The translations under genes were made by a program, and so were the position numbers. The notes under the pieces were generated by a model. The model worked only from the letters and a program-made list of their open reading frames with translations. It was not told the DNA's origin and ran no database searches. DNA of 64,000 bases from an uncultured Rhizobiaceae group bacterium (GTDB lineage Bacteria > Pseudomonadota > Alphaproteobacteria > Rhizobiales > Rhizobiaceae): positions 62,001 through 126,000 of the forward strand of contig CANMVS010000010.1 of NCBI GenBank assembly GCA_947501445.1. Direction: 5' to 3'. Within the stretch, counting starts at the first letter, position 1. The number at the start of each line of letters is the position of its first letter. Positions 1 through 64,000 of the stretch are shown in pieces.

Positions 1-97
1 GAAAGCGCCTGCCGAGAGATTTCCAGTCATTCTTTGACTGACCAGGAAAATCATCAAGCGATAGGCCGCACATTTCACAAGCATCTTTGAAATCCAT
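1..97 (-). CDS. N-terminal fragment of an unrecognised protein, cut by the window edge
   Basis: On the minus strand an ATG at 95-97 opens a frame that stays open for 32 codons to the window edge and begins MDFKDACEMCGLSLDDFPGQ. A purine-rich GGGGGTG lies about six bases upstream of the ATG, a good ribosome binding site, which supports a real start. The rest of the protein lies outside the window, so no family can be named. The residues are acidic with a CxxC-like spacing (Cys-Glu-Met-Cys). Confidence 0.5.
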   Translation of the reverse strand, partial: MDFKDACEMCGLSLDDFPGQSKNDWKSLGRRF

Positions 98-290
98 AAT
101 ATTCACCCCCATAAATATTGCGACCGGTGATATTTATATCAACAAAACAGCAATCTGTCTCAATACATCTTGATACGAAACATTTGATGCTTAACGAAAT
201 GAGGGCTAACCTTCAAGTGAGGCAATATCGGCAGCAGCAAATCGGACCGCGTTACTCCGGTCGCCAGACAGGAGCATTCGACTTCCACCA

Positions 291-352
291 GGCCGATTCA
301 CATTTTGTCAGAAACGGGTCAATGGTGTCGGTTATTGATTTTGATGATGTGC
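291..352 (-). repeat. Diverged copy of the dispersed double-hairpin repeat
   Basis: Read on the minus strand, this stretch matches the intergenic repeat best seen at 15979-16078 over about 60 bases, including the central TTGTCAGAAACGGG and GGTGTCGG blocks. It is older and shorter than the other copies and lacks the intact first hairpin. Confidence 0.6.
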
Positions 353-482
353 ACGCATAACACGGCAAAGGCAGCACTGGCGCACGAAGTCAACAATATG
401 GTTGGACAAGCCTGTTGGGCAGATAACGCACCTGAAATGCACAGTCAGTTGATGCAGGCTTGGGCAAATTGGCTGATCGCGC

Positions 483-848
483 TTATTTTTCGAGCCAACT
501 GGCCGTTGACGTATTTGTTCCATGGACGTTGTAGTGATAATTACAGTTTTGATTGCCTCTGCAATGCATCTTCAAGTCCGTATTGTTTTCCACATGATGT
601 TTCCATAATCGGTCTTCAAACCATCGCGAATTACTATCAACAGTGCTGATCGCCTTTATTGCATCCCTCGAAAAAGCCCATGTTGCAGGCATCCCACAAC
701 ATCTTTCACCATCTTGAATTCCCATGTTTTTCTGTATGTGTTCCGGCTTCCAACGATAACCATTGATGCCGCCATGAGCGTGCTCACCAGTAAGTGTCCG
801 GCCACGGTGCTCTGACGCGCCATAGAGTGTGTTGATAGTGTCCACCAT
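483..848 (-). CDS. Unrecognised ORF abutting the IS66 element; may be a truncated gene
   Basis: An open frame of 121 codons with a protein-like composition, rich in Trp, His, Cys and Asn. The segment Ala-Phe-Ser-Arg-Asp followed by Trp-Phe-Glu-Asp-Arg recalls the acidic-pair region of some glycosyltransferases, but this is only an impression. The first codons run straight into the left end of the IS66 element, so the original 5' end may have been removed by the insertion and the apparent ATG may belong to the junction. No ribosome binding site is clear. It could also be a chance frame. Confidence 0.35.
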   Translation of the reverse strand: MVDTINTLYGASEHRGRTLTGEHAHGGINGYRWKPEHIQKNMGIQDGERCCGMPATWAFSRDAIKAISTVDSNSRWFEDRLWKHHVENNTDLKMHCRGNQNCNYHYNVHGTNTSTASWLEK

Positions 849-874
849 TGATAGTGGACATCTTGAGGGCAGTT

Positions 875-1261
875 ATGGCGGGTAAGAAGGGTCAGAAGAA
901 GCGGTTCTGGTCGGATGACGAGAAGGTGTCGATCTGCGCGCAAACATGTGCGGCGGGTGTGTCGGTGGCGCAAGTTGCGCGGCGATACGCAATGAACATC
1001 AACCTGATCCATAAATGGCTGCGGGATCCCAAGTTTGCGCCAGATCTGGAGATCGTTGAAGAGCAGGTTGCTGAGACGCCATGCTTTCTCCCTGTTGAGA
1101 TTGTGGACCGGCATCAGACCAAAGGCACGGTCCCGACGACTGACGCCGCGCCTGCCCAAAGTGCGATTGAGATCGATATCGCAGGCGGTCACCGCCTGAG
1201 GATCATCGGTGGCTATGACCCCGAAGCGTTGGCCCGTTTGATCCGGGGCCTTTCAGCATGA
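875..1261 (+). CDS. tnpA: IS66-family accessory protein TnpA (OrfA)
   Basis: A 128-residue protein with a helix-turn-helix of the IS66 OrfA/IS3-like type in the first half: basic start, then the segment [20 protein letters not shown], in which the recognition helix is followed by the usual Asn-Leu-Ile-His-Lys-Trp. The C-terminal half carries the Ile-Glu-Ile-Asp and Leu-Arg-Ile blocks common in this family. The start at 875 is chosen because GAGGG precedes it at normal spacing; a TTG at 848 is possible but has no such site. The gene overlaps tnpB by ATGA. It looks intact, unlike the other two genes of the element. Family role: needed with TnpB and TnpC for IS66 transposition, probably through DNA binding. 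Confidence 0.85.
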
Positions 1262-1645
1262 GCCCGGTCCCGGCAAACACACGGGTCTGGTTGGCCGCTG
1301 GCGTGACCGACATGCGACGCGGGTTCACGACGCTGGCAGCGCAAGCAGAGCAGACACTGAAGCAGGACCCTTTCGTTGGGCACCTGTTTGTGTTCCGTGG
1401 CCGTCGTGGCGATCTGATCAAGATCATCCTCCTCTCGGGCATTGCTGCGCAATACCCTGCCGGGCAAGGGGTGGGATGGTCAAGGCGCGTGCCTGTTCAG
1501 CAAGCGACTTGAGAAAGGGCGGCTCGTGTGGCCATCGGCCAAAGAAGGCAAGATCGCCCTGACCGCCGCGCAGTTGGCGATGCTGTTGGAAGGGATCGAT
1601 TGGCGTTTGCCACAGCGTAGCTGGACACCGCTCAAGGCGGGATAA
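1258..1645 (+). pseudogene. tnpB: IS66-family TnpB (Orf2), frameshifted by a hairpin insertion
   Basis: The first 57 codons read as a normal IS66 Orf2 protein up to the [10 protein letters not shown] block. The expected continuation Trp-Asp-Gly-Gln-Gly-Ala-Cys-Leu-Phe is found from about 1472, but in another frame. Between the halves are about 40 extra bases (core 1431-1469) with a hairpin. The second half then reads normally to the stop at 1643-1645 and ends with the usual Trp-Thr-Pro-Leu-Lys-Ala-Gly. The two reading frames together make a full-length Orf2, so the insertion is the only visible lesion. Confidence 0.85.
1431..1469 (+). repeat. 39-base hairpin insertion, copy 1 (in tnpB)
   Basis: Sits inside tnpB. 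It begins CCTCTC, then has arms GGGCATTGC (1437-1445) and GCAATACCC (1449-1457) around a TGC loop, then ends CTGCCGGGCAAGG. The second copy at 2414-2452 has the same outer blocks but different, still complementary, arms. In this copy the net effect on the gene is a frameshift. Confidence 0.7.
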
Positions 1646-1705
1646 ATCAGCAATACACGCACGTGCTGGATTCCCGTCGGGCCGCTGTTTTGCTATGCTT
1701 TGACC

Positions 1706-2719
1706 ATGTTGAACGTCGACAAAACCTTGCCGAAAGACCCTGACGAGCTCAGGCAGTTCACGGCGCTTTTGTTGGCCGAGGTGAAGTCGCAGGCAGTTTT
1801 GATCGAGAAGCTGCGACACCAATTGGCAGGTCACCGCAATCACCGGTTTGGCACCTCATCCGAGAGCATAGAGCAGCTTCAGCTGGCCTTGGAGAACAGC
1901 GAGATCGCCGTCGCCAAGATGACGGTAAAGTTGCGTCTTCCCGATGAAGAACCAAAGGACAAGCCAAAGCGGCGACCAATCCCAGATCACATCCCGCGCA
2001 TGGAAGTGGAACTGACCACGGGGGATGACGATTGCCCCCAATGCGGTGGTGGACTGCGCCGCCTCGGCGAGGATGCGACCGAAGTACTGGAATATGTTCC
2101 AGGGCGCTTCATTGTGAACCGCATCGTGCGACCGCGCTTTGCATGTTCGGGCTGCGAGAGCTTCACACAGGCAGCATTACCATCACGTCCCATAGAACGC
2201 GGAAGGCCCGGCCCCGGTTTGCTGGCGCATGTTCTTGAGAAAAAATACGCAGACCATCTGCCGCTCTATCGCCAAAGCGGCATCTTCGAGCGCGATGGGA
2301 TCGACATTGACCGTTCAACGCTGGCCGACCGGGTTGGCAAATCCACGGCGTTGTTGGAACCACTGGCGGATGCCATTGGACGGCATGTGCTAGCTGGACA
2401 GGCCATCTTTGCCCCTCTCATTGATTGCTTTGCAATCAACTGCCGGGCAATGGACGATACGCCCGTCAAGATGCTCGCCCCCGGCACCGGCAAAACAGCA
2501 ACCGCGCGGCTTTGGGCCTATGGCCGGGATGAACGTCCTTGGGGCAGCGACGTCCCACCGGCCAGCTGGTATCAGTTCTCGCCAGATCGCAGCTCACAAC
2601 CCCGGAAAATACTCCAGCCGGGTGGTCCAAATTTGGGGAGCAGCTCAAAACAGGAACAGAGCTTACTTATCAATGGACCTCAAAAAGGGGGCAGGTCAAG
2701 TCGCCGGAAAATAGCGTGA
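1706..2719 (+). pseudogene. tnpC: IS66-family transposase TnpC, with an in-frame insertion and C-terminal truncation
   Basis: Begins with the coiled-coil leader (about residues 10-75, including HRNHRFGTSSE), then the zinc-finger-like CPQCGGGL...CSGCE region near residues 110-150, then the start of the transposase domain. After Gln-Ala-Ile-Phe-Ala, 13 residues (bases 2414-2452) interrupt the expected Asp-Asp-Thr-Pro-Val-Lys block. The frame follows family sequence as far as Phe-Ser-Pro-Asp-Arg near 2585-2603, after which it is unrelated and stops at 2719. IS66 TnpC proteins are usually a little over 500 residues; the later catalytic residues are missing. Not functional. Confidence 0.85.
2414..2452 (+). 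repeat. 39-base hairpin insertion, copy 2 (in tnpC)
   Basis: Exactly 39 bases, so it stays in frame and adds 13 residues to TnpC. It begins CCTCTC, has perfect arms TTGATTGC and GCAATCAA around TTT, and ends CTGCCGGGCAATG. Removing it restores the expected IS66 sequence exactly at Phe-Ala/Asp-Asp. Confidence 0.75.
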
Positions 2720-2978
2720 GAAGGTGTCGACGATGGTCAAAACGCGCCTCAACAAGACGCCTGCGGCAGGCCGGAAACTCAATCGTAGAAGTGTCACAAT
2801 GTGTTACCGTCGATCTCTTGCGATAAATAAATGTAAGCAACTGAATTATAACGCAAATAGAGGGTCGATGGTACCTCCTTCATGAAATATTCGGGCCAGA
2901 CCGTCGTCTATTAAAACACCGCTTTGCCGTATTTGGAGCATATAAAAGTCTATCTTATAGACGTTGGCCGGAAACGGT

Positions 2979-4058
2979 TTAGTCATTCAGGAGTTGCTTA
3001 ACCTGAGATAGGTTTTCGGACGACAGCAAAGAGAAAGCGACAGCGTCACCACATCGCAGATCCGCTCGCGCCATTCTGGAGACGACGCCCACTAACACCC
3101 ATTTCGGTCCGGACCCACGATCAGTCTTGAAAAACATCGGGCCGCCACTGTCTCCGCTGCAAGGACCAAGCCCACCTTGTCGTGTGTCCCGGCTGATAAC
3201 TTCTCGGCCTTGGACGCAGTTATATCGGGATCCAATACAGGTCACATCCACAATGGGCGATTTGAGGTAGTTTTTTACACCTATTCTGTATAGGCGAGAA
3301 TTTGGATTGTGGCTCCGCCGTCCGAACCCAGCAATTAGTGTTACCGTACCTTTCTTCAAACTTGCTATCTCATCTGACGTGGCCATTTCTATCGGAAATT
3401 TGAGGTACAATTCACCGATCTCCTGGTTTAGCTCCACAACAGCTAGATCTGAACCCGCAATAGTCCTTCGCATGGATCGGTAGTCGGTGCAATCCATGTC
3501 AGCCGCATCGTCTATCAGGCGAAATTTGGTTCCAAATTTTCTCAAAAGCGACGCCTTTTGTGTGTTGCGCCCGAAGGCTATAGTCACCGGTTTTGAGAGC
3601 CCGCAAAAACAATGGGCTGCTGTCAGGAAGTGTTTTCGGGTTATCGCCGTTGCAGAACAGATCGGTCGGTTATTATTGAGGAGCAGCGCAGTTACTTGGG
3701 TCAATTTACCGGCGCGGGGGCTATTTCCACCTATGCTACGGATCAGTTCACCAGGTAAAACATCTTGGTCCCGATCAGAGTAGTCCAATACAATATTTTG
3801 AACCGGAGCGACGTTCGCCACCCAGTCCTGAAAGACAGGATCATCGTCGATGTAAAGCGGGGTAACCGAACTCAAAATTTCGCTATCCGAAGAGAATCTC
3901 TGCCCGGAACTCTCTGAGCCGAGGCGCATTTTTTCCTGTCTTAGTCGCATTGTGTCCACCGCAGAGATTCCGTCGCCAGAAGACCCATTTTCCTGAGTTA
4001 GTCCGGGTCCAAGGCCAAGAAAGGCAGTTGCGAGAAGTAAGCGGAACAAGTACTTCAT
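2979..4058 (-). CDS. Secreted chymotrypsin-fold serine protease A (S1 family)
   Basis: A 359-residue protein with an N-terminal signal peptide (about residues 1-21), a region of about 90 residues of no recognised family, then an S1 protease domain. The catalytic triad is readable: His149 in LTAAHC, Asp204 in SDLAVVEL and Ser304 in GDSGGP. The residue six before the serine (chymotrypsin position 189) appears to be Gly rather than Asp, so specificity should differ from trypsin. Cys pairs flank the triad, which suggests disulfides and export to the periplasm or outside. Its ATG overlaps the stop of the upstream lipoprotein gene (ATGA), so it is the last gene of a coupled four-gene operon. Substrate unknown. 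Confidence 0.88.
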   Translation of the reverse strand: MKYLFRLLLATAFLGLGPGLTQENGSSGDGISAVDTMRLRQEKMRLGSESSGQRFSSDSEILSSVTPLYIDDDPVFQDWVANVAPVQNIVLDYSDRDQDVLPGELIRSIGGNSPRAGKLTQVTALLLNNNRPICSATAITRKHFLTAAHCFCGLSKPVTIAFGRNTQKASLLRKFGTKFRLIDDAADMDCTDYRSMRRTIAGSDLAVVELNQEIGELYLKFPIEMATSDEIASLKKGTVTLIAGFGRRSHNPNSRLYRIGVKNYLKSPIVDVTCIGSRYNCVQGREVISRDTRQGGLGPCSGDSGGPMFFKTDRGSGPKWVLVGVVSRMARADLRCGDAVAFSLLSSENLSQVKQLLND

Positions 4059-5131
4059 GGCAAATCAACGTCGCCCCCGCCACCTGGCAATTTGTCTTGC
4101 GCACACAGTTCGGGATTTCTGGAGCAGTTCAGTTTGTCGAACGCTTCTAATTCGGCCTTTGTTGCCTCTGCCTCTGCTTTCCGGGCATTTGCAGCTGCCG
4201 TTTTTGCTTCCGCAAAGTCTTTCTCAGCTTTTATCACACTGGATCGATCTCCTGTACCTGCTGAGATCCCGGCAAAGAGGGCCCCAACAACCGCGCCGGG
4301 AATTTTGACGATATCCAGCAACGCGCTCTCACCATCGAATTTAACCGTATGGGGCATGCCATCTGTGAAGGTAATATGGTCTACCACCTGGCCGAAGGCT
4401 GATCCTCGGATCGGGAATGAGACCAGGTTTGGAGAATTAAATGTCTCGACTGATCGAAACGTCAGCATGTTCGTCGGAATGCTGTACTCTGTTTCTTTTT
4501 TGCAATCGCCGCTGCAGAATGCAAGCTTCATCACAGCAGGGGTCCTGTAATAAATCACCGCGTCCGCTTTGGCCGGTGGCAGTGTGTCGACATTGACACA
4601 GCCCTCTAAGCAGGCGACGCCAAACCCGGTTCTGCGGCGAAATTCCGAAGATGCAATTGCAAATTCCAAGGGATCTCCTACCCGAAAACTTGCAATCGTT
4701 CTAACTTCTACAGCACCGTCACCTGCATTGTCGCTGAGAAATCCGGCACCGCGAAGCCGTCCAATACTTCGAGCTGCCTCCACGATAATTTCGTCCAGTT
4801 TTCCATCAACTGTGCTGTTTATTGACTTCAGCAGATTAGATCGTTCGTCTACCGAAATGATCAGCTTTTCGGTAGAGACGGGATTTGATTGAATCCGAAC
4901 CGCCACCTGTGAATTCCGATCCGCAACCGTGCGCTCGACCAAACTAATATTCCGGTATTTCACTCCACCTGCCGGGTCAGACAATTTGATATCTACAATA
5001 GAATCCTGAAGCGCGTATGTAATCGACCCTTTCCCTATCTCGGCCGGCGACACTCTTGCCGAATGAACGTAGGAGCACCCTGCAAGCCCAAGGCTGGCGC
5101 TCATTAAAAGTAAGAATTTTAAGTTCAGCAT
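4055..5131 (-). CDS. Unrecognised lipoprotein in the protease operon
   Basis: A 358-residue protein with a clear lipoprotein signal: hydrophobic start and lipobox Leu-Ala-Gly-Cys with Cys19. No known domain was recognised. The middle has two Cys-containing loops (near residues 174-178 and 208-212). A hydrophobic Gly/Ala-rich stretch lies near residues 292-313 and is followed by an Ala/Glu/Lys-rich helix (about 315-345) likely to form a coiled coil, then a Gly/Pro tail. It sits between proteases B and A, 19 bases after B and overlapping A by four bases, so it is made with them. It could anchor or inhibit the proteases at the membrane; this is inference from context only. Confidence 0.8.
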   Translation of the reverse strand: MLNLKFLLLMSASLGLAGCSYVHSARVSPAEIGKGSITYALQDSIVDIKLSDPAGGVKYRNISLVERTVADRNSQVAVRIQSNPVSTEKLIISVDERSNLLKSINSTVDGKLDEIIVEAARSIGRLRGAGFLSDNAGDGAVEVRTIASFRVGDPLEFAIASSEFRRRTGFGVACLEGCVNVDTLPPAKADAVIYYRTPAVMKLAFCSGDCKKETEYSIPTNMLTFRSVETFNSPNLVSFPIRGSAFGQVVDHITFTDGMPHTVKFDGESALLDIVKIPGAVVGALFAGISAGTGDRSSVIKAEKDFAEAKTAAANARKAEAEATKAELEAFDKLNCSRNPELCAQDKLPGGGGDVDLP

Positions 5132-5150
5132 AAGTCCCCCATCTAGTCAT

Positions 5151-6392
5151 TTAGTCGATGTTATCGGACAGCCATCGCAGAATTTCTTCATTAAAGAGGC
5201 TGACGTAGACACCGCCTCTGCCACAGCGGTCGCTACCGCCCCCGATGCCCCGCGCGATTACTCCGGCAAGTACAAAATCATATGTGCTTTGCGGGTTGTG
5301 GAGGGCGAGTAACCCGCCACTGTCGCCATGGCAGGTGTCAGTCTGAAGCGAAACTGGCACATCGCGAACTGTGGATACGAACTCGATATCCGGATGGCAC
5401 ACAAGACTACGGCTGTTCTTGTCTGTACACGGCTCGACGGTATTTTGGATTACCACATTGTTTACTCCACCCCGGTCACTAATGTCGGTATCCCCGAACC
5501 CGGCAGACAGAAAGAACGTCCTGGGATCCGTGAACAAATCCTCGATTTCGTCGTGGCTGAGACCGGTCTCCAGATTTATTCTTCGAAATCCTGACGGTAA
5601 GAGGAACGGTCGACGCACTTCAAGAATTGCAAGATCAACAAGGCGGCTAGACAGGATATCTCCACCAGAGCGATAGGTCTTACAGAAATTGCCATGGTAG
5701 TAATTTGCTCCCCTTTTGAGCACTCGCTTCTGCGTTTCAGAATCGCGGGTATCCGCATTTATGTTTTTGCCCAGAAACGCCATCTCAAGTGCTGGCTCAC
5801 AAGCACAATGGGCAGCCGTCAGCAAAGTGTGGTCATCGATTAGGAATGCAGAACACAACAGTCTGCTGTTTTCGTCCAGCAACGCAATAGTCTCGCCATA
5901 GTGGTGTTGGACGAACACGGCCTGACCGTAGTGTTGGAAAAACCCAAACCGATTCACCCGCCCCACTTGGCCAGGGAAAGAAAGCGTCTGGGGAAAGGTC
6001 GGTATAGATTGCTCTGGGAACATGTCGCAGGAGGGTGGACGGCTGTCGGCGTGTTCAAATCTGTCGCATGTCCAGGTATCACTTGGAGTGTCAAACAAAT
6101 TCGAGGCCACCGCAATAAAGTCGTTGTCGTTTGTCAGCGCGATAAAGGTCGTAGATCTTTGTGGGATTTCCAATGCAGCTGCACCCAACCCAAGCCGTGA
6201 AATTGCCCTTTTGATTTCGTAAAGAAACATGCTGGTTGTGTAGATTGGATCCTGCTCTGCCGTTTCTGGTAACTGTTTGAGGAGCTTCAGGAGGTATTGA
6301 TCAATGTCATCTGCGTGCGTTGGCGCCGAAATGGAAGCCAGAAAAATGGATAAGAATGCCACCGGAATTATGGGTCTGAAGGGAGGCATCAC
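5151..6392 (-). CDS. Secreted chymotrypsin-fold serine protease B (S1 family)
   Basis: A 413-residue protein with a signal peptide ending near residue 27 (Thr-His-Ala-Asp), an N-terminal region of about 140 residues with no recognised family, then an S1 domain. Triad: His195 in LTAAHC, Asp253 in VDLAIL and Ser358 in GDSGG. The residue at chymotrypsin position 189 is Asp (Asp-Thr-Cys-His-Gly-Asp-Ser), which predicts trypsin-like cleavage after Arg or Lys. The start overlaps the stop of protease C by ATGA. There is no obvious IVGG-type activation site, so activation may differ from protease C. Confidence 0.87.
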   Translation of the reverse strand: MMPPFRPIIPVAFLSIFLASISAPTHADDIDQYLLKLLKQLPETAEQDPIYTTSMFLYEIKRAISRLGLGAAALEIPQRSTTFIALTNDNDFIAVASNLFDTPSDTWTCDRFEHADSRPPSCDMFPEQSIPTFPQTLSFPGQVGRVNRFGFFQHYGQAVFVQHHYGETIALLDENSRLLCSAFLIDDHTLLTAAHCACEPALEMAFLGKNINADTRDSETQKRVLKRGANYYHGNFCKTYRSGGDILSSRLVDLAILEVRRPFLLPSGFRRINLETGLSHDEIEDLFTDPRTFFLSAGFGDTDISDRGGVNNVVIQNTVEPCTDKNSRSLVCHPDIEFVSTVRDVPVSLQTDTCHGDSGGLLALHNPQSTYDFVLAGVIARGIGGGSDRCGRGGVYVSLFNEEILRWLSDNID

Positions 6393-7315
6393 GAATGCCT
6401 CTCAATGAAGTCAGTTGTCCAGGAAATGTAGGGAAACACTGAAGTGTAGATACCAAAAGCCTCTGTCGATCCGCATCCTACCCCCCAAGAAACAGAGCCT
6501 ATGTAAATCGGGTTGCTTGTCCATGAAAAACGAACCGGGTTTTTGGGTGGCCGGTAGAAAATCGCTCCGCCACTATCTCCTTGGCAGGAATCCTGACTAC
6601 CGGCCAAAAACCCCGCACAGAATGCGCCCTTTGGGACTGTGTATCCGAAACGCTCGAAAATTACTTCGCATTGGAGCTTGTCTGCCCTGGGTATTGTTAC
6701 TTCGAGGAGATCGTTGGATAAAGCGCCGCCCTCGTCAGTCCGCCCCCAACCGGCTACGACATAGGGCACACCTGGACGGCTGAGCCAAACGCTTTCCTGT
6801 AAAAGGGGGAGCCGGATGCTCGCGCGTTGCCGCGGCAAGAACGGCTTGGTCGGCTTTGAGAGACGGACTATCGCGATATCATTCTCGATAAGGAAATCGT
6901 CGTAGTCTGGGTGGAGTTCGAAATCCTGTACGAGCTGGTACTCTCCGGCATCGGAATTAATTTTGCGAGCGCCGGAAAATACGCGCAGATCTTCGCGTTT
7001 CAAAAAATTTCCGGATTTATCAACCAGACAATGCGCCGCAGTGATCATCCACTCCGGCATGCTGTCATCAGAGTTCCAGCCGATGATCGCAGTTTCCGCC
7101 CGGTTCCAAATAGGCGAAATGAGGGTTCCACCACATCTATGGTTGTTTTTGTGTTGAAGTGATACAGACCAAGGGGCATCGCCCGCATCCACCAGAACAC
7201 CATCGATGATTCTATCAGACGACCGAGCATAGTCTCCTATTTGCTGGGACAGCGCTGGTAGAGTGAGTAACAACAATATCATCGAAAAACTGAGCACGAA
7301 ATCAGAGCTTTTCAT
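6389..7315 (-). CDS. Secreted trypsin-like serine protease C (S1 family)
   Basis: A 308-residue classic trypsin. Signal peptide about residues 1-24; short propeptide; an activation-like site Asp-Arg/Ile-Ile-Asp-Gly at residues 34-39; triad His95 (ITAAHC), Asp146 (NDIAIV) and Ser248 (QGDSGG). Asp six residues before Ser248 predicts cleavage after Arg or Lys. The C-terminal Trp-Gly-Val-Gly-Cys and closing helix are present. The ATG at 7313-7315 is preferred to the upstream TTG at 7333 because GGGAGGGTGG lies just before it. This is the first gene of the operon C, B, lipoprotein, A. A decayed copy of its 5' part lies at 8532-8919. Confidence 0.92.
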   Translation of the reverse strand: MKSSDFVLSFSMILLLLTLPALSQQIGDYARSSDRIIDGVLVDAGDAPWSVSLQHKNNHRCGGTLISPIWNRAETAIIGWNSDDSMPEWMITAAHCLVDKSGNFLKREDLRVFSGARKINSDAGEYQLVQDFELHPDYDDFLIENDIAIVRLSKPTKPFLPRQRASIRLPLLQESVWLSRPGVPYVVAGWGRTDEGGALSNDLLEVTIPRADKLQCEVIFERFGYTVPKGAFCAGFLAGSQDSCQGDSGGAIFYRPPKNPVRFSWTSNPIYIGSVSWGVGCGSTEAFGIYTSVFPYISWTTDFIERHS

Positions 7316-7435
7316 ATAAGCCCACCCTCCCAATTCTATGCTTGATCATTCCAAAACGAGCTTTTGGATTTATAACCCGGGCTACAGGGGTCTACAATTT
7401 AACGGGTAGTATAGGCCCACATCCTTCCCCGTAGT

Positions 7436-7680
7436 CTATCTGTTGTAAACCTTCTTCATTGGATAGCGACTCGCCCTGATCCTCCATGTGCGCCGAGTTT
7501 TACCCACCGCAATATTCCGGTACAACGCCATTTTTAATGGGAAGAGTAAGCCCACACTGATCAAGTCTGCAAGCCTCCTTGTCGCAGTCTTACCCAACGA
7601 ATTTGGAATTCCCACCTTATGCATATTAGAAACCCTTGCTGACGCCGTGCTGTTCCATATCTTGGTCAGGAGTAATTATT
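7436..7680 (-). pseudogene. Possible remnant of a copy of the small secreted gene at 9122-9436
   Basis: No intact gene is visible in 7334-8069. Bases about 7597-7665 align by eye with about 9256-9325 inside the small secreted gene (shared blocks AAACCCT and TGACGCCGT), in the same order relative to a trypsin gene. The similarity is patchy and the frame is lost. The rest, to 8069, is AT-rich and shows nothing else. Confidence 0.35.
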
Positions 7681-8069
7681 AATGTTTCTTGGGATTGAGC
7701 AGCAGAAATACGCGAAAATTCCAAAAAGAGATAATAGGATAGTATTCGTCCAAAACACACCATATAGCTCACAACTTGCCCCTCACGAGCATCAAGTTTA
7801 CTATAAAATTTCTACCTATAATAGGGGACCAGTAAATTATCCACTAAATTGATAAAGTTGGGTGACCGCATTATGGTTAGAACCCTTTGATATTATTGAT
7901 TTAGTTTGGAAAACAAGATTCAACCAATCCGATCAACGAATTGTAGGCTTGGATGTCACATTGGTTTTGGCTGTCAGATGGACAATGAGCGGGGATTGCC
8001 CCTTCTACACAAGCATGATGGTGACGCACATCGGGTAAATGATCGCCAAGTGATGTAATCCATCATTCT

Positions 8070-8322
8070 TGTCCAAAGGTTGGGTGCCGTTTGTGTGATT
8101 GCCCAAAAAAGTATGATCCCTCGATAAGGGTCCACAACCGTTTCAATCGTTGGTCCCGGCAGTGGTTTTGGGTTGGTCTTGTCGATCTGCGGGCTTGAAG
8201 GGCGAACACTACCTGCTTCGAGACAAGAGGTACTACAAGGACCGCCATCTCATCGAAAACGCGTTTTGTCTGTGGGAAAATGTCTGCCGGGTGGCAACCC
8301 GCTACGACAAGCTTACTTGAAA
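8070..8322 (+). mobile_element. Remnant of an IS5-family transposase
   Basis: Two conserved IS5-family pieces survive in different frames. Near 8085-8160 the text reads Pro-Lys-Lys-Tyr-Asp-Pro-Ser...HNRFNRWSRQWFW, as in the first half of IS5-type transposases. From 8222 it reads DKRYYKDRHLIENAF and, a few residues on, Val-Ala-Thr-Arg-Tyr-Asp-Lys-Leu, the C-terminal signature. Frames differ and the middle is missing, so only a fossil remains. No terminal repeats were found. Confidence 0.75.
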
Positions 8323-8531
8323 ATTTCTCTCAGTCGCCGCATTAACAACTCTCGGCGCTTTCTGGTTTTGATTGAGTCCGAACCCTGGCATAATGACTTG
8401 GATATTGGTTCAGCCCCCAACCATTATGATAAGGGCAGCGAAATTCCTGCACTACCTGTTTGTCATCATCGTTTCGAGCCTTGGTTCCGACCAAGTTAAA
8501 ATCAGCAAAGCTCGTAAAGCTCCGTGTTTTA

Positions 8532-8919
8532 TACGAGTTGGTATTCTGGGGCATCGGAGTTAATTTTGCGAGCGCCGGAAAATACTCGCAAGTCTTCGCG
8601 GTTTAAAAAGTTTCCCGGTTTTCACAACCAGACAATGCGCCGCAATGATCAACCACTCCAGCATACTGTCATTATAGTTTCGGTCGATGATCGCGGCTTC
8701 GGCCCGGTTCCAAATAGGCGAAATATAGGTTCAGCGGAATCTATGGCTTTTTTGTGTTGAAGTGTTACGGACCAAGATGCATTGCCCGCATCCATCAAAG
8801 TACCATCGATAATCCCACCTGACGACCGAGCGTAGTCTTCAAATTAGCTGAGGCAGTACTGGTAGAGTTAGTAGCAACAATATAATCAAAAAATTGAGCG
8901 CGAAATCAAAGCCTTTCAT
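8532..8919 (-). pseudogene. Decayed copy of the 5' part of trypsin gene C
   Basis: Aligns along its whole length with 6926-7320 and begins with the same ATG context (TTTCATATAA on the plus strand). It covers the signal peptide, the activation region and the part up to just past the catalytic His. Frameshifts and stops break the frame, and the copy ends before the catalytic Asp and Ser. Together with the small gene upstream it forms the second unit of an old duplication. Confidence 0.85.
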
Positions 8920-9121
8920 ATAAACTCAGGCTTCAAATCTGAATCAAACTCGTTTCGATGTGTGCGTTCGGAATGGTAGCTCGGGCCATCGGTTTCCAAT
9001 TATCTTCAGTGGTGGTAGCAGAACCGCAATGTTGCTGATTGATCCAAAGATCTTACTCGCCGCAGACTTGCCCTTGCGAACCTTAAGCCTTTTCCATCAA
9101 TGAGTAATGTTATTTGGTGGT

Positions 9122-9436
9122 TTAGTACAGGCCCGTGCCACCTGGTAGCGGCCCTATGGGTGAAGTTGGCAGTACAGGACCACATTGCCCAGCTGGTCCA
9201 CAATCACTATCCCACCCGGGATTGACATACTTTCGAAGGCTCTCAATGTCTCGTCCAACATATATGGCATTGCCATTTGGCGTGTATCTAAAACCCTGGT
9301 TGACGCCGTACTGACCCAATTCTTCAGCCTGACTAACATTTGTAGCAAATAAATAGCCTATAGCAATGAGGCCGAGTGAAGCCGACTTACCAACAAATGA
9401 CAATAATTGCGCACAGGATCTACAGTTTTTTGTCAT
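9122..9436 (-). CDS. Small secreted protein, unrecognised
   Basis: A 104-residue protein with a hydrophobic segment (about residues 17-30) and a likely signal cleavage near Ala-Glu-Glu at 37-39. The mature part is short, with a Tyr/Gly/Asn-rich start, an Arg-Asp-Ile-Glu-Ser-Leu-Arg helix, two Cys (CGPAGQC) and a Pro/Gly tail. GAGGGTG lies seven bases before the ATG. It stands alone on the minus strand upstream of the dead trypsin copy. No family could be assigned. Confidence 0.55.
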   Translation of the reverse strand: MTKNCRSCAQLLSFVGKSASLGLIAIGYLFATNVSQAEELGQYGVNQGFRYTPNGNAIYVGRDIESLRKYVNPGWDSDCGPAGQCGPVLPTSPIGPLPGGTGLY

Positions 9437-10030
9437 TTCACCCTCGTTAGCCTTGCAATATTTATATAAATCTACCTATTATAGAAAACACATTTACATC
9501 AAATTATCAATCAAAATAAGTTCATATATCAGAACTTTGATTGGAAATGCTATGCTGTGACCAAATCGTAGAAAAAGGTTCGGTAATCTACTGCATCAAG
9601 CGGTACACAATTCCCCATGAAAACCATGGAGTTACCAAACAAATCAGAAATGTCTGCCCCCGCACTTGCCGGGACTCTACTTTGGTCAGGCATTTTACCG
9701 CTCTGTGGAAAAAAAAAGCAAAAACATATACTCCCGGTTTCAATTGGATACTGCGTTTGTCAGAATTGAGTACACTGAATCCATTGCATAACCGAGGAAC
9801 ATACTTCCAATTCGGAAAACTCAAACTGTTGATTTAATGAAAGAAAACGTTGTTGGTCAAGTTAAAACAGCGTGTTTTGACCGCGGCGGTCGCTTGACAT
9901 AACCTGAAGAGGTTAAAAGAGATTAAACGGATCCCAGTGCTCATCGCTGCGTTTTTTTATTGCTGTGTTTTACCCGATGCAAATGAGATGGACCAATGCC
10001 CGTGATTTGAATAGATACCACAATACCCAG
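9437..10030. other. AT-rich stretch with no supported gene
   Basis: Short frames are present on both strands but none has a ribosome binding site or protein-like composition that I would defend. The end of the stretch runs into the phage remnant and may be more decayed phage DNA. Confidence 0.5.
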
Positions 10031-10063
10031 AAATCGTTCAGCGACCGATGGATGAGCATTGGT

Positions 10064-10549
10064 GCGAACCGCGTAATCGATGGGACTGGCGACCTGTGCA
10101 GGACGCAGATTGTGCAGGCGCTGACGAAGCAGAATTGATTGAAGATCAAGGCAATCGTCAAAGCCGTCATGTTCAACCTGGCCGAAGCGCTCACTCTTAC
10201 ATATCGAATGACCATGAGCGGCGGCGATACTTCTTCAAATTACTTCGGCGCTCGCGAAACCAGACGCGTGGTCAGCGTTGCACCTTTCAGCAAACAAAAA
10301 GGCCTTCCTGCCACATTCTGGATAGGAGGTGGCTTTACAGGCCCCGTGCCACTCAATAGGGGCGGGCATGTCTGAAAGCGCATCAGCAGCGGACCGTTAC
10401 CAAAGAAGAAGATCAAGACCGGTATTAATATCCCATTGGAAATGGTGAATGAAAAAAGCGGCGAAATCTTCAACGTCACAACCCCGAGAATTACCGTCAA
10501 GCGCTCGTCGCATGAGCTCGCTCGCGTCATGGGAGGTGTGCTGGGTTGA
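10064..10549 (+). pseudogene. Dead phage gene resembling minor tail protein Z
   Basis: One frame can be followed across the whole stretch with only two stops (TGA after Lys-Gln-Asn and after Gly-Gly-His-Val). It reads ANRVIDGTGDLCRTQIVQAL then Thr-Lys-Gln, then KIKAIVKAV, then Ala-Arg-Glu-Thr-Arg-Arg, then a Val-Ser-Val-Ala-Pro-Phe block, ending Met-Gly-Gly-Val-Leu-Gly. This order fits prophage minor tail protein Z (GpZ-like), in which an Asn-Arg-x-x-x-x-x-x-x-Arg-Thr-Gln helix precedes a Leu-Lys-x-x-x-Ile-x-Lys-Ala motif. The assignment rests on my memory of the family. It suggests that a prophage once lay here. Confidence 0.55.
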
Positions 10550-10939
10550 TCACCAGGCTCGTAAAAACATTAAGAACCGTATACTGTCCGGTCGCTACTC
10601 GGTGACCAACCACAAGTCCGCCCCGAGCCATCATTCACCCGTTTGAAATTAATGTCAAAGCGCTTGAGTTTAAAATTGATGAAGTGAAAAAGAGTTCAAA
10701 CGGCATTCGCGAACGGTTTCGCGATTGAAGTTGCAAAACAGCAACAGAATACGACATTGCGGCAAATCCTTAAGGCAATATGGGATTGATAGCCAATTGG
10801 TTGCCGACAAACAAATATCCATATTTCTGTATTCACAAAACTAAAGCTGTGAATATATGCGTATTTCCATTCAATCCAGCGTTGTAGTAATGTATGAGTT
10901 GAAACAAACTGAGATTACAATTTAAAGGGGGACTCTAGA
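10550..10939. other. Intergenic stretch with no supported gene
   Basis: Contains short blocks in frames that might be further phage decay (for example around 10640-10730), then an AT-rich stretch before the next gene that probably holds its promoter. Nothing definite was seen. Confidence 0.5.
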
Positions 10940-11371
10940 ATGAAGCGATTTACTCAAGTTGTTTTTATGATTTGTTCTTTGTCACCGGTGTGTCTCAATG
11001 ACGCGCGGGCTGATGAAGCTGAACAGCTCACACGGGAAATCAAGATCTTGGAATTGAGGACAAACCACTTGATAGCCCAAAAAATCCAACTAGAAGCCCA
11101 AAAAGAGTTGGATGCCATAACCACACCACCGCAAATGCCACAAAAGAAAATAGAAATTCTCTCGGCGAAGTATTCGTTCAGTCAGGGTGACTGTAACGCA
11201 ACGGGTATTGTTGCATCATCGTGTACTGGTAAAGACGAATGTGTAATCGCAATCAGCGATAGCCTCTGTAAAAAAATTGAAAGAAATTTCATTGAAATTC
11301 AATATGAATGTAAAGGCGCGCCGAAGACGGCCGTAGTTCCGGAAGGGGATAAACTATTCTTGAATTGCTAG
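10940..11371 (+). CDS. Small secreted protein with a Cys-rich, SUEL-lectin-like C-terminal domain
   Basis: A 143-residue protein. Signal peptide about residues 1-24 (ending Ala-Arg-Ala-Asp), a charged helix from about 27 to 58 likely to form a coiled coil, then a Cys-rich domain from about 70 with the spacing Gly-Asp-Cys, Ser-Ser-Cys, Glu-Cys, Leu-Cys, Tyr-Glu-Cys and a final Cys. The pattern (Cys, Cys, Cys-x-Val, Leu-Cys, Val/Ile-x-Tyr-x-Cys) recalls the galactose-binding SUEL-type lectin fold. AAAGGGGGA lies 8-10 bases before the ATG. It stands alone. Sugar binding is inference. Confidence 0.7.
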   Translation: MKRFTQVVFMICSLSPVCLNDARADEAEQLTREIKILELRTNHLIAQKIQLEAQKELDAITTPPQMPQKKIEILSAKYSFSQGDCNATGIVASSCTGKDECVIAISDSLCKKIERNFIEIQYECKGAPKTAVVPEGDKLFLNC

Positions 11372-11782
11372 TATGGGGATTGAGGCTGAATTCGCTTCGC
11401 AGTTAGCAGATAGTACTCGGCAAACCGTCCTAAGGATGTTGTCTCTGCCGCGCTGGCTGGAATGTGCGAACAGCCAGCGATGGTCGGCATGACGCGAAGA
11501 TGAATGAGTGGAGCTGTCGTGCTGGAGGCCATAGAGTGTTCTGTCGTTACCGTCCCAATCAAGTTTATCATGCTGCTCATAAAGGATACCATGAATTGAT
11601 TTTTTGATCATTCGAAAACAACCAGTCAGCTGGATTTAGATTGTTCCGTTCAGTTTTCCGCCAAAATTCGATTGGTTTTCGGTCACCTTGGAAGCCCGCC
11701 AATTGGCGCACAAGGTTGTATAAGCGCATTTCGGATGTGCAAAAACCATTTTACAAGTAACTACTTTATTTCTTCGAGTGAT
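11372..11782. other. Gap between the accessory region and tRNA-Lys, no supported gene
   Basis: A minus-strand frame at 11354-11611 is open but has neither a good start site nor a recognisable sequence. The gap lies against the 3' end of the tRNA and would hold an attachment-site repeat if the island is tRNA-borne; no convincing copy of the tRNA 3' end was seen elsewhere in the window. Confidence 0.5.
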
Positions 11783-11858
<76 letters not shown>

Positions 11859-11954
11859 AACACGTCAAGAGAGGCCGGATATAGCGACCTTCCATCGGCC
11901 TGTCCAGCGCAAATTCACCATCCGGACCATCAAAGAGACAGCGCTGCATCTGCC

Positions 11955-12872
11955 TCAATCAATCAGCAGCGTACCTTCGGCAAGTTTGACGGCATTACCA
12001 CCGATCCTGGCGTGATTGATGTTTCCACCCTCCAGTTCCAGATGAAGATCGATCTTCGACGGACGTCCCATTTCAACACCCTGTTCAATACGGAAAGCAT
12101 GATGACCGTCGAGCAGTGCGTCGAACAAATGAATGGCACCGGAGAAAGCGGCCACGGCAGAGCCGGTTGCCGGATCTTCGGGGATGCCTGCATGGGGCGC
12201 AAACATGCGCGTGTGAAAATGCGCGGCATGATCGACACCACCACGGCAATAGACAAAGGCATCTGCAATCTGCCCATCCGCCATGGGGGCAAGCTGCTCC
12301 CACTGAGCACCATCGCAACGCGCCTTGGCGGCAACCGACAGGTCGTGGACCGGAACCATCAAAAAAGGGACCCCGGCATTCCAGAAGGATATCTGGTGAT
12401 TCTCAAAGCCAATTTCATGGGTATCAATCTGCAGCGCCGCAGCCACAGCTTCCTTGCTGATATCGGCTTCCAGTCTTTCAGACAGACGCGGCAAATCAAA
12501 TTCCGCAAAACTTGGCTCTCCGCGCCGCAATTTCACAACAGTGCGCACTGCCCCGATCTTTTCTTCAAGGACATTCATCAAATCAATGTCGACACCGTTG
12601 CCGGCTTTCTTTTCTGCCAGGGCAATGGCTGCGCCAACGGTGGGATGACCAGCAAAAGGCAATTCCCTACCCGGCGTAAAAATGCGCAATCGCGCGCCGT
12701 GGGCCGGGTTGATGGCCTCAAAGATAAAGACCGTTTCAGAGAGATTGAATTCGCCTGCGATTTTCTGCATCATTTCATCAGAAAGTCCGCCACTATCAAA
12801 TACCACTGCCAGCGGATTGCCTGCCAGTCGATCAGCTGAAAAAACGTCGTAAATGGCGTATTGGCGTGGCAT
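11955..12872 (-). CDS. PhzF-family isomerase-like protein
   Basis: A 305-residue protein of the PhzF (diaminopimelate-epimerase fold) family. It begins MPRQYAIYDVFSADRLAGNP, the typical Phe-x-x-x-x-x-x-Gly-Asn-Pro start with Ala-Val-Val following, and has the conserved Asn-Leu-Ser-Glu-Thr-Val-Phe (catalytic Glu region), the Leu-Pro-Phe-Ala-Gly-His-Pro-Thr block and Glu-Asp-Pro-Ala-Thr-Gly-Ser-Ala near residue 225. The ATG at 12872 is preferred over an upstream one because homologues begin here. PhzF enzymes isomerise small molecules; outside phenazine operons, as here, the substrate is usually unknown. The gene is next to tRNA-Lys on the same strand and seems to stand alone. Confidence 0.9.
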   Translation of the reverse strand: MPRQYAIYDVFSADRLAGNPLAVVFDSGGLSDEMMQKIAGEFNLSETVFIFEAINPAHGARLRIFTPGRELPFAGHPTVGAAIALAEKKAGNGVDIDLMNVLEEKIGAVRTVVKLRRGEPSFAEFDLPRLSERLEADISKEAVAAALQIDTHEIGFENHQISFWNAGVPFLMVPVHDLSVAAKARCDGAQWEQLAPMADGQIADAFVYCRGGVDHAAHFHTRMFAPHAGIPEDPATGSAVAAFSGAIHLFDALLDGHHAFRIEQGVEMGRPSKIDLHLELEGGNINHARIGGNAVKLAEGTLLID

Positions 12873-13099
12873 GGACAAGGCACTCCGTTTTTGTGATCGC
12901 CGCGAGACCTGAACAGCGATCTGAAATTCGTTACGATACATCTCCACCGGTGAGTGGCTGTTGGCTTGTTACCGGCAAGCACTGGAATCAATGCGATTGC
13001 GAATCCACATTGGCATGGCACAACCAGCGCAGGCAAATGTTTATCGCCGCATTTGACAGGCACGATTAATGTTGCGTTGCGCTTGTTATCTGTCGAGCG

Positions 13100-14209
13100 T
13101 CAAAGCATCGCCAAAGTCATTGCCACGGGGCAGTGATCCGAGGCCTTTGGACGATCCCAGCCCGTACGAGGATAGCGGGCCACTTCCTGACCATCAGGAA
13201 ATACAGTACGATAGGGCTGGCCCGCGCGAATTATGTCCGGAATACTGGTCGCATTCTGACCGGCCAATGAGGGCGACAGCAACAGGTAGTCGAGCTGGCA
13301 AAGGTGCCTCTCCTGTGGGCCGCGCGTGTGATACAGCGTCCACCGGTCGCGCACATCGCGTCGCCGCACCACGTTTTCGGCAAAGCCATCTGCAGTAAAC
13401 ACATCAACCGCGCTGTTGTTTTCCACACTTTGCGTGAATGTCAAACCAGAGGACGCATCACCACTGATCAGCAGTCGTTCCTGATAATCATTCATGTCGC
13501 CGCAGATTACCCATCGTTTGGATGCGGTTTTCCCCTTGCCAAAACGGGCTTCAATAATGTGACGGACAGCTTTGGCTTCAGCGGCGCGCACCGGCATTGT
13601 GGCCGTTCGACCATCCAGCCCATTGCGTGGCGAGCCCATAGACTTGAAGTGTGTAACAAACAGCGTCAGCGGTAATCCTGCTACTTTCACATCAACTTCC
13701 AGACAGTCGCGTCTGAATATCCTGTCTGTCGCCTTGTTGGTTTGTGCGATATCATCGTCAAAAAGATCCAGATCCCCATAGGTCAGATGTGCATGACTTT
13801 CCATGCGCTGGAACTCGATCTTTTGCCCCTCCCGGGTCTCCTCCCGCATCATGACAGCCACATCAATTCCGCGGCTGTCGTTGGCTTCGATCATATACTT
13901 GTGACGGTAGCCATGGCCGACCATCTTGAACAGGTAGCCATATTCAAATGCATGTAGAGCTTCGAGATTATCCACCTCCTGCAGGTACAATATATCCGCC
14001 GCGGTATCAGCAATGGCCAATGCGGTGAGCTGACGTGTATCATCGGCATGCGCAATGGCCCGCGCCTGTTCGATCTGGCGATACTCGGCTTCTGTTTTGA
14101 TATCATAGAGCTTCAGGGTGCGGTCCTGCCGCAATTCATTGCGAAATCCTGAGAAATCAAATCTGTTCATCAGATTTTCGACATTGAATGTGGCAATGCG
14201 CAGTGACAT
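13100..14209 (-). CDS. Endonuclease/exonuclease/phosphatase-family protein
   Basis: A 369-residue protein of the EEP fold. It starts with the metal-binding strand Ile-Ala-Thr-Phe-Asn-Val-Glu-Asn, has a Leu-Gln-Glu-Val-Asp near residue 75 (catalytic Glu), Gly-Asp-Met-Asn-Asp near 237, Asp-Tyr-Leu-Leu near 305, and ends with Ser-Asp-His-Cys-Pro-Val. These are the expected acidic and His residues of a magnesium-dependent phosphodiesterase. No signal peptide. Single gene; substrate (nucleic acid or small phosphoester) cannot be told. Confidence 0.88.
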   Translation of the reverse strand: MSLRIATFNVENLMNRFDFSGFRNELRQDRTLKLYDIKTEAEYRQIEQARAIAHADDTRQLTALAIADTAADILYLQEVDNLEALHAFEYGYLFKMVGHGYRHKYMIEANDSRGIDVAVMMREETREGQKIEFQRMESHAHLTYGDLDLFDDDIAQTNKATDRIFRRDCLEVDVKVAGLPLTLFVTHFKSMGSPRNGLDGRTATMPVRAAEAKAVRHIIEARFGKGKTASKRWVICGDMNDYQERLLISGDASSGLTFTQSVENNSAVDVFTADGFAENVVRRRDVRDRWTLYHTRGPQERHLCQLDYLLLSPSLAGQNATSIPDIIRAGQPYRTVFPDGQEVARYPRTGWDRPKASDHCPVAMTLAML

Positions 14210-14448
14210 GGGACCCTCTTTTTTTGAAATTCTGGCCGTACATTCCTTCTAGAGGCTGCCAGACAGCTTGTCACGCATGCTTGAACAGGCCGGCATTGGA
14301 ACAACCAACGCATTGATTCTATTAACCTATGCCACAAAACAGGTGAACCGGGTCAACTCAACGTGAAAATCAGACAGCTCGAAAGCTTGCCACTTGGCGC
14401 TAAATGACAAATAGTTAATGAAATATTAGCCAACGTCGGGAGACAGAT

Positions 14449-14904
14449 ATGTCAGGACTCATACGATGTCTTGCTATTGCGGCTTTTGGTTTCGGCATTT
14501 TTGCTGTTTCCATGGCAAGTGCAGATGCGGGCAACCGCTACCGGTATAACAACAATGGTGGAGATTTTGCCGCCGGTGTGATTACCGGTTTGGTTGTCGG
14601 TGGCATAATATCGCAAAGCCGCAGGCCAGGCGGATACTATGGACGCTACTACCGTAAGCGCGGATACTACGCCAGGCCGGGATACAACCCCTATCCCAGA
14701 GCACGCTACTACAGAAAACCGCCGCCGCGCCGCTATTACGCGCCGCGACCCAGGTATTATGCACCGCCGCCACGCTACAGGGTAAACCTGACACGTTCAC
14801 ACTATGGCTGGTGTGATGCAAAATACCGCTCTTACCGCGCCTATGATAATACGTTTCAGCCCTATCACGGCCCGCGCAAACAGTGCGTCTCGCCCTACTA
14901 TTGA
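14449..14904 (+). CDS. BA14K-family secreted protein
   Basis: A 151-residue protein with a signal peptide (about residues 1-28), a short Gly-rich hydrophobic stretch ([12 protein letters not shown]), then a very Arg/Tyr/Pro-rich middle, and a C-terminal BA14K motif: Trp-Cys-x-x-Lys-Tyr-Arg-Ser-Tyr with [15 protein letters not shown]. This motif is typical of Hyphomicrobiales; the Brucella member is an immunoreactive lectin-like protein. CGGGAGA precedes the ATG. The basic, aromatic middle suggests envelope or polysaccharide contact. Confidence 0.9.
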
Positions 14905-14963
14905 TTGCGCGCTGATGAATGCGGCTCCCCTGCTCCCAATTTGGTGGCAGGGGGCCTGAAAAG

Positions 14964-15458
14964 CTAGCGCTTGAGGCCCTGCAACAATTTTGTCAGCAGT
15001 CGGTTGAATTCAACCTGCTCCGCTTCATCAAGGCGTGAGAGGATGTTTTTTTCATTGTCAATATGCCGCCCGATCAGACTGTCCACCAGTTCCAGACCGC
15101 TTTGAGTGAGACCGACCAATGTTCCGCGACGATCATTCGGATTGGGTTTGCGCTCGACAAAACCCTGTTTTTCAAGCCGATCAATCCTGTTGGTCATACC
15201 ACCAGATGACATCATCAGACTTTCATACAGATCCGTGGGTGTCAGCCGGTAAGGAACACCTGCACGACGCAAGCTGGCCAGCACATCAAACTCACCGACC
15301 TGCAGGCCGTGCCGCGCAAAAAAAGGTTCCAACCGGTCACGGCGTATGAGCGTAACGGCTCCTGTCAGTCGGCCGACGATCTCCATTGGCAGAAGATCCA
15401 ACCCGGGCTTTTCACGGCGCCATTGCTGCGCAATTTTATCAACCCAATCCAACTTCAT
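14964..15458 (-). CDS. MarR-family transcriptional regulator
   Basis: A 164-residue winged-helix protein. The recognition region reads LTPTDLYESLMMSSGGMTNR then Asp-Arg-Leu, followed by Leu-Glu-Lys-Gln-Gly-Phe-Val-Glu-Arg and the wing Pro-Asn-Asp-Arg-Arg-Gly-Thr. The ATG at 15458 is taken because AAAGGTGG is just upstream; a GTG two codons earlier is possible. It is flanked by unrelated genes, and an inverted repeat at 15586-15605 upstream could be its operator. The regulated genes are unknown. Confidence 0.9.
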   Translation of the reverse strand: MKLDWVDKIAQQWRREKPGLDLLPMEIVGRLTGAVTLIRRDRLEPFFARHGLQVGEFDVLASLRRAGVPYRLTPTDLYESLMMSSGGMTNRIDRLEKQGFVERKPNPNDRRGTLVGLTQSGLELVDSLIGRHIDNEKNILSRLDEAEQVEFNRLLTKLLQGLKR

Positions 15459-15585
15459 CTCCACCTTTCATGGTCCCTATTGTAAACTGCCTCAATGTTG
15501 CGCCTGCTGGCAACAGACTTGTAAATGTCCGCGCGATACCGGGCAAAACCATGGATGCACAGGATTATTTCAATTGCCATAAATA

Positions 15586-15605
15586 ATACCAGATTCCATT
15601 GGTAT
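15586..15605. promoter_or_regulatory. Inverted repeat upstream of the MarR gene, candidate operator
   Basis: ATACCA and TGGTAT arms separated by eight bases, in an AT-rich context about 130 bases upstream of the MarR start and about 175 bases upstream of a small gene on the plus strand. Such arms suit a dimeric winged-helix regulator. Assignment to MarR is inference. Confidence 0.35.
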
Positions 15606-15779
15606 AAGCGCGGGATCACTCAGAACGCACAATTTAAATGGTGGTTTTCCTCGGATATTTTAGTGCCATTTTACTTCCATGTGCAACATTACGCCTTTGT
15701 AATTTGATGGACATGTATTGATCATGTCGCAGACGCATATTGTGTACAGCAGCAAACGAAACATAGATGGAGACATGAA

Positions 15780-15929
15780 ATGAAAATGAGCTCATCTGAC
15801 AATGTAAACGCGGTAGTCACAGCCCGCACAATGCGTGCAAATTATTTTTCCCGCACTATCGGACGTTTGATAGGTACAGACGAAAAACCCATGAACCCAC
15901 TCATGATGAGGGGTCTTGATCGCAGCTGA
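15780..15929 (+). CDS. 49-residue protein, unrecognised
   Basis: Starts MKMSSSDNVNAVVTARTMRA, followed by Asn-Tyr-Phe-Ser-Arg-Thr-Ile-Gly-Arg-Leu-Ile, and ends Arg-Gly-Leu-Asp-Arg-Ser. It is basic, with a likely amphipathic helix around the Ala-Arg-x-Met-Arg-Ala segment. GGAG lies about ten bases before the ATG. The reading frame uses codons like those of neighbours and is followed directly by a repeat and a strong terminator, which supports a short transcript. Could be a small regulatory protein; no function can be named. Confidence 0.55.
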   Translation: MKMSSSDNVNAVVTARTMRANYFSRTIGRLIGTDEKPMNPLMMRGLDRS

Positions 15930-15978
15930 CCCTGATGCAGGTATTGGCGGTGTCAGCCTGTTTAGCTGACCTGCACTA

Positions 15979-16078
15979 GAACAATTCAGGTTTTGACAGA
16001 ATCGGCAAAACCTGAATGCATCAACAAAATCAAAGGCCGACACCGTTGTCCCGTTTCTGACAAAACGTGAAACGGTCC
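15979..16078 (+). repeat. Dispersed double-hairpin repeat, reference copy
   Basis: About 100 bases. First hairpin TTCAGGTTTTG/CAAAACCTGAA; then a spacer containing GCATCAACAAAATCAAAGG and CCGACACCGTTG; then a second hairpin CCGTTTC/GAAACGG. Near-identical copies lie at 21518-21618 and 42133-42232, a reversed one at 19405-19490, and decayed or partial ones at 291-352 and 60280-60308. All are intergenic. Confidence 0.85.
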
Positions 16079-16083
16079 AAATA

Positions 16084-16111
16084 AAAAACCCCCGCGTTCA
16101 CGGGGGTTTTT
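16084..16111. terminator. Strong bidirectional rho-independent terminator
   Basis: Perfect 11-base stem AAAAACCCCCG/CGGGGGTTTTT with a six-base loop CGTTCA. The A-run and T-run on either side let it act both ways, ending ilvC on the minus strand and the short plus-strand transcript. Confidence 0.9.
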
Positions 16112-16166
16112 CTTTATATCCAACGGTCCAGTCTGCCTGTTTGCCGGTTGGGTGTCCCAGAACCGC

Positions 16167-17207
<1,041 letters not shown>

Positions 17208-17240
17208 TCAGATTGGTAATTTATCGGATTTGTTTCAGCG

Positions 17241-17903
17241 TCAGACCCCGCCTTTGGCGGGAAGGCCGTAAAGTTTGAAGAACTGGTCAATCGCCACCTG
17301 GGCCTGTTTGTCAAAAGCAGCCTCATCCGCGTCAAGCGTATCGCCCAGCAACAAACGCACATGAAAATCGCGTATAATCAGACCATAAAGGGTGCGAAAA
17401 GCATCATTGGCATCATCATACTCGATGAACCCGCATGCCCGTCCCGCCTCAAGCAGTGCTCCGGCACGCGATCCGATCATGTTGCGGCCACGATCAAGAA
17501 CGAGCCCGCCAAGGTGAGCGTCACTGCGACTTGCCTGACCGATGGCCAATCGGTTCAGCGCAAGGGACATATCGCCTGACAGAACATTCAGCAGATCATT
17601 GGCAAATCGAACCAGGTGCGCACGAAATGCGGCAGCCGTTTCCGGCATCACCCCCGGCCCAAGCGCCCGTACCTTGCTGGCCTGATAGGAGACAACAGCC
17701 GCCAACAAACCATCGCGATCACCAAACCACCTGTACAGGCTCTCTTTGGAGCAATTGGCAGCCCTTGCAATACCGGCCGTGGTTAATGCCTTGTCTCCCC
17801 CTTTGACAAGCAGGCGCAGGGCTGATTCCAGTACATCATTTTGACGCTCGGTAAACGCGCTATAGGCCTGTGGGTCAGAATCAATTGCCAGGGTCAGCGT
17901 CAC
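17241..17903 (-). CDS. TetR-family transcriptional regulator upstream of ilvC
   Basis: A 220-residue protein with a TetR helix-turn-helix near residues 28-68: Val-Leu-Glu-Ser-Ala-Leu...TTAGIARAANCSKESLYRWF, then Gly-Asp-Arg-Asp-Gly-Leu. The C-terminal ligand domain is diverged, as usual. It starts with GTG. A perfect palindrome 23 bases upstream (17926-17939) is the likely operator, so it probably represses itself and perhaps ilvC, which follows by 54 bases. Ligand unknown; a branched-chain amino acid intermediate would make sense from context. Confidence 0.9.
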   Translation of the reverse strand: MTLTLAIDSDPQAYSAFTERQNDVLESALRLLVKGGDKALTTAGIARAANCSKESLYRWFGDRDGLLAAVVSYQASKVRALGPGVMPETAAAFRAHLVRFANDLLNVLSGDMSLALNRLAIGQASRSDAHLGGLVLDRGRNMIGSRAGALLEAGRACGFIEYDDANDAFRTLYGLIIRDFHVRLLLGDTLDADEAAFDKQAQVAIDQFFKLYGLPAKGGV

Positions 17904-17925
17904 ATCAGGGTCCCGTGATCATGTG

Positions 17926-17939
17926 GTACCGTACGGTAC
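17926..17939. promoter_or_regulatory. 14-base perfect palindrome, likely TetR operator
   Basis: GTACCGTACGGTAC is its own reverse complement and lies just upstream of the TetR start. Palindromes with a central ACCGTACGGT are common operators of TetR-family repressors. Confidence 0.65.
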
Positions 17940-17967
17940 GGTTCGGCACTAATTACGGCAACTCCCT

Positions 17968-18032
17968 GTGCTGGTCAAGCACATCCGAACACAAATGTGC
18001 TGGTCAAGCACATCCGAACACAAATGTGCTGG
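17968..18032. repeat. Tandem 29-base repeat between the TetR gene and pdxJ
   Basis: Two full identical units (17968-17996 and 17997-18025) and the first seven bases of a third. Each unit holds an inverted repeat, TGTGCT...AGCACA, when read across the junction. It lies about 65 bases upstream of the TetR start and between that gene and the end of pdxJ. It may be an extra regulator site array or replication slippage. Confidence 0.8.
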
Positions 18033-18051
18033 CAACCCGGCAAAGCTGCAA

Positions 18052-18816
18052 TCAAACAGTGTGGCCACAGGCACGCATGAAACGCCGTACAGTTTCAGCC
18101 ATACCAAATTGCAAAGCGTCGGCGGTCAATCCATGCCCAATGGAAACTTCAAGAATATCGGGAACCCGCTTTATCAAAGCAGGCAGATTGGCAACCGTGA
18201 GATCGTGCCCCGCATTCACACCCAATCCACAGGCACGAGCAGCATCACCGGTTTTACCAACCCGCTCAAGTTCCACCGCAGCCCGTTTGGGATCGTCAAA
18301 ACACCCGCCATAGGGGCCGGTGTAGATTTCCACACGATCCGCCCCGGTATCAGCGGCCTGTTGCATCGCATCTGCACTTCCATCGCCATCGACAAAGAGC
18401 GCCACTCGAATACCCTGACTTTTAAGTCGTGCAATGATCGGCTTGAGCAGGCCACCATCGCGCGAAAAATCCCATCCGTGGTCCGATGTTGCCTGTGCAG
18501 GATCGTCCGGCACCAATGTCGCCTGTTCGGGCTGATTTGCCTCAACCAGTTGCAGAAAAGACTCGCTCGGATATCCCTCGATATTAAATTCGGCCGCTTG
18601 AAAACCATCATCCATGAGCGCCCGAATTTCTGGCACATCGGAAAATCGGATATGCCGTTCGTCGGGGCGCGGATGAACCGTCAGCCCAAGTGCGCCAGCC
18701 TCCAGCGCCCATTGGCCAACTGCGGTAACACTCGGCCAGGGCAGATCACGGCGATTGCGCAGCATCGCAACAGCATTCAGGTTGACCGACAATTTGGTGC
18801 GTGCAACATCCGACAT
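18052..18816 (-). CDS. pdxJ: Pyridoxine 5'-phosphate synthase
   Basis: A 254-residue TIM-barrel enzyme that joins 1-deoxyxylulose 5-phosphate and 3-amino-2-oxopropyl phosphate in vitamin B6 synthesis. Seen: N-terminal [13 protein letters not shown], then [12 protein letters not shown], an Glu-Phe-Asn-Ile-Glu-Gly segment, Asp-Arg-Val-Glu-Ile-Tyr-Thr-Gly, and [10 protein letters not shown] with Ile-Gly-His near the end. The start at 18816 matches family N-termini; an upstream extension is unlikely. It reads toward the TetR/ilvC pair on the same strand. Confidence 0.96.
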
Positions 18817-18991
18817 GGAGATAGCTTTCCGATCAATTGACACAAATGGTTCGAGCCATACGCCGGATGCCAAAGTCGGTTTCCCGAAACGACAGCAATG
18901 CTGTGACCAAACGGCCGCATCCCGCGAATTGCAACATCAGCAAGGCGTACCTACATAAATTGAAGAGATCAAGAAACTTTGGAGAACCGTC

Positions 18992-19405
18992 ATGACCGGT
19001 ACAGCCAAACACCCTGCAGTAAAGCAGGTCAAAACGCAGCGTGAGGATGTTTACGCATTTGAAATTTACGGACATGTTTCAAGGCAAGAGATAGACGATA
19101 TCTATCAGACTCTTGAAAAAGCCTATGAAAATCACGACAAAATCAACCTTTTGGTTCGCATGAGCCGCTTCGATGGTGTCGATTGGAGCGCGGTATTTTC
19201 AGAAGCCGTCTATATCGGAAAATTTCATGCGATCAAGCACATGCGACGTTATGCGCTCGTTGGTGGCCCAAAATGGGCAGCCGTCGCAATGCAGTTTTTC
19301 AACCCTTTGTTCCGGCTTGAAGTGCGCCATTTTGAGCTTGAACAGGAAGCAGAGGCCTGGGACTGGATCTACGAGCACGAAGACAGCGAAACCGCAGCCG
19401 CATAG
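18992..19405 (+). CDS. SpoIIAA-like (STAS-fold) protein
   Basis: A 137-residue protein of the SpoIIAA-like family (DUF3478 type). The pattern Val-Tyr-Ala-Phe-Glu-Ile-Tyr-Gly-His-Val-Ser followed by a Glu-Glu helix, Asn-Leu-Leu-Val-Arg-Met, and Lys-His-Met-Arg-Arg-Tyr-Ala-Leu-Val-Gly matches that family. GGAG precedes the ATG. No transmembrane segment. Role in other bacteria is not well defined; it may be membrane-associated or regulatory. Its stop codon directly abuts a repeat copy. Confidence 0.85.
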   Translation: MTGTAKHPAVKQVKTQREDVYAFEIYGHVSRQEIDDIYQTLEKAYENHDKINLLVRMSRFDGVDWSAVFSEAVYIGKFHAIKHMRRYALVGGPKWAAVAMQFFNPLFRLEVRHFELEQEAEAWDWIYEHEDSETAAA

Positions 19406-19490
19406 ACCGTTTGACGTTTTGCCAGAAACGGCACACCGGTGTCGGCCTTTGACTTATTTGATGCATTCAGGTTTTGCCTGCTCTAACGCA
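19405..19490 (-). repeat. Dispersed repeat copy between convergent genes, partly deleted
   Basis: Same family as 15979-16078 but in reverse orientation. It lacks most of the CAAAACC-side hairpin. It begins at the last base of the SpoIIAA-like gene's stop and runs past the stop of the convergent RecD-like gene at 19483, so it fills the whole gap. Confidence 0.8.
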
Positions 19491-20610
19491 CGATTGTTAT
19501 GCGCTCGGCCGCACGGGTAATGGCTGTATATAGCCAGCGATCGCGGGTATCGCGAAACGCATAGCTCTCATCAAAAAGCACAATATTGTCCCACTGGGAC
19601 CCCTGTGCTTTGTGTACGGTCAGTGCATAGCCATAGTCAAAATCGTCATAGCGCTTTTTGGTTTGCCAGGGCACTTCGGTATTTGGATCCTCAAATGCGG
19701 CCTTTAGCAGTTTAATCTTGGCCGCACCACGATCCATGTCGTCATCTTCCGGCTTTACCAGCAAATTGATGCCCGGCTTTACCGTTTCGCGCGATGAGGT
19801 CATGACCTGCCACAAGGATCCATTGAGCAGCCCTTTGGCCGGATCATTTCGCAGGCAAACCAATTTGTCGCCAGCCTGCGGAAATTGCGCTTCAAATCCC
19901 TTGAGTTGGCGCAGGCGCTGGTTATAGCGCCGCCGGGTTCGGTTCACCCCCAAAAGCACCTGATCTGCCTCCAGCACCAGATCGCTATCGACATCTGATT
20001 TGCCGATGACCCGTGCTCGGCCCCAATCGCCATAGCCGAAATCAATGCCCTCTCGCACCTTCATCGCCAATTCAACAATCGGATTGTCGCGGGCCTGACG
20101 GTGTATATCAGTCAGTAGAAAATCCGGCTCATGATCGGTAAAAAACCCACCTCCACTGATCGGTGGCAATTGACCCGGATCTCCCAGCACCAATATGGGC
20201 GTACCGAAACTCATCAGATCACGCCCGAGCTCTTCATCAACCATCGAACATTCATCGACAATCACCAGTGCAGCCTTTGCAATCGGGCTCTGCCGGTTGA
20301 TTGAAAACATGGGTGAAATGGACGTCTTGCCGGTTTCCTCATCCTCAACGGCCTCTTCGCCGCGCGGGCGATAGATCAGTGAATGAATGGTCTTTGCATT
20401 GCTTGCACCTTTGGAACGCAGCACCTGAGCCGCCTTGCCGGTAAAGGCGGCAAACTGTACATCACCATCAACTTCTTCGGCAAAATGGCGCGCAAGCGTC
20501 GTCTTGCCGGTTCCCGCATATCCGAACAGACGAAACAGCGGGCTCTGCCCACCTTTCAGCCAGGTTGAGACCGCTTTGAGCGCATCGTCCTGTTGGGTTG
20601 AAAATTTCAT
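19483..20610 (-). CDS. RecD-like ATP-dependent DNA helicase
   Basis: A 375-residue superfamily 1 helicase. Walker A Gly-Tyr-Ala-Gly-Thr-Gly-Lys-Thr-Thr near residue 30; Walker B Val-Ile-Val-Asp-Glu-Cys-Ser-Met-Val near 112; Gly-Asp-Pro-Gly-Gln-Leu-Pro-Pro (motif III) near 142; and the C-terminal UvrD_C_2-type block Ala-Leu-Thr-Val-His-Lys-Ala-Gln-Gly-Ser-Gln-Trp near 330. It is much shorter than RecD of RecBCD and stands without recB or recC, so it belongs to the compact RecD-like group found in alphaproteobacteria. The ATG at 20610 matches the usual Phe-Ser-x-Gln-Gln-Asp start; one 25 codons upstream is possible. Confidence 0.9.
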   Translation of the reverse strand: MKFSTQQDDALKAVSTWLKGGQSPLFRLFGYAGTGKTTLARHFAEEVDGDVQFAAFTGKAAQVLRSKGASNAKTIHSLIYRPRGEEAVEDEETGKTSISPMFSINRQSPIAKAALVIVDECSMVDEELGRDLMSFGTPILVLGDPGQLPPISGGGFFTDHEPDFLLTDIHRQARDNPIVELAMKVREGIDFGYGDWGRARVIGKSDVDSDLVLEADQVLLGVNRTRRRYNQRLRQLKGFEAQFPQAGDKLVCLRNDPAKGLLNGSLWQVMTSSRETVKPGINLLVKPEDDDMDRGAAKIKLLKAAFEDPNTEVPWQTKKRYDDFDYGYALTVHKAQGSQWDNIVLFDESYAFRDTRDRWLYTAITRAAERITIVR

Positions 20611-20699
20611 GGGTCCAACTGGCAGGATTCGCTCCCTTCGTGCAAGCGGGAATTCGTGCGTATTGTCAATTTCTTTGCCATGCACCGGAGCAGAAACGG

Positions 20700-21506
20700 C
20701 TAGATGGGGCGATCATACCAGACCATCTGTTGAGAGGCCGCAAGAAGCCGCCCGTCTGCTGCAAAAAATCGTGCATGCTGATCGTAAAAACCACCGGTCG
20801 ATCGTTCGCAATGACTGTCGGCCAGTATCGGGGCATTGCCAATTTCACCCAGTTCGGCACGCGAGGCATGGAAGAATGTTGTCATGGAGACGGTCGAGAT
20901 ATTTGAGGGGCGCCCGGTGGCGAGAAAAAGCCGCGGGAACGGGCTGTCGCAAATAGCTGTCAGCGAAATATGATCCAAAGGCCGCCCATCGGCCTCACGA
21001 ATCCAGACAAGCGAGCGGCTGTCCGGGTTTGTGGCACCCATTTGCCCCAGGGCAACGCGTGTTTCATACAGACGCGCCCATTTGATGGGCAGAATTTGCG
21101 TATCCATTATGGCAATGGATTCTGCTGGCGGGACTTCCGACATGCGGCTTTGCGAAAAATCGAGCGTTTCGCGTTGTGCGGCCAGCGTCAGCATTGCGCG
21201 CGCGCAGGGCTTTCCGTCCGCCGTTTCCATATCCGCCCGCCAAAAGGACATTGTGCGCCCTGCCCGATCGCATGATCGCTTGACTACAATTGGCCCTTCA
21301 GCCGGGGCCTTCATGAAATCAACAGTCAAAGCCACCGGTTCAAAACCATTCACATCATTGTCTTCAAGAATTGTCTTCATCAGGAGCGCAGCAATCCAAC
21401 CACCGTAGGGCCCGATCAGGTTCCAGTACTTACTGTCTGTTTTTGCCGTAAAAACATCGTCACCCTGTTTGGTGAGACGCAGTGATTCATCCAGATAAAA
21501 TGTCAT
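20700..21506 (-). CDS. Acyl-CoA thioesterase-like protein, double hotdog (TesB-like)
   Basis: A 268-residue protein of the thioesterase family with two hotdog halves. Seen: Tyr-Trp-Asn-Leu-Ile-Gly-Pro-Tyr-Gly-Gly-Trp near residue 27, Val-Asp-Phe-Met-Lys-Ala-Pro-Ala-Glu-Gly near 63, and a second half with His-Ile-Ser-Leu-Thr-Ala-Ile-Cys-Asp-Ser-Pro-Phe-Pro near 178. Such proteins hydrolyse acyl-CoAs. It stands alone between the RecD-like gene and a repeat. Substrate chain length cannot be read. Confidence 0.85.
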   Translation of the reverse strand: MTFYLDESLRLTKQGDDVFTAKTDSKYWNLIGPYGGWIAALLMKTILEDNDVNGFEPVALTVDFMKAPAEGPIVVKRSCDRAGRTMSFWRADMETADGKPCARAMLTLAAQRETLDFSQSRMSEVPPAESIAIMDTQILPIKWARLYETRVALGQMGATNPDSRSLVWIREADGRPLDHISLTAICDSPFPRLFLATGRPSNISTVSMTTFFHASRAELGEIGNAPILADSHCERSTGGFYDQHARFFAADGRLLAASQQMVWYDRPI

Positions 21507-21517
21507 GACGTTCCTTA

Positions 21518-21618
21518 GAGCAATTTAGGTTTTGACGGTATCGGCAAAACCTGAATGCATCAACAAAATCAAAGGTCGGCACCGTTGTCCCGTTTCTGAC
21601 AAAACCTGAAACGGTCTA
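21518..21618 (+). repeat. Dispersed double-hairpin repeat copy
   Basis: Nearly identical to 15979-16078 over its whole length. The first arm has one change (TTTAGG for TTCAGG). It lies just upstream of the thioesterase start and downstream of the nitrile hydratase operon, so it may end that operon's transcript. Confidence 0.85.
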
Positions 21619-21669
21619 AGAGCCCGGTTTCCGGAGCCTGTGCGGCCAGCAGTATTTCGTTTCAGGCTT

Positions 21670-22035
21670 TCATGATGCAAGTGGATCGTTGTTCAGAAGA
21701 ATGGGCATACCATGCGGGGTTGCATGCGCAGCACGCGCCCATGATGCCGCAACATCATCTATCTCCCCGGTGCCGGCAATGTCCTTACTGTTGATCAGCC
21801 CTTCAAGTGCGCTCAACCAGCAATTATAATAGTCACTGCCATCGGCAGCCACATCCGGCCGCTTCAGACTGCCGGACAGAGCATCAGCCCATTCACTCCA
21901 TGTAAACAGTCCTTTTTCATGCAGCGCAACGACCAGAGCAAATGCGTGCGCCTGCCAGGGCTGAGAAAATGGCGTTGGCGCGCCAATTTCCAGCGGTAGT
22001 TTTGGCTGTTTGTCTTCCGGTTCAGGCTGGCTCAA
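21670..22035 (-). CDS. Nitrile hydratase accessory (activator) protein
   Basis: A 121-residue protein of the small nitrile hydratase accessory family: PWQAHAFALVVALHEKGLFT, then Trp-Ser-Glu-Trp, and later Tyr-Tyr-x-Cys-Trp-Leu-Ala/Ser-Leu-Glu. Members help load cobalt into the alpha subunit. The TTG start at 22035 is preferred: it gives MSQPEPE as in relatives and has GGGAG seven bases upstream. An ATG at 22053 would lie deeper in nthB and has no good site. Overlaps nthB by 14 bases, third gene of an A-B-accessory operon. Confidence 0.85.
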   Translation of the reverse strand: MSQPEPEDKQPKLPLEIGAPTPFSQPWQAHAFALVVALHEKGLFTWSEWADALSGSLKRPDVAADGSDYYNCWLSALEGLINSKDIAGTGEIDDVAASWARAAHATPHGMPILLNNDPLAS

Positions 22036-22681
22036 GGTAACTCTCCCAGGCATCAATCGAGACCGAAAGCGTCGGATCACTGCCAGCGCCCCATAAATCC
22101 TGTCCATTCAGGACGACCCGATAGAGCCATTGCGCATTTTCGCCTTTGCCGTGGGCATTGTCATCGGGGAATACGAAGACACCCGCAACCTCCTCGACAA
22201 CGCCAATGTGCCCCTTTGCATATCCGGGTATTCTGGTATGCCCGCTGGGGTGTATATTGCGCACGCGTACTTTCGTGCCAGCCTCATATCGCGCTGGTGT
22301 TTGCGCAGCCCGTTCACAGGGGCCACCAGCTGCAATCACAGCCGCAACATTTTCCGGTTTGAGTGGTGGTTTTTCAATGCGGCTGGCCGATTGGCTGATT
22401 CCGCTCTTCAGGTCATCCAGTGTCACACAATCATGGCGTATCAGCAGGGTTTCAAGAGCCTTTATCCAGATTTCATAGTAGCTTGATGCGTAATAGTCAG
22501 CCGGATGCAGATTTTCACGCGAATGTCGGCTCTCATCGATGTTCCACAGACCCAATGCACCACAACACAATGTCACCCCCAGCGCGCGTTCCTCCCACGA
22601 AGCGTGGAAATAGGGTTCATCCTGCTCTGCGGCGATTGGACCAAAGCCCATCCGGCCTCCCAGATCGTGCGGCCCATTCAT
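22022..22681 (-). CDS. nthB: Nitrile hydratase beta subunit
   Basis: A 219-residue protein starting MNGPHDLGGRMGFGPI, the family N-terminus. It then has Trp-Glu-Glu-Arg, a helical region with Tyr-Tyr-Glu-Ile-Trp-Ile-Lys-Ala-Leu-Glu, and the C-terminal SH3-like barrel: Gly-Thr-Lys-Val-Arg-Val-Arg-Asn, His-Thr-Arg-Ile-Pro-Gly-Tyr-Ala, and Gly-Ala/Asn...Trp-Leu-Tyr-Arg-Val. It pairs with the alpha subunit to hydrate nitriles to amides. Start overlaps the nthA stop by ATGA. No amidase lies next to the operon. Confidence 0.95.
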   Translation of the reverse strand: MNGPHDLGGRMGFGPIAAEQDEPYFHASWEERALGVTLCCGALGLWNIDESRHSRENLHPADYYASSYYEIWIKALETLLIRHDCVTLDDLKSGISQSASRIEKPPLKPENVAAVIAAGGPCERAAQTPARYEAGTKVRVRNIHPSGHTRIPGYAKGHIGVVEEVAGVFVFPDDNAHGKGENAQWLYRVVLNGQDLWGAGSDPTLSVSIDAWESYLEPA

Positions 22682-23283
22682 GATGCCATCCCAACAATCC
22701 CGGTCCCGATCATTGAATCGCGCGTAACCAGCGCAGCCAACGCGTCCTCACTCAATCCTTGCGCATTGTCGGGGCGCATGGGCACCACCAGATACCGCAG
22801 CTCTGCGGTCGAGTCCCAGACCCGAATATTGATATCCTTGCTCAAAGTTACACCAAATTCTTCCAGTACATCCCGCGGATCGATAACGGCACGGGAACGA
22901 TAGGGAGGCGATTTATACCAGACCGGTGGAAGCCCCAAAACGCTCCATGGGTAACACGAGCAAAGCGTGCACACGACCATATTGTGTGTTTGCGGCGTAT
23001 TGAATACAGCCCGCATGTGTTCACCCTGTCTGCCGGTAAATCCAAGTGAGGAAATGGCCGCTGTTGCATCTTCCTTCAACCAGGTCGCATAGGCATCGTC
23101 ACTCCACGCTTTGGCCACGACACGCGCACCGTTTTGAGGACCAATCTTGTTTTGGTAGGTATCCACAATCACGTCGATTGCACCAGGATCAATCAATCCC
23201 TTTTGGCTGAGAATTGTCTCCAATGCCCGCACCCTGGCGTCCATCGGATCCAGTTCATTGTCATGGTCGTGTGAATGTGTCAT
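22678..23283 (-). CDS. nthA: Nitrile hydratase alpha subunit, cobalt type
   Basis: A 201-residue protein with the metal-binding motif Val-Cys-Thr-Leu-Cys-Ser-Cys near residue 104. Thr between the first Cys and Leu is the cobalt-type signature; iron types have Ser. It is followed by Tyr-Pro-Trp-Ser-Val-Leu-Gly and the Trp-Tyr-Lys block. The N-terminus has His/Asp-rich residues and the Glu-Thr-Ile-Leu helix. First gene of the nth operon. Confidence 0.96.
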   Translation of the reverse strand: MTHSHDHDNELDPMDARVRALETILSQKGLIDPGAIDVIVDTYQNKIGPQNGARVVAKAWSDDAYATWLKEDATAAISSLGFTGRQGEHMRAVFNTPQTHNMVVCTLCSCYPWSVLGLPPVWYKSPPYRSRAVIDPRDVLEEFGVTLSKDINIRVWDSTAELRYLVVPMRPDNAQGLSEDALAALVTRDSMIGTGIVGMAS

Positions 23284-23563
23284 CGAATTGGCCAGTTCTA
23301 ATCTATTGCAGAAACGCCCGCCGACCTGTGTGGCGGGTCGCTGGAAACATGCGCAAATCGCGAACAGCCTGATCCCTTTTCAGAGGGTGTGATTCATTCA
23401 GCTCACAATCGCGCCAACAGCACAGAACTAATTAGGCAACCCGGAGGTATTGTCAAACCTGCCGGTTCATTGATCGAACATTATCGCCTCTTACGTTCAA
23501 GTAAATATGCTGATCGCACTATGCCAAGGGAACTTGAAACTGCGTCTGACTTATCCCTGCCCC

Positions 23564-24550
23564 CTATCTGGTCTTCGCCGGACCTTCCTGCTCACGATTC
23601 AGAATGCTTTCGATTTCTACCATAACATTCAAAGGAAGAGGGCCATATTCCAGTGCAGCGGCGTTTTCTTCTGCCTGTTTGGCGGTTTTGGCACCGGGGA
23701 TAGGCATGGTTCTGGGTGATTTCGCCAACAACCAGCACAATGCGCCCTGCCCCGGCGTTCGTCCATCACTGGTAATGAGCTCACGAATGGCATCAAGTTT
23801 CGCGCTATATTCGGTTGCTGCTGCACCGCCCTTGAAATAGCCCAGAAAATCATCGTCGTTGCTGCGCACATCGTCATTGGGCACGCGTCTGCCACCGCTA
23901 AACGTGCCGGTCAACACGCCCATGGCAAGCGGTGAACGGTTCAACTGAAGCAAATCATGCTTACTGGCCGTTGCGCTCAGCGACGGGGCATCAAAAAAAA
24001 CATTCATGGCATGCTGTACAATCTGAAATCCCGGCCGGGATGCCACTGCATCGAGACTTTCCCAGTAGTCGGTACTCCAGCCAAAAGAGGCAATGGTGCC
24101 CCGGTGCAGCAATTCCTCAAGCGTATCAAAGACGGGCATTGCCTCACCAATTGCCAAATCATTGAGATGCAGCAGCATGACGTCAATTTGCTCACGCTGC
24201 AGGCGCCGGCGGCTTTCATCCACAGACTGCATGATATAGGCAGCATCAATTTTTGGACCGGTCATTTGCTTCGTCTTTGCATCAAATGAGTGCCCAAACT
24301 TGGAGATGATCATGGCATCGTCACGGTTGCCCAGTGTCTTACCAAGCAACGTTTCTGAATGCCCGGCACCGTAGACTGCCGAAGTATCAAACACCCGCAC
24401 GCCTGCCGACCATGCAGCTTCGATTGCGTTTATCGAATCTGAATCATTTGTATCTGAATAACCAACAGGTACATCGCCATTCCAGAACGGTCCGCCTATC
24501 GCCCAGCAACCCATTCCGATCCTTGGTGCCGTCTTATGTCGATTTATCAA
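23564..24550 (-). CDS. Aldo/keto reductase
   Basis: A 328-residue AKR-family NADPH oxidoreductase. Starts with Ile-Gly-Met-Gly-Cys-Trp-Ala-Ile-Gly-Gly; then Phe-Asp-Thr-Ser-Ala-Val-Tyr-Gly-Ala-Gly (catalytic Asp and Tyr), Lys in Ile-Ile-Ser-Lys-Phe-Gly, and His in Val-Met-Leu-Leu-His-Leu-Asn. The C-terminal cofactor block is Pro-Ile-Pro-Gly-Ala-Lys-Thr. TTG start with AAAGGAAC upstream. Transcribed away from a LysR gene that starts 88 bases away, which probably controls it. Confidence 0.93.
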   Translation of the reverse strand: MINRHKTAPRIGMGCWAIGGPFWNGDVPVGYSDTNDSDSINAIEAAWSAGVRVFDTSAVYGAGHSETLLGKTLGNRDDAMIISKFGHSFDAKTKQMTGPKIDAAYIMQSVDESRRRLQREQIDVMLLHLNDLAIGEAMPVFDTLEELLHRGTIASFGWSTDYWESLDAVASRPGFQIVQHAMNVFFDAPSLSATASKHDLLQLNRSPLAMGVLTGTFSGGRRVPNDDVRSNDDDFLGYFKGGAAATEYSAKLDAIRELITSDGRTPGQGALCWLLAKSPRTMPIPGAKTAKQAEENAAALEYGPLPLNVMVEIESILNREQEGPAKTR

Positions 24551-24638
24551 TTGAAGTTCCTTTCATAAATTGAATGTATTAACCTTTTAAGTCAGGTAGC
24601 TTGCCGTACTAAGACGAAGAATATGAAAGGTTCATTTC

Positions 24639-25484
24639 ATGAATGAAACGAAACTGAATTGGTCCGACTTGAGTTTATTCCTCGCGGTCGCGCGCGGGGG
24701 CGGGCTTGCTGCTGGTGCAAAGATCTCAGGATTGAGCCCTGCGTCTCTTGGCCGACATATGACGGACCTTGAACAGGCCACCGGCGATGTACTTTTCGAC
24801 AGGCACGCACGTGGATATGTATTGACCAGGGCAGGCAACGACCTGTTGGAGGATGCGGAGCGGGTTGAGGCGCAGATCCTGAACATTGAGCGCCGCAGAG
24901 ACAACCGTATCGCCCATCATCCGGTTGTAATCTCAGCGGGCTCATGGATGACCCGTTTTTTTGCCGGCAATATCCACCAGATCAGCACCGGCGGCACGCG
25001 TATGATTTTTTTATCACAGGAGGAACAACAAAATATCAGCCGCCGGGAAGCAACAATTGGCATCCGAAATACCCGGCCCGAAGAAAATGCGCTGGCTGCA
25101 CGGAAAACCACACGTGTCTGCTTTGCATCCTACGGCTCAAGGTCGCAACCAACGCCAAATGACTGGATTGCACCAACCGGACAAACACCATCGGCCAATT
25201 GGGTGAGAGCCCATAAACGTAAACAGATACGATTTGAGGCATCCAGCCCCCGGTCCCTGTTGGACCTGGCACTACAGGGGGCAGGCCATGTTGTCCTGCC
25301 CTGTTTCGTTGGTGATAGTGAGAGCAGCCTTGCAAGAACTGGCCCTGTCATCGCGGAACTCAGCCATGACCAATGGCTTGTCGTGCACGGCGAAGATCGC
25401 AATAAACCGGAAGTTCGCCGCACGATTGACCTGATCGCCAAACTTCTTGTGTCAAAGCGCAAAGTCTTTGCCGGCACGCCATAG
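24639..25484 (+). CDS. LysR-family transcriptional regulator
   Basis: A 281-residue protein with the N-terminal LysR helix-turn-helix: LSLFLAVARGGGLAAGAKIS, then Gly-Leu-Ser-Pro-Ala-Ser-Leu-Gly-Arg-His and Leu-Glu-Gln-Ala-Thr-Gly-Asp-Val-Leu-Phe-Asp-Arg. The effector domain is shorter and more diverged than average. Divergent from the aldo/keto reductase gene; the 88-base gap should hold both promoters. Effector unknown. Confidence 0.92.
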   Translation: MNETKLNWSDLSLFLAVARGGGLAAGAKISGLSPASLGRHMTDLEQATGDVLFDRHARGYVLTRAGNDLLEDAERVEAQILNIERRRDNRIAHHPVVISAGSWMTRFFAGNIHQISTGGTRMIFLSQEEQQNISRREATIGIRNTRPEENALAARKTTRVCFASYGSRSQPTPNDWIAPTGQTPSANWVRAHKRKQIRFEASSPRSLLDLALQGAGHVVLPCFVGDSESSLARTGPVIAELSHDQWLVVHGEDRNKPEVRRTIDLIAKLLVSKRKVFAGTP

Positions 25485-25610
25485 TGGGAAAGTCTCCAAT
25501 CCTCCGCCACAACAACAACCGTTGACAGCCGGCCCTATTGGCACCAATCCCGTAAATTCTGATATAAACAATATTCTCTATTGCTCAGTAATTTCTGATA
25601 GGTAATCTGT

Positions 25611-25803
25611 ATGGGCGGCTGGAAATTTGGACGTGCCTGCATGAAACGAAAGTCAACGACTATCGCTGCAATGGAAATTCAAAATGAAACTGGAGGCCAA
25701 TCAGCGAACATTCCGCGACCACGATTGCGCATCGGCATACATTTTGGTGATGTTATGGTTGAGCACAATGACATCCACGGTGATGGCGTCAATGTACCAG
25801 CAC
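25611..25803 (+). pseudogene. Fragment of a class III adenylate/guanylate cyclase domain
   Basis: An ATG-started frame reads, from about residue 40, Leu-Arg-Ile-Gly-Ile-His-Phe-Gly-Asp-Val-Met-Val-Glu, then Ile-His-Gly-Asp-Gly-Val-Asn-Val-Pro-Ala. This is the second-metal and substrate region of class III cyclases (usual Arg-Ile-Gly-Ile-Asn-Leu-Gly-Asp-Val...Gly-Asp-Gly-Val-Asn-Val-Ala-Ala). The first metal site and the rest are missing and similarity ends abruptly before the ilvN stop. A truncated relic. Confidence 0.75.
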
Positions 25804-25858
25804 ACTGGGTCACGAACAAAACTCAGTGCATGAACCTGGCTTGGCAATCGGCAATGGT

Positions 25859-26437
25859 TCAGACAGACATGCCATCGGGACCACGGTTTAGCGCTGCGAC
25901 ACCCGTTCTGCAGACTTCGACCAGACCGAGCGGTCGCATGATTGCAATGAACTGTTCAATTTTCGATACCCGTCCGGTAATTTCAAAAATGAAATGTTCC
26001 GTATTGGCATCAATCACCTGCGCGCGAAAGGCATCTGCCAGACGTAGTGCCTCAACCCGGTCATCACCTGTTCCCATGACCTTGAGAAGCGCCAACTCCC
26101 GCTCCAGCGGCTTCTCGTGACCTTTTTCCTGCGCCCGCACGGACAGATCAACCACCCGGTGCACCGGAATAATTCGCTCAAGCTGATGCTTGATCTGCTC
26201 AAGCACATTGGCGGTTCCACTGGTCACAATGGTGATTCTGGACAAATGAGACTCATGCTCGGTTTCCGAAACCGTCAGGCTTTCAATATTGTAGCCACGG
26301 CCGGAAAACAGACCAATCACCCGGGCCAGAACCCCGGGTTCATTGTCAACCAGAACAGACAGCGTCCGTGATTCCGGTAGCTGGGTTTCCTTGGCGATAA
26401 AATAGGCTGAGCCCGTTGGCTGATGTTGTGCATTCAT
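25859..26437 (-). CDS. ilvN: Acetolactate synthase, regulatory small subunit
   Basis: A 192-residue protein with an N-terminal ACT domain: Leu-Ser-Val-Leu-Val-Asp-Asn-Glu-Pro-Gly-Val-Leu-Ala-Arg-Val, then Phe-Ser-Gly-Arg-Gly-Tyr-Asn-Ile-Glu-Ser-Leu. The C-terminal half has Arg-Glu-Leu-Ala-Leu-Leu-Lys-Val and Phe-Glu-Ile-Thr-Gly. It binds the large subunit IlvB and gives valine feedback control. The start overlaps the upstream EamA gene stop by ATGA. This gene is usually next to ilvB; here EamA lies between them. Confidence 0.96.
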   Translation of the reverse strand: MNAQHQPTGSAYFIAKETQLPESRTLSVLVDNEPGVLARVIGLFSGRGYNIESLTVSETEHESHLSRITIVTSGTANVLEQIKHQLERIIPVHRVVDLSVRAQEKGHEKPLERELALLKVMGTGDDRVEALRLADAFRAQVIDANTEHFIFEITGRVSKIEQFIAIMRPLGLVEVCRTGVAALNRGPDGMSV

Positions 26438-27369
26438 GAGGTGCTTTCCTCGATTGGCTGATATTTTGATTTAAAACGCATGCGGGCAATTGCAACACCC
26501 GACAAAATGACGGCAAGGGCGACAAACGCATTATACGACAGGCGCTCACCCAGAAAAACGGCGCCCCAAAGAACACCTGCGACAGGAACAAGCAGGTTGA
26601 TCTGTCCAAAAAACGATGCCCCCTGGCGCGCGATAAGTTTGAACATGAGCAGCGCGGCTATTGCCGATGGAAACACACCCAGCGCCACGATAGCGCCCCA
26701 GGCAACCCACGAAGGATTGGCTGGCAACTCCGGCTCGAGCACCAGTGCTGCAAAGGCAAGCATGACAAAAGACCAGCCGATGTTAACGGCAAACATTGGT
26801 CGCGCTTTCAAATGCAGCAGTTTTTTGGTGATGAGCGCATTGACGGCATAGGAAATGGCTGCGGCCATGATGGCCAGTTGCCGCCAGATTTCAGAATCAG
26901 TGCGGGTTATAATCTCGCTCCAGAACAGAACCACCAGCCCGAGCAATCCGCAAAACACGCCAAGTAGCTTCGGCACGGTCATCTTCTCATCATGCGTGAC
27001 AAAATGTGCCAATAGGATGGTCATCAATGGCATCAGCCCCATCAGTATCGCGGCAAACCCGGCAGTCGTCTCTTCGATGCCCCAGGTTATCAGTCCAAAC
27101 GGCAGTGCCGTGCCAAAAAATGCAGAGACGAATATGATCAGATGATCGGACCGGTTTGCCCGCAAACGTTGCCCGGCGGCAAGCGCCACAACACCCAGAA
27201 TAACGACAGCAATTGCCTGACGGGCCGCCGTTAATGTGATGGGTGGTACCTCTGCCACCGCAACTCTGGTCAACATGAAACTGCCACCCCAGATAAAGGC
27301 GAGCACAATGAGCAGCCAGTAGTCCTGCAGTCCCGGCTGCTGCCGCACAGAGGTCTTGGTATCGTCCAA
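26434..27369 (-). CDS. EamA-family (DMT) transporter between ilvB and ilvN
   Basis: A 311-residue membrane protein with two EamA repeats and about ten hydrophobic segments. The first repeat begins Leu-Ile-Val-Leu-Ala-Phe-Ile-Trp-Gly-Gly-Ser-Phe, a typical DMT start; the second repeat begins near residue 148 with Ala-Ala-Ile-Ser-Tyr-Ala-Val-Asn-Ala. TTG start at 27369 with GGAGGCG nine bases upstream. Overlaps ilvN by ATGA, so the two are translated together. Position between acetolactate synthase genes suggests export of a branched-chain amino acid or related metabolite; this is inference. Confidence 0.9.
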   Translation of the reverse strand: MDDTKTSVRQQPGLQDYWLLIVLAFIWGGSFMLTRVAVAEVPPITLTAARQAIAVVILGVVALAAGQRLRANRSDHLIIFVSAFFGTALPFGLITWGIEETTAGFAAILMGLMPLMTILLAHFVTHDEKMTVPKLLGVFCGLLGLVVLFWSEIITRTDSEIWRQLAIMAAAISYAVNALITKKLLHLKARPMFAVNIGWSFVMLAFAALVLEPELPANPSWVAWGAIVALGVFPSAIAALLMFKLIARQGASFFGQINLLVPVAGVLWGAVFLGERLSYNAFVALAVILSGVAIARMRFKSKYQPIEESTS

Positions 27370-27461
27370 TCTATTTCGCCTCCGCACTTGCACACCGTAA
27401 CCACAAAACCATCCGTGATCGGTTCACCAAAGAACCGATCACCCGAACGCACCATGCGCCG

Positions 27462-29240
27462 TTAAACGAGCGCCTTACCCTTCTGGTCGATCGCATTGGC
27501 AACAACTTCATCGGTTGCCTCGTCGGGCAGGAGCATTTCATTGTGTGCCTTGCCTGATGGTATCATCGGGAAACAATTGGCCAGATCCGCAACCCGGCAG
27601 TCAAACAGCACCGGTTTATCGACGGTGATCATTTCCATTATGGCATCATCAAGTTCGGCCGGCTTACTGGCCCGTATGCCAACGCCCCCATAGGCCTCAG
27701 CCAGTTTGACAAAGTCCGGCATGGCCTCTGTGTAGGAATGGGACAGCCGGTTGCCGTGCAAAAGCTGCTGCCACTGGCGCACCATACCCATATGCTGATT
27801 GTTCAGGATGAAAATCTTAATGGGCGCCGCATACTGAACTGCTGTCGACATCTCCTGCATGGTCATCTGCACCGATGCATCACCGGCAACGTCTATGACC
27901 AGGCTGTCGGGATGAGCGATCTGCACACCCAAGGCTGCCGGCAGGCCATAGCCCATTGTGCCTAACCCACCGGATGTCATCCAGCGGTTTGGCTGTTCAA
28001 ATCCGTAAAACTGTGCCGCCCACATCTGATGCTGGCCGACCTCGGTCGTGATATAGGTATCGCGATCCTTGGTCAGCGCATAAAGGCGCTCCATGGCATA
28101 TTGCGGCATGATGATATCTTTGTGCGGCGTATAGGCCAGTGAATTGCGTGCCCGCCAGCTGTTGATCGTTTTCCACCACTGGCCGATTGCATCGGCTTCA
28201 ACCTTGGCCGACGAGGCGCGCCACAAACGCACCATATCCTCCAATATATGTCCCGCATCGCCTATAATGGGAATATCAACGTGAACATTCTTGTTGATCG
28301 AGGATGGGTCGATATCAATGTGAATTTTCTTGGAATTGGGCGAGAAGGCATCAAGGCGACCGGTTATACGGTCATCAAACCGCGCCCCGATGCATACCAT
28401 GACATCACAATCATGCATCGTCATATTGGCTTCATAGGTACCATGCATTCCGAGCATGCCAAGCCAATTATCACCCGATGCCGGATAGGCCCCCAAACCC
28501 ATCAGCGTTGAGGTGATGGGAAAATTGGTCAATTGAACCAGTTCGCGCAGCAAATGACTTGCCTCGGGGCCTGCATTGACCACACCGCCGCCTGAATAGA
28601 TGATCGGCTTTTTGGCGCCCGCCATCAGAGCAACTGCTGATCGTACCGCCTCCAGGTCTCCCTGAAGCTTGGGCTGATAACTTTTCTGCTCGGTCACCGG
28701 TGACGGTGGCTGGTAGATGCCTGTGGCAAATTGAACATCCTTGGGAATATCAACAACAACCGGTCCTGGTCTGCCGGTCTGCGCAATGCGAAAGGCTTCG
28801 TGCATGACACGCGCCAGATCATTGACATCGCGCACCAGCCAATTGTGCTTGGTACACGGACGGGTAATACCAACGGTATCACATTCCTGAAACGCATCCG
28901 ACCCAATCAGGCTTGTTGGCACCTGACCAGTGATGCAGACCAGGGGAATGGAATCCATCAGCGCATCCTGCAAAGCGGTTACGACATTGGTTGCCCCGGG
29001 GCCGGATGTCACCAGCGCAACACCCACCTTGTTTGTCGAACGCGCATAGCCTTCAGCCGCGTGCCCAGCACCCTGCTCATGACGGCAAAGTATGTGAACA
29101 ATGTCTTCCTGTTGGTATAGCTCATCATAAATCGGTAGAACCGCACCACCGGGGTATCCGAATATATCAATGACGCCATTGTCCCTCAGCGCCTGAATGA
29201 CCATTTCCGCGCCTGTCATTTCTGTATTGCTGCCAGTCAT
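27462..29240 (-). CDS. ilvB: Acetolactate synthase, catalytic large subunit
   Basis: A 592-residue thiamine diphosphate enzyme that makes acetolactate or acetohydroxybutyrate, the first common step of valine, leucine and isoleucine synthesis. Seen: Gly-Tyr-Pro-Gly-Gly-Ala-Val-Leu-Pro, the catalytic Glu in Cys-Arg-His-Glu-Gln-Gly-Ala-Gly-His-Ala, the middle FAD-domain region, and the ThDP motif from Ala-Gly-Asp-Ala-Ser-Val-Gln to Ile-Leu-Asn-Asn. The ATG at 29240 matches family starts (Met-Thr-Gly...Glu-Met-Thr-Gly-Ala); earlier ones run into the attenuator. Preceded by a leader peptide and terminator, so expression should respond to branched-chain aminoacyl-tRNA supply. Confidence 0.97.
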   Translation of the reverse strand: MTGSNTEMTGAEMVIQALRDNGVIDIFGYPGGAVLPIYDELYQQEDIVHILCRHEQGAGHAAEGYARSTNKVGVALVTSGPGATNVVTALQDALMDSIPLVCITGQVPTSLIGSDAFQECDTVGITRPCTKHNWLVRDVNDLARVMHEAFRIAQTGRPGPVVVDIPKDVQFATGIYQPPSPVTEQKSYQPKLQGDLEAVRSAVALMAGAKKPIIYSGGGVVNAGPEASHLLRELVQLTNFPITSTLMGLGAYPASGDNWLGMLGMHGTYEANMTMHDCDVMVCIGARFDDRITGRLDAFSPNSKKIHIDIDPSSINKNVHVDIPIIGDAGHILEDMVRLWRASSAKVEADAIGQWWKTINSWRARNSLAYTPHKDIIMPQYAMERLYALTKDRDTYITTEVGQHQMWAAQFYGFEQPNRWMTSGGLGTMGYGLPAALGVQIAHPDSLVIDVAGDASVQMTMQEMSTAVQYAAPIKIFILNNQHMGMVRQWQQLLHGNRLSHSYTEAMPDFVKLAEAYGGVGIRASKPAELDDAIMEMITVDKPVLFDCRVADLANCFPMIPSGKAHNEMLLPDEATDEVVANAIDQKGKALV

Positions 29241-29318
29241 AACCCTGTCCCGTTTTGCCCCATTGTCCGGTTTCCGGACCGATGGAGCCATTTTCTGACC
29301 ATGCCCGCATAAGGCCAT

Positions 29319-29342
29319 AAAAAAAGGCCCCTATCGGAGCCT
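29319..29342 (-). terminator. Attenuator terminator of the ilvB operon
   Basis: On the minus strand AGGCTCC, loop GATA, GGGGCCT, then a run of seven T. The seven-base stem with U-run is a complete rho-independent terminator, placed between the leader peptide and ilvB. Upstream GGGTGG...CCACCC can pair in an alternative fold. Confidence 0.85.
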
Positions 29343-29373
29343 CGTGTGCGCATGGGTGGCTGCCGCCGGATGG

Positions 29374-29427
29374 TTATACCACCCTGCCCATACGCTTACC
29401 CACCACAATTAGTATATTCTTGATCAT
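29374..29427 (-). CDS. Branched-chain leader peptide of the ilvB operon
   Basis: A 17-residue frame reads MIKNILIVVGKRMGRVV and stops at TAA. Eight of 17 residues are Ile, Leu or Val, in two clusters. No ribosome binding site precedes it, and the ATG falls where transcription should start (seven bases after the -10), so it is probably leaderless, like trpL in Sinorhizobium. Ribosome stalling at the Ile/Val codons would favour the antiterminator. Confidence 0.85.
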   Translation of the reverse strand: MIKNILIVVGKRMGRVV

Positions 29428-29434
29428 GCGCGGG

Positions 29435-29463
29435 ACGTTAGCGGCAAACTTTCAGGACGTCAA
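29435..29463 (-). promoter_or_regulatory. Promoter of the ilvB operon
   Basis: Minus strand: -35 TTGACG (29458-29463), 17-base spacer, -10 TAACGT (29435-29440). This is close to sigma-70 consensus and correctly placed for a start at the leader ATG. Confidence 0.7.
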
Positions 29464-29594
29464 TGCTTATACGCGCATTACAACCACGTCAGTCAGACCT
29501 GCAAATCATCCATTTTTCCTGCACGAACCTGTTGTTAACGCAATGTGGTGGACAATGGGCGCGCAAGGGGCATTACGGCGAAAGACGAACCAAT

Positions 29595-31481
29595 ATGAAT
29601 AGTCAGACAGGCGTTGAGGACAGGCGTGACCTTTCCTTTACCTCCCGGTTATTGGGACATGTGGTGAAATGCAACGGCGCGCGCGCAACAATCGCCGCCA
29701 ATGTGCTTTCCGGTGAACACGCGTTGGCGAGCGAATTGTCCGTTGGGCAGCTGATCTCGATCAAAGCCGGAAACAACCGGATTGTTTCGCTGGTTTATGA
29801 AATTCACAGCCCCTCCGAAACCTGGTCGGAAAACGCCGCAAATGTCATGCATTTTGAAGTTGAACTGGTCGGCGAAATACGCAGTGAAGGCGATCAATCC
29901 TCCTTTAGTGCCGGCATATCCGACTATCCGACACTAGGCGCCATAGCCCATCAGATCAGAGCGAGCGATCTCGACGCGATCTACGCAGTGGAAGGTTCAA
30001 ATCCGGTAACAATCGGTCACCTGACACAAAACGCGCAAATTGCCTCAAGCATATCTGCCGATGCCTTGCTCAACAGGCACTTTGCCATTGTCGGGACAAC
30101 CGGTGTTGGAAAGTCCACTGCCGTCTCTTTGCTGATCAACCGCATCGTCGATGTTTGTCCGGATTTGCGTGTGCTCATACTGGACCCGCACAATGAGTTC
30201 TCATCCGCCTTCAAATCCCGGGCTCATCTGATCGATACGGATCGGCTTGATCTGCCATTCTGGCTGTTCCGGCTGGAGGAATTCACGGAAGTCATTTTTC
30301 GCGGTCGCCCGGCAGTTGCAGAGGAAGTCGACCTGCTGCGTGACTTGATCGCCGACGCAAAAAGAGATTTCAAGGGCGGTCCGGATACCGGGCTGTTGAA
30401 CCGCCGCGTTGACAAAACCTCCATCACATCGGACACACCGGTGCCCTATCGTATCGCTGATCTCCTGGCCCTCATTGATGAACGCATCGGCCAACTCGAT
30501 GGCCGGCAGGAAAAACCGCATTTGCGTACACTGAAAGTGAGAATTGCCTCGGTCATCAATGACCCGAGATTTCAGTTCATGTTTTCCAGCAATACCATCA
30601 ATGACACCATTGTCGATGTCATCAGCGATATATTCAGAATTCCGGCAAACGGTCAGCCAATCACTTCATTTCAGCTATCGGGAATTCCGTCGGAAGTGGT
30701 AAATTCCGTTGCCTCGGTTCTATGCCGCATGGCCTTCGAGATCGCGCTGTGGAGTAATGGTGCAATCCGCATTCTTGTCCTGTGCGAGGAGGCGCACCGT
30801 TATGTGCCCTCAGATCCTGAACTGGGATTCCTGCCGACACGGCAGGCGGTTGCCCGCATTGCCAAGGAAGGCCGAAAATATGGTGTGAGTCTTGGTGTCA
30901 TCACCCAAAGACCCGGTGAGCTGGACCCCACCATCCTGTCACAATGCTCGACTGTTTTTGCCATGCGCCTGGCCAACGACAAGGACCAGGAAATTATCCG
31001 TTCTGCCATTTCAAACTCTTCCAGTTCGACAATCAGCTTTCTGTCTTCGATCGGCAACGGTGAAGCAATTGCATTCGGCGAGGCTGTCGCTGTTCCGATG
31101 CGCATGTGTTTCGAACGTATTCCCGATCACGCCTTGCCAAAAACAGCCAGTGGGCGCGGCATCGACGTCAATCATCATCGGATGGAAGATGGCTCGCCGG
31201 ACATTCGCCATATCGTTAAAAACATGCGCCACACCGAAGCAGATTTCAAACCGGCCAACATGGCGCCACAACAAACCACAACCCGCCAGCCATCCATTGA
31301 GGCGCTTCATGCCAAACTGTCAACAACAAAGCGCACCGGCGCTGATGTGAACGGCAAGGATGCACCATTGCCGATCAACAAACCGGTGACCACGGTATCA
31401 CCGGTTAAAAAATCATTGGGATCAGTACATTCTTTACTGGCACGCGACACTGCCCAAACGGAATCTCCGGTGGAAGACTGA
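29595..31481 (+). CDS. HerA-like ATPase (DUF87 family)
   Basis: A 628-residue protein. N-terminal beta-rich domain of about 140 residues, then a HerA/FtsK-type motor: Walker A Gly-Thr-Thr-Gly-Val-Gly-Lys-Ser-Thr near residue 167, Leu-Ile-Leu-Asp-Pro-His-Asn-Glu-Phe near 197, Walker B-like Leu-Val-Leu-Cys-Glu-Glu-Ala-His-Arg near 400, and Gly-Val-Ile-Thr-Gln-Arg-Pro-Gly-Glu-Leu-Asp near 437 (sensor). HerA proteins pump DNA, often with NurA nuclease, but no nurA is next to it. The C-terminal about 100 residues are low-complexity and Thr/Lys-rich. Start at 29595 matches the first conserved part; a TTG or ATG upstream would overlap the ilv promoter. Confidence 0.88.
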   Translation: MNSQTGVEDRRDLSFTSRLLGHVVKCNGARATIAANVLSGEHALASELSVGQLISIKAGNNRIVSLVYEIHSPSETWSENAANVMHFEVELVGEIRSEGDQSSFSAGISDYPTLGAIAHQIRASDLDAIYAVEGSNPVTIGHLTQNAQIASSISADALLNRHFAIVGTTGVGKSTAVSLLINRIVDVCPDLRVLILDPHNEFSSAFKSRAHLIDTDRLDLPFWLFRLEEFTEVIFRGRPAVAEEVDLLRDLIADAKRDFKGGPDTGLLNRRVDKTSITSDTPVPYRIADLLALIDERIGQLDGRQEKPHLRTLKVRIASVINDPRFQFMFSSNTINDTIVDVISDIFRIPANGQPITSFQLSGIPSEVVNSVASVLCRMAFEIALWSNGAIRILVLCEEAHRYVPSDPELGFLPTRQAVARIAKEGRKYGVSLGVITQRPGELDPTILSQCSTVFAMRLANDKDQEIIRSAISNSSSSTISFLSSIGNGEAIAFGEAVAVPMRMCFERIPDHALPKTASGRGIDVNHHRMEDGSPDIRHIVKNMRHTEADFKPANMAPQQTTTRQPSIEALHAKLSTTKRTGADVNGKDAPLPINKPVTTVSPVKKSLGSVHSLLARDTAQTESPVED

Positions 31482-31494
31482 GGTTACACAACCG

Positions 31495-32229
31495 TCAGCC
31501 ATAACGCTGCTTCTCGTCGCGTTGATATCCAAGATAGGCCAAAGCTGCAAAGGCCAGGGCAAATGCTGTCAGCATGGCGGCGCTGGCCCATGGGATCGCC
31601 TGTCCGCCAGCTATTGCCCAGACAATTTCACCGGCCTGGCGCGTTGGCGTATAAACTGAAATTGCGGAAATTCCCGCTGGCAACAGGTGGGGAGGCATCC
31701 AAAGTCCGCCAAGATATGCCAGCGGCAGATACAACAGATTTGCAACTGCAACTGCCGATTTGGCATTTGTCCAATAGCCAAGTGCAATACCAAGAAACAC
31801 AAATGGAACCGAGACAAACAGTGTGGCAACCAGCAGGCTCAACACCTGAAGAACTGTCAGTGTTGGCACGGAAACAAGATGGGCCACCACGATAACCAGA
31901 ATGGCCGTTAAAAGAGCAAAGACCATCGCTGATGCCAATTGTGCGACAAGCCGGGGCGTCACAGCATCCGGCAGGGTGCGGCGATATCTTTCCCAGTGAC
32001 TTTCCCGTTCCTGTGCAATCGAAACGCCAAACTGGAAAAAGGCAACACCGATGACCCCGTATACAACAAATGATGCCATACGATAATTGGCTCAAAGCCC
32101 CTCACTACCGGACCCGAACATTGCAAACAGCATGACCGGAAACAACAGGGTTGGCACCCAATATCCGGGTGAACGGAAAAGCGAAAGCAATTGCAATTTG
32201 GCGGACGTTCGATAAAGCGCCACGTTCAT
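31495..32229 (-). pseudogene. ABC-2 type permease interrupted by one in-frame TGA
   Basis: From ATG 32227-32229 a frame reads MNVALYRTSAKLQLLSLFRS, with a first membrane segment, for 45 codons, then TGA at 32092-32094, then continues in the same frame as Ala-Asn-Tyr-Arg-Met-Ala-Ser-Phe to the stop at 31495. Without the TGA it would be a 244-residue ABC-2 permease with six hydrophobic segments, a normal size. A single C-to-T change (CGA to TGA) would explain it. The start overlaps the ATPase gene stop by ATGA, so the pair formed an exporter. It may be dead, read through, or a sequencing error. Confidence 0.8.
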
Positions 32230-33113
32230 GCGGTTTCTCCCGCATTAAATGTCAGCAGATCGATTGCTTCTTCCAGCGACGCGTTCCTGATTTCCAGATC
32301 CGCAAACGACACACCACTGGCAACCAGTTGTCGCACGATTGAATCCGCATCACTGCTGATGATCTGACACATCCCCTCCTCCATGGCTGCGTGAGAGACG
32401 GGTTCAAGCTTCGGCAGGCTATCGCACCTGAAGCGGATGTATTTTTGGCCAATGCTGTCCCTGATGTGATCCACCGGACCCTCAAGACAAATTCGACCGT
32501 GGTCGATCAGGCAAATCCGGCTGGCAACAGATTCAATTTCCTCCAGATGATGTGTCGTCACGATCAGCGTTCCACCATCTGCAACATAGTTTTGCGCATA
32601 GGCCCAAAAGGCCTTGCGCGCCGCGGTATCCAGCCCCGTGGTCGGTTCATCCAGCACGACAATCTTCCCCCGCCCGGCAAATGCCAGAGCCAGGGCAAGT
32701 CGGCGCCGCTGCCCACCGGAAAAGCCGCCGCAAGAGCGATCGGCCAGATCACCAAGACCAAAATCTGCAATCAGTGCTTCAGGTTCCATCGGGTTTGGGT
32801 AATGGGTGCGAACAAGTTGCAGAATTTCCCTGACCGTCAGATTGGGTGGAAAATCACAATCCTGTGCCACATAACCGACCAATTGGCGGGCACTGCGCGA
32901 GGAATTCGCATTGCCGAGAATGTCAACCGTTCCACGATCCGGTTTCGTCAGGCCAAGCATCAGATTGAGTGTGGCGGATTTTCCGGCACCGTTTGGCCCC
33001 AACAGACAGATGGCCTCTCCCTGTTCTATATCGAGATTTAAATCGGACACAGCACAAAGATCGCCATAGTTCTTTGTCAGCCCCCGCATTGACACCGCTG
33101 ATACCAAAATCAA
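32226..33113 (-). CDS. ABC transporter ATP-binding protein
   Basis: A 295-residue ATPase. Walker A Gly-Pro-Asn-Gly-Ala-Gly-Lys-Ser-Ala near residue 39, Gln loop Val-Ala-Gln-Asp, signature Phe-Ser-Gly-Gly-Gln-Arg-Arg, Walker B Ile-Val-Val-Leu-Asp-Glu-Pro-Thr and switch His in Val-Thr-Thr-His-His. The C-terminal about 75 residues resemble the accessory tail of ABC-2 exporters. The TTG at 33113 follows GGGGGA closely; an ATG eight codons in is also possible. Partner permease is the interrupted gene just downstream. Substrate unknown. Confidence 0.9.
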   Translation of the reverse strand: MILVSAVSMRGLTKNYGDLCAVSDLNLDIEQGEAICLLGPNGAGKSATLNLMLGLTKPDRGTVDILGNANSSRSARQLVGYVAQDCDFPPNLTVREILQLVRTHYPNPMEPEALIADFGLGDLADRSCGGFSGGQRRRLALALAFAGRGKIVVLDEPTTGLDTAARKAFWAYAQNYVADGGTLIVTTHHLEEIESVASRICLIDHGRICLEGPVDHIRDSIGQKYIRFRCDSLPKLEPVSHAAMEEGMCQIISSDADSIVRQLVASGVSFADLEIRNASLEEAIDLLTFNAGETA

Positions 33114-33475
33114 TTTCCCCCATCATTGTAAGCGACGAATGCGCTGCCCATGCAAGACAGGCATAATGGCTATTGCAGTAGCTCGGCGATTGCAAATTCG
33201 CGAAATGCACAGATCATGCGCCAACGGCGGCCCGAGCAATCGGCACTGTACATGCCAGGCATTGCGTTAGTTGGTGTGGACACTCCAACAACTTCGAATT
33301 GAGCCATGCCGGGTTGCGTCAAAGCAAATCAGCAGAGGAGATGTTCATGCCTACTTCCGTAATTTGAACCCGCCGCAAAAGGTTGTTACCCAATGGCGTC
33401 TGCAACCCGATTCGACATTCATGAGAATTGACGTAAACTTCCCGCATTGCTGGTTTCAACGAATTGAGAATCCAA
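33114..33475. other. Intergenic stretch with no supported gene
   Basis: Separates the divergent ABC ATPase and the secreted-protein gene, so it should hold both promoters. No hairpin, repeat or small gene stood out. Confidence 0.5.
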
Positions 33476-34504
33476 ATGCGTGTATATTACTGCCTGTTGG
33501 CTTTGTTGTTTTCACTACCCGTGTCTGCAGGCACCATACCAGGTTCTAAGAGCAGCTCTGGCAATTGGAAAATTAGTGCTTATACGCATGACCCGACAGG
33601 AAAATTCAGCCATTGCGCAATGAATGCATCCTACGATGGCGGCGATACGCTTCATTTTTCCGTCAATGCCGACGCGACGGTATCAATCGGTATCTCGAAC
33701 AGATTATTTCGCTTCACTCCGGGTGAAACATTTCCGGTTGTTCTGAAAGTTGATAAAAGAGCCCCTTTTTATGGACAGGCACAAGCACTGGGCCCGGACT
33801 TTGCTTTTTTGAAGTTGCCGGATTTTGATCGTGCAATGACGGCCTTCAAAAAGGGGTATCGCCTTACGGTCGACACGGGAACCAGGCTCGGCGTTTACAA
33901 TCTGAAAGGCACATTCCGCGCTTTGGAAACCGTCAAACAATGTGCTGTTGCCTATATTCGTTATGCAGATGCACCAAAGGCAACCGGCAGCACCAGAACA
34001 GTTGCCAATTCGGGCGATAAGTCTTTGCTGTACCAAATAGCGACAGGAATGATTACAGAGGCCGGCGTAAAGGATTTCCGGTATTTCACCACCGCAGAAC
34101 TTGAAACAATGGGTTTTGGTGATGCGGTATTCTGGACATCCCCATCTGCAAGCCTTGTTGGTGGCGTTCTCTTGACAGACGCCGTGCCGGGGCAGGATTT
34201 GAGAGACCGTGATGCTCAGGACATTCACGAAATAACCAGTGGGTGCAAAGGCGACGTATTATCAGGTGCGCGGGGCGTTGAGACTGCTGATTTACCCATG
34301 AGGGAAATCCGGGTCATTTGCACAGATGACAAACTTACCCAGGAGACCATTGTCTCGAAGGTTCTTTGGGGGAACAAGATTCTCTACACAACACTCATTT
34401 TTGTCGATGATGGTGAAAATGTTGCTGCGGAGGGTAAGGACAGACGTGCGATGAGCGAGGATGTCACCATTCGTGCAGCATCATTTCTTCCCGCTGAAGA
34501 ATAA
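33476..34504 (+). CDS. Secreted protein of unrecognised function
   Basis: A 342-residue protein with a signal peptide (MRVYYCLLALLFSLPVSAGT). The first half (about 25-165) looks like a beta-sandwich with Ser-Ser-Gly-Asn-Trp-Lys-Ile-Ser-Ala-Tyr and a Cys pair (Phe-Ser-His-Cys, Lys-Gln-Cys), a layout reminiscent of invasion-associated-locus-B-like domains, though not certain. The second half contains another Cys pair (Ser-Gly-Cys-Lys, Val-Ile-Cys-Thr) and a Trp-Gly-Asn-Lys strand. ATG at 33476 gives the best signal peptide. Stands alone. Confidence 0.75.
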   Translation: MRVYYCLLALLFSLPVSAGTIPGSKSSSGNWKISAYTHDPTGKFSHCAMNASYDGGDTLHFSVNADATVSIGISNRLFRFTPGETFPVVLKVDKRAPFYGQAQALGPDFAFLKLPDFDRAMTAFKKGYRLTVDTGTRLGVYNLKGTFRALETVKQCAVAYIRYADAPKATGSTRTVANSGDKSLLYQIATGMITEAGVKDFRYFTTAELETMGFGDAVFWTSPSASLVGGVLLTDAVPGQDLRDRDAQDIHEITSGCKGDVLSGARGVETADLPMREIRVICTDDKLTQETIVSKVLWGNKILYTTLIFVDDGENVAAEGKDRRAMSEDVTIRAASFLPAEE

Positions 34505-34572
34505 TTCGCAGACAAACCGTCGGCTGCGATTACTGTAATGACAAAATTTGCGCGTTGAGTTGCTGACTACGA

Positions 34573-35145
34573 CTATTCGGTCTCTGCCGGGACATCCATG
34601 CCCTTGGATTGCCGGAAAGTCCCCGCCTTCAAACGCAAACTGTCTTCCAGGATCGAAGCGAGGGCTGCGATGCTGACGAGAAAACCAGAGATCGGAACAA
34701 TGCTGACAGCGTATTTTTTGGGCATATAGTTTGCCTTGAAGACAAATCCGCCGTCTTCCCAGGCGAAATACCACATCTCCCAATATTTGCCGCCCATGGT
34801 GGTAACCGCTTCAATCCCATAGATGATCATCACCAGGCTCAATCCGAAAATAACCAGTGTCCAGAATTGCTGAATGAAAAACGAGGCTTTGAGCGGCAAC
34901 CAGGTATAGATCAGATCCAATGCTATGTGGTCCTTGTCCCGAACCGTCAGGGCAAGAGCAAAAAAGACCAGCCAGATATTGCTCAGGACGGTGAGAAGAT
35001 CCCCCCAAACCGGCGGGTTCTCAAAGACATAGCGCATCACCACGGAATAGACGGTAAAAGCCACCATCATCGCCAGAAGAATGGCGCAGAAGGCGGTCAG
35101 TGTTTTTTTGACCGCACGGTCGATGAACATGGCAGCAGCTAGCAT
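34573..35145 (-). CDS. dctQ: TRAP transporter small membrane subunit (DctQ-like)
   Basis: A 190-residue protein with four hydrophobic segments, typical of DctQ: a first segment with Ala-Phe-Cys-Ala-Ile-Leu-Leu-Ala-Met, then Tyr-Val-Phe-Glu-Asn-Pro-Pro-Val-Trp-Gly-Asp, Asp-His-Ile-Ala-Leu-Asp, and Trp-x-Phe-Ala-Trp-Glu-Asp-Gly-Gly. GGGAG lies nine bases before the ATG. It lies downstream of dctP and dctM on the minus strand (order P, M, then Q in the direction of transcription is reversed: dctP is first by coordinate from the right, then dctM, then this gene). Confidence 0.88.
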   Translation of the reverse strand: MLAAAMFIDRAVKKTLTAFCAILLAMMVAFTVYSVVMRYVFENPPVWGDLLTVLSNIWLVFFALALTVRDKDHIALDLIYTWLPLKASFFIQQFWTLVIFGLSLVMIIYGIEAVTTMGGKYWEMWYFAWEDGGFVFKANYMPKKYAVSIVPISGFLVSIAALASILEDSLRLKAGTFRQSKGMDVPAETE

Positions 35146-35218
35146 TGTGATCGTCTCCCAGGAATTGCGTCAGGGACCGGGGCGCTTTGGAGCGCTCTAT
35201 GGAGTGGAGCTGCCTGCA

Positions 35219-36508
35219 TCAATTCGAAAACCCCAGGGCCCTTGGAAGATACATAGTAATATCCGGCACAACGATCAGCACAAACAGCAGAGCAAAAAGC
35301 GCAACGAGATAGGGGAGCATTGCCACCGCCACCTTTTCCAGACGCACATTGGCGATCGCACCTGCGGTAAAAAATGCCACACCGACCGGTGGGGTAACCG
35401 ACCCGATGAGGAACCCGACCACCACCACCAGTGCAGCCTGAACATCCGGATAACCCGCCGTTACCATCACGTCGACCAGGACAGGGCCAACCACAATGAT
35501 ATTGGCCGCCGAGTCCATGACCATTCCCAGCAGACAGATAAACATCACCAGTACAAGTGCGAACAAAAGCGGGTTGTAGGTGTAGCTCAGCAGCCATTGT
35601 TCCAATTCATTGATCGCGCCCAGCGACGTCAACAGCCAGCTGAACGGCCCGGAGGCAGCGATAATGATGAACACCATGGCTGAATTGCGAAATGCACGCA
35701 CAAATGCACTTTTGCAATTGGTCCAGGTGATGGTCCGATAGATGAAAAGTCCGACGAAAAGCGCAATCGTTGCCGTCAGGGCACCCGCCTCGACAACACC
35801 CGCAATGCCGAACACAACCGACCCCACCAGCACGATCGGGATAAGCAGCGCGAAAGAGGACTTGTAGCCGACGATTGCAACCGCTTTGAAACTGAATGGT
35901 TCTTCGCTGCGCTCGAAATTGTTCTTTCTGGCAATGAAATAATTGATGATCATCAGCAACACGCCAATCATGACGCCCGGAACAATGCCCCCTGCGAACA
36001 ATGCGCCCACCGAGATTCCGCCGGCATTTGCCAGTACAATCATCATTATGGAAGGTGGGATGATCCCGCCGATGGTAGAACTGACCGCGGTAATAGCGGC
36101 AGCAAAGGCCGGGGGGTAACCTGCCCGTTTCATCGCTGGTACCATCAGCGATCCGACGGTAGCCGTATCCGCAACGACTGATCCATTCATCCCGGCAAAG
36201 AACATGCTGACCAGCACGTTCGCCTGCGCCATACTGCCTCGCATCCGGCCAATCAGGCGCTGGCTCAACTCCACCAGCCGGTCGGTAATGGTGGCGCTCG
36301 TCATCAGTTCGCCGGTCAACATGAAGAACGGAATTGCGGTCAGTGGCACCGAATCTATGGCGCTGAACATCTGGCTGGGGATCAGGATCATCGGTGCCGC
36401 ATCGGTGATCAATATATAGACCACCGGGATCAGGATCATCGTGAACCCAACAGGTGCGCCGAGCATAATCAGCAACACCAGGATGATCAGCAGCATAATG
36501 CTTTCCAT
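35219..36508 (-). CDS. dctM: TRAP transporter large membrane subunit (DctM-like)
   Basis: A 429-residue membrane protein with about twelve hydrophobic segments. Seen: Leu-Ile-Met-Leu-Gly-Ala-Pro-Val-Gly-Phe, Pro-Leu-Thr-Ala-Ile-Pro-Phe-Phe-Met-Leu-Thr-Gly-Glu-Leu, Phe-Ala-Gly-Met-Asn-Gly-Ser, and two Gly-Gly-Ile-Ile-Pro-Pro-Ser style turns. It forms the sodium-driven channel with DctQ. Lies between dctP and dctQ. Confidence 0.94.
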   Translation of the reverse strand: MESIMLLIILVLLIMLGAPVGFTMILIPVVYILITDAAPMILIPSQMFSAIDSVPLTAIPFFMLTGELMTSATITDRLVELSQRLIGRMRGSMAQANVLVSMFFAGMNGSVVADTATVGSLMVPAMKRAGYPPAFAAAITAVSSTIGGIIPPSIMMIVLANAGGISVGALFAGGIVPGVMIGVLLMIINYFIARKNNFERSEEPFSFKAVAIVGYKSSFALLIPIVLVGSVVFGIAGVVEAGALTATIALFVGLFIYRTITWTNCKSAFVRAFRNSAMVFIIIAASGPFSWLLTSLGAINELEQWLLSYTYNPLLFALVLVMFICLLGMVMDSAANIIVVGPVLVDVMVTAGYPDVQAALVVVVGFLIGSVTPPVGVAFFTAGAIANVRLEKVAVAMLPYLVALFALLFVLIVVPDITMYLPRALGFSN

Positions 36509-36613
36509 AGGGGCGTGATCCTGTTGCGGTTCGTAAAATTGGTACTTATTGGGAAAAGAAGCAATGGCGCGGACCTGTTGCCCGCGCCATCACCGTTTTA
36601 AACCGCGCTCGAA

Positions 36614-37654
36614 TTACAGCGCACCGGCCTGTTTTAGCTGGGCGATAAAGTCGGTCATTCCCTGCTCTTCCAACACCCGGGTTGCCGTTTCGGGATCAAA
36701 AGTCCCCTTGGCATTAATCCAGGCATCGATAGCGCCCTCACGCCACAACGCCAACTCTTCATCATTGGGGGAATACCATTCGGTGACGGAGGCCTTGATG
36801 GCTGCATTGCCGTCTTCAACCCATTGACGATCAAGCTCCTGCACACGCTCGCCGAAGGCCTGTGCCGCCGCATGCAACCATTCCCTTTCCTCATCGCTCA
36901 GCGCATCATACTGACGTTTGTCCATCGACAGCTGGTTACCGGACCATGACCCGCCAATTTCCGTATAATACTTTGAGACCTCATGAAGCTTGGCAATATG
37001 CTGCCAGGGCGTCGCCACATATTGTCCGGATACCACACCTGTCTGCAGGCCCTGATAGAGTGCCGTCCAATCATAGGGCACGGGTACAGCGCCCCAGTTT
37101 TTGATCAGTGTGTATTCAATCGGGCTTTTGGTAACGCGCCATTTAATGCCTTCCATATCCGAAGGGACATGCACCGGCCGCAACGCATTTCCAAGCTGGC
37201 GAAAGCCGCCACTGGAATAGACTGTCAAACAGACATGGCCTGCCTCTTCGGCGGCAATATCGCATTGCTTCTTGGCCAGCCACTCAGAGGAAATACGATC
37301 CGCATCTTCAATGCTCTTGAAGATATATGGAAGATCAAAGATCGACAGTGAGGTGCCGAAATTACCAAAGTTGGCCGTGGAGCTGGTCCATAGCTGCAAT
37401 AGCCCCTGGTTTGCCTGCTCGCCACAGGTCTGTTCGCCACACAATGATCCGCGATAATGCGGCTCAACGGTCATCTTCCCGCCGGACACTTTCTCCAATG
37501 TCGGGATCAGGGCCTGATCGATGGCATCGCCAATTGGCATTCCAAGGCGCCCTACCGTGCCCAATTTAAGAACCGTCTCAGCGGCCACTGTTTGTGTAAA
37601 CATTGCCACGACTGAGACAGCGCAAAGCAATTTCCCTACGGTTTTCACCCTCAT
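36614..37654 (-). CDS. dctP: TRAP transporter substrate-binding protein (DctP-like)
   Basis: A 346-residue periplasmic protein. Signal peptide about residues 1-25 (Val-Ala-Ala-Glu). It has the DctP layout, a Ser-Thr-Ala-Asn-Phe-Gly-Asn-Phe stretch near 92, Leu-Pro-Tyr-Ile-Phe near 108, and an Arg in Ile-Lys-Trp-Arg-Val-Thr near 172 where acidic substrates are held. An extra Cys pair (Cys-Gly-Glu-Gln-Thr-Cys near 72-77) may form a disulfide. AGGAGGT lies seven bases before the ATG. First gene of the operon, divergent from the MocR gene, which probably regulates it. Substrate not readable; organic acid likely. Confidence 0.92.
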   Translation of the reverse strand: MRVKTVGKLLCAVSVVAMFTQTVAAETVLKLGTVGRLGMPIGDAIDQALIPTLEKVSGGKMTVEPHYRGSLCGEQTCGEQANQGLLQLWTSSTANFGNFGTSLSIFDLPYIFKSIEDADRISSEWLAKKQCDIAAEEAGHVCLTVYSSGGFRQLGNALRPVHVPSDMEGIKWRVTKSPIEYTLIKNWGAVPVPYDWTALYQGLQTGVVSGQYVATPWQHIAKLHEVSKYYTEIGGSWSGNQLSMDKRQYDALSDEEREWLHAAAQAFGERVQELDRQWVEDGNAAIKASVTEWYSPNDEELALWREGAIDAWINAKGTFDPETATRVLEEQGMTDFIAQLKQAGAL

Positions 37655-37827
37655 CGCATTTACCTCCTGTTGTTTTTTTCTTGTCCTTATCTTTCACCGC
37701 GTATTGCGGCATTGAAAGTGACAGATGGTTTGAATGAGGGGGACAGACAGCAATGCGCCTGACACGAAGCCGTGAAATTGAATAGGATTTGGCATAAGGT
37801 CATGCAGCCAGACCATGGAGCATTCAG

Positions 37828-39291
37828 ATGAGTTCGACCACACCGCAATTTCTGAAACTGTCGGAAAACTCAAACCTCAGCCTGCGTGATCAGATTTGCG
37901 AGGTGGTGAGTGCAGCGATCACATCTCAGTCTTTAGCCTATGACCGCCCGCTTCCGTCATGCCGTGAGCTTGCTGACCAATTCGGGGTGTCCCGCAACAC
38001 CGTGTTTGCGGCCTATAATCGATTGGTGGACCTGGAGCTTCTGGTTTCACGCGACAGGTCGGGTTACTTCGTCAATCCGCAAATGGTATCGCTGCAACAG
38101 GCTGGTGAGGGCGACGACAAGACAACCGGAGACACAATCCCCTGTCCGGTGAGTTTCCAATCCAACGACCTGATGCCTGTCGTCAATCCATTGGACTGGA
38201 ATACCTATCCCTACCCATTTATCTACAATCAGATCGATCCGAACCTGTTTCCCGTTGACGGCTGGCGCGAGTGCACAAGACAGGCACTGGGGCGCAAGCA
38301 GATGCCTGCCTGGGCCAATGATTCAGTTGAAAGTGACAGTCCGCAACTCATCCAGCAGCTTCGACAAAGACTGCTGAACACGCGCGGTATCTATGCTGAG
38401 GAAGACGAGATCCTGATTACACTTGGTGCACAAAATGCACTGTTCATACTGGGCACGATTTTTTCCCGCTCCGGCAAACCGGTTGCGCTGGAAGATCCGG
38501 GTTTTTTCGGTGCCCGCAACGCCTTCCGACTATCGGGAAATGAACTCATCGGCGTGCCGATTGATGGTGAGGGGCTGATCCCTTCAGCCATTCCCATCGG
38601 CTGCCAAATGGTATTTGCAACACCCAGCCATCAGTTCCCAACCATGGTCACGATGAGCCAGTCGCGCCGCCAAGAACTGATCGATACCGCTATCAAAAAG
38701 GACTTTCTGATTATCGAGGATGATTATGAGGCCGAGATGAACTATATCGCCAAATCCTCACCCTCATTACGATCCATGGATAACACCGGCCGCGTCATTT
38801 ATGTGGGAAGCCTTTCGAAGACCGTTTCACCGGGCATCAGACTGGGCTTCATTGTGGCCCATCGCGATATCATCCGCGAGGCACGTGTAGCGCGTGGTGT
38901 CATGATGCGCCATCCGCCAACAATCGTTCAGGAAATCGTTGCGCTGTTCTTTCGCCTTGGTCACTACGATGCGCATCTTCGCAATATTGAACGACGTTAC
39001 AAAAAACGCTGGCACGTGATGAATGACGCCCTGATTAAACATCTTGGCATGTTGCAGCATACCAAATCCGAGGGCGGAACATCATTCTGGTTGACCGGAC
39101 CCGAAGGGTTTGACGCTGCCGGATTGGCCGAGCGCCTGCGCACCAGAGGTGTGCTGATCGACCGGGGCCGTGACTATTACCTGAATTACAATGACAACAG
39201 AAGTTTTCGCCTGGGTTTTGCCTATGTACCAGTGTCCAATCTTGAGGCTGGCGTGAGGGTAATTGCGCAGCAGGTACGTGCAATGCTGTGA
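37828..39291 (+). CDS. MocR-family regulator (GntR HTH plus aminotransferase fold)
   Basis: A 487-residue protein: N-terminal GntR winged helix (about 15-85: Leu-Pro-Ser-Cys-Arg-Glu-Leu-Ala-Asp-Gln-Phe-Gly-Val-Ser-Arg-Asn-Thr-Val), then a type I PLP aminotransferase-like domain with Asp-Asp-Tyr (near 303), and a Ser-Leu-Ser-Lys-Thr with the PLP Lys near 330. Such proteins sense amino compounds through PLP. It faces the TRAP operon and is followed on the same strand by epoxide hydrolase and dehydrogenase genes, so it may control both. Confidence 0.93.
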   Translation: MSSTTPQFLKLSENSNLSLRDQICEVVSAAITSQSLAYDRPLPSCRELADQFGVSRNTVFAAYNRLVDLELLVSRDRSGYFVNPQMVSLQQAGEGDDKTTGDTIPCPVSFQSNDLMPVVNPLDWNTYPYPFIYNQIDPNLFPVDGWRECTRQALGRKQMPAWANDSVESDSPQLIQQLRQRLLNTRGIYAEEDEILITLGAQNALFILGTIFSRSGKPVALEDPGFFGARNAFRLSGNELIGVPIDGEGLIPSAIPIGCQMVFATPSHQFPTMVTMSQSRRQELIDTAIKKDFLIIEDDYEAEMNYIAKSSPSLRSMDNTGRVIYVGSLSKTVSPGIRLGFIVAHRDIIREARVARGVMMRHPPTIVQEIVALFFRLGHYDAHLRNIERRYKKRWHVMNDALIKHLGMLQHTKSEGGTSFWLTGPEGFDAAGLAERLRTRGVLIDRGRDYYLNYNDNRSFRLGFAYVPVSNLEAGVRVIAQQVRAML

Positions 39292-39437
39292 ACGTGCCAA
39301 CCAGGCACAAATGATCTGTCCCTTCGAAACACGCTACCTGTCTCTCGTGTCATTTGAAATTCTTAAGTTAACTGATCAGACAGTGACGGCGCTATGCAAT
39401 CCCGTCACCTTGCTGTCAAAATCAGGGAACTGGACTT

Positions 39438-40610
39438 TTGAAAGATCGAATTGAAACCAATCCACGCATCACCCCTTTCCAGTTTCGGGTCTGTGATGAA
39501 ACACTTGATCAAATCTACACGCGCGTCGCAAACTATCCCTGGCACGAGATGCCGGATGACGGTGGCTGGGACTATGGCACCAACCTGGACTACCTGAAGG
39601 AGCTGTGTGCCTATTGGACCGATGGTTTTGACTGGCGTGCGCAGGAAGCCAGGATAAACTCTTTCTCTCAGTTCAAAGCGCCGGTCGATGGCATTGATGT
39701 TCATTTTATTCATGAGGCGGGTAGCGGTCCACACCCCATGCCTTTGATGATCAGCCATGGCTGGCCGGGGTCTGTTGCCGAGTTTTATGACCTGATCGAG
39801 CCGCTTGCCCATCCCGAGCGGTTTGGCGGCAACATCGAAGACGCCTTTACCGTAATCGCACCATCTTTGCCCGGCTTTGGATTTTCGGGGCGACCACCCC
39901 GCCCCTACGGACCCCGCAAACTGGCGGGCATCGTCAATGGGTTGATGACAGACGTATTGGGTATTGAAAGCTATATGGCACAGGGCGGGGACTGGGGCGG
40001 TGCCATCTGCTCCTGGCTGGGTTATGAGCATGCCCCTGCCTGTAGCGCCATCCACATCAATGTTTTGACCATGCGCCACCCGGACGGGCCGCAGACACCT
40101 GAAGAACAGGCATGGAGTGCCCAGTTTGACCAGGATCAGATCATGCAGAACGGTTATCGAACACAACAGGCAACCCGGCCACAAACATTGAGCTATGCAA
40201 TGATGGACAGCCCCGTGGGCATTGCCGCCTGGCTGGTCGAAAAATTCAACTCATGGTCGGATGTCGAAAACAACGACATCGAAGCAGCCCATTCCAAGGA
40301 CCAGCTGCTGACCAATATCATGATTTACATCACAACCCGAACATTCAACTCGGCGTCGTGGATCTACTACGGGCGACGCGAGGAAGGCGGACGCATTTTG
40401 TCCCCTGAGGGCCGCCGTGTTGAAGTGCCAACCGGCTGCGCTGTCTTTCCGGCGGAAATGTTGAACTGGCCACCGCGATCCTACGCAGAACGAATCTACA
40501 ATATTCAACACTGGACCGAGATGCCACGCGGCGGCCATTTTGCCGCGATGGAAGAGCCCGCAATGTTGCTGGCTGACATACGAAAATTCGCACGTAGCCT
40601 GCGCCGCTAA
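39438..40610 (+). CDS. Epoxide hydrolase, alpha/beta fold with EHN domain
   Basis: A 390-residue enzyme that opens epoxides to diols. N-terminal EHN lid (Ile-Thr-Pro-Phe-Gln-Phe-Arg-Val...Tyr-Pro-Trp-His), oxyanion His-Gly-Trp-Pro-Gly-Ser near 110, nucleophile Asp in Gly-Gly-Asp-Trp-Gly-Gly near 182, and catalytic His in Arg-Gly-Gly-His-Phe-Ala near 366. These match microsomal-type epoxide hydrolases. TTG start. About 145 bases after the MocR gene and 30 bases before an aldehyde dehydrogenase; probably one catabolic transcript. Confidence 0.93.
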   Translation: MKDRIETNPRITPFQFRVCDETLDQIYTRVANYPWHEMPDDGGWDYGTNLDYLKELCAYWTDGFDWRAQEARINSFSQFKAPVDGIDVHFIHEAGSGPHPMPLMISHGWPGSVAEFYDLIEPLAHPERFGGNIEDAFTVIAPSLPGFGFSGRPPRPYGPRKLAGIVNGLMTDVLGIESYMAQGGDWGGAICSWLGYEHAPACSAIHINVLTMRHPDGPQTPEEQAWSAQFDQDQIMQNGYRTQQATRPQTLSYAMMDSPVGIAAWLVEKFNSWSDVENNDIEAAHSKDQLLTNIMIYITTRTFNSASWIYYGRREEGGRILSPEGRRVEVPTGCAVFPAEMLNWPPRSYAERIYNIQHWTEMPRGGHFAAMEEPAMLLADIRKFARSLRR

Positions 40611-40639
40611 ACGACTGACAAAGTCGACGGAGAGACCCC

Positions 40640-42133
40640 ATGCCCCTTTCACACACCGATTACCAGACCATAGCCGACAAGCTTTCCCCTAACGGGCAGG
40701 CTTTTATTGATGGTAAATTCTGCAATGCGGCAGATGGTGAAAAATTCGAGACGATAAACCCTGCAACGGGTCAGGTGCTGGCCAGTGTCGCCCATTGCAA
40801 GGAGCAGGATATTGATCGTGCCGTGGCCGCCGCGCGCCGCGTATTCAATGCCGGCACCTGGTCACGTGCAGAACCGGAGGAACGCAAGGACGTTCTTTTG
40901 AAGATCGCCGCTCTTGTGCGCGAACACACGGATGAACTGGCAGTACTTGAAAGTCTGGATACCGGCAAGACCATCACGGATTGTCTGCACGAAATCGGCA
41001 CTGAGGTGCCGGCATTTTTCCAGTGGTATGGCGAATTGGCCGACAAAACCTTCGGCAAGATAGCGCCCACCGGTCCTGGAGCGCTGGCCCTTATCACCAA
41101 GGAACCCGCTGGCGTTGCCGGTGCAGTGCTGCCATGGAACTTTCCGCTCGTCATGGCGGCCTGGAAGATCGCACCGGCGCTCGCAGTGGGTTGTTCGGCC
41201 GTCATAAAACCGGCTGAACAGACACCGCTTTCAGCAATCCGTCTTGCTGAGCTGATGCAGCAGGCTGGCGTACCGGACGGGGTGATTAACATCGTTCCTG
41301 GCTTTGGCGAAACCGCCGGGCGGGCCATCGGTCTGCACAATGATATCGACACCGTATCTTTTACCGGTTCAACCGAGGTCGGACGCATGTTCATGCGCTA
41401 TTCGGGCGACAGTAACCTCAAGGGTGTCGGGTTGGAAATGGGCGGCAAAAGCCCTTTCATTGTACTCAAGGACGCAGCACTCAACGATGACCTGATAGAG
41501 CACGCCGCCATGTCGGCATTCTGGAATGGCGGCCAGAACTGTTCGGCCAATATGCGCCAGTTGATCGCCGCACCACTGGTTGAGGAATTTACCGGACGTA
41601 TCCTTGACCGGGTGAAGGCATTTCAGCTCGGTGACCCTTTAAACCCCAAAACCGACATCGGTTCAATGATCACCAGGGAACACAAATCGATGGTCCTGGA
41701 CTATATCCAAAGCGGCGTGGATGAGGGCGCAAGGATGGTAACCGGTGGTGCGAGTGAACTGCCGGGTCATTTTATCAAACCCACTGTTTTTCGAAATGTA
41801 ACGCCGGACATGAAAATCGCCCGGGAGGAAATCTTTGGCCCTGTGCTTGGTATCATGCCGGTGCAATCTGCCGAAGAGGCACTCTCAATTGCCAGCGACA
41901 CGCTATACGGTCTGCATGCCACTGTGTTTACACAGGACATCGACCGCGCCATCAGCATGGCCCGCTCCTTGCCCTGTGGCACGGTGTCGGTGAACGGCTT
42001 TTCAGAAGGCGATATCAAAACGCCCTTTGGTGGCTACAAGCAATCCGGTTCACTGGCGCGCGACAACGGCACCGAAGCGCTCGAACAATACCTGCAGACA
42101 AAGACGATATGGATCCAATCGAAGGTTGGCTAG
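40640..42133 (+). CDS. Aldehyde dehydrogenase
   Basis: A 497-residue NAD(P)-dependent aldehyde dehydrogenase. Seen: Trp-Asn-Phe-Pro-Leu near 171, Lys-Pro-Ala-Glu near 193, Phe-Thr-Gly-Ser-Thr-Glu-Val-Gly near 246, catalytic Glu in Leu-Glu-Met-Gly-Gly-Lys, catalytic Cys in Gly-Gln-Asn-Cys-Ser near 303, and Glu-Ile-Phe-Gly-Pro-Val near 396. Close to the aminoaldehyde/betaine aldehyde group by general layout. CGGAGAGA precedes the ATG. With the upstream epoxide hydrolase it suggests oxidation of a diol-derived aldehyde, substrate unknown. A repeat follows immediately. Confidence 0.94.
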   Translation: MPLSHTDYQTIADKLSPNGQAFIDGKFCNAADGEKFETINPATGQVLASVAHCKEQDIDRAVAAARRVFNAGTWSRAEPEERKDVLLKIAALVREHTDELAVLESLDTGKTITDCLHEIGTEVPAFFQWYGELADKTFGKIAPTGPGALALITKEPAGVAGAVLPWNFPLVMAAWKIAPALAVGCSAVIKPAEQTPLSAIRLAELMQQAGVPDGVINIVPGFGETAGRAIGLHNDIDTVSFTGSTEVGRMFMRYSGDSNLKGVGLEMGGKSPFIVLKDAALNDDLIEHAAMSAFWNGGQNCSANMRQLIAAPLVEEFTGRILDRVKAFQLGDPLNPKTDIGSMITREHKSMVLDYIQSGVDEGARMVTGGASELPGHFIKPTVFRNVTPDMKIAREEIFGPVLGIMPVQSAEEALSIASDTLYGLHATVFTQDIDRAISMARSLPCGTVSVNGFSEGDIKTPFGGYKQSGSLARDNGTEALEQYLQTKTIWIQSKVG

Positions 42134-42232
42134 CGCAATTCAGGTTTTGACGGGACCGGCAAAACCTGAATGCATCAACAAAATAAGAGGCCGACACCGT
42201 TGTACTGTTTCTGACAAAACGTGAAACGGTCC
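42133..42232 (+). repeat. Dispersed double-hairpin repeat copy
   Basis: Starts right after the aldehyde dehydrogenase stop and ends nine bases before the convergent miaA stop. Both hairpins are intact, so it fills the convergent gap as a transcription-ending element might. Confidence 0.85.
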
Positions 42233-42240
42233 AGGCACCG

Positions 42241-43110
42241 CTACGCCCGGCGCTCCCATTCATCGCCAAATTGATTTCTGAACCAGGTGGATTGCCTTTT
42301 GGCGTATTGTCTGGTGGCAATAGCGCCACGCTCGATCGCCTGTGCCCGGGACAGGTTACCATTGATCATGGCGGTAATTTCGCGCACGCCAATGGCCTTC
42401 ATGGCGGGAAGTTCAGGCGAGAGCTCCGCCGCCAGAAGGGTCCTGACTTCATCAATGGCGCCAAGGTCGAGCATTGCTTCGAAACGTGTGTGTATGCGCT
42501 CCCACAACAGCGCCCGTTCCGGCATCAATACAATCTTTTGCGCGCCTTCCACGTCAATCAATGCTTCGCTGGCGGTGTCCTGCAATGAGGCTATGGATTG
42601 TCCGGTGGTCTCCAATACCTCGAGGGCTCGCGCAATGCGCTGACCGTCCGTCCTGTTCAGGCGCGCCGCAACGCCAGGATCCCGAGTGGCAAGCACCGCA
42701 TGAAGTTTTTCAGGCCCATCAGACAAAAGAGCCCCTCGCCAATGTTCCCTGATGGCCGCAGGAATTGCCGGCATTTGTGCCAAGCCGCCCAATAGGGCCT
42801 TGAAATAGAGCCCGGTTCCACCGACAAAGATAGGTGTTTGCTGTATCAATTCGTCTGAACCCAGCAGATCCGCAACATCACGTGACCAGGCGCCAACAGA
42901 ATAGGCCCTTTGAGCAGGCACATGACCATATAACCGGTGGGGCACAACATCGGTGTCTTCAACACCAGGCCGCGCCGTCAAAACCTGCAGGGCATCATAG
43001 ACCTGCATGGAATCGGTGTTGATGATGACGCCGTCAAGCTTTTGTGCCAGATCCAGTGCCAGTGCGGACTTGCCGCTGGCGGTGGGTCCGGCTATCAGGA
43101 CAGCGTTCAT
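42241..43110 (-). CDS. miaA: tRNA dimethylallyltransferase
   Basis: A 289-residue enzyme that adds a dimethylallyl group to A37 of tRNAs reading UNN codons. Seen: P-loop Gly-Pro-Thr-Ala-Ser-Gly-Lys-Ser at residue 8, Asn-Thr-Asp-Ser-Met-Gln-Val-Tyr near 31, Gly-Gly-Thr-Gly-Leu-Tyr near 98, and Asp-Gly-Gln-Arg near 155, Ala-Thr-Arg-Gln-Tyr-Ala-Lys-Arg-Gln near 267. Divergent from serB with only 27 bases between the start codons. Confidence 0.97.
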
Positions 43111-43137
43111 ATCTTTTTCAGCCTTACGGATTTTTTC

Positions 43138-44043
43138 ATGTCTCTCGTTGCCACGCTTATTGCCAATCCGTCAAACCCTGTTCTGAACCAATCCATAGCG
43201 GCACAATGCGCCCATGCATTGGGTGCCAATGATCAGGGTGGCTCAATCCGCTGGCTGGCCGAGAAAATTGCCTGTGACATTGTGCCCGACGCCAGTTACA
43301 CAGGTCAGGATATCCATGCAAGGCTCAAACGCATTGTCGCAGACCTGCCCGTTGACATCGTTGTTCAAAATGCGGCTGGCCGAAAAAAACGACTGCTGAT
43401 CGCTGATATGGATTCGACCATGATACAGCAGGAATGCATTGATGAGCTGGCAGCAGAAGCCGGCGTATACGAACAGGTTGCTTCGATCACCGCGCGGGCA
43501 ATGAATGGTGAAGTTGAATTTGAGCCTGCCATGCGTGAGCGCGTCGCCCTGTTAAAGGGGCTTGATACATCCATCATCAAAACTGTTATCGACCGGCGCA
43601 TAACCCTTATGCCTGGCGGCGGCGAACTGATCGCGACAATGCGTGCCAACGGCGGGTATTGCGCGCTGGTATCAGGCGGATTTACAGATTTTACCAGCCG
43701 AATTGCGCACAGACTGGGTTTTGATGAAAATCGGGCCAATCAGTTGCATCATTGCGATGGTAAACTTGCAGGAACAGTTGCCGAACCCATCTTGGGGCGC
43801 CAGGCCAAGGTTGATGCACTCAATGAGCTTGCAGGCAAATTGAATGTAAGTGTCGAAGATGCCATGGCGGTGGGAGATGGTGCCAATGATCTGGGCATGT
43901 TGACCCTTGCAGGCAGTGGCGTTGCCCTGCATGCAAAACCTATCGTGGCGCAGCAGGCAAAGATCCGCATTGACCACTCAGACCTGTCGGCCCTGCTTTA
44001 TGTGCAGGGCTACACCGGGACCGAGATTGAGTCTGCGCCATGA
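43138..44043 (+). CDS. serB: Phosphoserine phosphatase
   Basis: A 301-residue HAD phosphatase that makes serine from phosphoserine. N-terminal region of about 85 residues, then the nucleophile motif Asp-Met-Asp-Ser-Thr-Met-Ile near 88, Val-Ser-Gly-Gly-Phe-Thr-Asp-Phe near 178, and Gly-Asp-Gly-Ala-Asn-Asp near 245. ATG at 43138 has GGA nearby and begins Met-Ser-Leu-Val-Ala-Thr-Leu; earlier starts would overlap miaA. Overlaps the next gene by ATGA. Confidence 0.96.
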
Positions 44044-44600
44044 TTATCACCAAAACACCAAGACTGATCATCCGAAACTGGCGCGATGACGATCTGGAGC
44101 TGATGCATGTCATCAACAGCGATGAAAAGGTCATGGCGTTTTTTCCATTTCGTCGCAACCGGGAAGAATCACGCATTCTGATGGATTTGCTGCGGCAAAT
44201 GATCGACCGGACCGGGTTTGGTTTTTATGCATTGGAGCGCATATCAGACGGCAGGACAATCGGATTTGCAGGTCTGGCTAAGACGGACCTGGAACCTGTT
44301 TTGCCAAAGGGCAGCGTGGAGATCGGCTGGCGGCTGGCCAGCGAATTCTGGGGCGAAGGCTATGCCACCGAGGCGGCACGGGCGTTGCTTCGTATGGGTT
44401 TTGAAGAACGTGGACTTGAGGAAATTGTCTCATTTGCCGTTTTCAACAACATCCGCTCAACAGCGGTCATGAAACGCATAGGGCTCAAAGCCGATCCATC
44501 AAGGGACTTCAATCATCCCAATGTGCCCGATACGCACAGTGCCTTTCAGCCGCACGTGTTTTATTCGATCACCAAAACACAATGGCAGGCGGCACAATAG
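44040..44600 (+). CDS. GNAT-family N-acetyltransferase (RimJ/RimL-like)
   Basis: A 186-residue protein: Thr-Pro-Arg-Leu-Ile-Ile-Arg start, acetyl-CoA binding Gly-Trp-Arg-Leu...Trp-Gly-Glu-Gly-Tyr-Ala-Thr-Glu-Ala near 100, and a Asn-Asn-Ile-Arg-Ser...Met-Lys-Arg-Ile-Gly-Leu end. Overlaps serB by four bases, so translation is coupled. Target (ribosomal protein or small molecule) unknown. Confidence 0.9.
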   Translation: MIITKTPRLIIRNWRDDDLELMHVINSDEKVMAFFPFRRNREESRILMDLLRQMIDRTGFGFYALERISDGRTIGFAGLAKTDLEPVLPKGSVEIGWRLASEFWGEGYATEAARALLRMGFEERGLEEIVSFAVFNNIRSTAVMKRIGLKADPSRDFNHPNVPDTHSAFQPHVFYSITKTQWQAAQ

Positions 44601-44635
44601 TCAACAGGCAATAATTGGCTGAAGTTGGATCTGTT

Positions 44636-44667
44636 GGGAGTACGGCGCACGAACACGCCGTACTCCC
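44636..44667. terminator. Strong hairpin between convergent genes
   Basis: Perfect 12-base stem GGGAGTACGGCG/CGCCGTACTCCC with an eight-base loop, between the GNAT gene and degP. No clean T-run on either side, but placement suggests a bidirectional terminator. Confidence 0.75.
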
Positions 44668-44679
44668 GCTGAGTATATT

Positions 44680-46170
44680 TTAGCGCATTGGCACCGTAAT
44701 GAAGCGCAGCTCACCGGTTTTATTGGCGATCATCAGCAGTGCATTGCGTCGCCCGTCATCCTTGAGTTCCTTGATACGGTCCTCAACTTCCTGCGGTGTA
44801 CTGACAGTTTCCTGTGCAATTTCCACGATGACCTGTCCAACGCCGATGCGTTTTTCTGCAGCAGCTGACTCCTCATCAACTTTCACAATCACGACGCCAT
44901 TAACGTCTTCGGATATTTCGAATTTCTCGCGAAGCACGTCATCAAGTGTGGCCAGCTCCATACCCAGAACCGATACCGTTTCGGGTTCATCCTGTTTTGT
45001 CTGATCCTGAGCAATCAACTGCTCTCCATCTTCCAATCGACCAAGGGTAACCGCAACAGTTTGTTCCTTGCCCTTACGGATCAATTTGACTTCAACTTCC
45101 TTGCCGACCGGACTTTCCGCAACAATCCGTGGAAGGTCGCGCATTTCTTCAACGTCCTGGCCATCAAAGCTGATGATGACATCACCTGGCAGGATTGAGC
45201 CATTGTCAACCGGGCCGCCCTTTATGACGCCAGCAACAAGCGCGCCAACGGCTTCCTTCATATCTAGGCTCTCGGCAATATCTTCGGTCACCGGCTGAAT
45301 GCGCACACCCAACCATCCCCGACGGGTTTCACCAAATTCGACAAGCTGTGCAACAACGGTTTTAACGAGGTTGGAGGGTACTGAAAATCCGATACCAATC
45401 GAACCGCCTGATGGCGAAATGATTGCTGTATTGACCCCAATGACGTCGCCGTCCTGGTTGAACAGCGGTCCGCCGGAATTACCACGGTTGATCGATGCAT
45501 CGGTCTGAATGAAATTGTCATAGGGTCCGGAATTGATATCACGACCACGCGCCGAGATAATGCCGGTTGTTACGGTTCCGCCCAATCCAAATGGATTGCC
45601 GATCGCCATGACCCAGTCACCAATGCGCATTTTATCTGATGCGCCCAGCGATACCGCCGTTAATGGGGTTTCAGGCTTGACGCGCAGCACGGCGATATCG
45701 GTCTTGGGATCGGCACCAACGACTTCGGCTGTCAGCTTCGAACCATCGGCAAAATTGACTTCGATATCATCAGCCTCTGCGATGACGTGATTATTGGTGA
45801 CAATCAGACCGTCCTTGTCGATTACAAATCCCGAGCCTAGCGAATTGACGCGGCGTGAACGCGGTTGCTGCTGTTGACCGCCATCTCTTTCGCCAAAAAA
45901 TTCATCAAAAAAATCCTGGAAAGGAGATCCTTCGGGGATACGTGGGCGCGGTGTGCGATTGCTGTTGTTATTATTGCCGCTAACGCGCTGTGACGTAGAA
46001 ATATTAACCACAGCGTCAAGCAGGGTTTCAGCAAGATCAGCAACAGATTCAGGCCCCTGCGCCGCCATTGTTGGTTGTACAGACCCAACGCTGATTAAAG
46101 ATGAAGCAACACCCAATGCCGTCACAACGGCGATGGTACGAATGGGCTTAAGCATATTATTCAATGCCAT
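44680..46170 (-). CDS. degP: Do-like periplasmic serine protease (DegP/HtrA family)
   Basis: A 496-residue HtrA protein. Signal peptide (about 1-36, ending Met-Ala-Ala-Gln), trypsin-like domain with Thr-Asn-Asn-His-Val-Ile, Thr-Asp-Ile-Ala-Val-Leu and Arg-Gly-Asn-Ser-Gly-Gly-Pro-Leu as triad blocks, then two PDZ domains (about residues 280-370 and 395-490). It degrades misfolded envelope proteins and can act as a chaperone. ATG at 46170 has GGGAGAG at good spacing; the upstream ATG lacks this. Stands in a conserved order with DUF2065, hflC and hflK. Confidence 0.95.
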   Translation of the reverse strand: MALNNMLKPIRTIAVVTALGVASSLISVGSVQPTMAAQGPESVADLAETLLDAVVNISTSQRVSGNNNNSNRTPRPRIPEGSPFQDFFDEFFGERDGGQQQQPRSRRVNSLGSGFVIDKDGLIVTNNHVIAEADDIEVNFADGSKLTAEVVGADPKTDIAVLRVKPETPLTAVSLGASDKMRIGDWVMAIGNPFGLGGTVTTGIISARGRDINSGPYDNFIQTDASINRGNSGGPLFNQDGDVIGVNTAIISPSGGSIGIGFSVPSNLVKTVVAQLVEFGETRRGWLGVRIQPVTEDIAESLDMKEAVGALVAGVIKGGPVDNGSILPGDVIISFDGQDVEEMRDLPRIVAESPVGKEVEVKLIRKGKEQTVAVTLGRLEDGEQLIAQDQTKQDEPETVSVLGMELATLDDVLREKFEISEDVNGVVIVKVDEESAAAEKRIGVGQVIVEIAQETVSTPQEVEDRIKELKDDGRRNALLMIANKTGELRFITVPMR

Positions 46171-46403
46171 TGCGAAGTCTCTCCCAGTTTCAAACTTAAG
46201 TGGCGCCATGATTGGCATAGATATGGTCAAATTCCGGCGCGTCCACTCAATTCTCGGCAAATTTAAAGTGATGACTGATTTTGAATTGAAACGCCTGGGA
46301 CGTTTCCCCTACAAAACGCATTTATTCGCTCTGCCCCACTCATCTGAGGCCTCCTGTATCACGCTTGGCGATGGGCCTCATGCGAAACAGTGCCGGTTAC
46401 CCG

Positions 46404-46589
46404 CTAACCGCGAATCATCCAGACGATAAAAACACCCAGTCCGATTGCCGCCAGACCAAATGCCCGCATCTGCTGATCTGAAATCAGCGGAAGTTCTTCA
46501 GCCATTTTTCGAATAAAAGAAGGGGCCAGTGCATAGACCAGCCCCTCGATTACAAAAAACAGCCCAAAAGCGATCAGTAGTTCGCTCAT
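46404..46589 (-). CDS. DUF2065-family small membrane protein
   Basis: A 61-residue protein with two hydrophobic segments (about 5-24 and 43-60) and Leu-Pro-Leu-Ile-Ser-Asp-Gln-Gln-Met-Arg between them, the DUF2065 pattern. It sits 12 bases after hflC, so it is in the hfl transcript. The family is common next to hflC in alpha- and gammaproteobacteria; function not established. Confidence 0.9.
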   Translation of the reverse strand: MSELLIAFGLFFVIEGLVYALAPSFIRKMAEELPLISDQQMRAFGLAAIGLGVFIVWMIRG

Positions 46590-46601
46590 GGTATGGCCCG
46601 T

Positions 46602-47516
46602 TTAATTGCCGGACGCCGCAGCAGCGTCGCCAGCATTCGAACCGGCAGCATCGCCAAAGAACCGGAAGAACTCGGTATTTGGCGATATGACCATTGTCGT
46701 ATCGGAATCCGTCAATGCGACACGATAAGCTTCCATCGAACGATAGAAGTCGAAGAAACCGATATCCTTGGAGAAAGCTTCAGCAAAAACCTTGTTTCGC
46801 TCAGCATCGCCCTGACCACGTGTGATTTCAGAATCACGCTTGGCCTTTGATACAAGTTCAACAACCTGCCTGTCCGCGATCGCCCGGATACGCTGTCCGC
46901 CTTCACGGCCACGTGCACGGATGAGTTCGGCTTCAGCCAGACGTTCAGCTTTCATGCGTTCAAAGGTTTGCTGTGAGACTTCCTTGGTCAGATCAGTACG
47001 ACGAATGCGCACATCTTCGATGGTCAGCCCGAGGGATTCGGCGTCCGGCCGAAGCTGGTCGCGCACATCCGTCATCATGGCGGCACGTGCATCGGACAAT
47101 GCGGATTCAAACCCGCGCAGACCATACACCCGACGCAAGGCAGAATCGAGACGTGTTCTCAGCCGCGATTCTGCCGCGGTCACATCACCTGATACGGTTT
47201 CCCGGAAGCGTTCTGCATTGGTAATTTTGTAAACCACAAATGCATCGACTTCGTAAAACTTACCGCCGGAAACCTGAACACGAATGTCATCCAGGTCAAA
47301 ACGAATGGCGCGTTTCTGCACCACCTGAATATTATCTGCTTCCATGAAACTGAAAGGCAGCTTGAAATACAAACCCGGCTCGGTTTTGACCGAGCGAATC
47401 TCACCGAACCGCAGCACAATGGCTTGCTCTCCGGCCTGAACCACAAAGAAGGACGAATAGGCAAGACCGGCCAGCACGACCAGACCAATAACTATTGCAG
47501 GAAGACGATTACCCAT
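46602..47516 (-). CDS. hflC: FtsH protease modulator HflC
   Basis: A 304-residue SPFH-domain protein with an N-terminal membrane anchor (about 7-27) and a periplasm-facing SPFH body: Gly-Glu-Gln-Ala-Ile-Val-Leu-Arg-Phe-Gly-Glu, Tyr-Lys-Ile-Thr-Asn, and a long helix with Ala-Glu-Ala-Glu-Leu-Ile-Arg-Ala-Arg-Gly. Forms a cage with HflK around FtsH. The start overlaps the hflK stop by one base (TAATG). Confidence 0.96.
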   Translation of the reverse strand: MGNRLPAIVIGLVVLAGLAYSSFFVVQAGEQAIVLRFGEIRSVKTEPGLYFKLPFSFMEADNIQVVQKRAIRFDLDDIRVQVSGGKFYEVDAFVVYKITNAERFRETVSGDVTAAESRLRTRLDSALRRVYGLRGFESALSDARAAMMTDVRDQLRPDAESLGLTIEDVRIRRTDLTKEVSQQTFERMKAERLAEAELIRARGREGGQRIRAIADRQVVELVSKAKRDSEITRGQGDAERNKVFAEAFSKDIGFFDFYRSMEAYRVALTDSDTTMVISPNTEFFRFFGDAAGSNAGDAAAASGN

Positions 47517-48598
47517 TATTTGGATCCTCCTTGAGGTGCAATCTTGTTGAGTTCAGTCAAAGGCAAATAGGGTACAACACCCTGCCCGTCACTTTGCTCA
47601 AGAATGAATTTGTTGGATGTCTTGTAAACTTCTTCCATCGTTTCCAGAAAAATCCGCTTACGGGTTACATCAGGTGCCTTGGCGTATTCATCATAAATGG
47701 ATGTAAAACGCTGCGCTTCACCTTCTGCTTCATTGACGACACGATCTTTGTAAGCTGAAGCCTCTTCAAGTATCTGTGCGGCTTCACCACGCGCCTGACC
47801 AAGCTTCTGGTTGGAATATTGGTTGGCTTCTTCGACAAAGCGGTCCTCATCCTGCTCGGCACGCTGCACCTCATCAAATGCATCAGCCACTTCACGTGGC
47901 GGCGCTGCATCCTCAATGGAAACGGTGTTGATCGCAATACCGGCCCCATAGGTATCCATGGTGGTCTGGATTGTTGTCTTCACATCATCAGCAATTGCCT
48001 GACGATTGTCGCGGAAAATATCCTGAGCGGGACGACGACCGACGACTTCACGCATGGCGCTTTCTGCAACCTGCCTCAAAGTATCCTGCGGATCTTCAAG
48101 GTTGAAGAGAAAATTCTGCGGATTGATGATCGAGTACAAAAGCGAGAATTGAACATCAACAATGTTCTGATCGCCCGACAGCATCAATCCCTGGGTCGCT
48201 CCGCTGCGTGAATTGCCACCAACATTGATCTGACGTTCGACAATACTGACCATCTCCACCTTTTCGACCGGCCACCACAAAAAATGCAGACCAGGCTGGG
48301 AAATATCAGCTTTGGGTTTACCAAACAGCAGGACGACACCGCGTTGGTCAGGCTGAACCGTATAGACTGCCTGATATGCCCAAAGTGCCAATAGCCCAAG
48401 GACGATCACGACAATAAATATCGGACTGCCACCGCCACCACCGGGCAAAGCATTTTTCAGCTGGTCCTGGCTTTTGCGAATAATTTCCTCAAGGTCCGGC
48501 GGTGTACCGCCGCCACCTGTACGACGTGGTCCGCGCGGCCCCTGACCCCAAGGGCCCTGGTTGTTTCCGTCACTGCCATTTTGGTTGCTCCAGGGCAT
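47516..48598 (-). CDS. hflK: FtsH protease modulator HflK
   Basis: A 360-residue SPFH protein. Gly/Asn/Pro-rich start (Met-Pro-Trp-Ser-Asn-Gln-Asn-Gly), one membrane segment near residues 60-80, Val-Gln-Pro-Asp-Gln-Arg-Gly-Val-Val-Leu, Leu-His-Phe-Leu-Trp-Trp-Pro-Val-Glu, then SPFH body and coiled coil. Partner of HflC. Confidence 0.96.
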   Translation of the reverse strand: MPWSNQNGSDGNNQGPWGQGPRGPRRTGGGGTPPDLEEIIRKSQDQLKNALPGGGGGSPIFIVVIVLGLLALWAYQAVYTVQPDQRGVVLLFGKPKADISQPGLHFLWWPVEKVEMVSIVERQINVGGNSRSGATQGLMLSGDQNIVDVQFSLLYSIINPQNFLFNLEDPQDTLRQVAESAMREVVGRRPAQDIFRDNRQAIADDVKTTIQTTMDTYGAGIAINTVSIEDAAPPREVADAFDEVQRAEQDEDRFVEEANQYSNQKLGQARGEAAQILEEASAYKDRVVNEAEGEAQRFTSIYDEYAKAPDVTRKRIFLETMEEVYKTSNKFILEQSDGQGVVPYLPLTELNKIAPQGGSK

Positions 48599-48815
48599 AC
48601 AATCCTCATCCGTTCGTCAACACGTGTCACACATGTTTAGTCGATAAACACACCTCGACACTGCCGATCTTTTTCAATGCTTCATTCAGGCACTTCGATA
48701 CGCATTGTAACCACGAATGGTCAAGGCATATTGCTGCGCACGCAAATGGGCTTAGAAGCGGTTATAGGTATAGTAAGACCAGCTTTCAACGCGCGACACG
48801 CAATCGGGTTCAATT

Positions 48816-49352
48816 TCATGTCGCTTTTTGACGATAAACTCTGTATCGCGTTGCAACCGTGTCTTTTTCTCCCGCAGGAATGGCCTCATCATGTGTCATC
48901 TCCCAGTCAGCGGCAGCTAATTCCGGAAACCGGGTATCGCCTTGTGGAGCACTTTCAACCAGCGTGTAATAAACCTGATCAGCATAGGGCAGGGTTTGAC
49001 GATATATTTCGCCCCCGCCTACGACGCAGATTTCACCGATATTATGCGCCATTGCATGCGTTTTGGCAAAGGACAGCGCACTTTCAACCGAAGCATGACA
49101 GGCAACGCCAGCCGCATTGAATGTGCTGTCACGCGTAACAACAATGTTCATGCGCCCCGGCAGGGCCTTGCCGATGGATTGAAAAGTCTTGCGCCCCATT
49201 ATTATGGGCTTTCCCATTGTAATCGACTTGAAGCGCTTGAGGTCCGTTGAAAGTCGCCAGGGCATCGCACCATCACGTCCGATGACGCCATTGCGTGCTG
49301 CGGCCACAACGATGCTTACTGTCACATCTGCCTCACACCCAATGGCACTCAT
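48816..49352 (-). CDS. folA: Dihydrofolate reductase
   Basis: A 178-residue enzyme reducing dihydrofolate. Seen: [12 protein letters not shown], Met-Pro-Trp-Arg-Leu-Ser-Thr-Asp-Leu, [10 protein letters not shown], Leu-Pro-Gly-Arg, and Val-Gly-Gly-Gly-Glu-Ile-Tyr. The start overlaps the thyA stop by ATGA, coupling the two folate genes. Confidence 0.97.
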
Positions 49353-50143
49353 ACGGATACTTTCGCGGCGATATGGGGGTGAGGATCATAATTTTCCAAT
49401 GTGAAATCGCTGATATCAAAAGAAAATATATCCTGCCCACGGTTTTCGACCATCATCTTTGGCAGCGCTTTCACCGAACGCCCCAATTGCAGTTTCGCCT
49501 GATCAAAATGGTCGGCGTATAAATGTGCATCGCCAAATGTGTGAATGAATTCCCCGGGCTTCAAACCGGTCACCTGTGCCATCATAATCGTCAGCAGTGC
49601 ATAAGAAGCGATATTGAACGGCACACCAAGGAAAACATCTGCCGAGCGCTGATAAAGCTGGCAGGACAATTTGCCATCGGCCACGTAAAACTGGAAAAGA
49701 CAATGACAAGGGGGAAGTGCCATCTCATCCACTTGCGCAGGATTCCACGCAGAAACAATCAATCGGCGTGAGTTTGGATTTGATTTAATCGCCTCGACCA
49801 GATTGCTGATCTGGTCAATGGTGCCGCCGTCTGCCGCAGGCCATGAACGCCACTGATAGCCATAGACCGGCCCCAGATTGCCATTCGCATCGGCCCATTC
49901 ATCCCAGATGGAAACACGATTTTTATTCAACCAGGCAATATTGGTATCGCCGCGTAAAAACCACAAAAGCTCGATGATGATAGAGCGCAGGTGTAATTTC
50001 TTTGTCGTCAGAACGGGAAAACCATCCTGCAGATCAAACCGCATTTGATGACCAAATACCGAGCGTGTGCCAGTACCGGTCCGGTCGTCCCGATCAACGC
50101 CGCTTTCCAGAACGCGCTTAAGAAGTTGGTGATATTGATGCAT
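49349..50143 (-). CDS. thyA: Thymidylate synthase
   Basis: A 264-residue enzyme, the usual ThyA length, making dTMP from dUMP. Seen: Arg-Thr-Gly-Thr-Gly-Thr near residue 22, Trp-Asp-Glu-Trp-Ala, catalytic Cys in Leu-Pro-Pro-Cys-His, Gln-Arg-Ser-Ala-Asp-Val-Phe-Leu-Gly, and Gly-Asp-Ala-His-Leu-Tyr. ATG at 50143 has CGGAG upstream and matches family starts (Met-His-Gln-Tyr); the frame's upstream 41 codons are not part of the protein. Confidence 0.97.
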
Positions 50144-50288
50144 GGTTTGCTCCGGAGCGATTCGCACTGGTGCATGATATACCAAGGAAGTAAGCGGTGA
50201 CTTATTTCCTGTCGAAGATTTGCCTGATTTTGTAACCGGACCATTTTGGATGATCGTGTGGTTCATGCAGTGAAAATTGCAGGCGGGC

Positions 50289-50597
50289 TCAAAGGTCGGA
50301 AAGTTTTTCCAGCTCCCTGGCGCACAGATAGTAGAAAGTGACGCGGCTTTTAGCCCGGTCGCCGCTCATCGTTTCACAGGTCCTGGCAACAGCATCGTCG
50401 GCAGCGTCGGCGCTCACACCAAGTTTCTTGCCGCACCAGCTGTCCTTGACGCGCTTCAATTCCGTTGGATCCGAGCACGAGACCAATGATGAATCACGAT
50501 TGCGCAGCGCAATGCCCAGATGCCTCACAATTTTCTTGACGATAACTTCGTCAGCATCCGAATCATATCGTTTGACATCTGCAAAATAGTCGCTCAT
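50289..50597 (-). CDS. DUF2853-family protein
   Basis: A 102-residue protein starting [20 protein letters not shown], then [20 protein letters not shown]. This is the DUF2853 pattern. Helical, cytosolic; function unknown. Stands 145 bases upstream of thyA on the same strand. Confidence 0.9.
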
Positions 50598-51000
50598 CTG
50601 GTTCCCCTGTCATTTGTTCTTTTATGAAAAGTACTGTGTACAACAACAATTGAGAGTCAATCCCGCACACAGGCGCAAATTGAAGATGTTTTGCGATGAA
50701 ATAGGCTACTTCAAAAATTCCAAACAGGCTTTGGACAGCACCCAATGTTTCTTTTGTTGAAATGCGCTCCCATTTCGTTGATCCATAGTCAGGATAAGCA
50801 GAATTATTATTACGGCTTCGCGTGTTTAGACAATATGCGCATAACGTAACTTTGACCCGAAAAAACCTTGAACCACAATTTCCCCCTGGAAACCGGGTTA
50901 CAGATTGGAACGAACCTGTGAATTTTGCTGTTTGGCAACACTGATGAGGCAAATGGCTTGCGTTGGGTCTTTCCAACGGCCCACCGAAGCCTTATATTGA
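50598..51000. other. Intergenic stretch before ssrA, no supported gene
   Basis: AT-rich in part, between the DUF2853 start and tmRNA. TATATT at 50993-50998, just before the tmRNA, may be its -10; no close -35 was seen. No further gene or hairpin stood out. Confidence 0.5.
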
Positions 51001-51345
51001 GGGTGCTGCTTCGGCAGCTATGGCGATAAACGGAAGATGCAATAAACCTATCGGACCCGGGGGCGGTACCCGGCGCCTCCACCACAACCGGCTGGACCTG
51101 CAGACAGGATGTTTGCAAGAGAACCGGTTTTGATGGGGGCGAAATAGGATCGACGAGGGCGTAAAGATCAACTTTTTGCTCGGCATGGTTCCGCCGTTAT
51201 CGGGCCGTTACAATAGTTGCAAACGACAACTATGCGGAGGCACGTCTCGCTGCTTAATGCAGTGTGACAGCTTCAATTCAACTCCTGACCGGTCGCACGG
51301 TTAGGCGGGGTTCGGAGGCACCTGGCAACAGAAGCCTCCACTTTT
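51001..51345 (+). ncRNA. ssrA: Two-piece, circularly permuted tmRNA
   Basis: The acceptor piece comes first: from about 51001 it has a GCTGC-TTCG-GCAGC hairpin, a T-arm with CCGGG/CCCGG, and ends CGCCTCCACCA at 51084. An excised spacer (51085-51134) with pairing AACCGG/CCGGTT follows. The coding piece begins GGGGGCG at 51135, which pairs with CGCCTCC of the acceptor piece, and carries the tag frame at 51219-51257: ANDNYAEARLAA then TAA. A GGAGGC/GCCTCC hairpin at 51314-51339 may be the terminator. The outer ends are approximate. It rescues stalled ribosomes; the tag's Leu-Ala-Ala end targets proteins for ClpXP. Confidence 0.95.
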
Positions 51346-51435
51346 CTCCACAATTTAGAAAATATTCGCATGTAATATTGAAGGCCCATCAAAGGATGTG
51401 TATCACGGTACGACAACAACAGGCGGAATCTGGCA

Positions 51436-52011
51436 GTGCAGGACCACATTAGATACGATATACTCGCGCAGGATGCCCTCAGAGGCGTTATCCGCAAGGT
51501 GCTGTCGGAAATTGCCGCGACAGGAAGTCTGCCCGGCGAACATCATTTTTTCATAACATTTTTGACCAATGCCCCCGGCGTGCGAATCTCTGCATTTCTG
51601 AAAGAAAAATATGTGGAGCAGATGACGATCGTGGTGCAGCATCAATTCTGGGACCTGAAAGTCACAGAAAGTTATTTTGAAATCAGCCTGTCCTTCTCTG
51701 ACAAACCTGAAAAACTTCACATACCGTTCGCGGCAATTCGCGGGTTTTATGATCCGTCGGTGAATTTTGAACTCGAGTTTGATACGGAAATTGCAGACAA
51801 TGACGCTGTCCCCTCCGGAGAGATTGCCACCTATGTAGCGCCTCAGCTTGAAGAGGTTGATGCCGCTGAAAAGACAAAGGGTGTGTCCACAGAACCATCT
51901 GAAAAGAAGGCAGACGTTGCAGAGTCCGAAAACGTACAGAGCGAAGAAAGTTCTGAGGCAAAACCCGGCGCCGATGTCGTGTCGCTGGATGCGTTTAGAA
52001 AGAAAAACTAG
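51436..52011 (+). CDS. sspB: SspB-family adaptor of ClpXP, alphaproteobacterial type
   Basis: A 191-residue protein. Folded domain about 1-130: Ile-Arg-Tyr-Asp-Ile-Leu-Ala-Gln-Asp-Ala-Leu-Arg, Gly-Val-Arg-Ile-Ser, Phe-Trp-Asp-Leu-Lys-Val, Ile-Pro-Phe-Ala-Ala-Ile-Arg-Gly-Phe-Tyr-Asp-Pro-Ser-Val. An acidic linker follows, ending with the ClpX-docking-like tail Val-Val-Ser-Leu-Asp-Ala-Phe-Arg. GTG start fits homologues. It delivers ssrA-tagged proteins to ClpXP, and here the ssrA gene is directly upstream. Confidence 0.95.
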   Translation: MQDHIRYDILAQDALRGVIRKVLSEIAATGSLPGEHHFFITFLTNAPGVRISAFLKEKYVEQMTIVVQHQFWDLKVTESYFEISLSFSDKPEKLHIPFAAIRGFYDPSVNFELEFDTEIADNDAVPSGEIATYVAPQLEEVDAAEKTKGVSTEPSEKKADVAESENVQSEESSEAKPGADVVSLDAFRKKN

Positions 52012-52236
52012 ATGTGCGCTGATCTGGTCAATTTGCGGCAGTTCAAAAAGCGCAAGGCTCGGCTGGATAAGGAAAAAACGGCTGAAGAAAATCGCGTGGC
52101 ATTTGGCCGAACCAAGTCGGAAAAGGCGCATACAGCCCGTATCAATGAACTGGACGAGCGCAAACTTGACCAAAAGCGCCTTTCCAGCATGGATCAAAGC
52201 GAGAAAGACACGCCCGATGGCAATACGTCGCAATGA
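52012..52236 (+). CDS. DUF4169-family protein
   Basis: A 74-residue basic protein with Val-Asn-Leu-Arg-Gln-Phe-Lys-Lys-Arg-Lys-Ala-Arg near the start and Asn-Arg-Val-Ala-Phe-Gly-Arg-Thr-Lys, the DUF4169 pattern. Mostly helical and charged. Follows sspB with no gap and overlaps the next gene by ATGA. Confidence 0.88.
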   Translation: MCADLVNLRQFKKRKARLDKEKTAEENRVAFGRTKSEKAHTARINELDERKLDQKRLSSMDQSEKDTPDGNTSQ

Positions 52237-52466
52237 TCAGCAAACATTCCATCACCATTCGCGGCCATAGAACCAGTTTCTCACTGGAAGATGAATTCTG
52301 GAACGAACTGCGTTCCATTGCCAAACACCGCCAAATCGCCATTGCCGCTTTGATGACGGAGATCGATGCCTTGCGCGAAGAGGGCAACAACCTGTCATCA
52401 GCCGCCCGCGTGTATGTGTTGCACTGGCTGAAATCACAAGACGCTGACAATAACACGGACCGATGA
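52233..52466 (+). CDS. Ribbon-helix-helix domain protein
   Basis: A 77-residue protein. Begins with a beta strand and Gly-His-Arg-Thr-Ser-Phe-Ser-Leu-Glu-Asp-Glu-Phe-Trp, as in the ribbon-helix-helix proteins of the sspB operon in Hyphomicrobiales. Probably a DNA-binding regulator. Last gene of sspB-DUF4169-RHH; it faces the AsmA gene with four bases between stops. Confidence 0.88.
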   Translation: MISKHSITIRGHRTSFSLEDEFWNELRSIAKHRQIAIAALMTEIDALREEGNNLSSAARVYVLHWLKSQDADNNTDR

Positions 52467-52470
52467 GATT

Positions 52471-55400
52471 CTAATTGTTGAGCGTGTCGAATTTCAGTTC
52501 CGGCAATCGCTCGCCCGTTTGCACGCCCCGCTCTGCCGGGATCGGTGGCACAACAACGCGCTGTGCTGCCCCCAGATCATTGACCCGTTGTTCAGCCAGC
52601 GGATTGGCAGAACCGCCCCCGCCGCTTTGCTGAATCACACGGCGCAGCGCATCTTCGATTTTGAGATGCAGGTCATCCTGCTCCGGCCGTGCCAACAGGC
52701 GCTCGCGCAATAGTTTGTCGGCATAGGCCTGAGCGGCACGCTGCTGGTCCTGAATCAATTGCTCAAGTCGGGCCGCTTCTGCAGCCTTTTGCTGTGCCTC
52801 AATAATCAATCTGCGGGCTTCGGCCGCGGCCAGCCGCTCAGCTTCAATGGCAGCTATGCGTTCACGCTCGGCCTGCTCCTCGCGGGCTTTTTGCAATGCG
52901 GCCCGTTCCGCCTCCAGACGTTTTCTTTCTTCTGCCGCCTCGCGACGATTGCGCTCCTGCACCTTGGCCAGCAAAGACTCCCGCCGCATCCGCTGGTTCT
53001 CCAATACCACCGCCTGTAGTATCTCCACCCGGCGACGTTCGCGTTCATAGGCACGCAATGAAAGGAAATTACTCAACTCAGCCACATCCAATGAGCGGTC
53101 GGGATCAGCAAGCGGGCCGAGGAATGCAATGCTGAGCGCCGGAGCAGCGCCGGTCAAAGCCTCATCTTCAGGATCAAATTCAACATCGAACCTTGCGTTT
53201 ATGGCTTCATCCACCAGATTGATGCGCACACCACCGCGCAGCGTCGCCGCGTTGTCTGTCAGCACAACATTGGGCATACGCAATGTTCCGGCGGCAATGG
53301 TAAAAGGCACAGTCGCCTCGTCCGCAAAAAAACTACCGTTTGAAATCACACGGTCGGTAAGTTTTGCGACATTGTCACCACCAACCTCAAATCCGTCTTC
53401 ATCCGCACCGTCCAATATCAGCGCCAGTGATTCGTTCTCAACCCCCTCGAGATCCAATCCGCGCGTCTCAAGGATGCCGGAACCGGTCAGCGATGCGATC
53501 ATCGCTCGCATGCTTTTGCCGGTTCCCTCCACCGAGGCCGACAGATTGAAATTTCCTGATGCAACCGGAAAGCCATCACGCTTCCACATAACAGACCCCA
53601 GATCAGCGTCCAGTATCTGTATCTGGCCGGACAAAAGCCCCGATGCACCACGATTGGCCAGGGTCGCATTCCCCTCCAGCCGGCCACCCAGCCATTCAGC
53701 AGAAAGGTTGCGCCACTGGAACTCATTGTCATTGAGAACGAGTTTACCGGACCAATCCGTGGCATCAGGACCAAAATACAGTCCGGCCGTTTGCGCCCGT
53801 ATGTCCAGATCCAGATCAAGATCACCCTGCAGGGGTTGAAGGAACTCGGCACCACTCCACCCGGGCCCGCCGGATAAAACGGTTCCCGAACCCAGCATGG
53901 TTTCGGCAATCCATGCCATATCGATTTCCGACAATGACAACGATCCGCTCGCTGCCTTTTTGCCCGCTCCGCGTTGGATCGTAACATTGCCCGAGAAAGT
54001 CGTATCGCCGACTTTTCCGCTCAGGGTAGTCAATTTATAGGTATCCGTATCCGTTTCGATGTCGCTTTCAAAAGCCACTGGCAGGCTGAAACCAAGATCG
54101 ACCAGATTAATGCCGTTCATGGGCAGGTAGGTCGTTAGATCATCCGATGTCAAATTCAGTCGAAAATTTCCCTGAAGCTGGCGATCCACGTCCTGCCAAC
54201 CGGATCCGCGCGCCGACGCCTTGGTGTCGGGTGCATCATAGGCAAATGAAAATCCCATTTCTGTGGACGGCACGCCTTCAAGGCGGATATCCACGGTCGC
54301 GGGACCGTCCAAATCAATCGGCAGACTGCCAATGGCCATTTGACCAAGCAGATTGCGCGGCGTGTTATTGCTCACATCGGCGGTCAGGGAAATTTGTGAA
54401 TCACTGATGGGAGCCATTGCATCCTGACGTTCCACTTCGACATCAAATCTGCTACCGCCACTTCTGCCGCGCAACCGTGTTTTCAAGGTCGTTTTGCCAT
54501 CAGAAGCGGGCGACAACCTTGTTTCAACATCAATATTGGTTTCGCCGAACAATCGGGCGTTGTCACGCAGGTGATCCAGAACAGGGTGCTCTCCACCAAG
54601 CTTGGAAACCAGCGTCAGCAACGGGCCGCTTTGTTCAACCATCACGCTCATATCCACCTCACCAATTGGCGCATCGAATATGTTTTCAAGGCGTCCAACA
54701 CCGGAAATCGAGGCACCACTGAGATCATTGACAGTGAGGCGATCAATATCCAACGTGCCTCCCTTGAGGCGCAATGATAAATCCGCGTCTTTTGCCAGGA
54801 CGCCGGACATCAAAAAAGTGTCAGCGCTCAGACGCGCGCTGATATCATGATCTGCCAAACGGTTTTCGTGTCCATCGCCTACAATCAGCCCGGCAAAGGC
54901 ACGCAATGCATCCGCATCGACTTCGTCGCCATCCAGTTGCAATGACAGCGAAGGTCTGCCCTGGATAGGCACAACCCGTTCAAGCCTGCCCTTCAATTGG
55001 GCAGAGCCGACGGCAATCTCCAACTGGTCGAACCGCTGCAACTGGGTCGACAGATCAACCTTGGCGGACAAACCTGCCGCTTCGAGTTTGCGAATGGCCG
55101 GATCGACACTGTCCGTCAACCAGGAGGCGAAGCCGGACGGTTGATTTGAAGCGACGATCACTTCGCCGGAAAAACCGAAACTCGAGCCAACGCCGAGTTG
55201 ACCGGTTGCCAGAAATTGCGTTCTGCCCGGAAACTTTGCCTCAAGGCGCTCGACTTTCCAGTATCTTCCATCAGGCCGCGCTTCGATCAGAACATCGCGG
55301 ATGGTCGTGTCTCCGGTGACAATAGCCGGCAACGCCATGGATACACGTCCTGGCATTTGTGGAACCGGTGCCCAGGAAACAAGGCTGCGCAGTGTGGCCA

Positions 55401-56424
55401 GCCGCTGCTCAAGCGATTTGGACTCGCCAGCATTTGCATCCGTGTCCTGATCACTCCCCACGCTGGAAATGTTGAGTTGCTGACCATCTGCAATTAGCAA
55501 AAATTCAGGATTTGGTCCGGTATCAAGCGTTGCCTCACCGGAGATGACATAGGGGTCCTTCGCCGAGCCTGTTTCAAGCCTGTAGTCCTCAATGCGCAGC
55601 CGCTCATTATCCAGTTCGAATACACCCTGCGCTTTCGCATATAATGGCCGTCGACCGCGCTTTCCTTTGGCTGTCGGATCATTTTGCTGCATTTGGGGGT
55701 TGACCGCCTGGACAAGAAAACTGCCCTTATATTGCGGCTTCAGATCCTCAATCTGCGCATCACCTTCAAGCTCGATTGAAAACGGTTCATTTTCCGGCAT
55801 CAGTCGTGCGCGCAGACGGATGCTGCCATTCTCAAGCGGTGTACCGGCAATCAGCGAAAAACCACCTTTGTAGCCATTGAGTTCGGCATCACCATCCATC
55901 TGCCACGGGCCGGCAATCGACTTGGCAGACATTTTCATGTTCAAACGGTCAAGCAGGTGCTCGCGTCCGTTTTGATCGTCAACAATGAGTATGCGGGCAT
56001 CTGATACCCGGATGTTCTCCAGAACCAGAGATTTACCCGGAAGAGCCTTGTCACTTCGTAGCGCCCAATCCAGTTCTCCATCATCAGACAGGCGCACGGT
56101 TGCCACGGGCTTTTCAATCCGCATGTCGAAAATACGGATTTCACCACTTAAAAAAGGCGCAAGTTCCGCATCCATCGAAAAGGTTTCAATGGTCATCATG
56201 GGGGCGCCATCCTGCCCCTCACCCACAACGACATTGTCAAAGGTAACAGAGGGAAACGGCAACAGTCGGGCATCGGCCTCGCCCAGAACTTTCACCTTTT
56301 GACCCAGAATTCGGCCAGCTTCGCGTTCAAAATCCTGCCGATAACTGGACCAGTCGACAAAATACGGCCCTATCAGTGCTGCAAACAGCACCAATACCAA
56401 TAGCCCACCAAAAAACACGAACAA
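52471..56424 (-). CDS. AsmA-family envelope protein
   Basis: A very long protein (1317 residues). One N-terminal membrane segment (about 1-22), then Tyr-Phe-Val-Asp-Trp-Ser-Ser-Tyr-Arg and repeated beta-rich segments, and near residues 1060-1150 the AsmA C-terminal domain (Leu-Asp-Leu-Glu-Gly-Val). The last 200 residues hold a long Arg/Glu/Ala coiled coil (about 1170-1260) and a Pro-rich tail. AsmA-like proteins bridge inner and outer membranes, probably moving phospholipid. Starts with TTG; a CTG slightly upstream is possible. Convergent with the sspB operon. Confidence 0.9.
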   Translation of the reverse strand: MFVFFGGLLVLVLFAALIGPYFVDWSSYRQDFEREAGRILGQKVKVLGEADARLLPFPSVTFDNVVVGEGQDGAPMMTIETFSMDAELAPFLSGEIRIFDMRIEKPVATVRLSDDGELDWALRSDKALPGKSLVLENIRVSDARILIVDDQNGREHLLDRLNMKMSAKSIAGPWQMDGDAELNGYKGGFSLIAGTPLENGSIRLRARLMPENEPFSIELEGDAQIEDLKPQYKGSFLVQAVNPQMQQNDPTAKGKRGRRPLYAKAQGVFELDNERLRIEDYRLETGSAKDPYVISGEATLDTGPNPEFLLIADGQQLNISSVGSDQDTDANAGESKSLEQRLATLRSLVSWAPVPQMPGRVSMALPAIVTGDTTIRDVLIEARPDGRYWKVERLEAKFPGRTQFLATGQLGVGSSFGFSGEVIVASNQPSGFASWLTDSVDPAIRKLEAAGLSAKVDLSTQLQRFDQLEIAVGSAQLKGRLERVVPIQGRPSLSLQLDGDEVDADALRAFAGLIVGDGHENRLADHDISARLSADTFLMSGVLAKDADLSLRLKGGTLDIDRLTVNDLSGASISGVGRLENIFDAPIGEVDMSVMVEQSGPLLTLVSKLGGEHPVLDHLRDNARLFGETNIDVETRLSPASDGKTTLKTRLRGRSGGSRFDVEVERQDAMAPISDSQISLTADVSNNTPRNLLGQMAIGSLPIDLDGPATVDIRLEGVPSTEMGFSFAYDAPDTKASARGSGWQDVDRQLQGNFRLNLTSDDLTTYLPMNGINLVDLGFSLPVAFESDIETDTDTYKLTTLSGKVGDTTFSGNVTIQRGAGKKAASGSLSLSEIDMAWIAETMLGSGTVLSGGPGWSGAEFLQPLQGDLDLDLDIRAQTAGLYFGPDATDWSGKLVLNDNEFQWRNLSAEWLGGRLEGNATLANRGASGLLSGQIQILDADLGSVMWKRDGFPVASGNFNLSASVEGTGKSMRAMIASLTGSGILETRGLDLEGVENESLALILDGADEDGFEVGGDNVAKLTDRVISNGSFFADEATVPFTIAAGTLRMPNVVLTDNAATLRGGVRINLVDEAINARFDVEFDPEDEALTGAAPALSIAFLGPLADPDRSLDVAELSNFLSLRAYERERRRVEILQAVVLENQRMRRESLLAKVQERNRREAAEERKRLEAERAALQKAREEQAERERIAAIEAERLAAAEARRLIIEAQQKAAEAARLEQLIQDQQRAAQAYADKLLRERLLARPEQDDLHLKIEDALRRVIQQSGGGGSANPLAEQRVNDLGAAQRVVVPPIPAERGVQTGERLPELKFDTLNN

Positions 56425-56627
56425 TCGGATCAGGGTACAGAACCTCTACTACGCATAAACAATCTATCTGGGTGCAGTACAATCAGGCCCGATCAATGCA
56501 ATTCACAGTCCGGTCTGCCGCAGCCTATTGTATTCTATACAGTGAATTCGCTTCCGTCATGACAAAATCCGAACACTATGGTCAATTTTGCATAATGCGG
56601 CACCACTTACCCCATTCTCAGTGTAAC

Positions 56628-58040
56628 CTAATCAAGTGAGAATATTTTTCCCGGGTTCATGATATTATCGGGATCCAACGCTGTCTTGATTAATCGCATC
56701 TGCTCAATCCCGCCGCCATACTCATTGACAAGCGCTGTCTTTTTTCCCTGGCCAATACCGTGCTCGCCCGTGCAGGTCCCGTCCATTTCGACAGCCCTGG
56801 CATTCAACCGGTTCATGAAACTCTCGGCGTTTTCTATTTCCTGCGCATTTGTCTGGTCGATCAAAATCAGAACGTGAAAATTCCCGTCACCGACGTGGCC
56901 GACAATAGGTGCGATGAGCCCGTTGCGGTCTATGTCTTCCTGTGTTTCGCGAATGCATTGCGCAAGACGGCTGATCGGCACACACACATCAGTGGAAATG
57001 CCCTGGGCACCAGGGCGCAATTGCAGTCCGGCCCAATAGGCGTCGTGCCTGGCCTTCCACAATTTGTTGCGCACCTCCTGTTCGGTTGCCCAGATAAAAT
57101 CGGCACCACCAAATTCGGCTGCAATTTCACCAAAAAGTTCTGCCTGCTCTGCTGCATAAGCTTCCGTTCCGTGAAACTCCACAAAAAGGGCTGGTGTTTC
57201 CGGGTAATCCAAACCCGAATAGGCGTTCGTTGCGCGCATCGACAAGGCGTCAAGCAGCTCGATACGTGCAACAGGTATACCCATTTGAATAGTCATGATT
57301 ACGGCGTTGACGGCATCATCCACTGTCGCGAACGGACAAACACCGGCAGTGATACCGGCCGGAATTCCAAAAAGCCGCAGTGTAATAGATGTCAAAATGC
57401 CCAGCGTTCCTTCAGAACCTACAAGCAAGCGTGTCAGGTCATAGCCAGCCGACGACTTGCGTGCCCTGGTTCCAGTTTTGATTTCCTGTCCGTTCGCGGT
57501 CACGGCCGTCACCGACAATACGTTGTCCTTCATGGTGCCATAACGCACCGCATTTGTACCGGAAGCCCGTGTTGACGCCATGCCGCCGATAGAGGCATTG
57601 GCACCCGGATCTATGGGAAAAAACAAACCCGTATCGCGAAGATAGGTATTGAGGTCCTCGCGCGTCACGCCGGGCTCAACGACGCAGTCCAGATCTTCCG
57701 CATTGACCTGCAAAATCCGGTTCATGCCAATTGTATCAATGCTGACGCCACCATTTGGTGCATTGACCTGGCCTTCCAGTGACGTTCCCGCACCAAAGGG
57801 AATGACAGGCACCTTATGGGCAGCGCAAATCCGGACAATTTCAGCAACTTCATCGCCATTTTCAGGAAACACCACTGCGTCGGGCAGTTGGGACGGAATA
57901 TATGTCGTCGTATGGGCATGTTGCTGACGAAGGGCCTCGGTGGTTGCCAGACGCTCACCAAATCTTTGTTTCAAAATTCCTATTGCCGTGGCAATACCAT
58001 CCTCATTTCGCCAACCGGCAACAACATCAGACAATCCCAT
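56628..58040 (-). CDS. FAD-linked oxidase, GlcD/D-lactate dehydrogenase type
   Basis: A 470-residue flavoprotein with the FAD_binding_4 domain: Val-Ile-Pro-Phe-Gly-Ala-Gly-Thr-Ser-Leu-Glu-Gly near residue 79, Asp-Pro-Gly-Ala-Asn-Ala-Ser-Ile-Gly-Gly-Met-Ala near 143. The C-terminal oxidase domain has Gly-His-Val-Gly-Asp-Gly-Asn-Phe-His near 385 and Gly-Glu-His-Gly-Ile-Gly near 427. It should oxidise a 2-hydroxy acid such as D-lactate or glycolate. No partner glcE/glcF adjoins it. Which acid cannot be told. Confidence 0.93.
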   Translation of the reverse strand: MGLSDVVAGWRNEDGIATAIGILKQRFGERLATTEALRQQHAHTTTYIPSQLPDAVVFPENGDEVAEIVRICAAHKVPVIPFGAGTSLEGQVNAPNGGVSIDTIGMNRILQVNAEDLDCVVEPGVTREDLNTYLRDTGLFFPIDPGANASIGGMASTRASGTNAVRYGTMKDNVLSVTAVTANGQEIKTGTRARKSSAGYDLTRLLVGSEGTLGILTSITLRLFGIPAGITAGVCPFATVDDAVNAVIMTIQMGIPVARIELLDALSMRATNAYSGLDYPETPALFVEFHGTEAYAAEQAELFGEIAAEFGGADFIWATEQEVRNKLWKARHDAYWAGLQLRPGAQGISTDVCVPISRLAQCIRETQEDIDRNGLIAPIVGHVGDGNFHVLILIDQTNAQEIENAESFMNRLNARAVEMDGTCTGEHGIGQGKKTALVNEYGGGIEQMRLIKTALDPDNIMNPGKIFSLD

Positions 58041-58152
58041 CTATTCAGGTCTCCTTTAACAATTGCGTGCAGGATGCCTCTTGTGGCCTTGAATTGAAAG
58101 CGTAATGTGCGATCAATGCCATCCTATATGAACTGCGTCACGGAGATCAGAC

Positions 58153-58632
58153 ATGACCCACACAGCGCCGTTTGTGGCGCCAGCAGCATCGATCGAACCG
58201 GCCTGGATCGATTACAACGGACACATGAACATGGCATATTACAACGTGCTATTTGATCGTGGAGCAGACAGTGCGTTCGAAACCATTGGATTGAGCGAAG
58301 CCTATGTCAAACAGGCGGGTTTCAGTTTTTTCGTCGCTGAGGTTCATGTGTGCTACCTGCGCGAACTGCATTTGGGCGATCAGGTAAAGGCCAGTTTTCA
58401 ACTGATCGACCATGACCAAAAGCGCCTGCATGTTTACCAGGAATTGCGACACATTGACGGGTGGGTGGCCGCGACATCCGAAACACTTTATCTGCATATT
58501 GACGCTTCCGGGCCAAAGGTCGCTCCCATTCCCGATGAAATGGCGAAAGCAATCAGATCAATGCAACTGGCCCATGCATCACTTGACCGGCCCCAGCGCA
58601 TTGGCCGGTCCATAAAAATAAAACACGGTTAA
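58153..58632 (+). CDS. Acyl-CoA thioesterase-like hotdog protein
   Basis: A 159-residue 4HBT-family protein with Trp-Ile-Asp-Tyr-Asn-Gly-His-Met-Asn-Met-Ala-Tyr-Tyr (catalytic region) near 20, and a Ala-Glu-Val-His-Val-Cys-Tyr-Leu-Arg-Glu strand near 63. Three bases before the ClC gene, so co-transcribed. Similar to thioesterases linked with carnitine metabolism; here no such genes are near. Confidence 0.88.
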   Translation: MTHTAPFVAPAASIEPAWIDYNGHMNMAYYNVLFDRGADSAFETIGLSEAYVKQAGFSFFVAEVHVCYLRELHLGDQVKASFQLIDHDQKRLHVYQELRHIDGWVAATSETLYLHIDASGPKVAPIPDEMAKAIRSMQLAHASLDRPQRIGRSIKIKHG

Positions 58633-58635
58633 GCG

Positions 58636-60273
58636 ATGGTGCCCGATTTCATCAAATCACTGCCCACACAAGTCGCCCAATGGGTAGCGCCCAATATTCG
58701 CGCCTATCTGGGCGAACGACAGCCAAGACTTTGGTTATTGTCGCTCGTCATCAGTCTTGTGGTGACCGTCGCCGCCATTCTGTTTCGCGAACTGATTGGC
58801 GCTGTTCAGCTGCTTTGGTTGAAAAATGGAACCGAACGTATCGTTTCAGCTGCACGGGACGTTGAATGGTATTACATTTTTCTGGCACCCATCATTGGCG
58901 GATTAATCGTCGGCATCCTGCTGCAGACACTGATGCCGCAGCGAAGAACCCTTTCTGTTGCCGACGTGATCGAGGCAAGAGCGGTCACCGGCAGAAAGCT
59001 CGGCCTGCGCGATGGTTTGCTTTCCGCACTCATTACCGCCGTCTCACTTGGATCAGGTGCAAGCGCTGGACGAGAGGGACCTATGATCCACCTGGGTGCA
59101 ACCCTTGCCAATAGCGCTGCCAGGCGATCCGGATTGCCGGAATGGTCCAAGCGCACATTGCTGGGTGCCGGAGTTGCTGCCGCCATATCCGCCAGCTTCA
59201 ATGCGCCTGTTGCCGGTGTCCTTTTTGCCCATGAAGTTATTCTGGGACATTTTGCGCTTCGCGCATTTGTGCCAATCGTCATTGCATCCAGCGGAGCGGC
59301 CATCATATCACGGGCCTGGTTTGGAGAAACCGCGGCCTTTGTAATACCGGATTATCACATTGCCTCCTATTGGGAGTTTCCGGCGTTTGCACTGCTGGGC
59401 CTGGTATCGGCCATTGTTGCAATCGCCTTTCAGTTTTCCCTGTTTTCCGGGGATTTTCTGGCACGAAAAATAACGATGCCACTGTGGCTGCGCCCGGTAC
59501 TCGGCGGTATAGCCATTGGCGGCATGGGTGTCTTTCTTCCGCACGTACTTGGTGTCGGTTACGAGGCGACTGATATGGCACTTCAGGGGCATCTGCCCCT
59601 CGTGCTGATGCTCGTATTGATTGTTGCCAAGACACTCGCCACAACGATTACATTGGCCTCACGCTTTGGTGGCGGTGTGTTCTCACCAGCCCTTTATCTT
59701 GGCGCAATGTCAGGCGGTGCATTCGGCATTGTGGCCGCCAATGTATTGCCCAATCTTGCATCAAGCCCCGCACTCTATTCCATTCTTGGAATGGGCGCTG
59801 TGGCAGGGGCCGTGCTCGGCGCACCCATATCAACGACGCTGATTGTTTTCGAACTGACCGGCGGCTATGAATTGTCCATTGCCCTGCTGTTGACGGTGGC
59901 CATCGCTCACGGCATCAATCAGGCCATTCACGGTCGATCCTACTTTCAGTGGCAGCTTGAGATGCGCGGCCTGTTTGTACAGGCCGGTCCGCACCGGGCA
60001 GTTGTAAGCAACGCCAAAGTGATGGATTTCATGACAATGCTGAAACCAGATGAGGATTCCGGATTTCATGAACCGAAAGACGATGAACCGTTCCTGCGTC
60101 CTACAGACACATTGGAGACGGCACTCAGGGTTTTCGACTCAGGCGGTCACCCCAAATTGCCGGTCATTCATGAATCAGATGGCACAACCATCATTGGCTG
60201 GGCGGAGCAGGTAAAAGCTCTTGCCTATTTCAACAGGAAACTGATTGACGCTTCTGAAGAAGAGCACCGTTAG
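58636..60273 (+). CDS. ClC-family chloride channel or antiporter with CBS pair remnant
   Basis: A 545-residue membrane protein. Seen: Gly-Ser-Gly-Ala-Ser-Ala-Gly-Arg-Glu-Gly-Pro (with the gating Glu) near residue 138, the Pro-Val-Ala-Gly-Val-Leu-Phe-Ala segment near 188, Gly-Gly-Gly-Val-Phe-Ser-Pro-Ala near 344. The C-terminal about 70 residues hold a CBS-like unit. The gating Glu hints at proton-coupled exchange, since some channels lack it. Follows the thioesterase gene. Confidence 0.93.
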   Translation: MVPDFIKSLPTQVAQWVAPNIRAYLGERQPRLWLLSLVISLVVTVAAILFRELIGAVQLLWLKNGTERIVSAARDVEWYYIFLAPIIGGLIVGILLQTLMPQRRTLSVADVIEARAVTGRKLGLRDGLLSALITAVSLGSGASAGREGPMIHLGATLANSAARRSGLPEWSKRTLLGAGVAAAISASFNAPVAGVLFAHEVILGHFALRAFVPIVIASSGAAIISRAWFGETAAFVIPDYHIASYWEFPAFALLGLVSAIVAIAFQFSLFSGDFLARKITMPLWLRPVLGGIAIGGMGVFLPHVLGVGYEATDMALQGHLPLVLMLVLIVAKTLATTITLASRFGGGVFSPALYLGAMSGGAFGIVAANVLPNLASSPALYSILGMGAVAGAVLGAPISTTLIVFELTGGYELSIALLLTVAIAHGINQAIHGRSYFQWQLEMRGLFVQAGPHRAVVSNAKVMDFMTMLKPDEDSGFHEPKDDEPFLRPTDTLETALRVFDSGGHPKLPVIHESDGTTIIGWAEQVKALAYFNRKLIDASEEEHR

Positions 60274-60279
60274 AGTAAT

Positions 60280-60308
60280 TCAGGTTTAGTCGGTGCGGCT
60301 AAACCTGA
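60280..60308 (+). repeat. Single hairpin related to the dispersed repeat
   Basis: TCAGGTTTAG/CTAAACCTGA, right after the ClC stop. It matches the first hairpin of the dispersed repeat, with a paired change in both arms (TTTTG/CAAAA to TTTAG/CTAAA) that keeps the stem. The second half of the repeat is absent. Confidence 0.6.
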
Positions 60309-60505
60309 TCGATTGAACGGCCAAAGCCTCAACGGATTGCACTATTGAATCACATACTGAAATTCAAGTATCCGGCATCAATATTTTCACACATACAAAT
60401 AATAATCCACTGAATACTCAATATTCTTTACATGTATTTACCATTAATGTATGTAAGTAAGATAATATTTACACTATATTGCAAATTTACTTAATGGAGG
60501 ACTAC

Positions 60506-60895
60506 ATGAAACCCCGAAATTTTGCACTTGCGGCTGGCATCACCGGCATGGCGATTGCAGTAAGCAGCTTTGCCCTGGCGCAAAGCCAGCTTCTGAATAC
60601 AGGCACCGTCACTCAACGCACCTTTGCGATACCCGCAACGGGCATACCGGCAAACCTGGTGCCCATGATTGTTTATGTGCCAGCACAGTCAATGCACAGC
60701 GCTGAACCAGACCAGGCAGCGTCCAAACCTCCAGCCCACAAAGTCAAAGCCATTGCCCAAGGGAAAAATCCAACCAAGTGTCTGATAGGAAGCGTATCAG
60801 CGCTGACGCAAGACGCCTCTGACTGCCAGCGTGTTGGCGGCAAACTGGCAGATAAAAATGCCAACTTTGCAAGCGGCATGCATAATTACAAATAG
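60506..60895 (+). CDS. Small secreted protein, unrecognised
   Basis: A 129-residue protein with a signal peptide (about 1-26, ending Ala-Leu-Ala-Gln). The mature part has a Thr/Pro-rich start, a Lys/Ala stretch near 75-90, and two Cys (Lys-Cys-Leu and Asp-Cys-Gln) that could pair. GGAGG lies five bases before the ATG at 60506, which fixes the start. The upstream region is AT-rich. No family recognised. Confidence 0.7.
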   Translation: MKPRNFALAAGITGMAIAVSSFALAQSQLLNTGTVTQRTFAIPATGIPANLVPMIVYVPAQSMHSAEPDQAASKPPAHKVKAIAQGKNPTKCLIGSVSALTQDASDCQRVGGKLADKNANFASGMHNYK

Positions 60896-60982
60896 ATATC
60901 CCAACCTCAAGCCGCCCATACAAACGTCTGTTTTGCACAGGTTGGGCACCGCCTCTTTTTTGGCGTAGGTGGTGCAACTCTA

Positions 60983-61015
60983 CAGGCTCAGGTGTTTCAT
61001 AATCACCTGAGCCTG
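60983..61015. terminator. Strong hairpin after the small secreted gene
   Basis: Perfect 12-base stem CAGGCTCAGGTG/CACCTGAGCCTG with a nine-base loop. It lacks a T-run, so it may be a pause or RNA-stability hairpin. It also precedes the kinase-like gene by about 50 bases. Confidence 0.6.
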
Positions 61016-61062
61016 TTGCGCCGACAGCCATGATCGCCTAACAGAGGCAAAAAGAGGGTGCA

Positions 61063-62115
61063 ATGGCGCAATTCATTTCAGATACGGTGTTCAAGCGTGA
61101 CGTTTTTTCCGAAACGCGCGCCGGACATTTTGACGACCAGCCTGATCAGCGGGTTGCGCGCCGCATTGTCACCGCCTCACCGCTGTGGTCCCGCCCGATT
61201 GCCTGGTATCTTGCAAAACGGGAAATTCGAGCCCTGCGGTCCGTTGCAGGTATTGAAGGAACGCCGGACATTATCAAAGTCGATGCGGATGGCCTGTTTC
61301 GCAACTGGACTGATGGAACGCCGCTTCATCTTGCACGCCCTGCCCACGCCGAATGGTACACTGATGCAAAACGGCTGCTGCGCGACATGCGTCGGCGCGG
61401 TATTACCCATAATGATCTGGCCAAGCCTCAAAACTGGTTGATGCTGCCCGATGGCAAGGCTGCGGTCATCGATTTTCAGCTTGCTTCCTGCCATCGCCGC
61501 CGCGGCCGCCTCTACATGCTGATGGCCTATGAGGACCTTCGCCACTGCCTTAAACAAAAGCGTGCCTTTGCACCGGATCTGATGACGGCCACTGAAAGGC
61601 GCATTCTGGCACGCAAATCCCTGCCCTCGCGCATTTGGATGGCCAGCGGCAAGAAACTGTATAATCTGGTGACACGGGGCATCTTCTCCTGGTCCGACGG
61701 AGAAGGAACCGGCGATCGCATTGATCGCGAGGGCCCCGCCATCAATCAGGCCCTTGGCGAGAACGACAGCGTTCTTGGCGCTGCGCTCGCCCTTTATCCC
61801 CTGCCACGCAAGGGTGTTGGAATCTATGCCTTCGTCGAAACCACCGCGACATCGCTTGATATTGCCGCCATGAACAACGCTGTTCATGCGATCGACAAAG
61901 AAGCACATATCGACCTTGCACAACCCGTCAGCGCCTTGCCGAAAAGACCGGACGGCACTGTACGCGATGATATTCTCAGGCTCATTGCCATGAACCAGAT
62001 AACCGAACTGGACGATGTGCTGCAACGCGAACCGGATCTGGCGGCAATTGTTCGACCCATCGTGGATGGGCGATTGAACTGGACGGATCGTCGTATTTCA
62101 CGGCTGGAGAAATAG
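61063..62115 (+). CDS. Kinase-like protein with a possible ANL-type C-terminal tail
   Basis: A 350-residue protein. The middle has the kinase catalytic block Gly-Ile-Thr-His-Asn-Asp-Leu-Ala-Lys-Pro-Gln-Asn near residue 112 and Val-Ile-Asp-Phe-Gln-Leu-Ala near 136, as in RIO/KDO-kinase-like phosphotransferases. The glycine-rich loop is not obvious. From about residue 225 the text recalls the C-terminal domain of AMP-forming acyl-CoA synthetases: Gly-Ile-Tyr-Ala-Phe-Val-Glu, then Leu-Pro-Lys-Arg-Pro-Asp-Gly-Thr-Val-Arg-Asp-Asp-Ile-Leu-Arg. AGAGGG precedes the ATG. Substrate unknown. Confidence 0.75.
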   Translation: MAQFISDTVFKRDVFSETRAGHFDDQPDQRVARRIVTASPLWSRPIAWYLAKREIRALRSVAGIEGTPDIIKVDADGLFRNWTDGTPLHLARPAHAEWYTDAKRLLRDMRRRGITHNDLAKPQNWLMLPDGKAAVIDFQLASCHRRRGRLYMLMAYEDLRHCLKQKRAFAPDLMTATERRILARKSLPSRIWMASGKKLYNLVTRGIFSWSDGEGTGDRIDREGPAINQALGENDSVLGAALALYPLPRKGVGIYAFVETTATSLDIAAMNNAVHAIDKEAHIDLAQPVSALPKRPDGTVRDDILRLIAMNQITELDDVLQREPDLAAIVRPIVDGRLNWTDRRISRLEK

Positions 62116-62268
62116 CACCCGCTGGACGCCTGCCAGTGCAGTAAATGCCGGATGTATATGCGCACGAATGCGGTGTCGGGCTACGGGTTGAACGATTCAT
62201 GAACAAAAGTCGCAATTGAAGTCCATTGGTTGCTGGCCTTTCCCAGCCGAATCACTACATTGGAAGCC

Positions 62269-64000
62269 ATGATCGACCAGGATGATGACATTCCGTTCTT
62301 CGGAGACAATGAAGAACAAATCAGACCAGCCGCTGCACCCAGTGGCATGGCAGCACGCGCCATGGCGGCTCGCAATCGCCAAAACAGCGCGCCGGCCTAT
62401 CTGGACGGGTTAAATCCGGAACAAACACGTGCTGTTGAGACAATTGACGGCCCTGTGCTCGTGCTGGCTGGCGCAGGAACGGGAAAAACACGGGTTTTGA
62501 CAACCCGTATTGCGCATATTCTTGCCATGGGGAAAGCTTTCCCCAGTCAGATCCTATCGGTAACCTTTACCAATAAAGCTGCGCGCGAGATGAAGCAGCG
62601 TATCGGCATTCTGGTCGGCGGTGCTGTTGAGGGCATGCCATGGCTTGGAACTTTCCATTCAATTGGTGTCAAATTACTCCGACGCCACGCCGAATTGGTT
62701 GGGCTGCGTTCCGATTTCACCATTCTGGATACCGACGACCAGATCCGCTTGCTCAAGCAACTCATTCAGGCAGAGGGTCTTGATGACAAGCGCTGGCCTG
62801 CCCGCCAGTTCGCCATGATGATTGATGGCTGGAAAAACAAGGGCTTTGGGCCTGTCGATATTCCCGAAGGCGATGCCAGAGCCTTTGCCAATGGCAAGGG
62901 ACGGGAGCTTTATGAAGCCTATCAGAACCGGTTAAAGACCCTCAACGCCTGCGATTTTGGCGATCTGCTTTGCCATCCGATACGGATTTTTCGCAACCAT
63001 CCCGATGTCCTCAAAGAGTACCACAAAAAGTTTCGCTACATTCTTGTCGATGAGTATCAGGATACCAACACGGCTCAATATATGTGGCTGCGGCTGATCG
63101 CCCAGGGCTCACACAACGTATGCTGTGTGGGCGATGATGACCAATCGATCTACGGCTGGCGCGGCGCCGAGGTTGATAACATCCTGCGTTTTGAGAAAGA
63201 TTTTCCGGGCGCCGTTGTCATCCGTCTGGAACGCAACTATCGCTCCACAGCCCATATATTGGGTGCTGCGGCTCATCTGATCTCTCACAATGAAGGGCGT
63301 CTGGGCAAAACGCTCTATACGGAAAAAGACGATGATGATGATGAAAAGGTCATCGTACATGCCGCCTGGGATTCAGAGGAAGAGGCCCGTGCCGTTGGCG
63401 AAGAAATAGAACAGTCTCAAAGGCGCGGTCACAAGCTCAATGATATGGCCATTCTCGTTCGCGCCTCTTTTCAAATGCGTGAGTTCGAAGACCGTTTCGT
63501 CACATTGGGTCTGAATTACCGGGTAATTGGCGGTCCGCGTTTTTACGAGCGGTTGGAAATTCGCGATGCCATGGCCTACTTCCGCGTCGTATGCCAACCG
63601 GCAGATGATCTTGCTTTCGAGCGCATCGTCAATACACCCAAACGCGGTCTTGGCGAGGCAGCAGTGCGTCAGGTTCATGACTATGCCCGTGCACGCAATA
63701 TACCGATGCTCAAGGCGGCATCTGATCTGGTCATGACGGAAGAAATGAAACCCCGTCCGCGCAAATCGCTGACTGATGTGGTGGAAAATTTCAATCGCTG
63801 GTCTTCGCTGCTTGAAAACACCCCACATACCGAAATTGCTGAACAGATTCTTGAGGAAAGTGGCTACACGACAATGTGGCAGAACGACCGCTCGGCAGAT
63901 GCTCCAGGTCGCCTCGACAATTTGAAAGAGCTGATCCGATCCATGGAGGATTTCGAATCCATGCGGGGCTTTCTCGAGCACGTGAGTCTGGTCATGGATG
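62269..64000 (+). CDS. uvrD: DNA helicase II, 5' part (runs off the window)
   Basis: 577 codons of an SF1 helicase. After a 45-residue variable start: Gly-Ala-Gly-Thr-Gly-Lys-Thr (motif I), Thr-Phe-Thr-Asn-Lys-Ala-Ala (Ia), Gly-Thr-Phe-His-Ser, Val-Asp-Glu-Tyr-Gln-Asp-Thr (II), Gly-Asp-Asp-Asp-Gln-Ser-Ile-Tyr (III), and Asn-Tyr-Arg-Ser (IV). UvrD unwinds DNA in nucleotide excision and mismatch repair. ATG at 62269 follows TTGGAAGCC. The remaining motifs lie past 64000. Confidence 0.95.
   Translation, partial: MIDQDDDIPFFGDNEEQIRPAAAPSGMAARAMAARNRQNSAPAYLDGLNPEQTRAVETIDGPVLVLAGAGTGKTRVLTTRIAHILAMGKAFPSQILSVTFTNKAAREMKQRIGILVGGAVEGMPWLGTFHSIGVKLLRRHAELVGLRSDFTILDTDDQIRLLKQLIQAEGLDDKRWPARQFAMMIDGWKNKGFGPVDIPEGDARAFANGKGRELYEAYQNRLKTLNACDFGDLLCHPIRIFRNHPDVLKEYHKKFRYILVDEYQDTNTAQYMWLRLIAQGSHNVCCVGDDDQSIYGWRGAEVDNILRFEKDFPGAVVIRLERNYRSTAHILGAAAHLISHNEGRLGKTLYTEKDDDDDEKVIVHAAWDSEEEARAVGEEIEQSQRRGHKLNDMAILVRASFQMREFEDRFVTLGLNYRVIGGPRFYERLEIRDAMAYFRVVCQPADDLAFERIVNTPKRGLGEAAVRQVHDYARARNIPMLKAASDLVMTEEMKPRPRKSLTDVVENFNRWSSLLENTPHTEIAEQILEESGYTTMWQNDRSADAPGRLDNLKELIRSMEDFESMRGFLEHVSLVMD

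Follow-up and report, generated by a model that had tools for sequence, protein, structure and literature searches.

A family of short hairpin-forming DNA inserts residing largely in insertion sequences of alphaproteobacteria

Short hairpin-forming and palindromic DNA elements are known in several forms. In REPIN/RAYT systems, a Y1 transposase is proposed to act in trans on hairpins that cannot move on their own, and RUP and other MITEs are small non-autonomous repeats that can occur in insertion sequences (IS). Rickettsia palindromic elements are mobile palindromes inside protein-coding genes and are described as being read in frame, and the bypass elements of T4 gene 60 and of mitochondria are short hairpin inserts in genes. 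The CGTC- and GTAG-tagged REPs are small palindromes of alphaproteobacteria with an unpaired tag, CGTC or sometimes CCTC, and variable stems of 8–9 bp (PMC3733652). These tagged REPs were found without a linked transposase, and described REPs are mostly intergenic, often in head-to-head pairs; their loops measure 4–5, and the tail of the CGTC group is CCA (PMC3733652).

Here, we describe a large family of hairpin-forming DNA inserts of ~36 to 41 bases in many alphaproteobacteria, two of which interrupt a single IS66 element. From sequence comparison, these inserts are probably a gene-less mobile palindromic DNA element of ~36–41 bp that would be moved in trans by an enzyme. Among described elements, the CGTC-tagged REPs come closest in shape and host group. 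Their super-family has a CGTC, TGTC or CCTC tag beside a variable stem; the inserts begin with CCTCTC, which contains CCTC, followed by a stem of 7–9 bp. The inserts differ in their loops, mostly of 2–4 rather than 4–5, and in their tail, CTGCCGGGCARNG rather than a short CCA. A literature search of open-access articles, mostly of titles and abstract openings, found no description of hairpins inserted in transposase genes.

The window, the whole stretch of 64,000 nucleotides analysed here, contains the following features:

860..2592, plus strand: IS66 element, the stretch alignable to an intact Roseobacter litoralis IS66; 3' truncated
875..1261, plus strand: tnpA of IS66, an open frame
1258..1645, plus strand: tnpB of IS66, its frame disrupted by hairpin insert 1
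1430..1469, plus strand: hairpin insert 1, consisting of T + CCTCTC, arm GGGCATTGC, loop TGC, arm GCAATACCC and tail TGCCGGGCAAGG; net 40 nt
1706..2592, plus strand: tnpC (IS66 transposase), reading open across insert 2; 3' truncated
2414..2452, plus strand: hairpin insert 2, consisting of CCTCTC, A, arm TTGATTGC, loop TTT, arm GCAATCAA, C and tail TGCCGGGCAATG; 39 nt, in frame

We aligned this element to the intact R. litoralis IS66 (L260), which is annotated with a tnpA-type transposase, tnpB and an IS66 transposase, and found 1364 of 1643 aligned bases identical (83%). Relative to this reference, the window has 40 extra nt at 1430 and 39 extra nt at 2413/2414. Apart from the 3' truncation at ~2592, the only other indels are an in-frame one of 6 nt in tnpA and one of 11 nt in the tnpB–tnpC interval. 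The two hairpin inserts are the main disruptions of the window IS66. A preliminary description had placed related hairpin copies at 1431–1469 in tnpB and 2414–2452 in tnpC, and the pattern CCTCTC-N15-28-CTGCCGGGCAA recovers both with their shared ends (1431–1467 and 2414–2450; no match in 100 shuffles). The alignment bears out its statements that removing copy 2 restores the TnpC frame, copy 2 being in frame, and that about 40 bases are extra at copy 1, where the net insertion of 40 breaks TnpB. The complementarity that it reported for the stem arms holds throughout copy 2 (8 of 8 pairs) and with one exception in copy 1, where a C.A mismatch leaves 8 of 9 pairs. L260 provides the empty IS66 site: the insert bases are absent from it. 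They are not ancestral IS66 sequence. Insert 2 stands immediately 5' of an Asp codon (DDTPVK) in tnpC. Substitutions between the window and L260 are dominated by third codon positions, with 7, 2 and 47 at the first, second and third positions of tnpB and 26, 11 and 106 in tnpC.

Other features of the window were recorded in passing. The IS66 runs out in sequence (2589–2648) that has a 97% identical counterpart elsewhere in the host genome, on contig C48, so its truncation was probably caused by another repeat. An Rfam search of positions 1–6000 at E up to 5 gave no match at either insert; an inverted repeat at 5851–5936 weakly resembled a plant microRNA family in both orientations, with scores under the gathering threshold, and is probably a chance palindrome. 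Two neighbouring genes on the minus strand (2979–4058 and 5151–6392) both show trypsin-like GDSGGP motifs by eye.

Searches of the kind proposed in the preliminary description recovered many further copies. The exact pattern occurs 4 times in the host genome and 16 times in 201 genomes, with 3 matches for a reversed-pattern control; a hairpin is present in 13 of the 16, and the matches at L005, L009 and L015, which have none, were taken as chance. A covariance model built from 11 copies found 7 copies in the host genome and 96 in 47 of 394 genomes of the bacterial family. Before counting, 8 of 119 model hits were dropped as the same copies in overlapping loci, and duplicate loci (L021, L041, L044, L052, L089, L236, L240) were left out of the same-site, strand and frame counts; merging near-identical sites gave 82, 147 (target motif set) and 172 (strand and frame set) distinct sites. 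A scan of public genomes yielded at least 119 stretches, and among the matches listed 51 of 80 pass the model at E 0.05. The record titles of these 51 nearly all name Rhodobacterales or other Alphaproteobacteria and a few name no class, the exceptions being MAGs of Haliea (L167) and Duodenibacillus (L115); the latter copy, which by eye lies in a dihydroxy-acid dehydratase, is probably a chance match. Eight of 12 viral contigs also pass the model.

The common layout is CCTCTC, a freely varying but complementary stem, and then the conserved tail of ~12 bases, with stems of 7–9 bp and loops usually of 2–4, mostly 2–3. We scored stems in 154 of 173 unique elements, leaving out 19 without a clear tail or middle length, and found 92 in which all of the outer bases examined pair; 40 distinct 5' arms are represented among these. 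When arms were swapped between elements 1000 times, the mean number of perfect stems was 6.8 and the maximum 14. What is conserved among the copies is the two ends and the predicted foldability of the middle. Local hairpin formation by replication slippage is ruled out, because both ends are identical across many genomes and IS families. At one IS3 site, L064:2505 and L069:2524 have equal arms and loops of GAA and TTC that are mutual reverse complements, as if the centre had been flipped. In the phage methyltransferase gene of L237, a full insert (5556–5593) has an apparent stemless remnant, CCTCTC followed by CTGCC, just upstream; it looks like the stem was lost from one insert and a second insert arrived beside the remnant.

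The copies are concentrated in mobile genes, a distribution that departs from that of the described REPs, which are mostly intergenic (PMC3733652). In the family search, 76 of the 96 copies have transposase homology no more than 300 bases away, and 73 of these lie in it or directly adjoin it. Some reference frames for this count were drawn from the same loci, some references, including the IS110 of L105, were identified by eye, and L095 scored via a single weak IS110 match. Six further copies are in IS, two by Pfam (L025, L107) and four by eye (L023, L057, L093, L104), and 14 lie outside recognised IS (L035, L050, L061, L062, L063, L073, L081, L087, L088 and L089, near contig starts, and L090, L094, L097 and L106). 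All 7 copies in the host genome are in IS by our reading. Carrier elements belong to the IS3, IS66, IS30, IS481, IS630, IS21, IS110, IS6, IS5 and IS91 families, and by Pfam Mutator and DUF772 matches also to IS256 and IS1182. One element can hold several inserts. L149 has five, and L255 and L252 have five model hits each, those of L255 within 1.2 kb; two of the hits in L255 and one of those in L252 are weak. In three viral contigs, a copy occupies an identical position in one gene, recognised by eye as a DNA cytosine methyltransferase; one fragment of this gene matched no Pfam family, and the insert is in frame in L233 and L238.

Some copies sit in repeats of another kind. L061, L062, L063, L050, L088:1939 and L254:12001 share a repeat of ~200 bases in which hairpins with at least four different stems occupy one site, and which lies 140–180 bases from an IS110 transposase in L088 and L254. 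The copies of L035, L081, L090, L097 and L106 are in intergenic stretches that by eye resemble other dispersed repeats.

One explanation of this distribution is that ordinary REP-like palindromes insert anywhere, and that copies in IS are the survivors, insertions into host genes being harmful and IS dispensable. Size class and fold are as in REPs, and some of the 14 copies outside recognised IS are in intergenic repeats. Intergenic DNA, however, is likewise dispensable and exceeds IS DNA, yet holds few copies, and in the host genome, where the rve domain is matched just 6 times, 3 of these elements carry a copy as judged from neighbouring coordinates. We therefore consider such survivorship unlikely. 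The inserts have the appearance of a tiny mobile element that selects jumping genes as its targets.

The target motif is CC^GRTR, with CC on the left at 93 of 147 distinct sites (background 7%) and GRTR on the right at 39 of 147 (background 1.5%). No target duplication was seen in the empty sites read in homologous elements, the junction having about one base more or less; this absence, and that of the terminal inverted repeats of a parent IS, distinguishes the inserts from RUP and other MITEs. In the cases read, orientation is set by the target motif independently of gene direction: L031 and L162, at one IS3 site, are both antisense and differ in their stems. Such a short motif is insufficient to explain the preference for mobile genes and IS.

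The first residue 3' of the junction is Asp at 25 of 89 sense sites (background 4.8%), an excess due in part to the GA favoured by the target motif. Several of these junction Asp codons, in IS5, IS630, IS66 and IS256, are by eye what we take to be catalytic codons. Regular expressions for catalytic motifs matched at 29 of 87 sites; they were composed after the data had been seen, and the figure is not counted as evidence. One reading is that a system recognises mobile genes as such, placing the hairpin often at catalytic codons, whether as a homing palindrome restricted to mobile elements or as an anti-transposon defence. We regard this as possible but doubtful; if it were true, unrelated IS families and a phage gene would be recognised by a principle not yet described. 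In its narrower form, the host would defend itself by inserting hairpins into the transposase and phage genes of invaders, frequently at catalytic codons. This would fit the preference for many unrelated IS families and the phage methyltransferase gene, the several inserts in single elements (L149, L255, L252) and the Asp directly after the junction. It nevertheless appears very unlikely: the Asp bias is partly a product of the motif, a third of the inserts keep the frame open, some of them in annotated full-length transposases, and inserts move with their IS between species, as in L026 and L027, where an IS481 with an in-frame copy in two genomes is 95% identical over 1421 bases ending inside both loci. 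Defence is less likely than a mobile element that targets jumping genes.

We next consider strand and frame, scored against transposase and methyltransferase frames only. At 172 distinct sites, 96 copies are sense, 56 antisense and 20 unplaced, so that 56 of 152 placed copies are antisense; where both sides could be placed, 39 of 117 are in frame, the third expected by chance, and 78 are out. A less strict tally, which scored fragments against all open frames, gave 99 sense copies, 61 antisense copies and 12 that were unplaced, with 43 of 132 in frame; since homologous genes can match in their antisense frames as well, it put some sites in the wrong place. Antisense placement was read directly in L011 and L031, and in L022 the copy is upstream of the transposase gene. 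With 39 of 117 in frame there is no sign of selection for in-frame peptides. Rickettsia palindromic elements are alike in being palindromes in protein genes, and the inserts differ from them in their random phase and mobile host genes.

The preliminary description had offered two readings of the window copies, a very small mobile hairpin or a bypass element skipped in translation. The first is well supported, by the many unrelated sites, the empty sites in homologous elements, the complementary varying stems and the common target motif. The second, with T4 gene 60 and yeast mitochondrial byps as models, could draw on a hairpin of suitable length shortly 3' of the 5' junction, sometimes out of frame in an otherwise intact gene. 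It is unsupported by the data, and bypass is extremely improbable as an explanation: unlike bypass elements, the inserts occur in both orientations, in any phase and also outside genes, and no matching take-off and landing codons were found by eye at the junctions read. Antisense copies, random phase and copies outside genes rule out translational bypass as a general rule, and the target motif that sets orientation, the lack of target duplication in the empty sites read, the random phase and the frequent antisense placement together argue for a DNA-level mobile palindrome.

In-frame inserts lie in annotated full-length genes for an IS256 transposase of Sulfitobacter indolifex (L264) and for IS5 transposases of Loktanella and Leisingera (L265, L266), and an Octadecabacter IS66 transposase is annotated as two pieces split at the insert. 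In plasmid searches, the insert was outside annotated genes in 7 of 7 records in one and 9 of 9 in another; in a third it was outside in 11 of 15, in genes in 3 and in one record without annotation, and in a fourth, among the best 40 of 56, it was outside in 38, in a gene in one and in one without annotation. Such a pattern would be expected of broken genes. Apart from the inserts, some carriers are nearly intact. L149, an IS3 in a Rhodobacteraceae MAG, carries inserts of 38, 40, 40, 39 and 38 bases, and in comparison with an intact relative otherwise shows one 9-base insertion and no frameshift. In L071 the aligned part is free of indels apart from two inserts. L182 has three inserts and two short insertions at its 3' end, L261 one insert and a one-base deletion, and L179 two inserts together with a deletion of two bases and, at the 3' end, small indels. 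In many same-site pairs the differences fall mostly on third codon positions, an exception being the left flank of L018_518/L020 (32, 20, 16).

Such otherwise healthy genes are odd under simple transposition if insertion kills the carrier, unless each insertion is recent. Either that is so, or the inserts do not block expression, for example because they are transparent, being removed at the DNA or RNA level like a mini-intron or an excised segment and leaving the transposases functional. Transparency could explain the five inserts of L149 without any other frameshift, the third-position differences between pairs with equal inserts, and the lineage-specific changes in tnpC, which by codon position number 12, 6 and 40 in the window and 10, 4, 47 and 10, 3, 47 in two intact copies. 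We judge it highly unlikely: because inserts lie in both orientations, a strand-specific RNA mechanism cannot be the rule, excised forms are not known, the plasmid inserts lie mostly outside annotated genes as they would in broken genes, and recent insertion accounts for the same facts. Recent insertion is also the simpler reading, because identical cores circulate at unrelated sites.

A single site can be struck repeatedly by different stems, the biggest cluster having nine members, and one and the same core recurs across genomes and at sites unrelated to each other (copy 2 of the window, L094/L095, L145 and L174). Among same-site pairs with 60–80% identical flanks, the core is at least 90% identical in 7 of 65 pairs, which are not independent of one another, as against 2% of random pairs. 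In the host-genome pair L018_518 and L020, all 39 core bases are identical and the flanks are 73% identical. Near-identical cores over diverged flanks point to possible inheritance, conversion or homing as against plain transposition. This suggests that the element may be copied into the same site of a relative in the style of a homing element, with inheritance under constraint as the alternative. Inheritance under constraint is not taken as proved to be the sole cause of equal hairpins at equal sites, because identical cores also occur at unrelated sites.

The reading we prefer, a gene-less palindrome mobilised in trans, would proceed as follows. The element enters at a short motif with CC on the left and GRTR on the right, and its fold would be recognised as DNA, either single-stranded or as a cruciform, by the moving enzyme. 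It may spread partly by riding IS between genomes and partly by new insertion, with new insertions striking the same target of related IS repeatedly. About two thirds of the in-gene insertions break the frame, which suggests that the element would be a hyperparasite living on other mobile elements.

A Y1 transposase was a candidate mover. We surveyed 40 of the 47 carrier genomes and 40 genomes of the family without a covariance-model match, taken as non-carriers. A Y1 transposase was present in 9 of 40 carriers (one weakly) and 4 of 40 non-carriers, and was not detected in 31 of 40 carriers, a difference from REPIN/RAYT systems. Y1/RAYT is thus unsupported as the general mover.

The nearest known kinds of element are the REPs and the Rickettsia palindromic elements. 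The many stem variants described here constitute a ready data set on what a hairpin-binding recombinase accepts. If the target choice is real, a gene-less DNA of 37 bases finds a phage methyltransferase gene as well as transposase genes from about a dozen IS families that are unrelated to one another, and its insertions would account for a class of broken transposases that annotation omits as pseudogenes.
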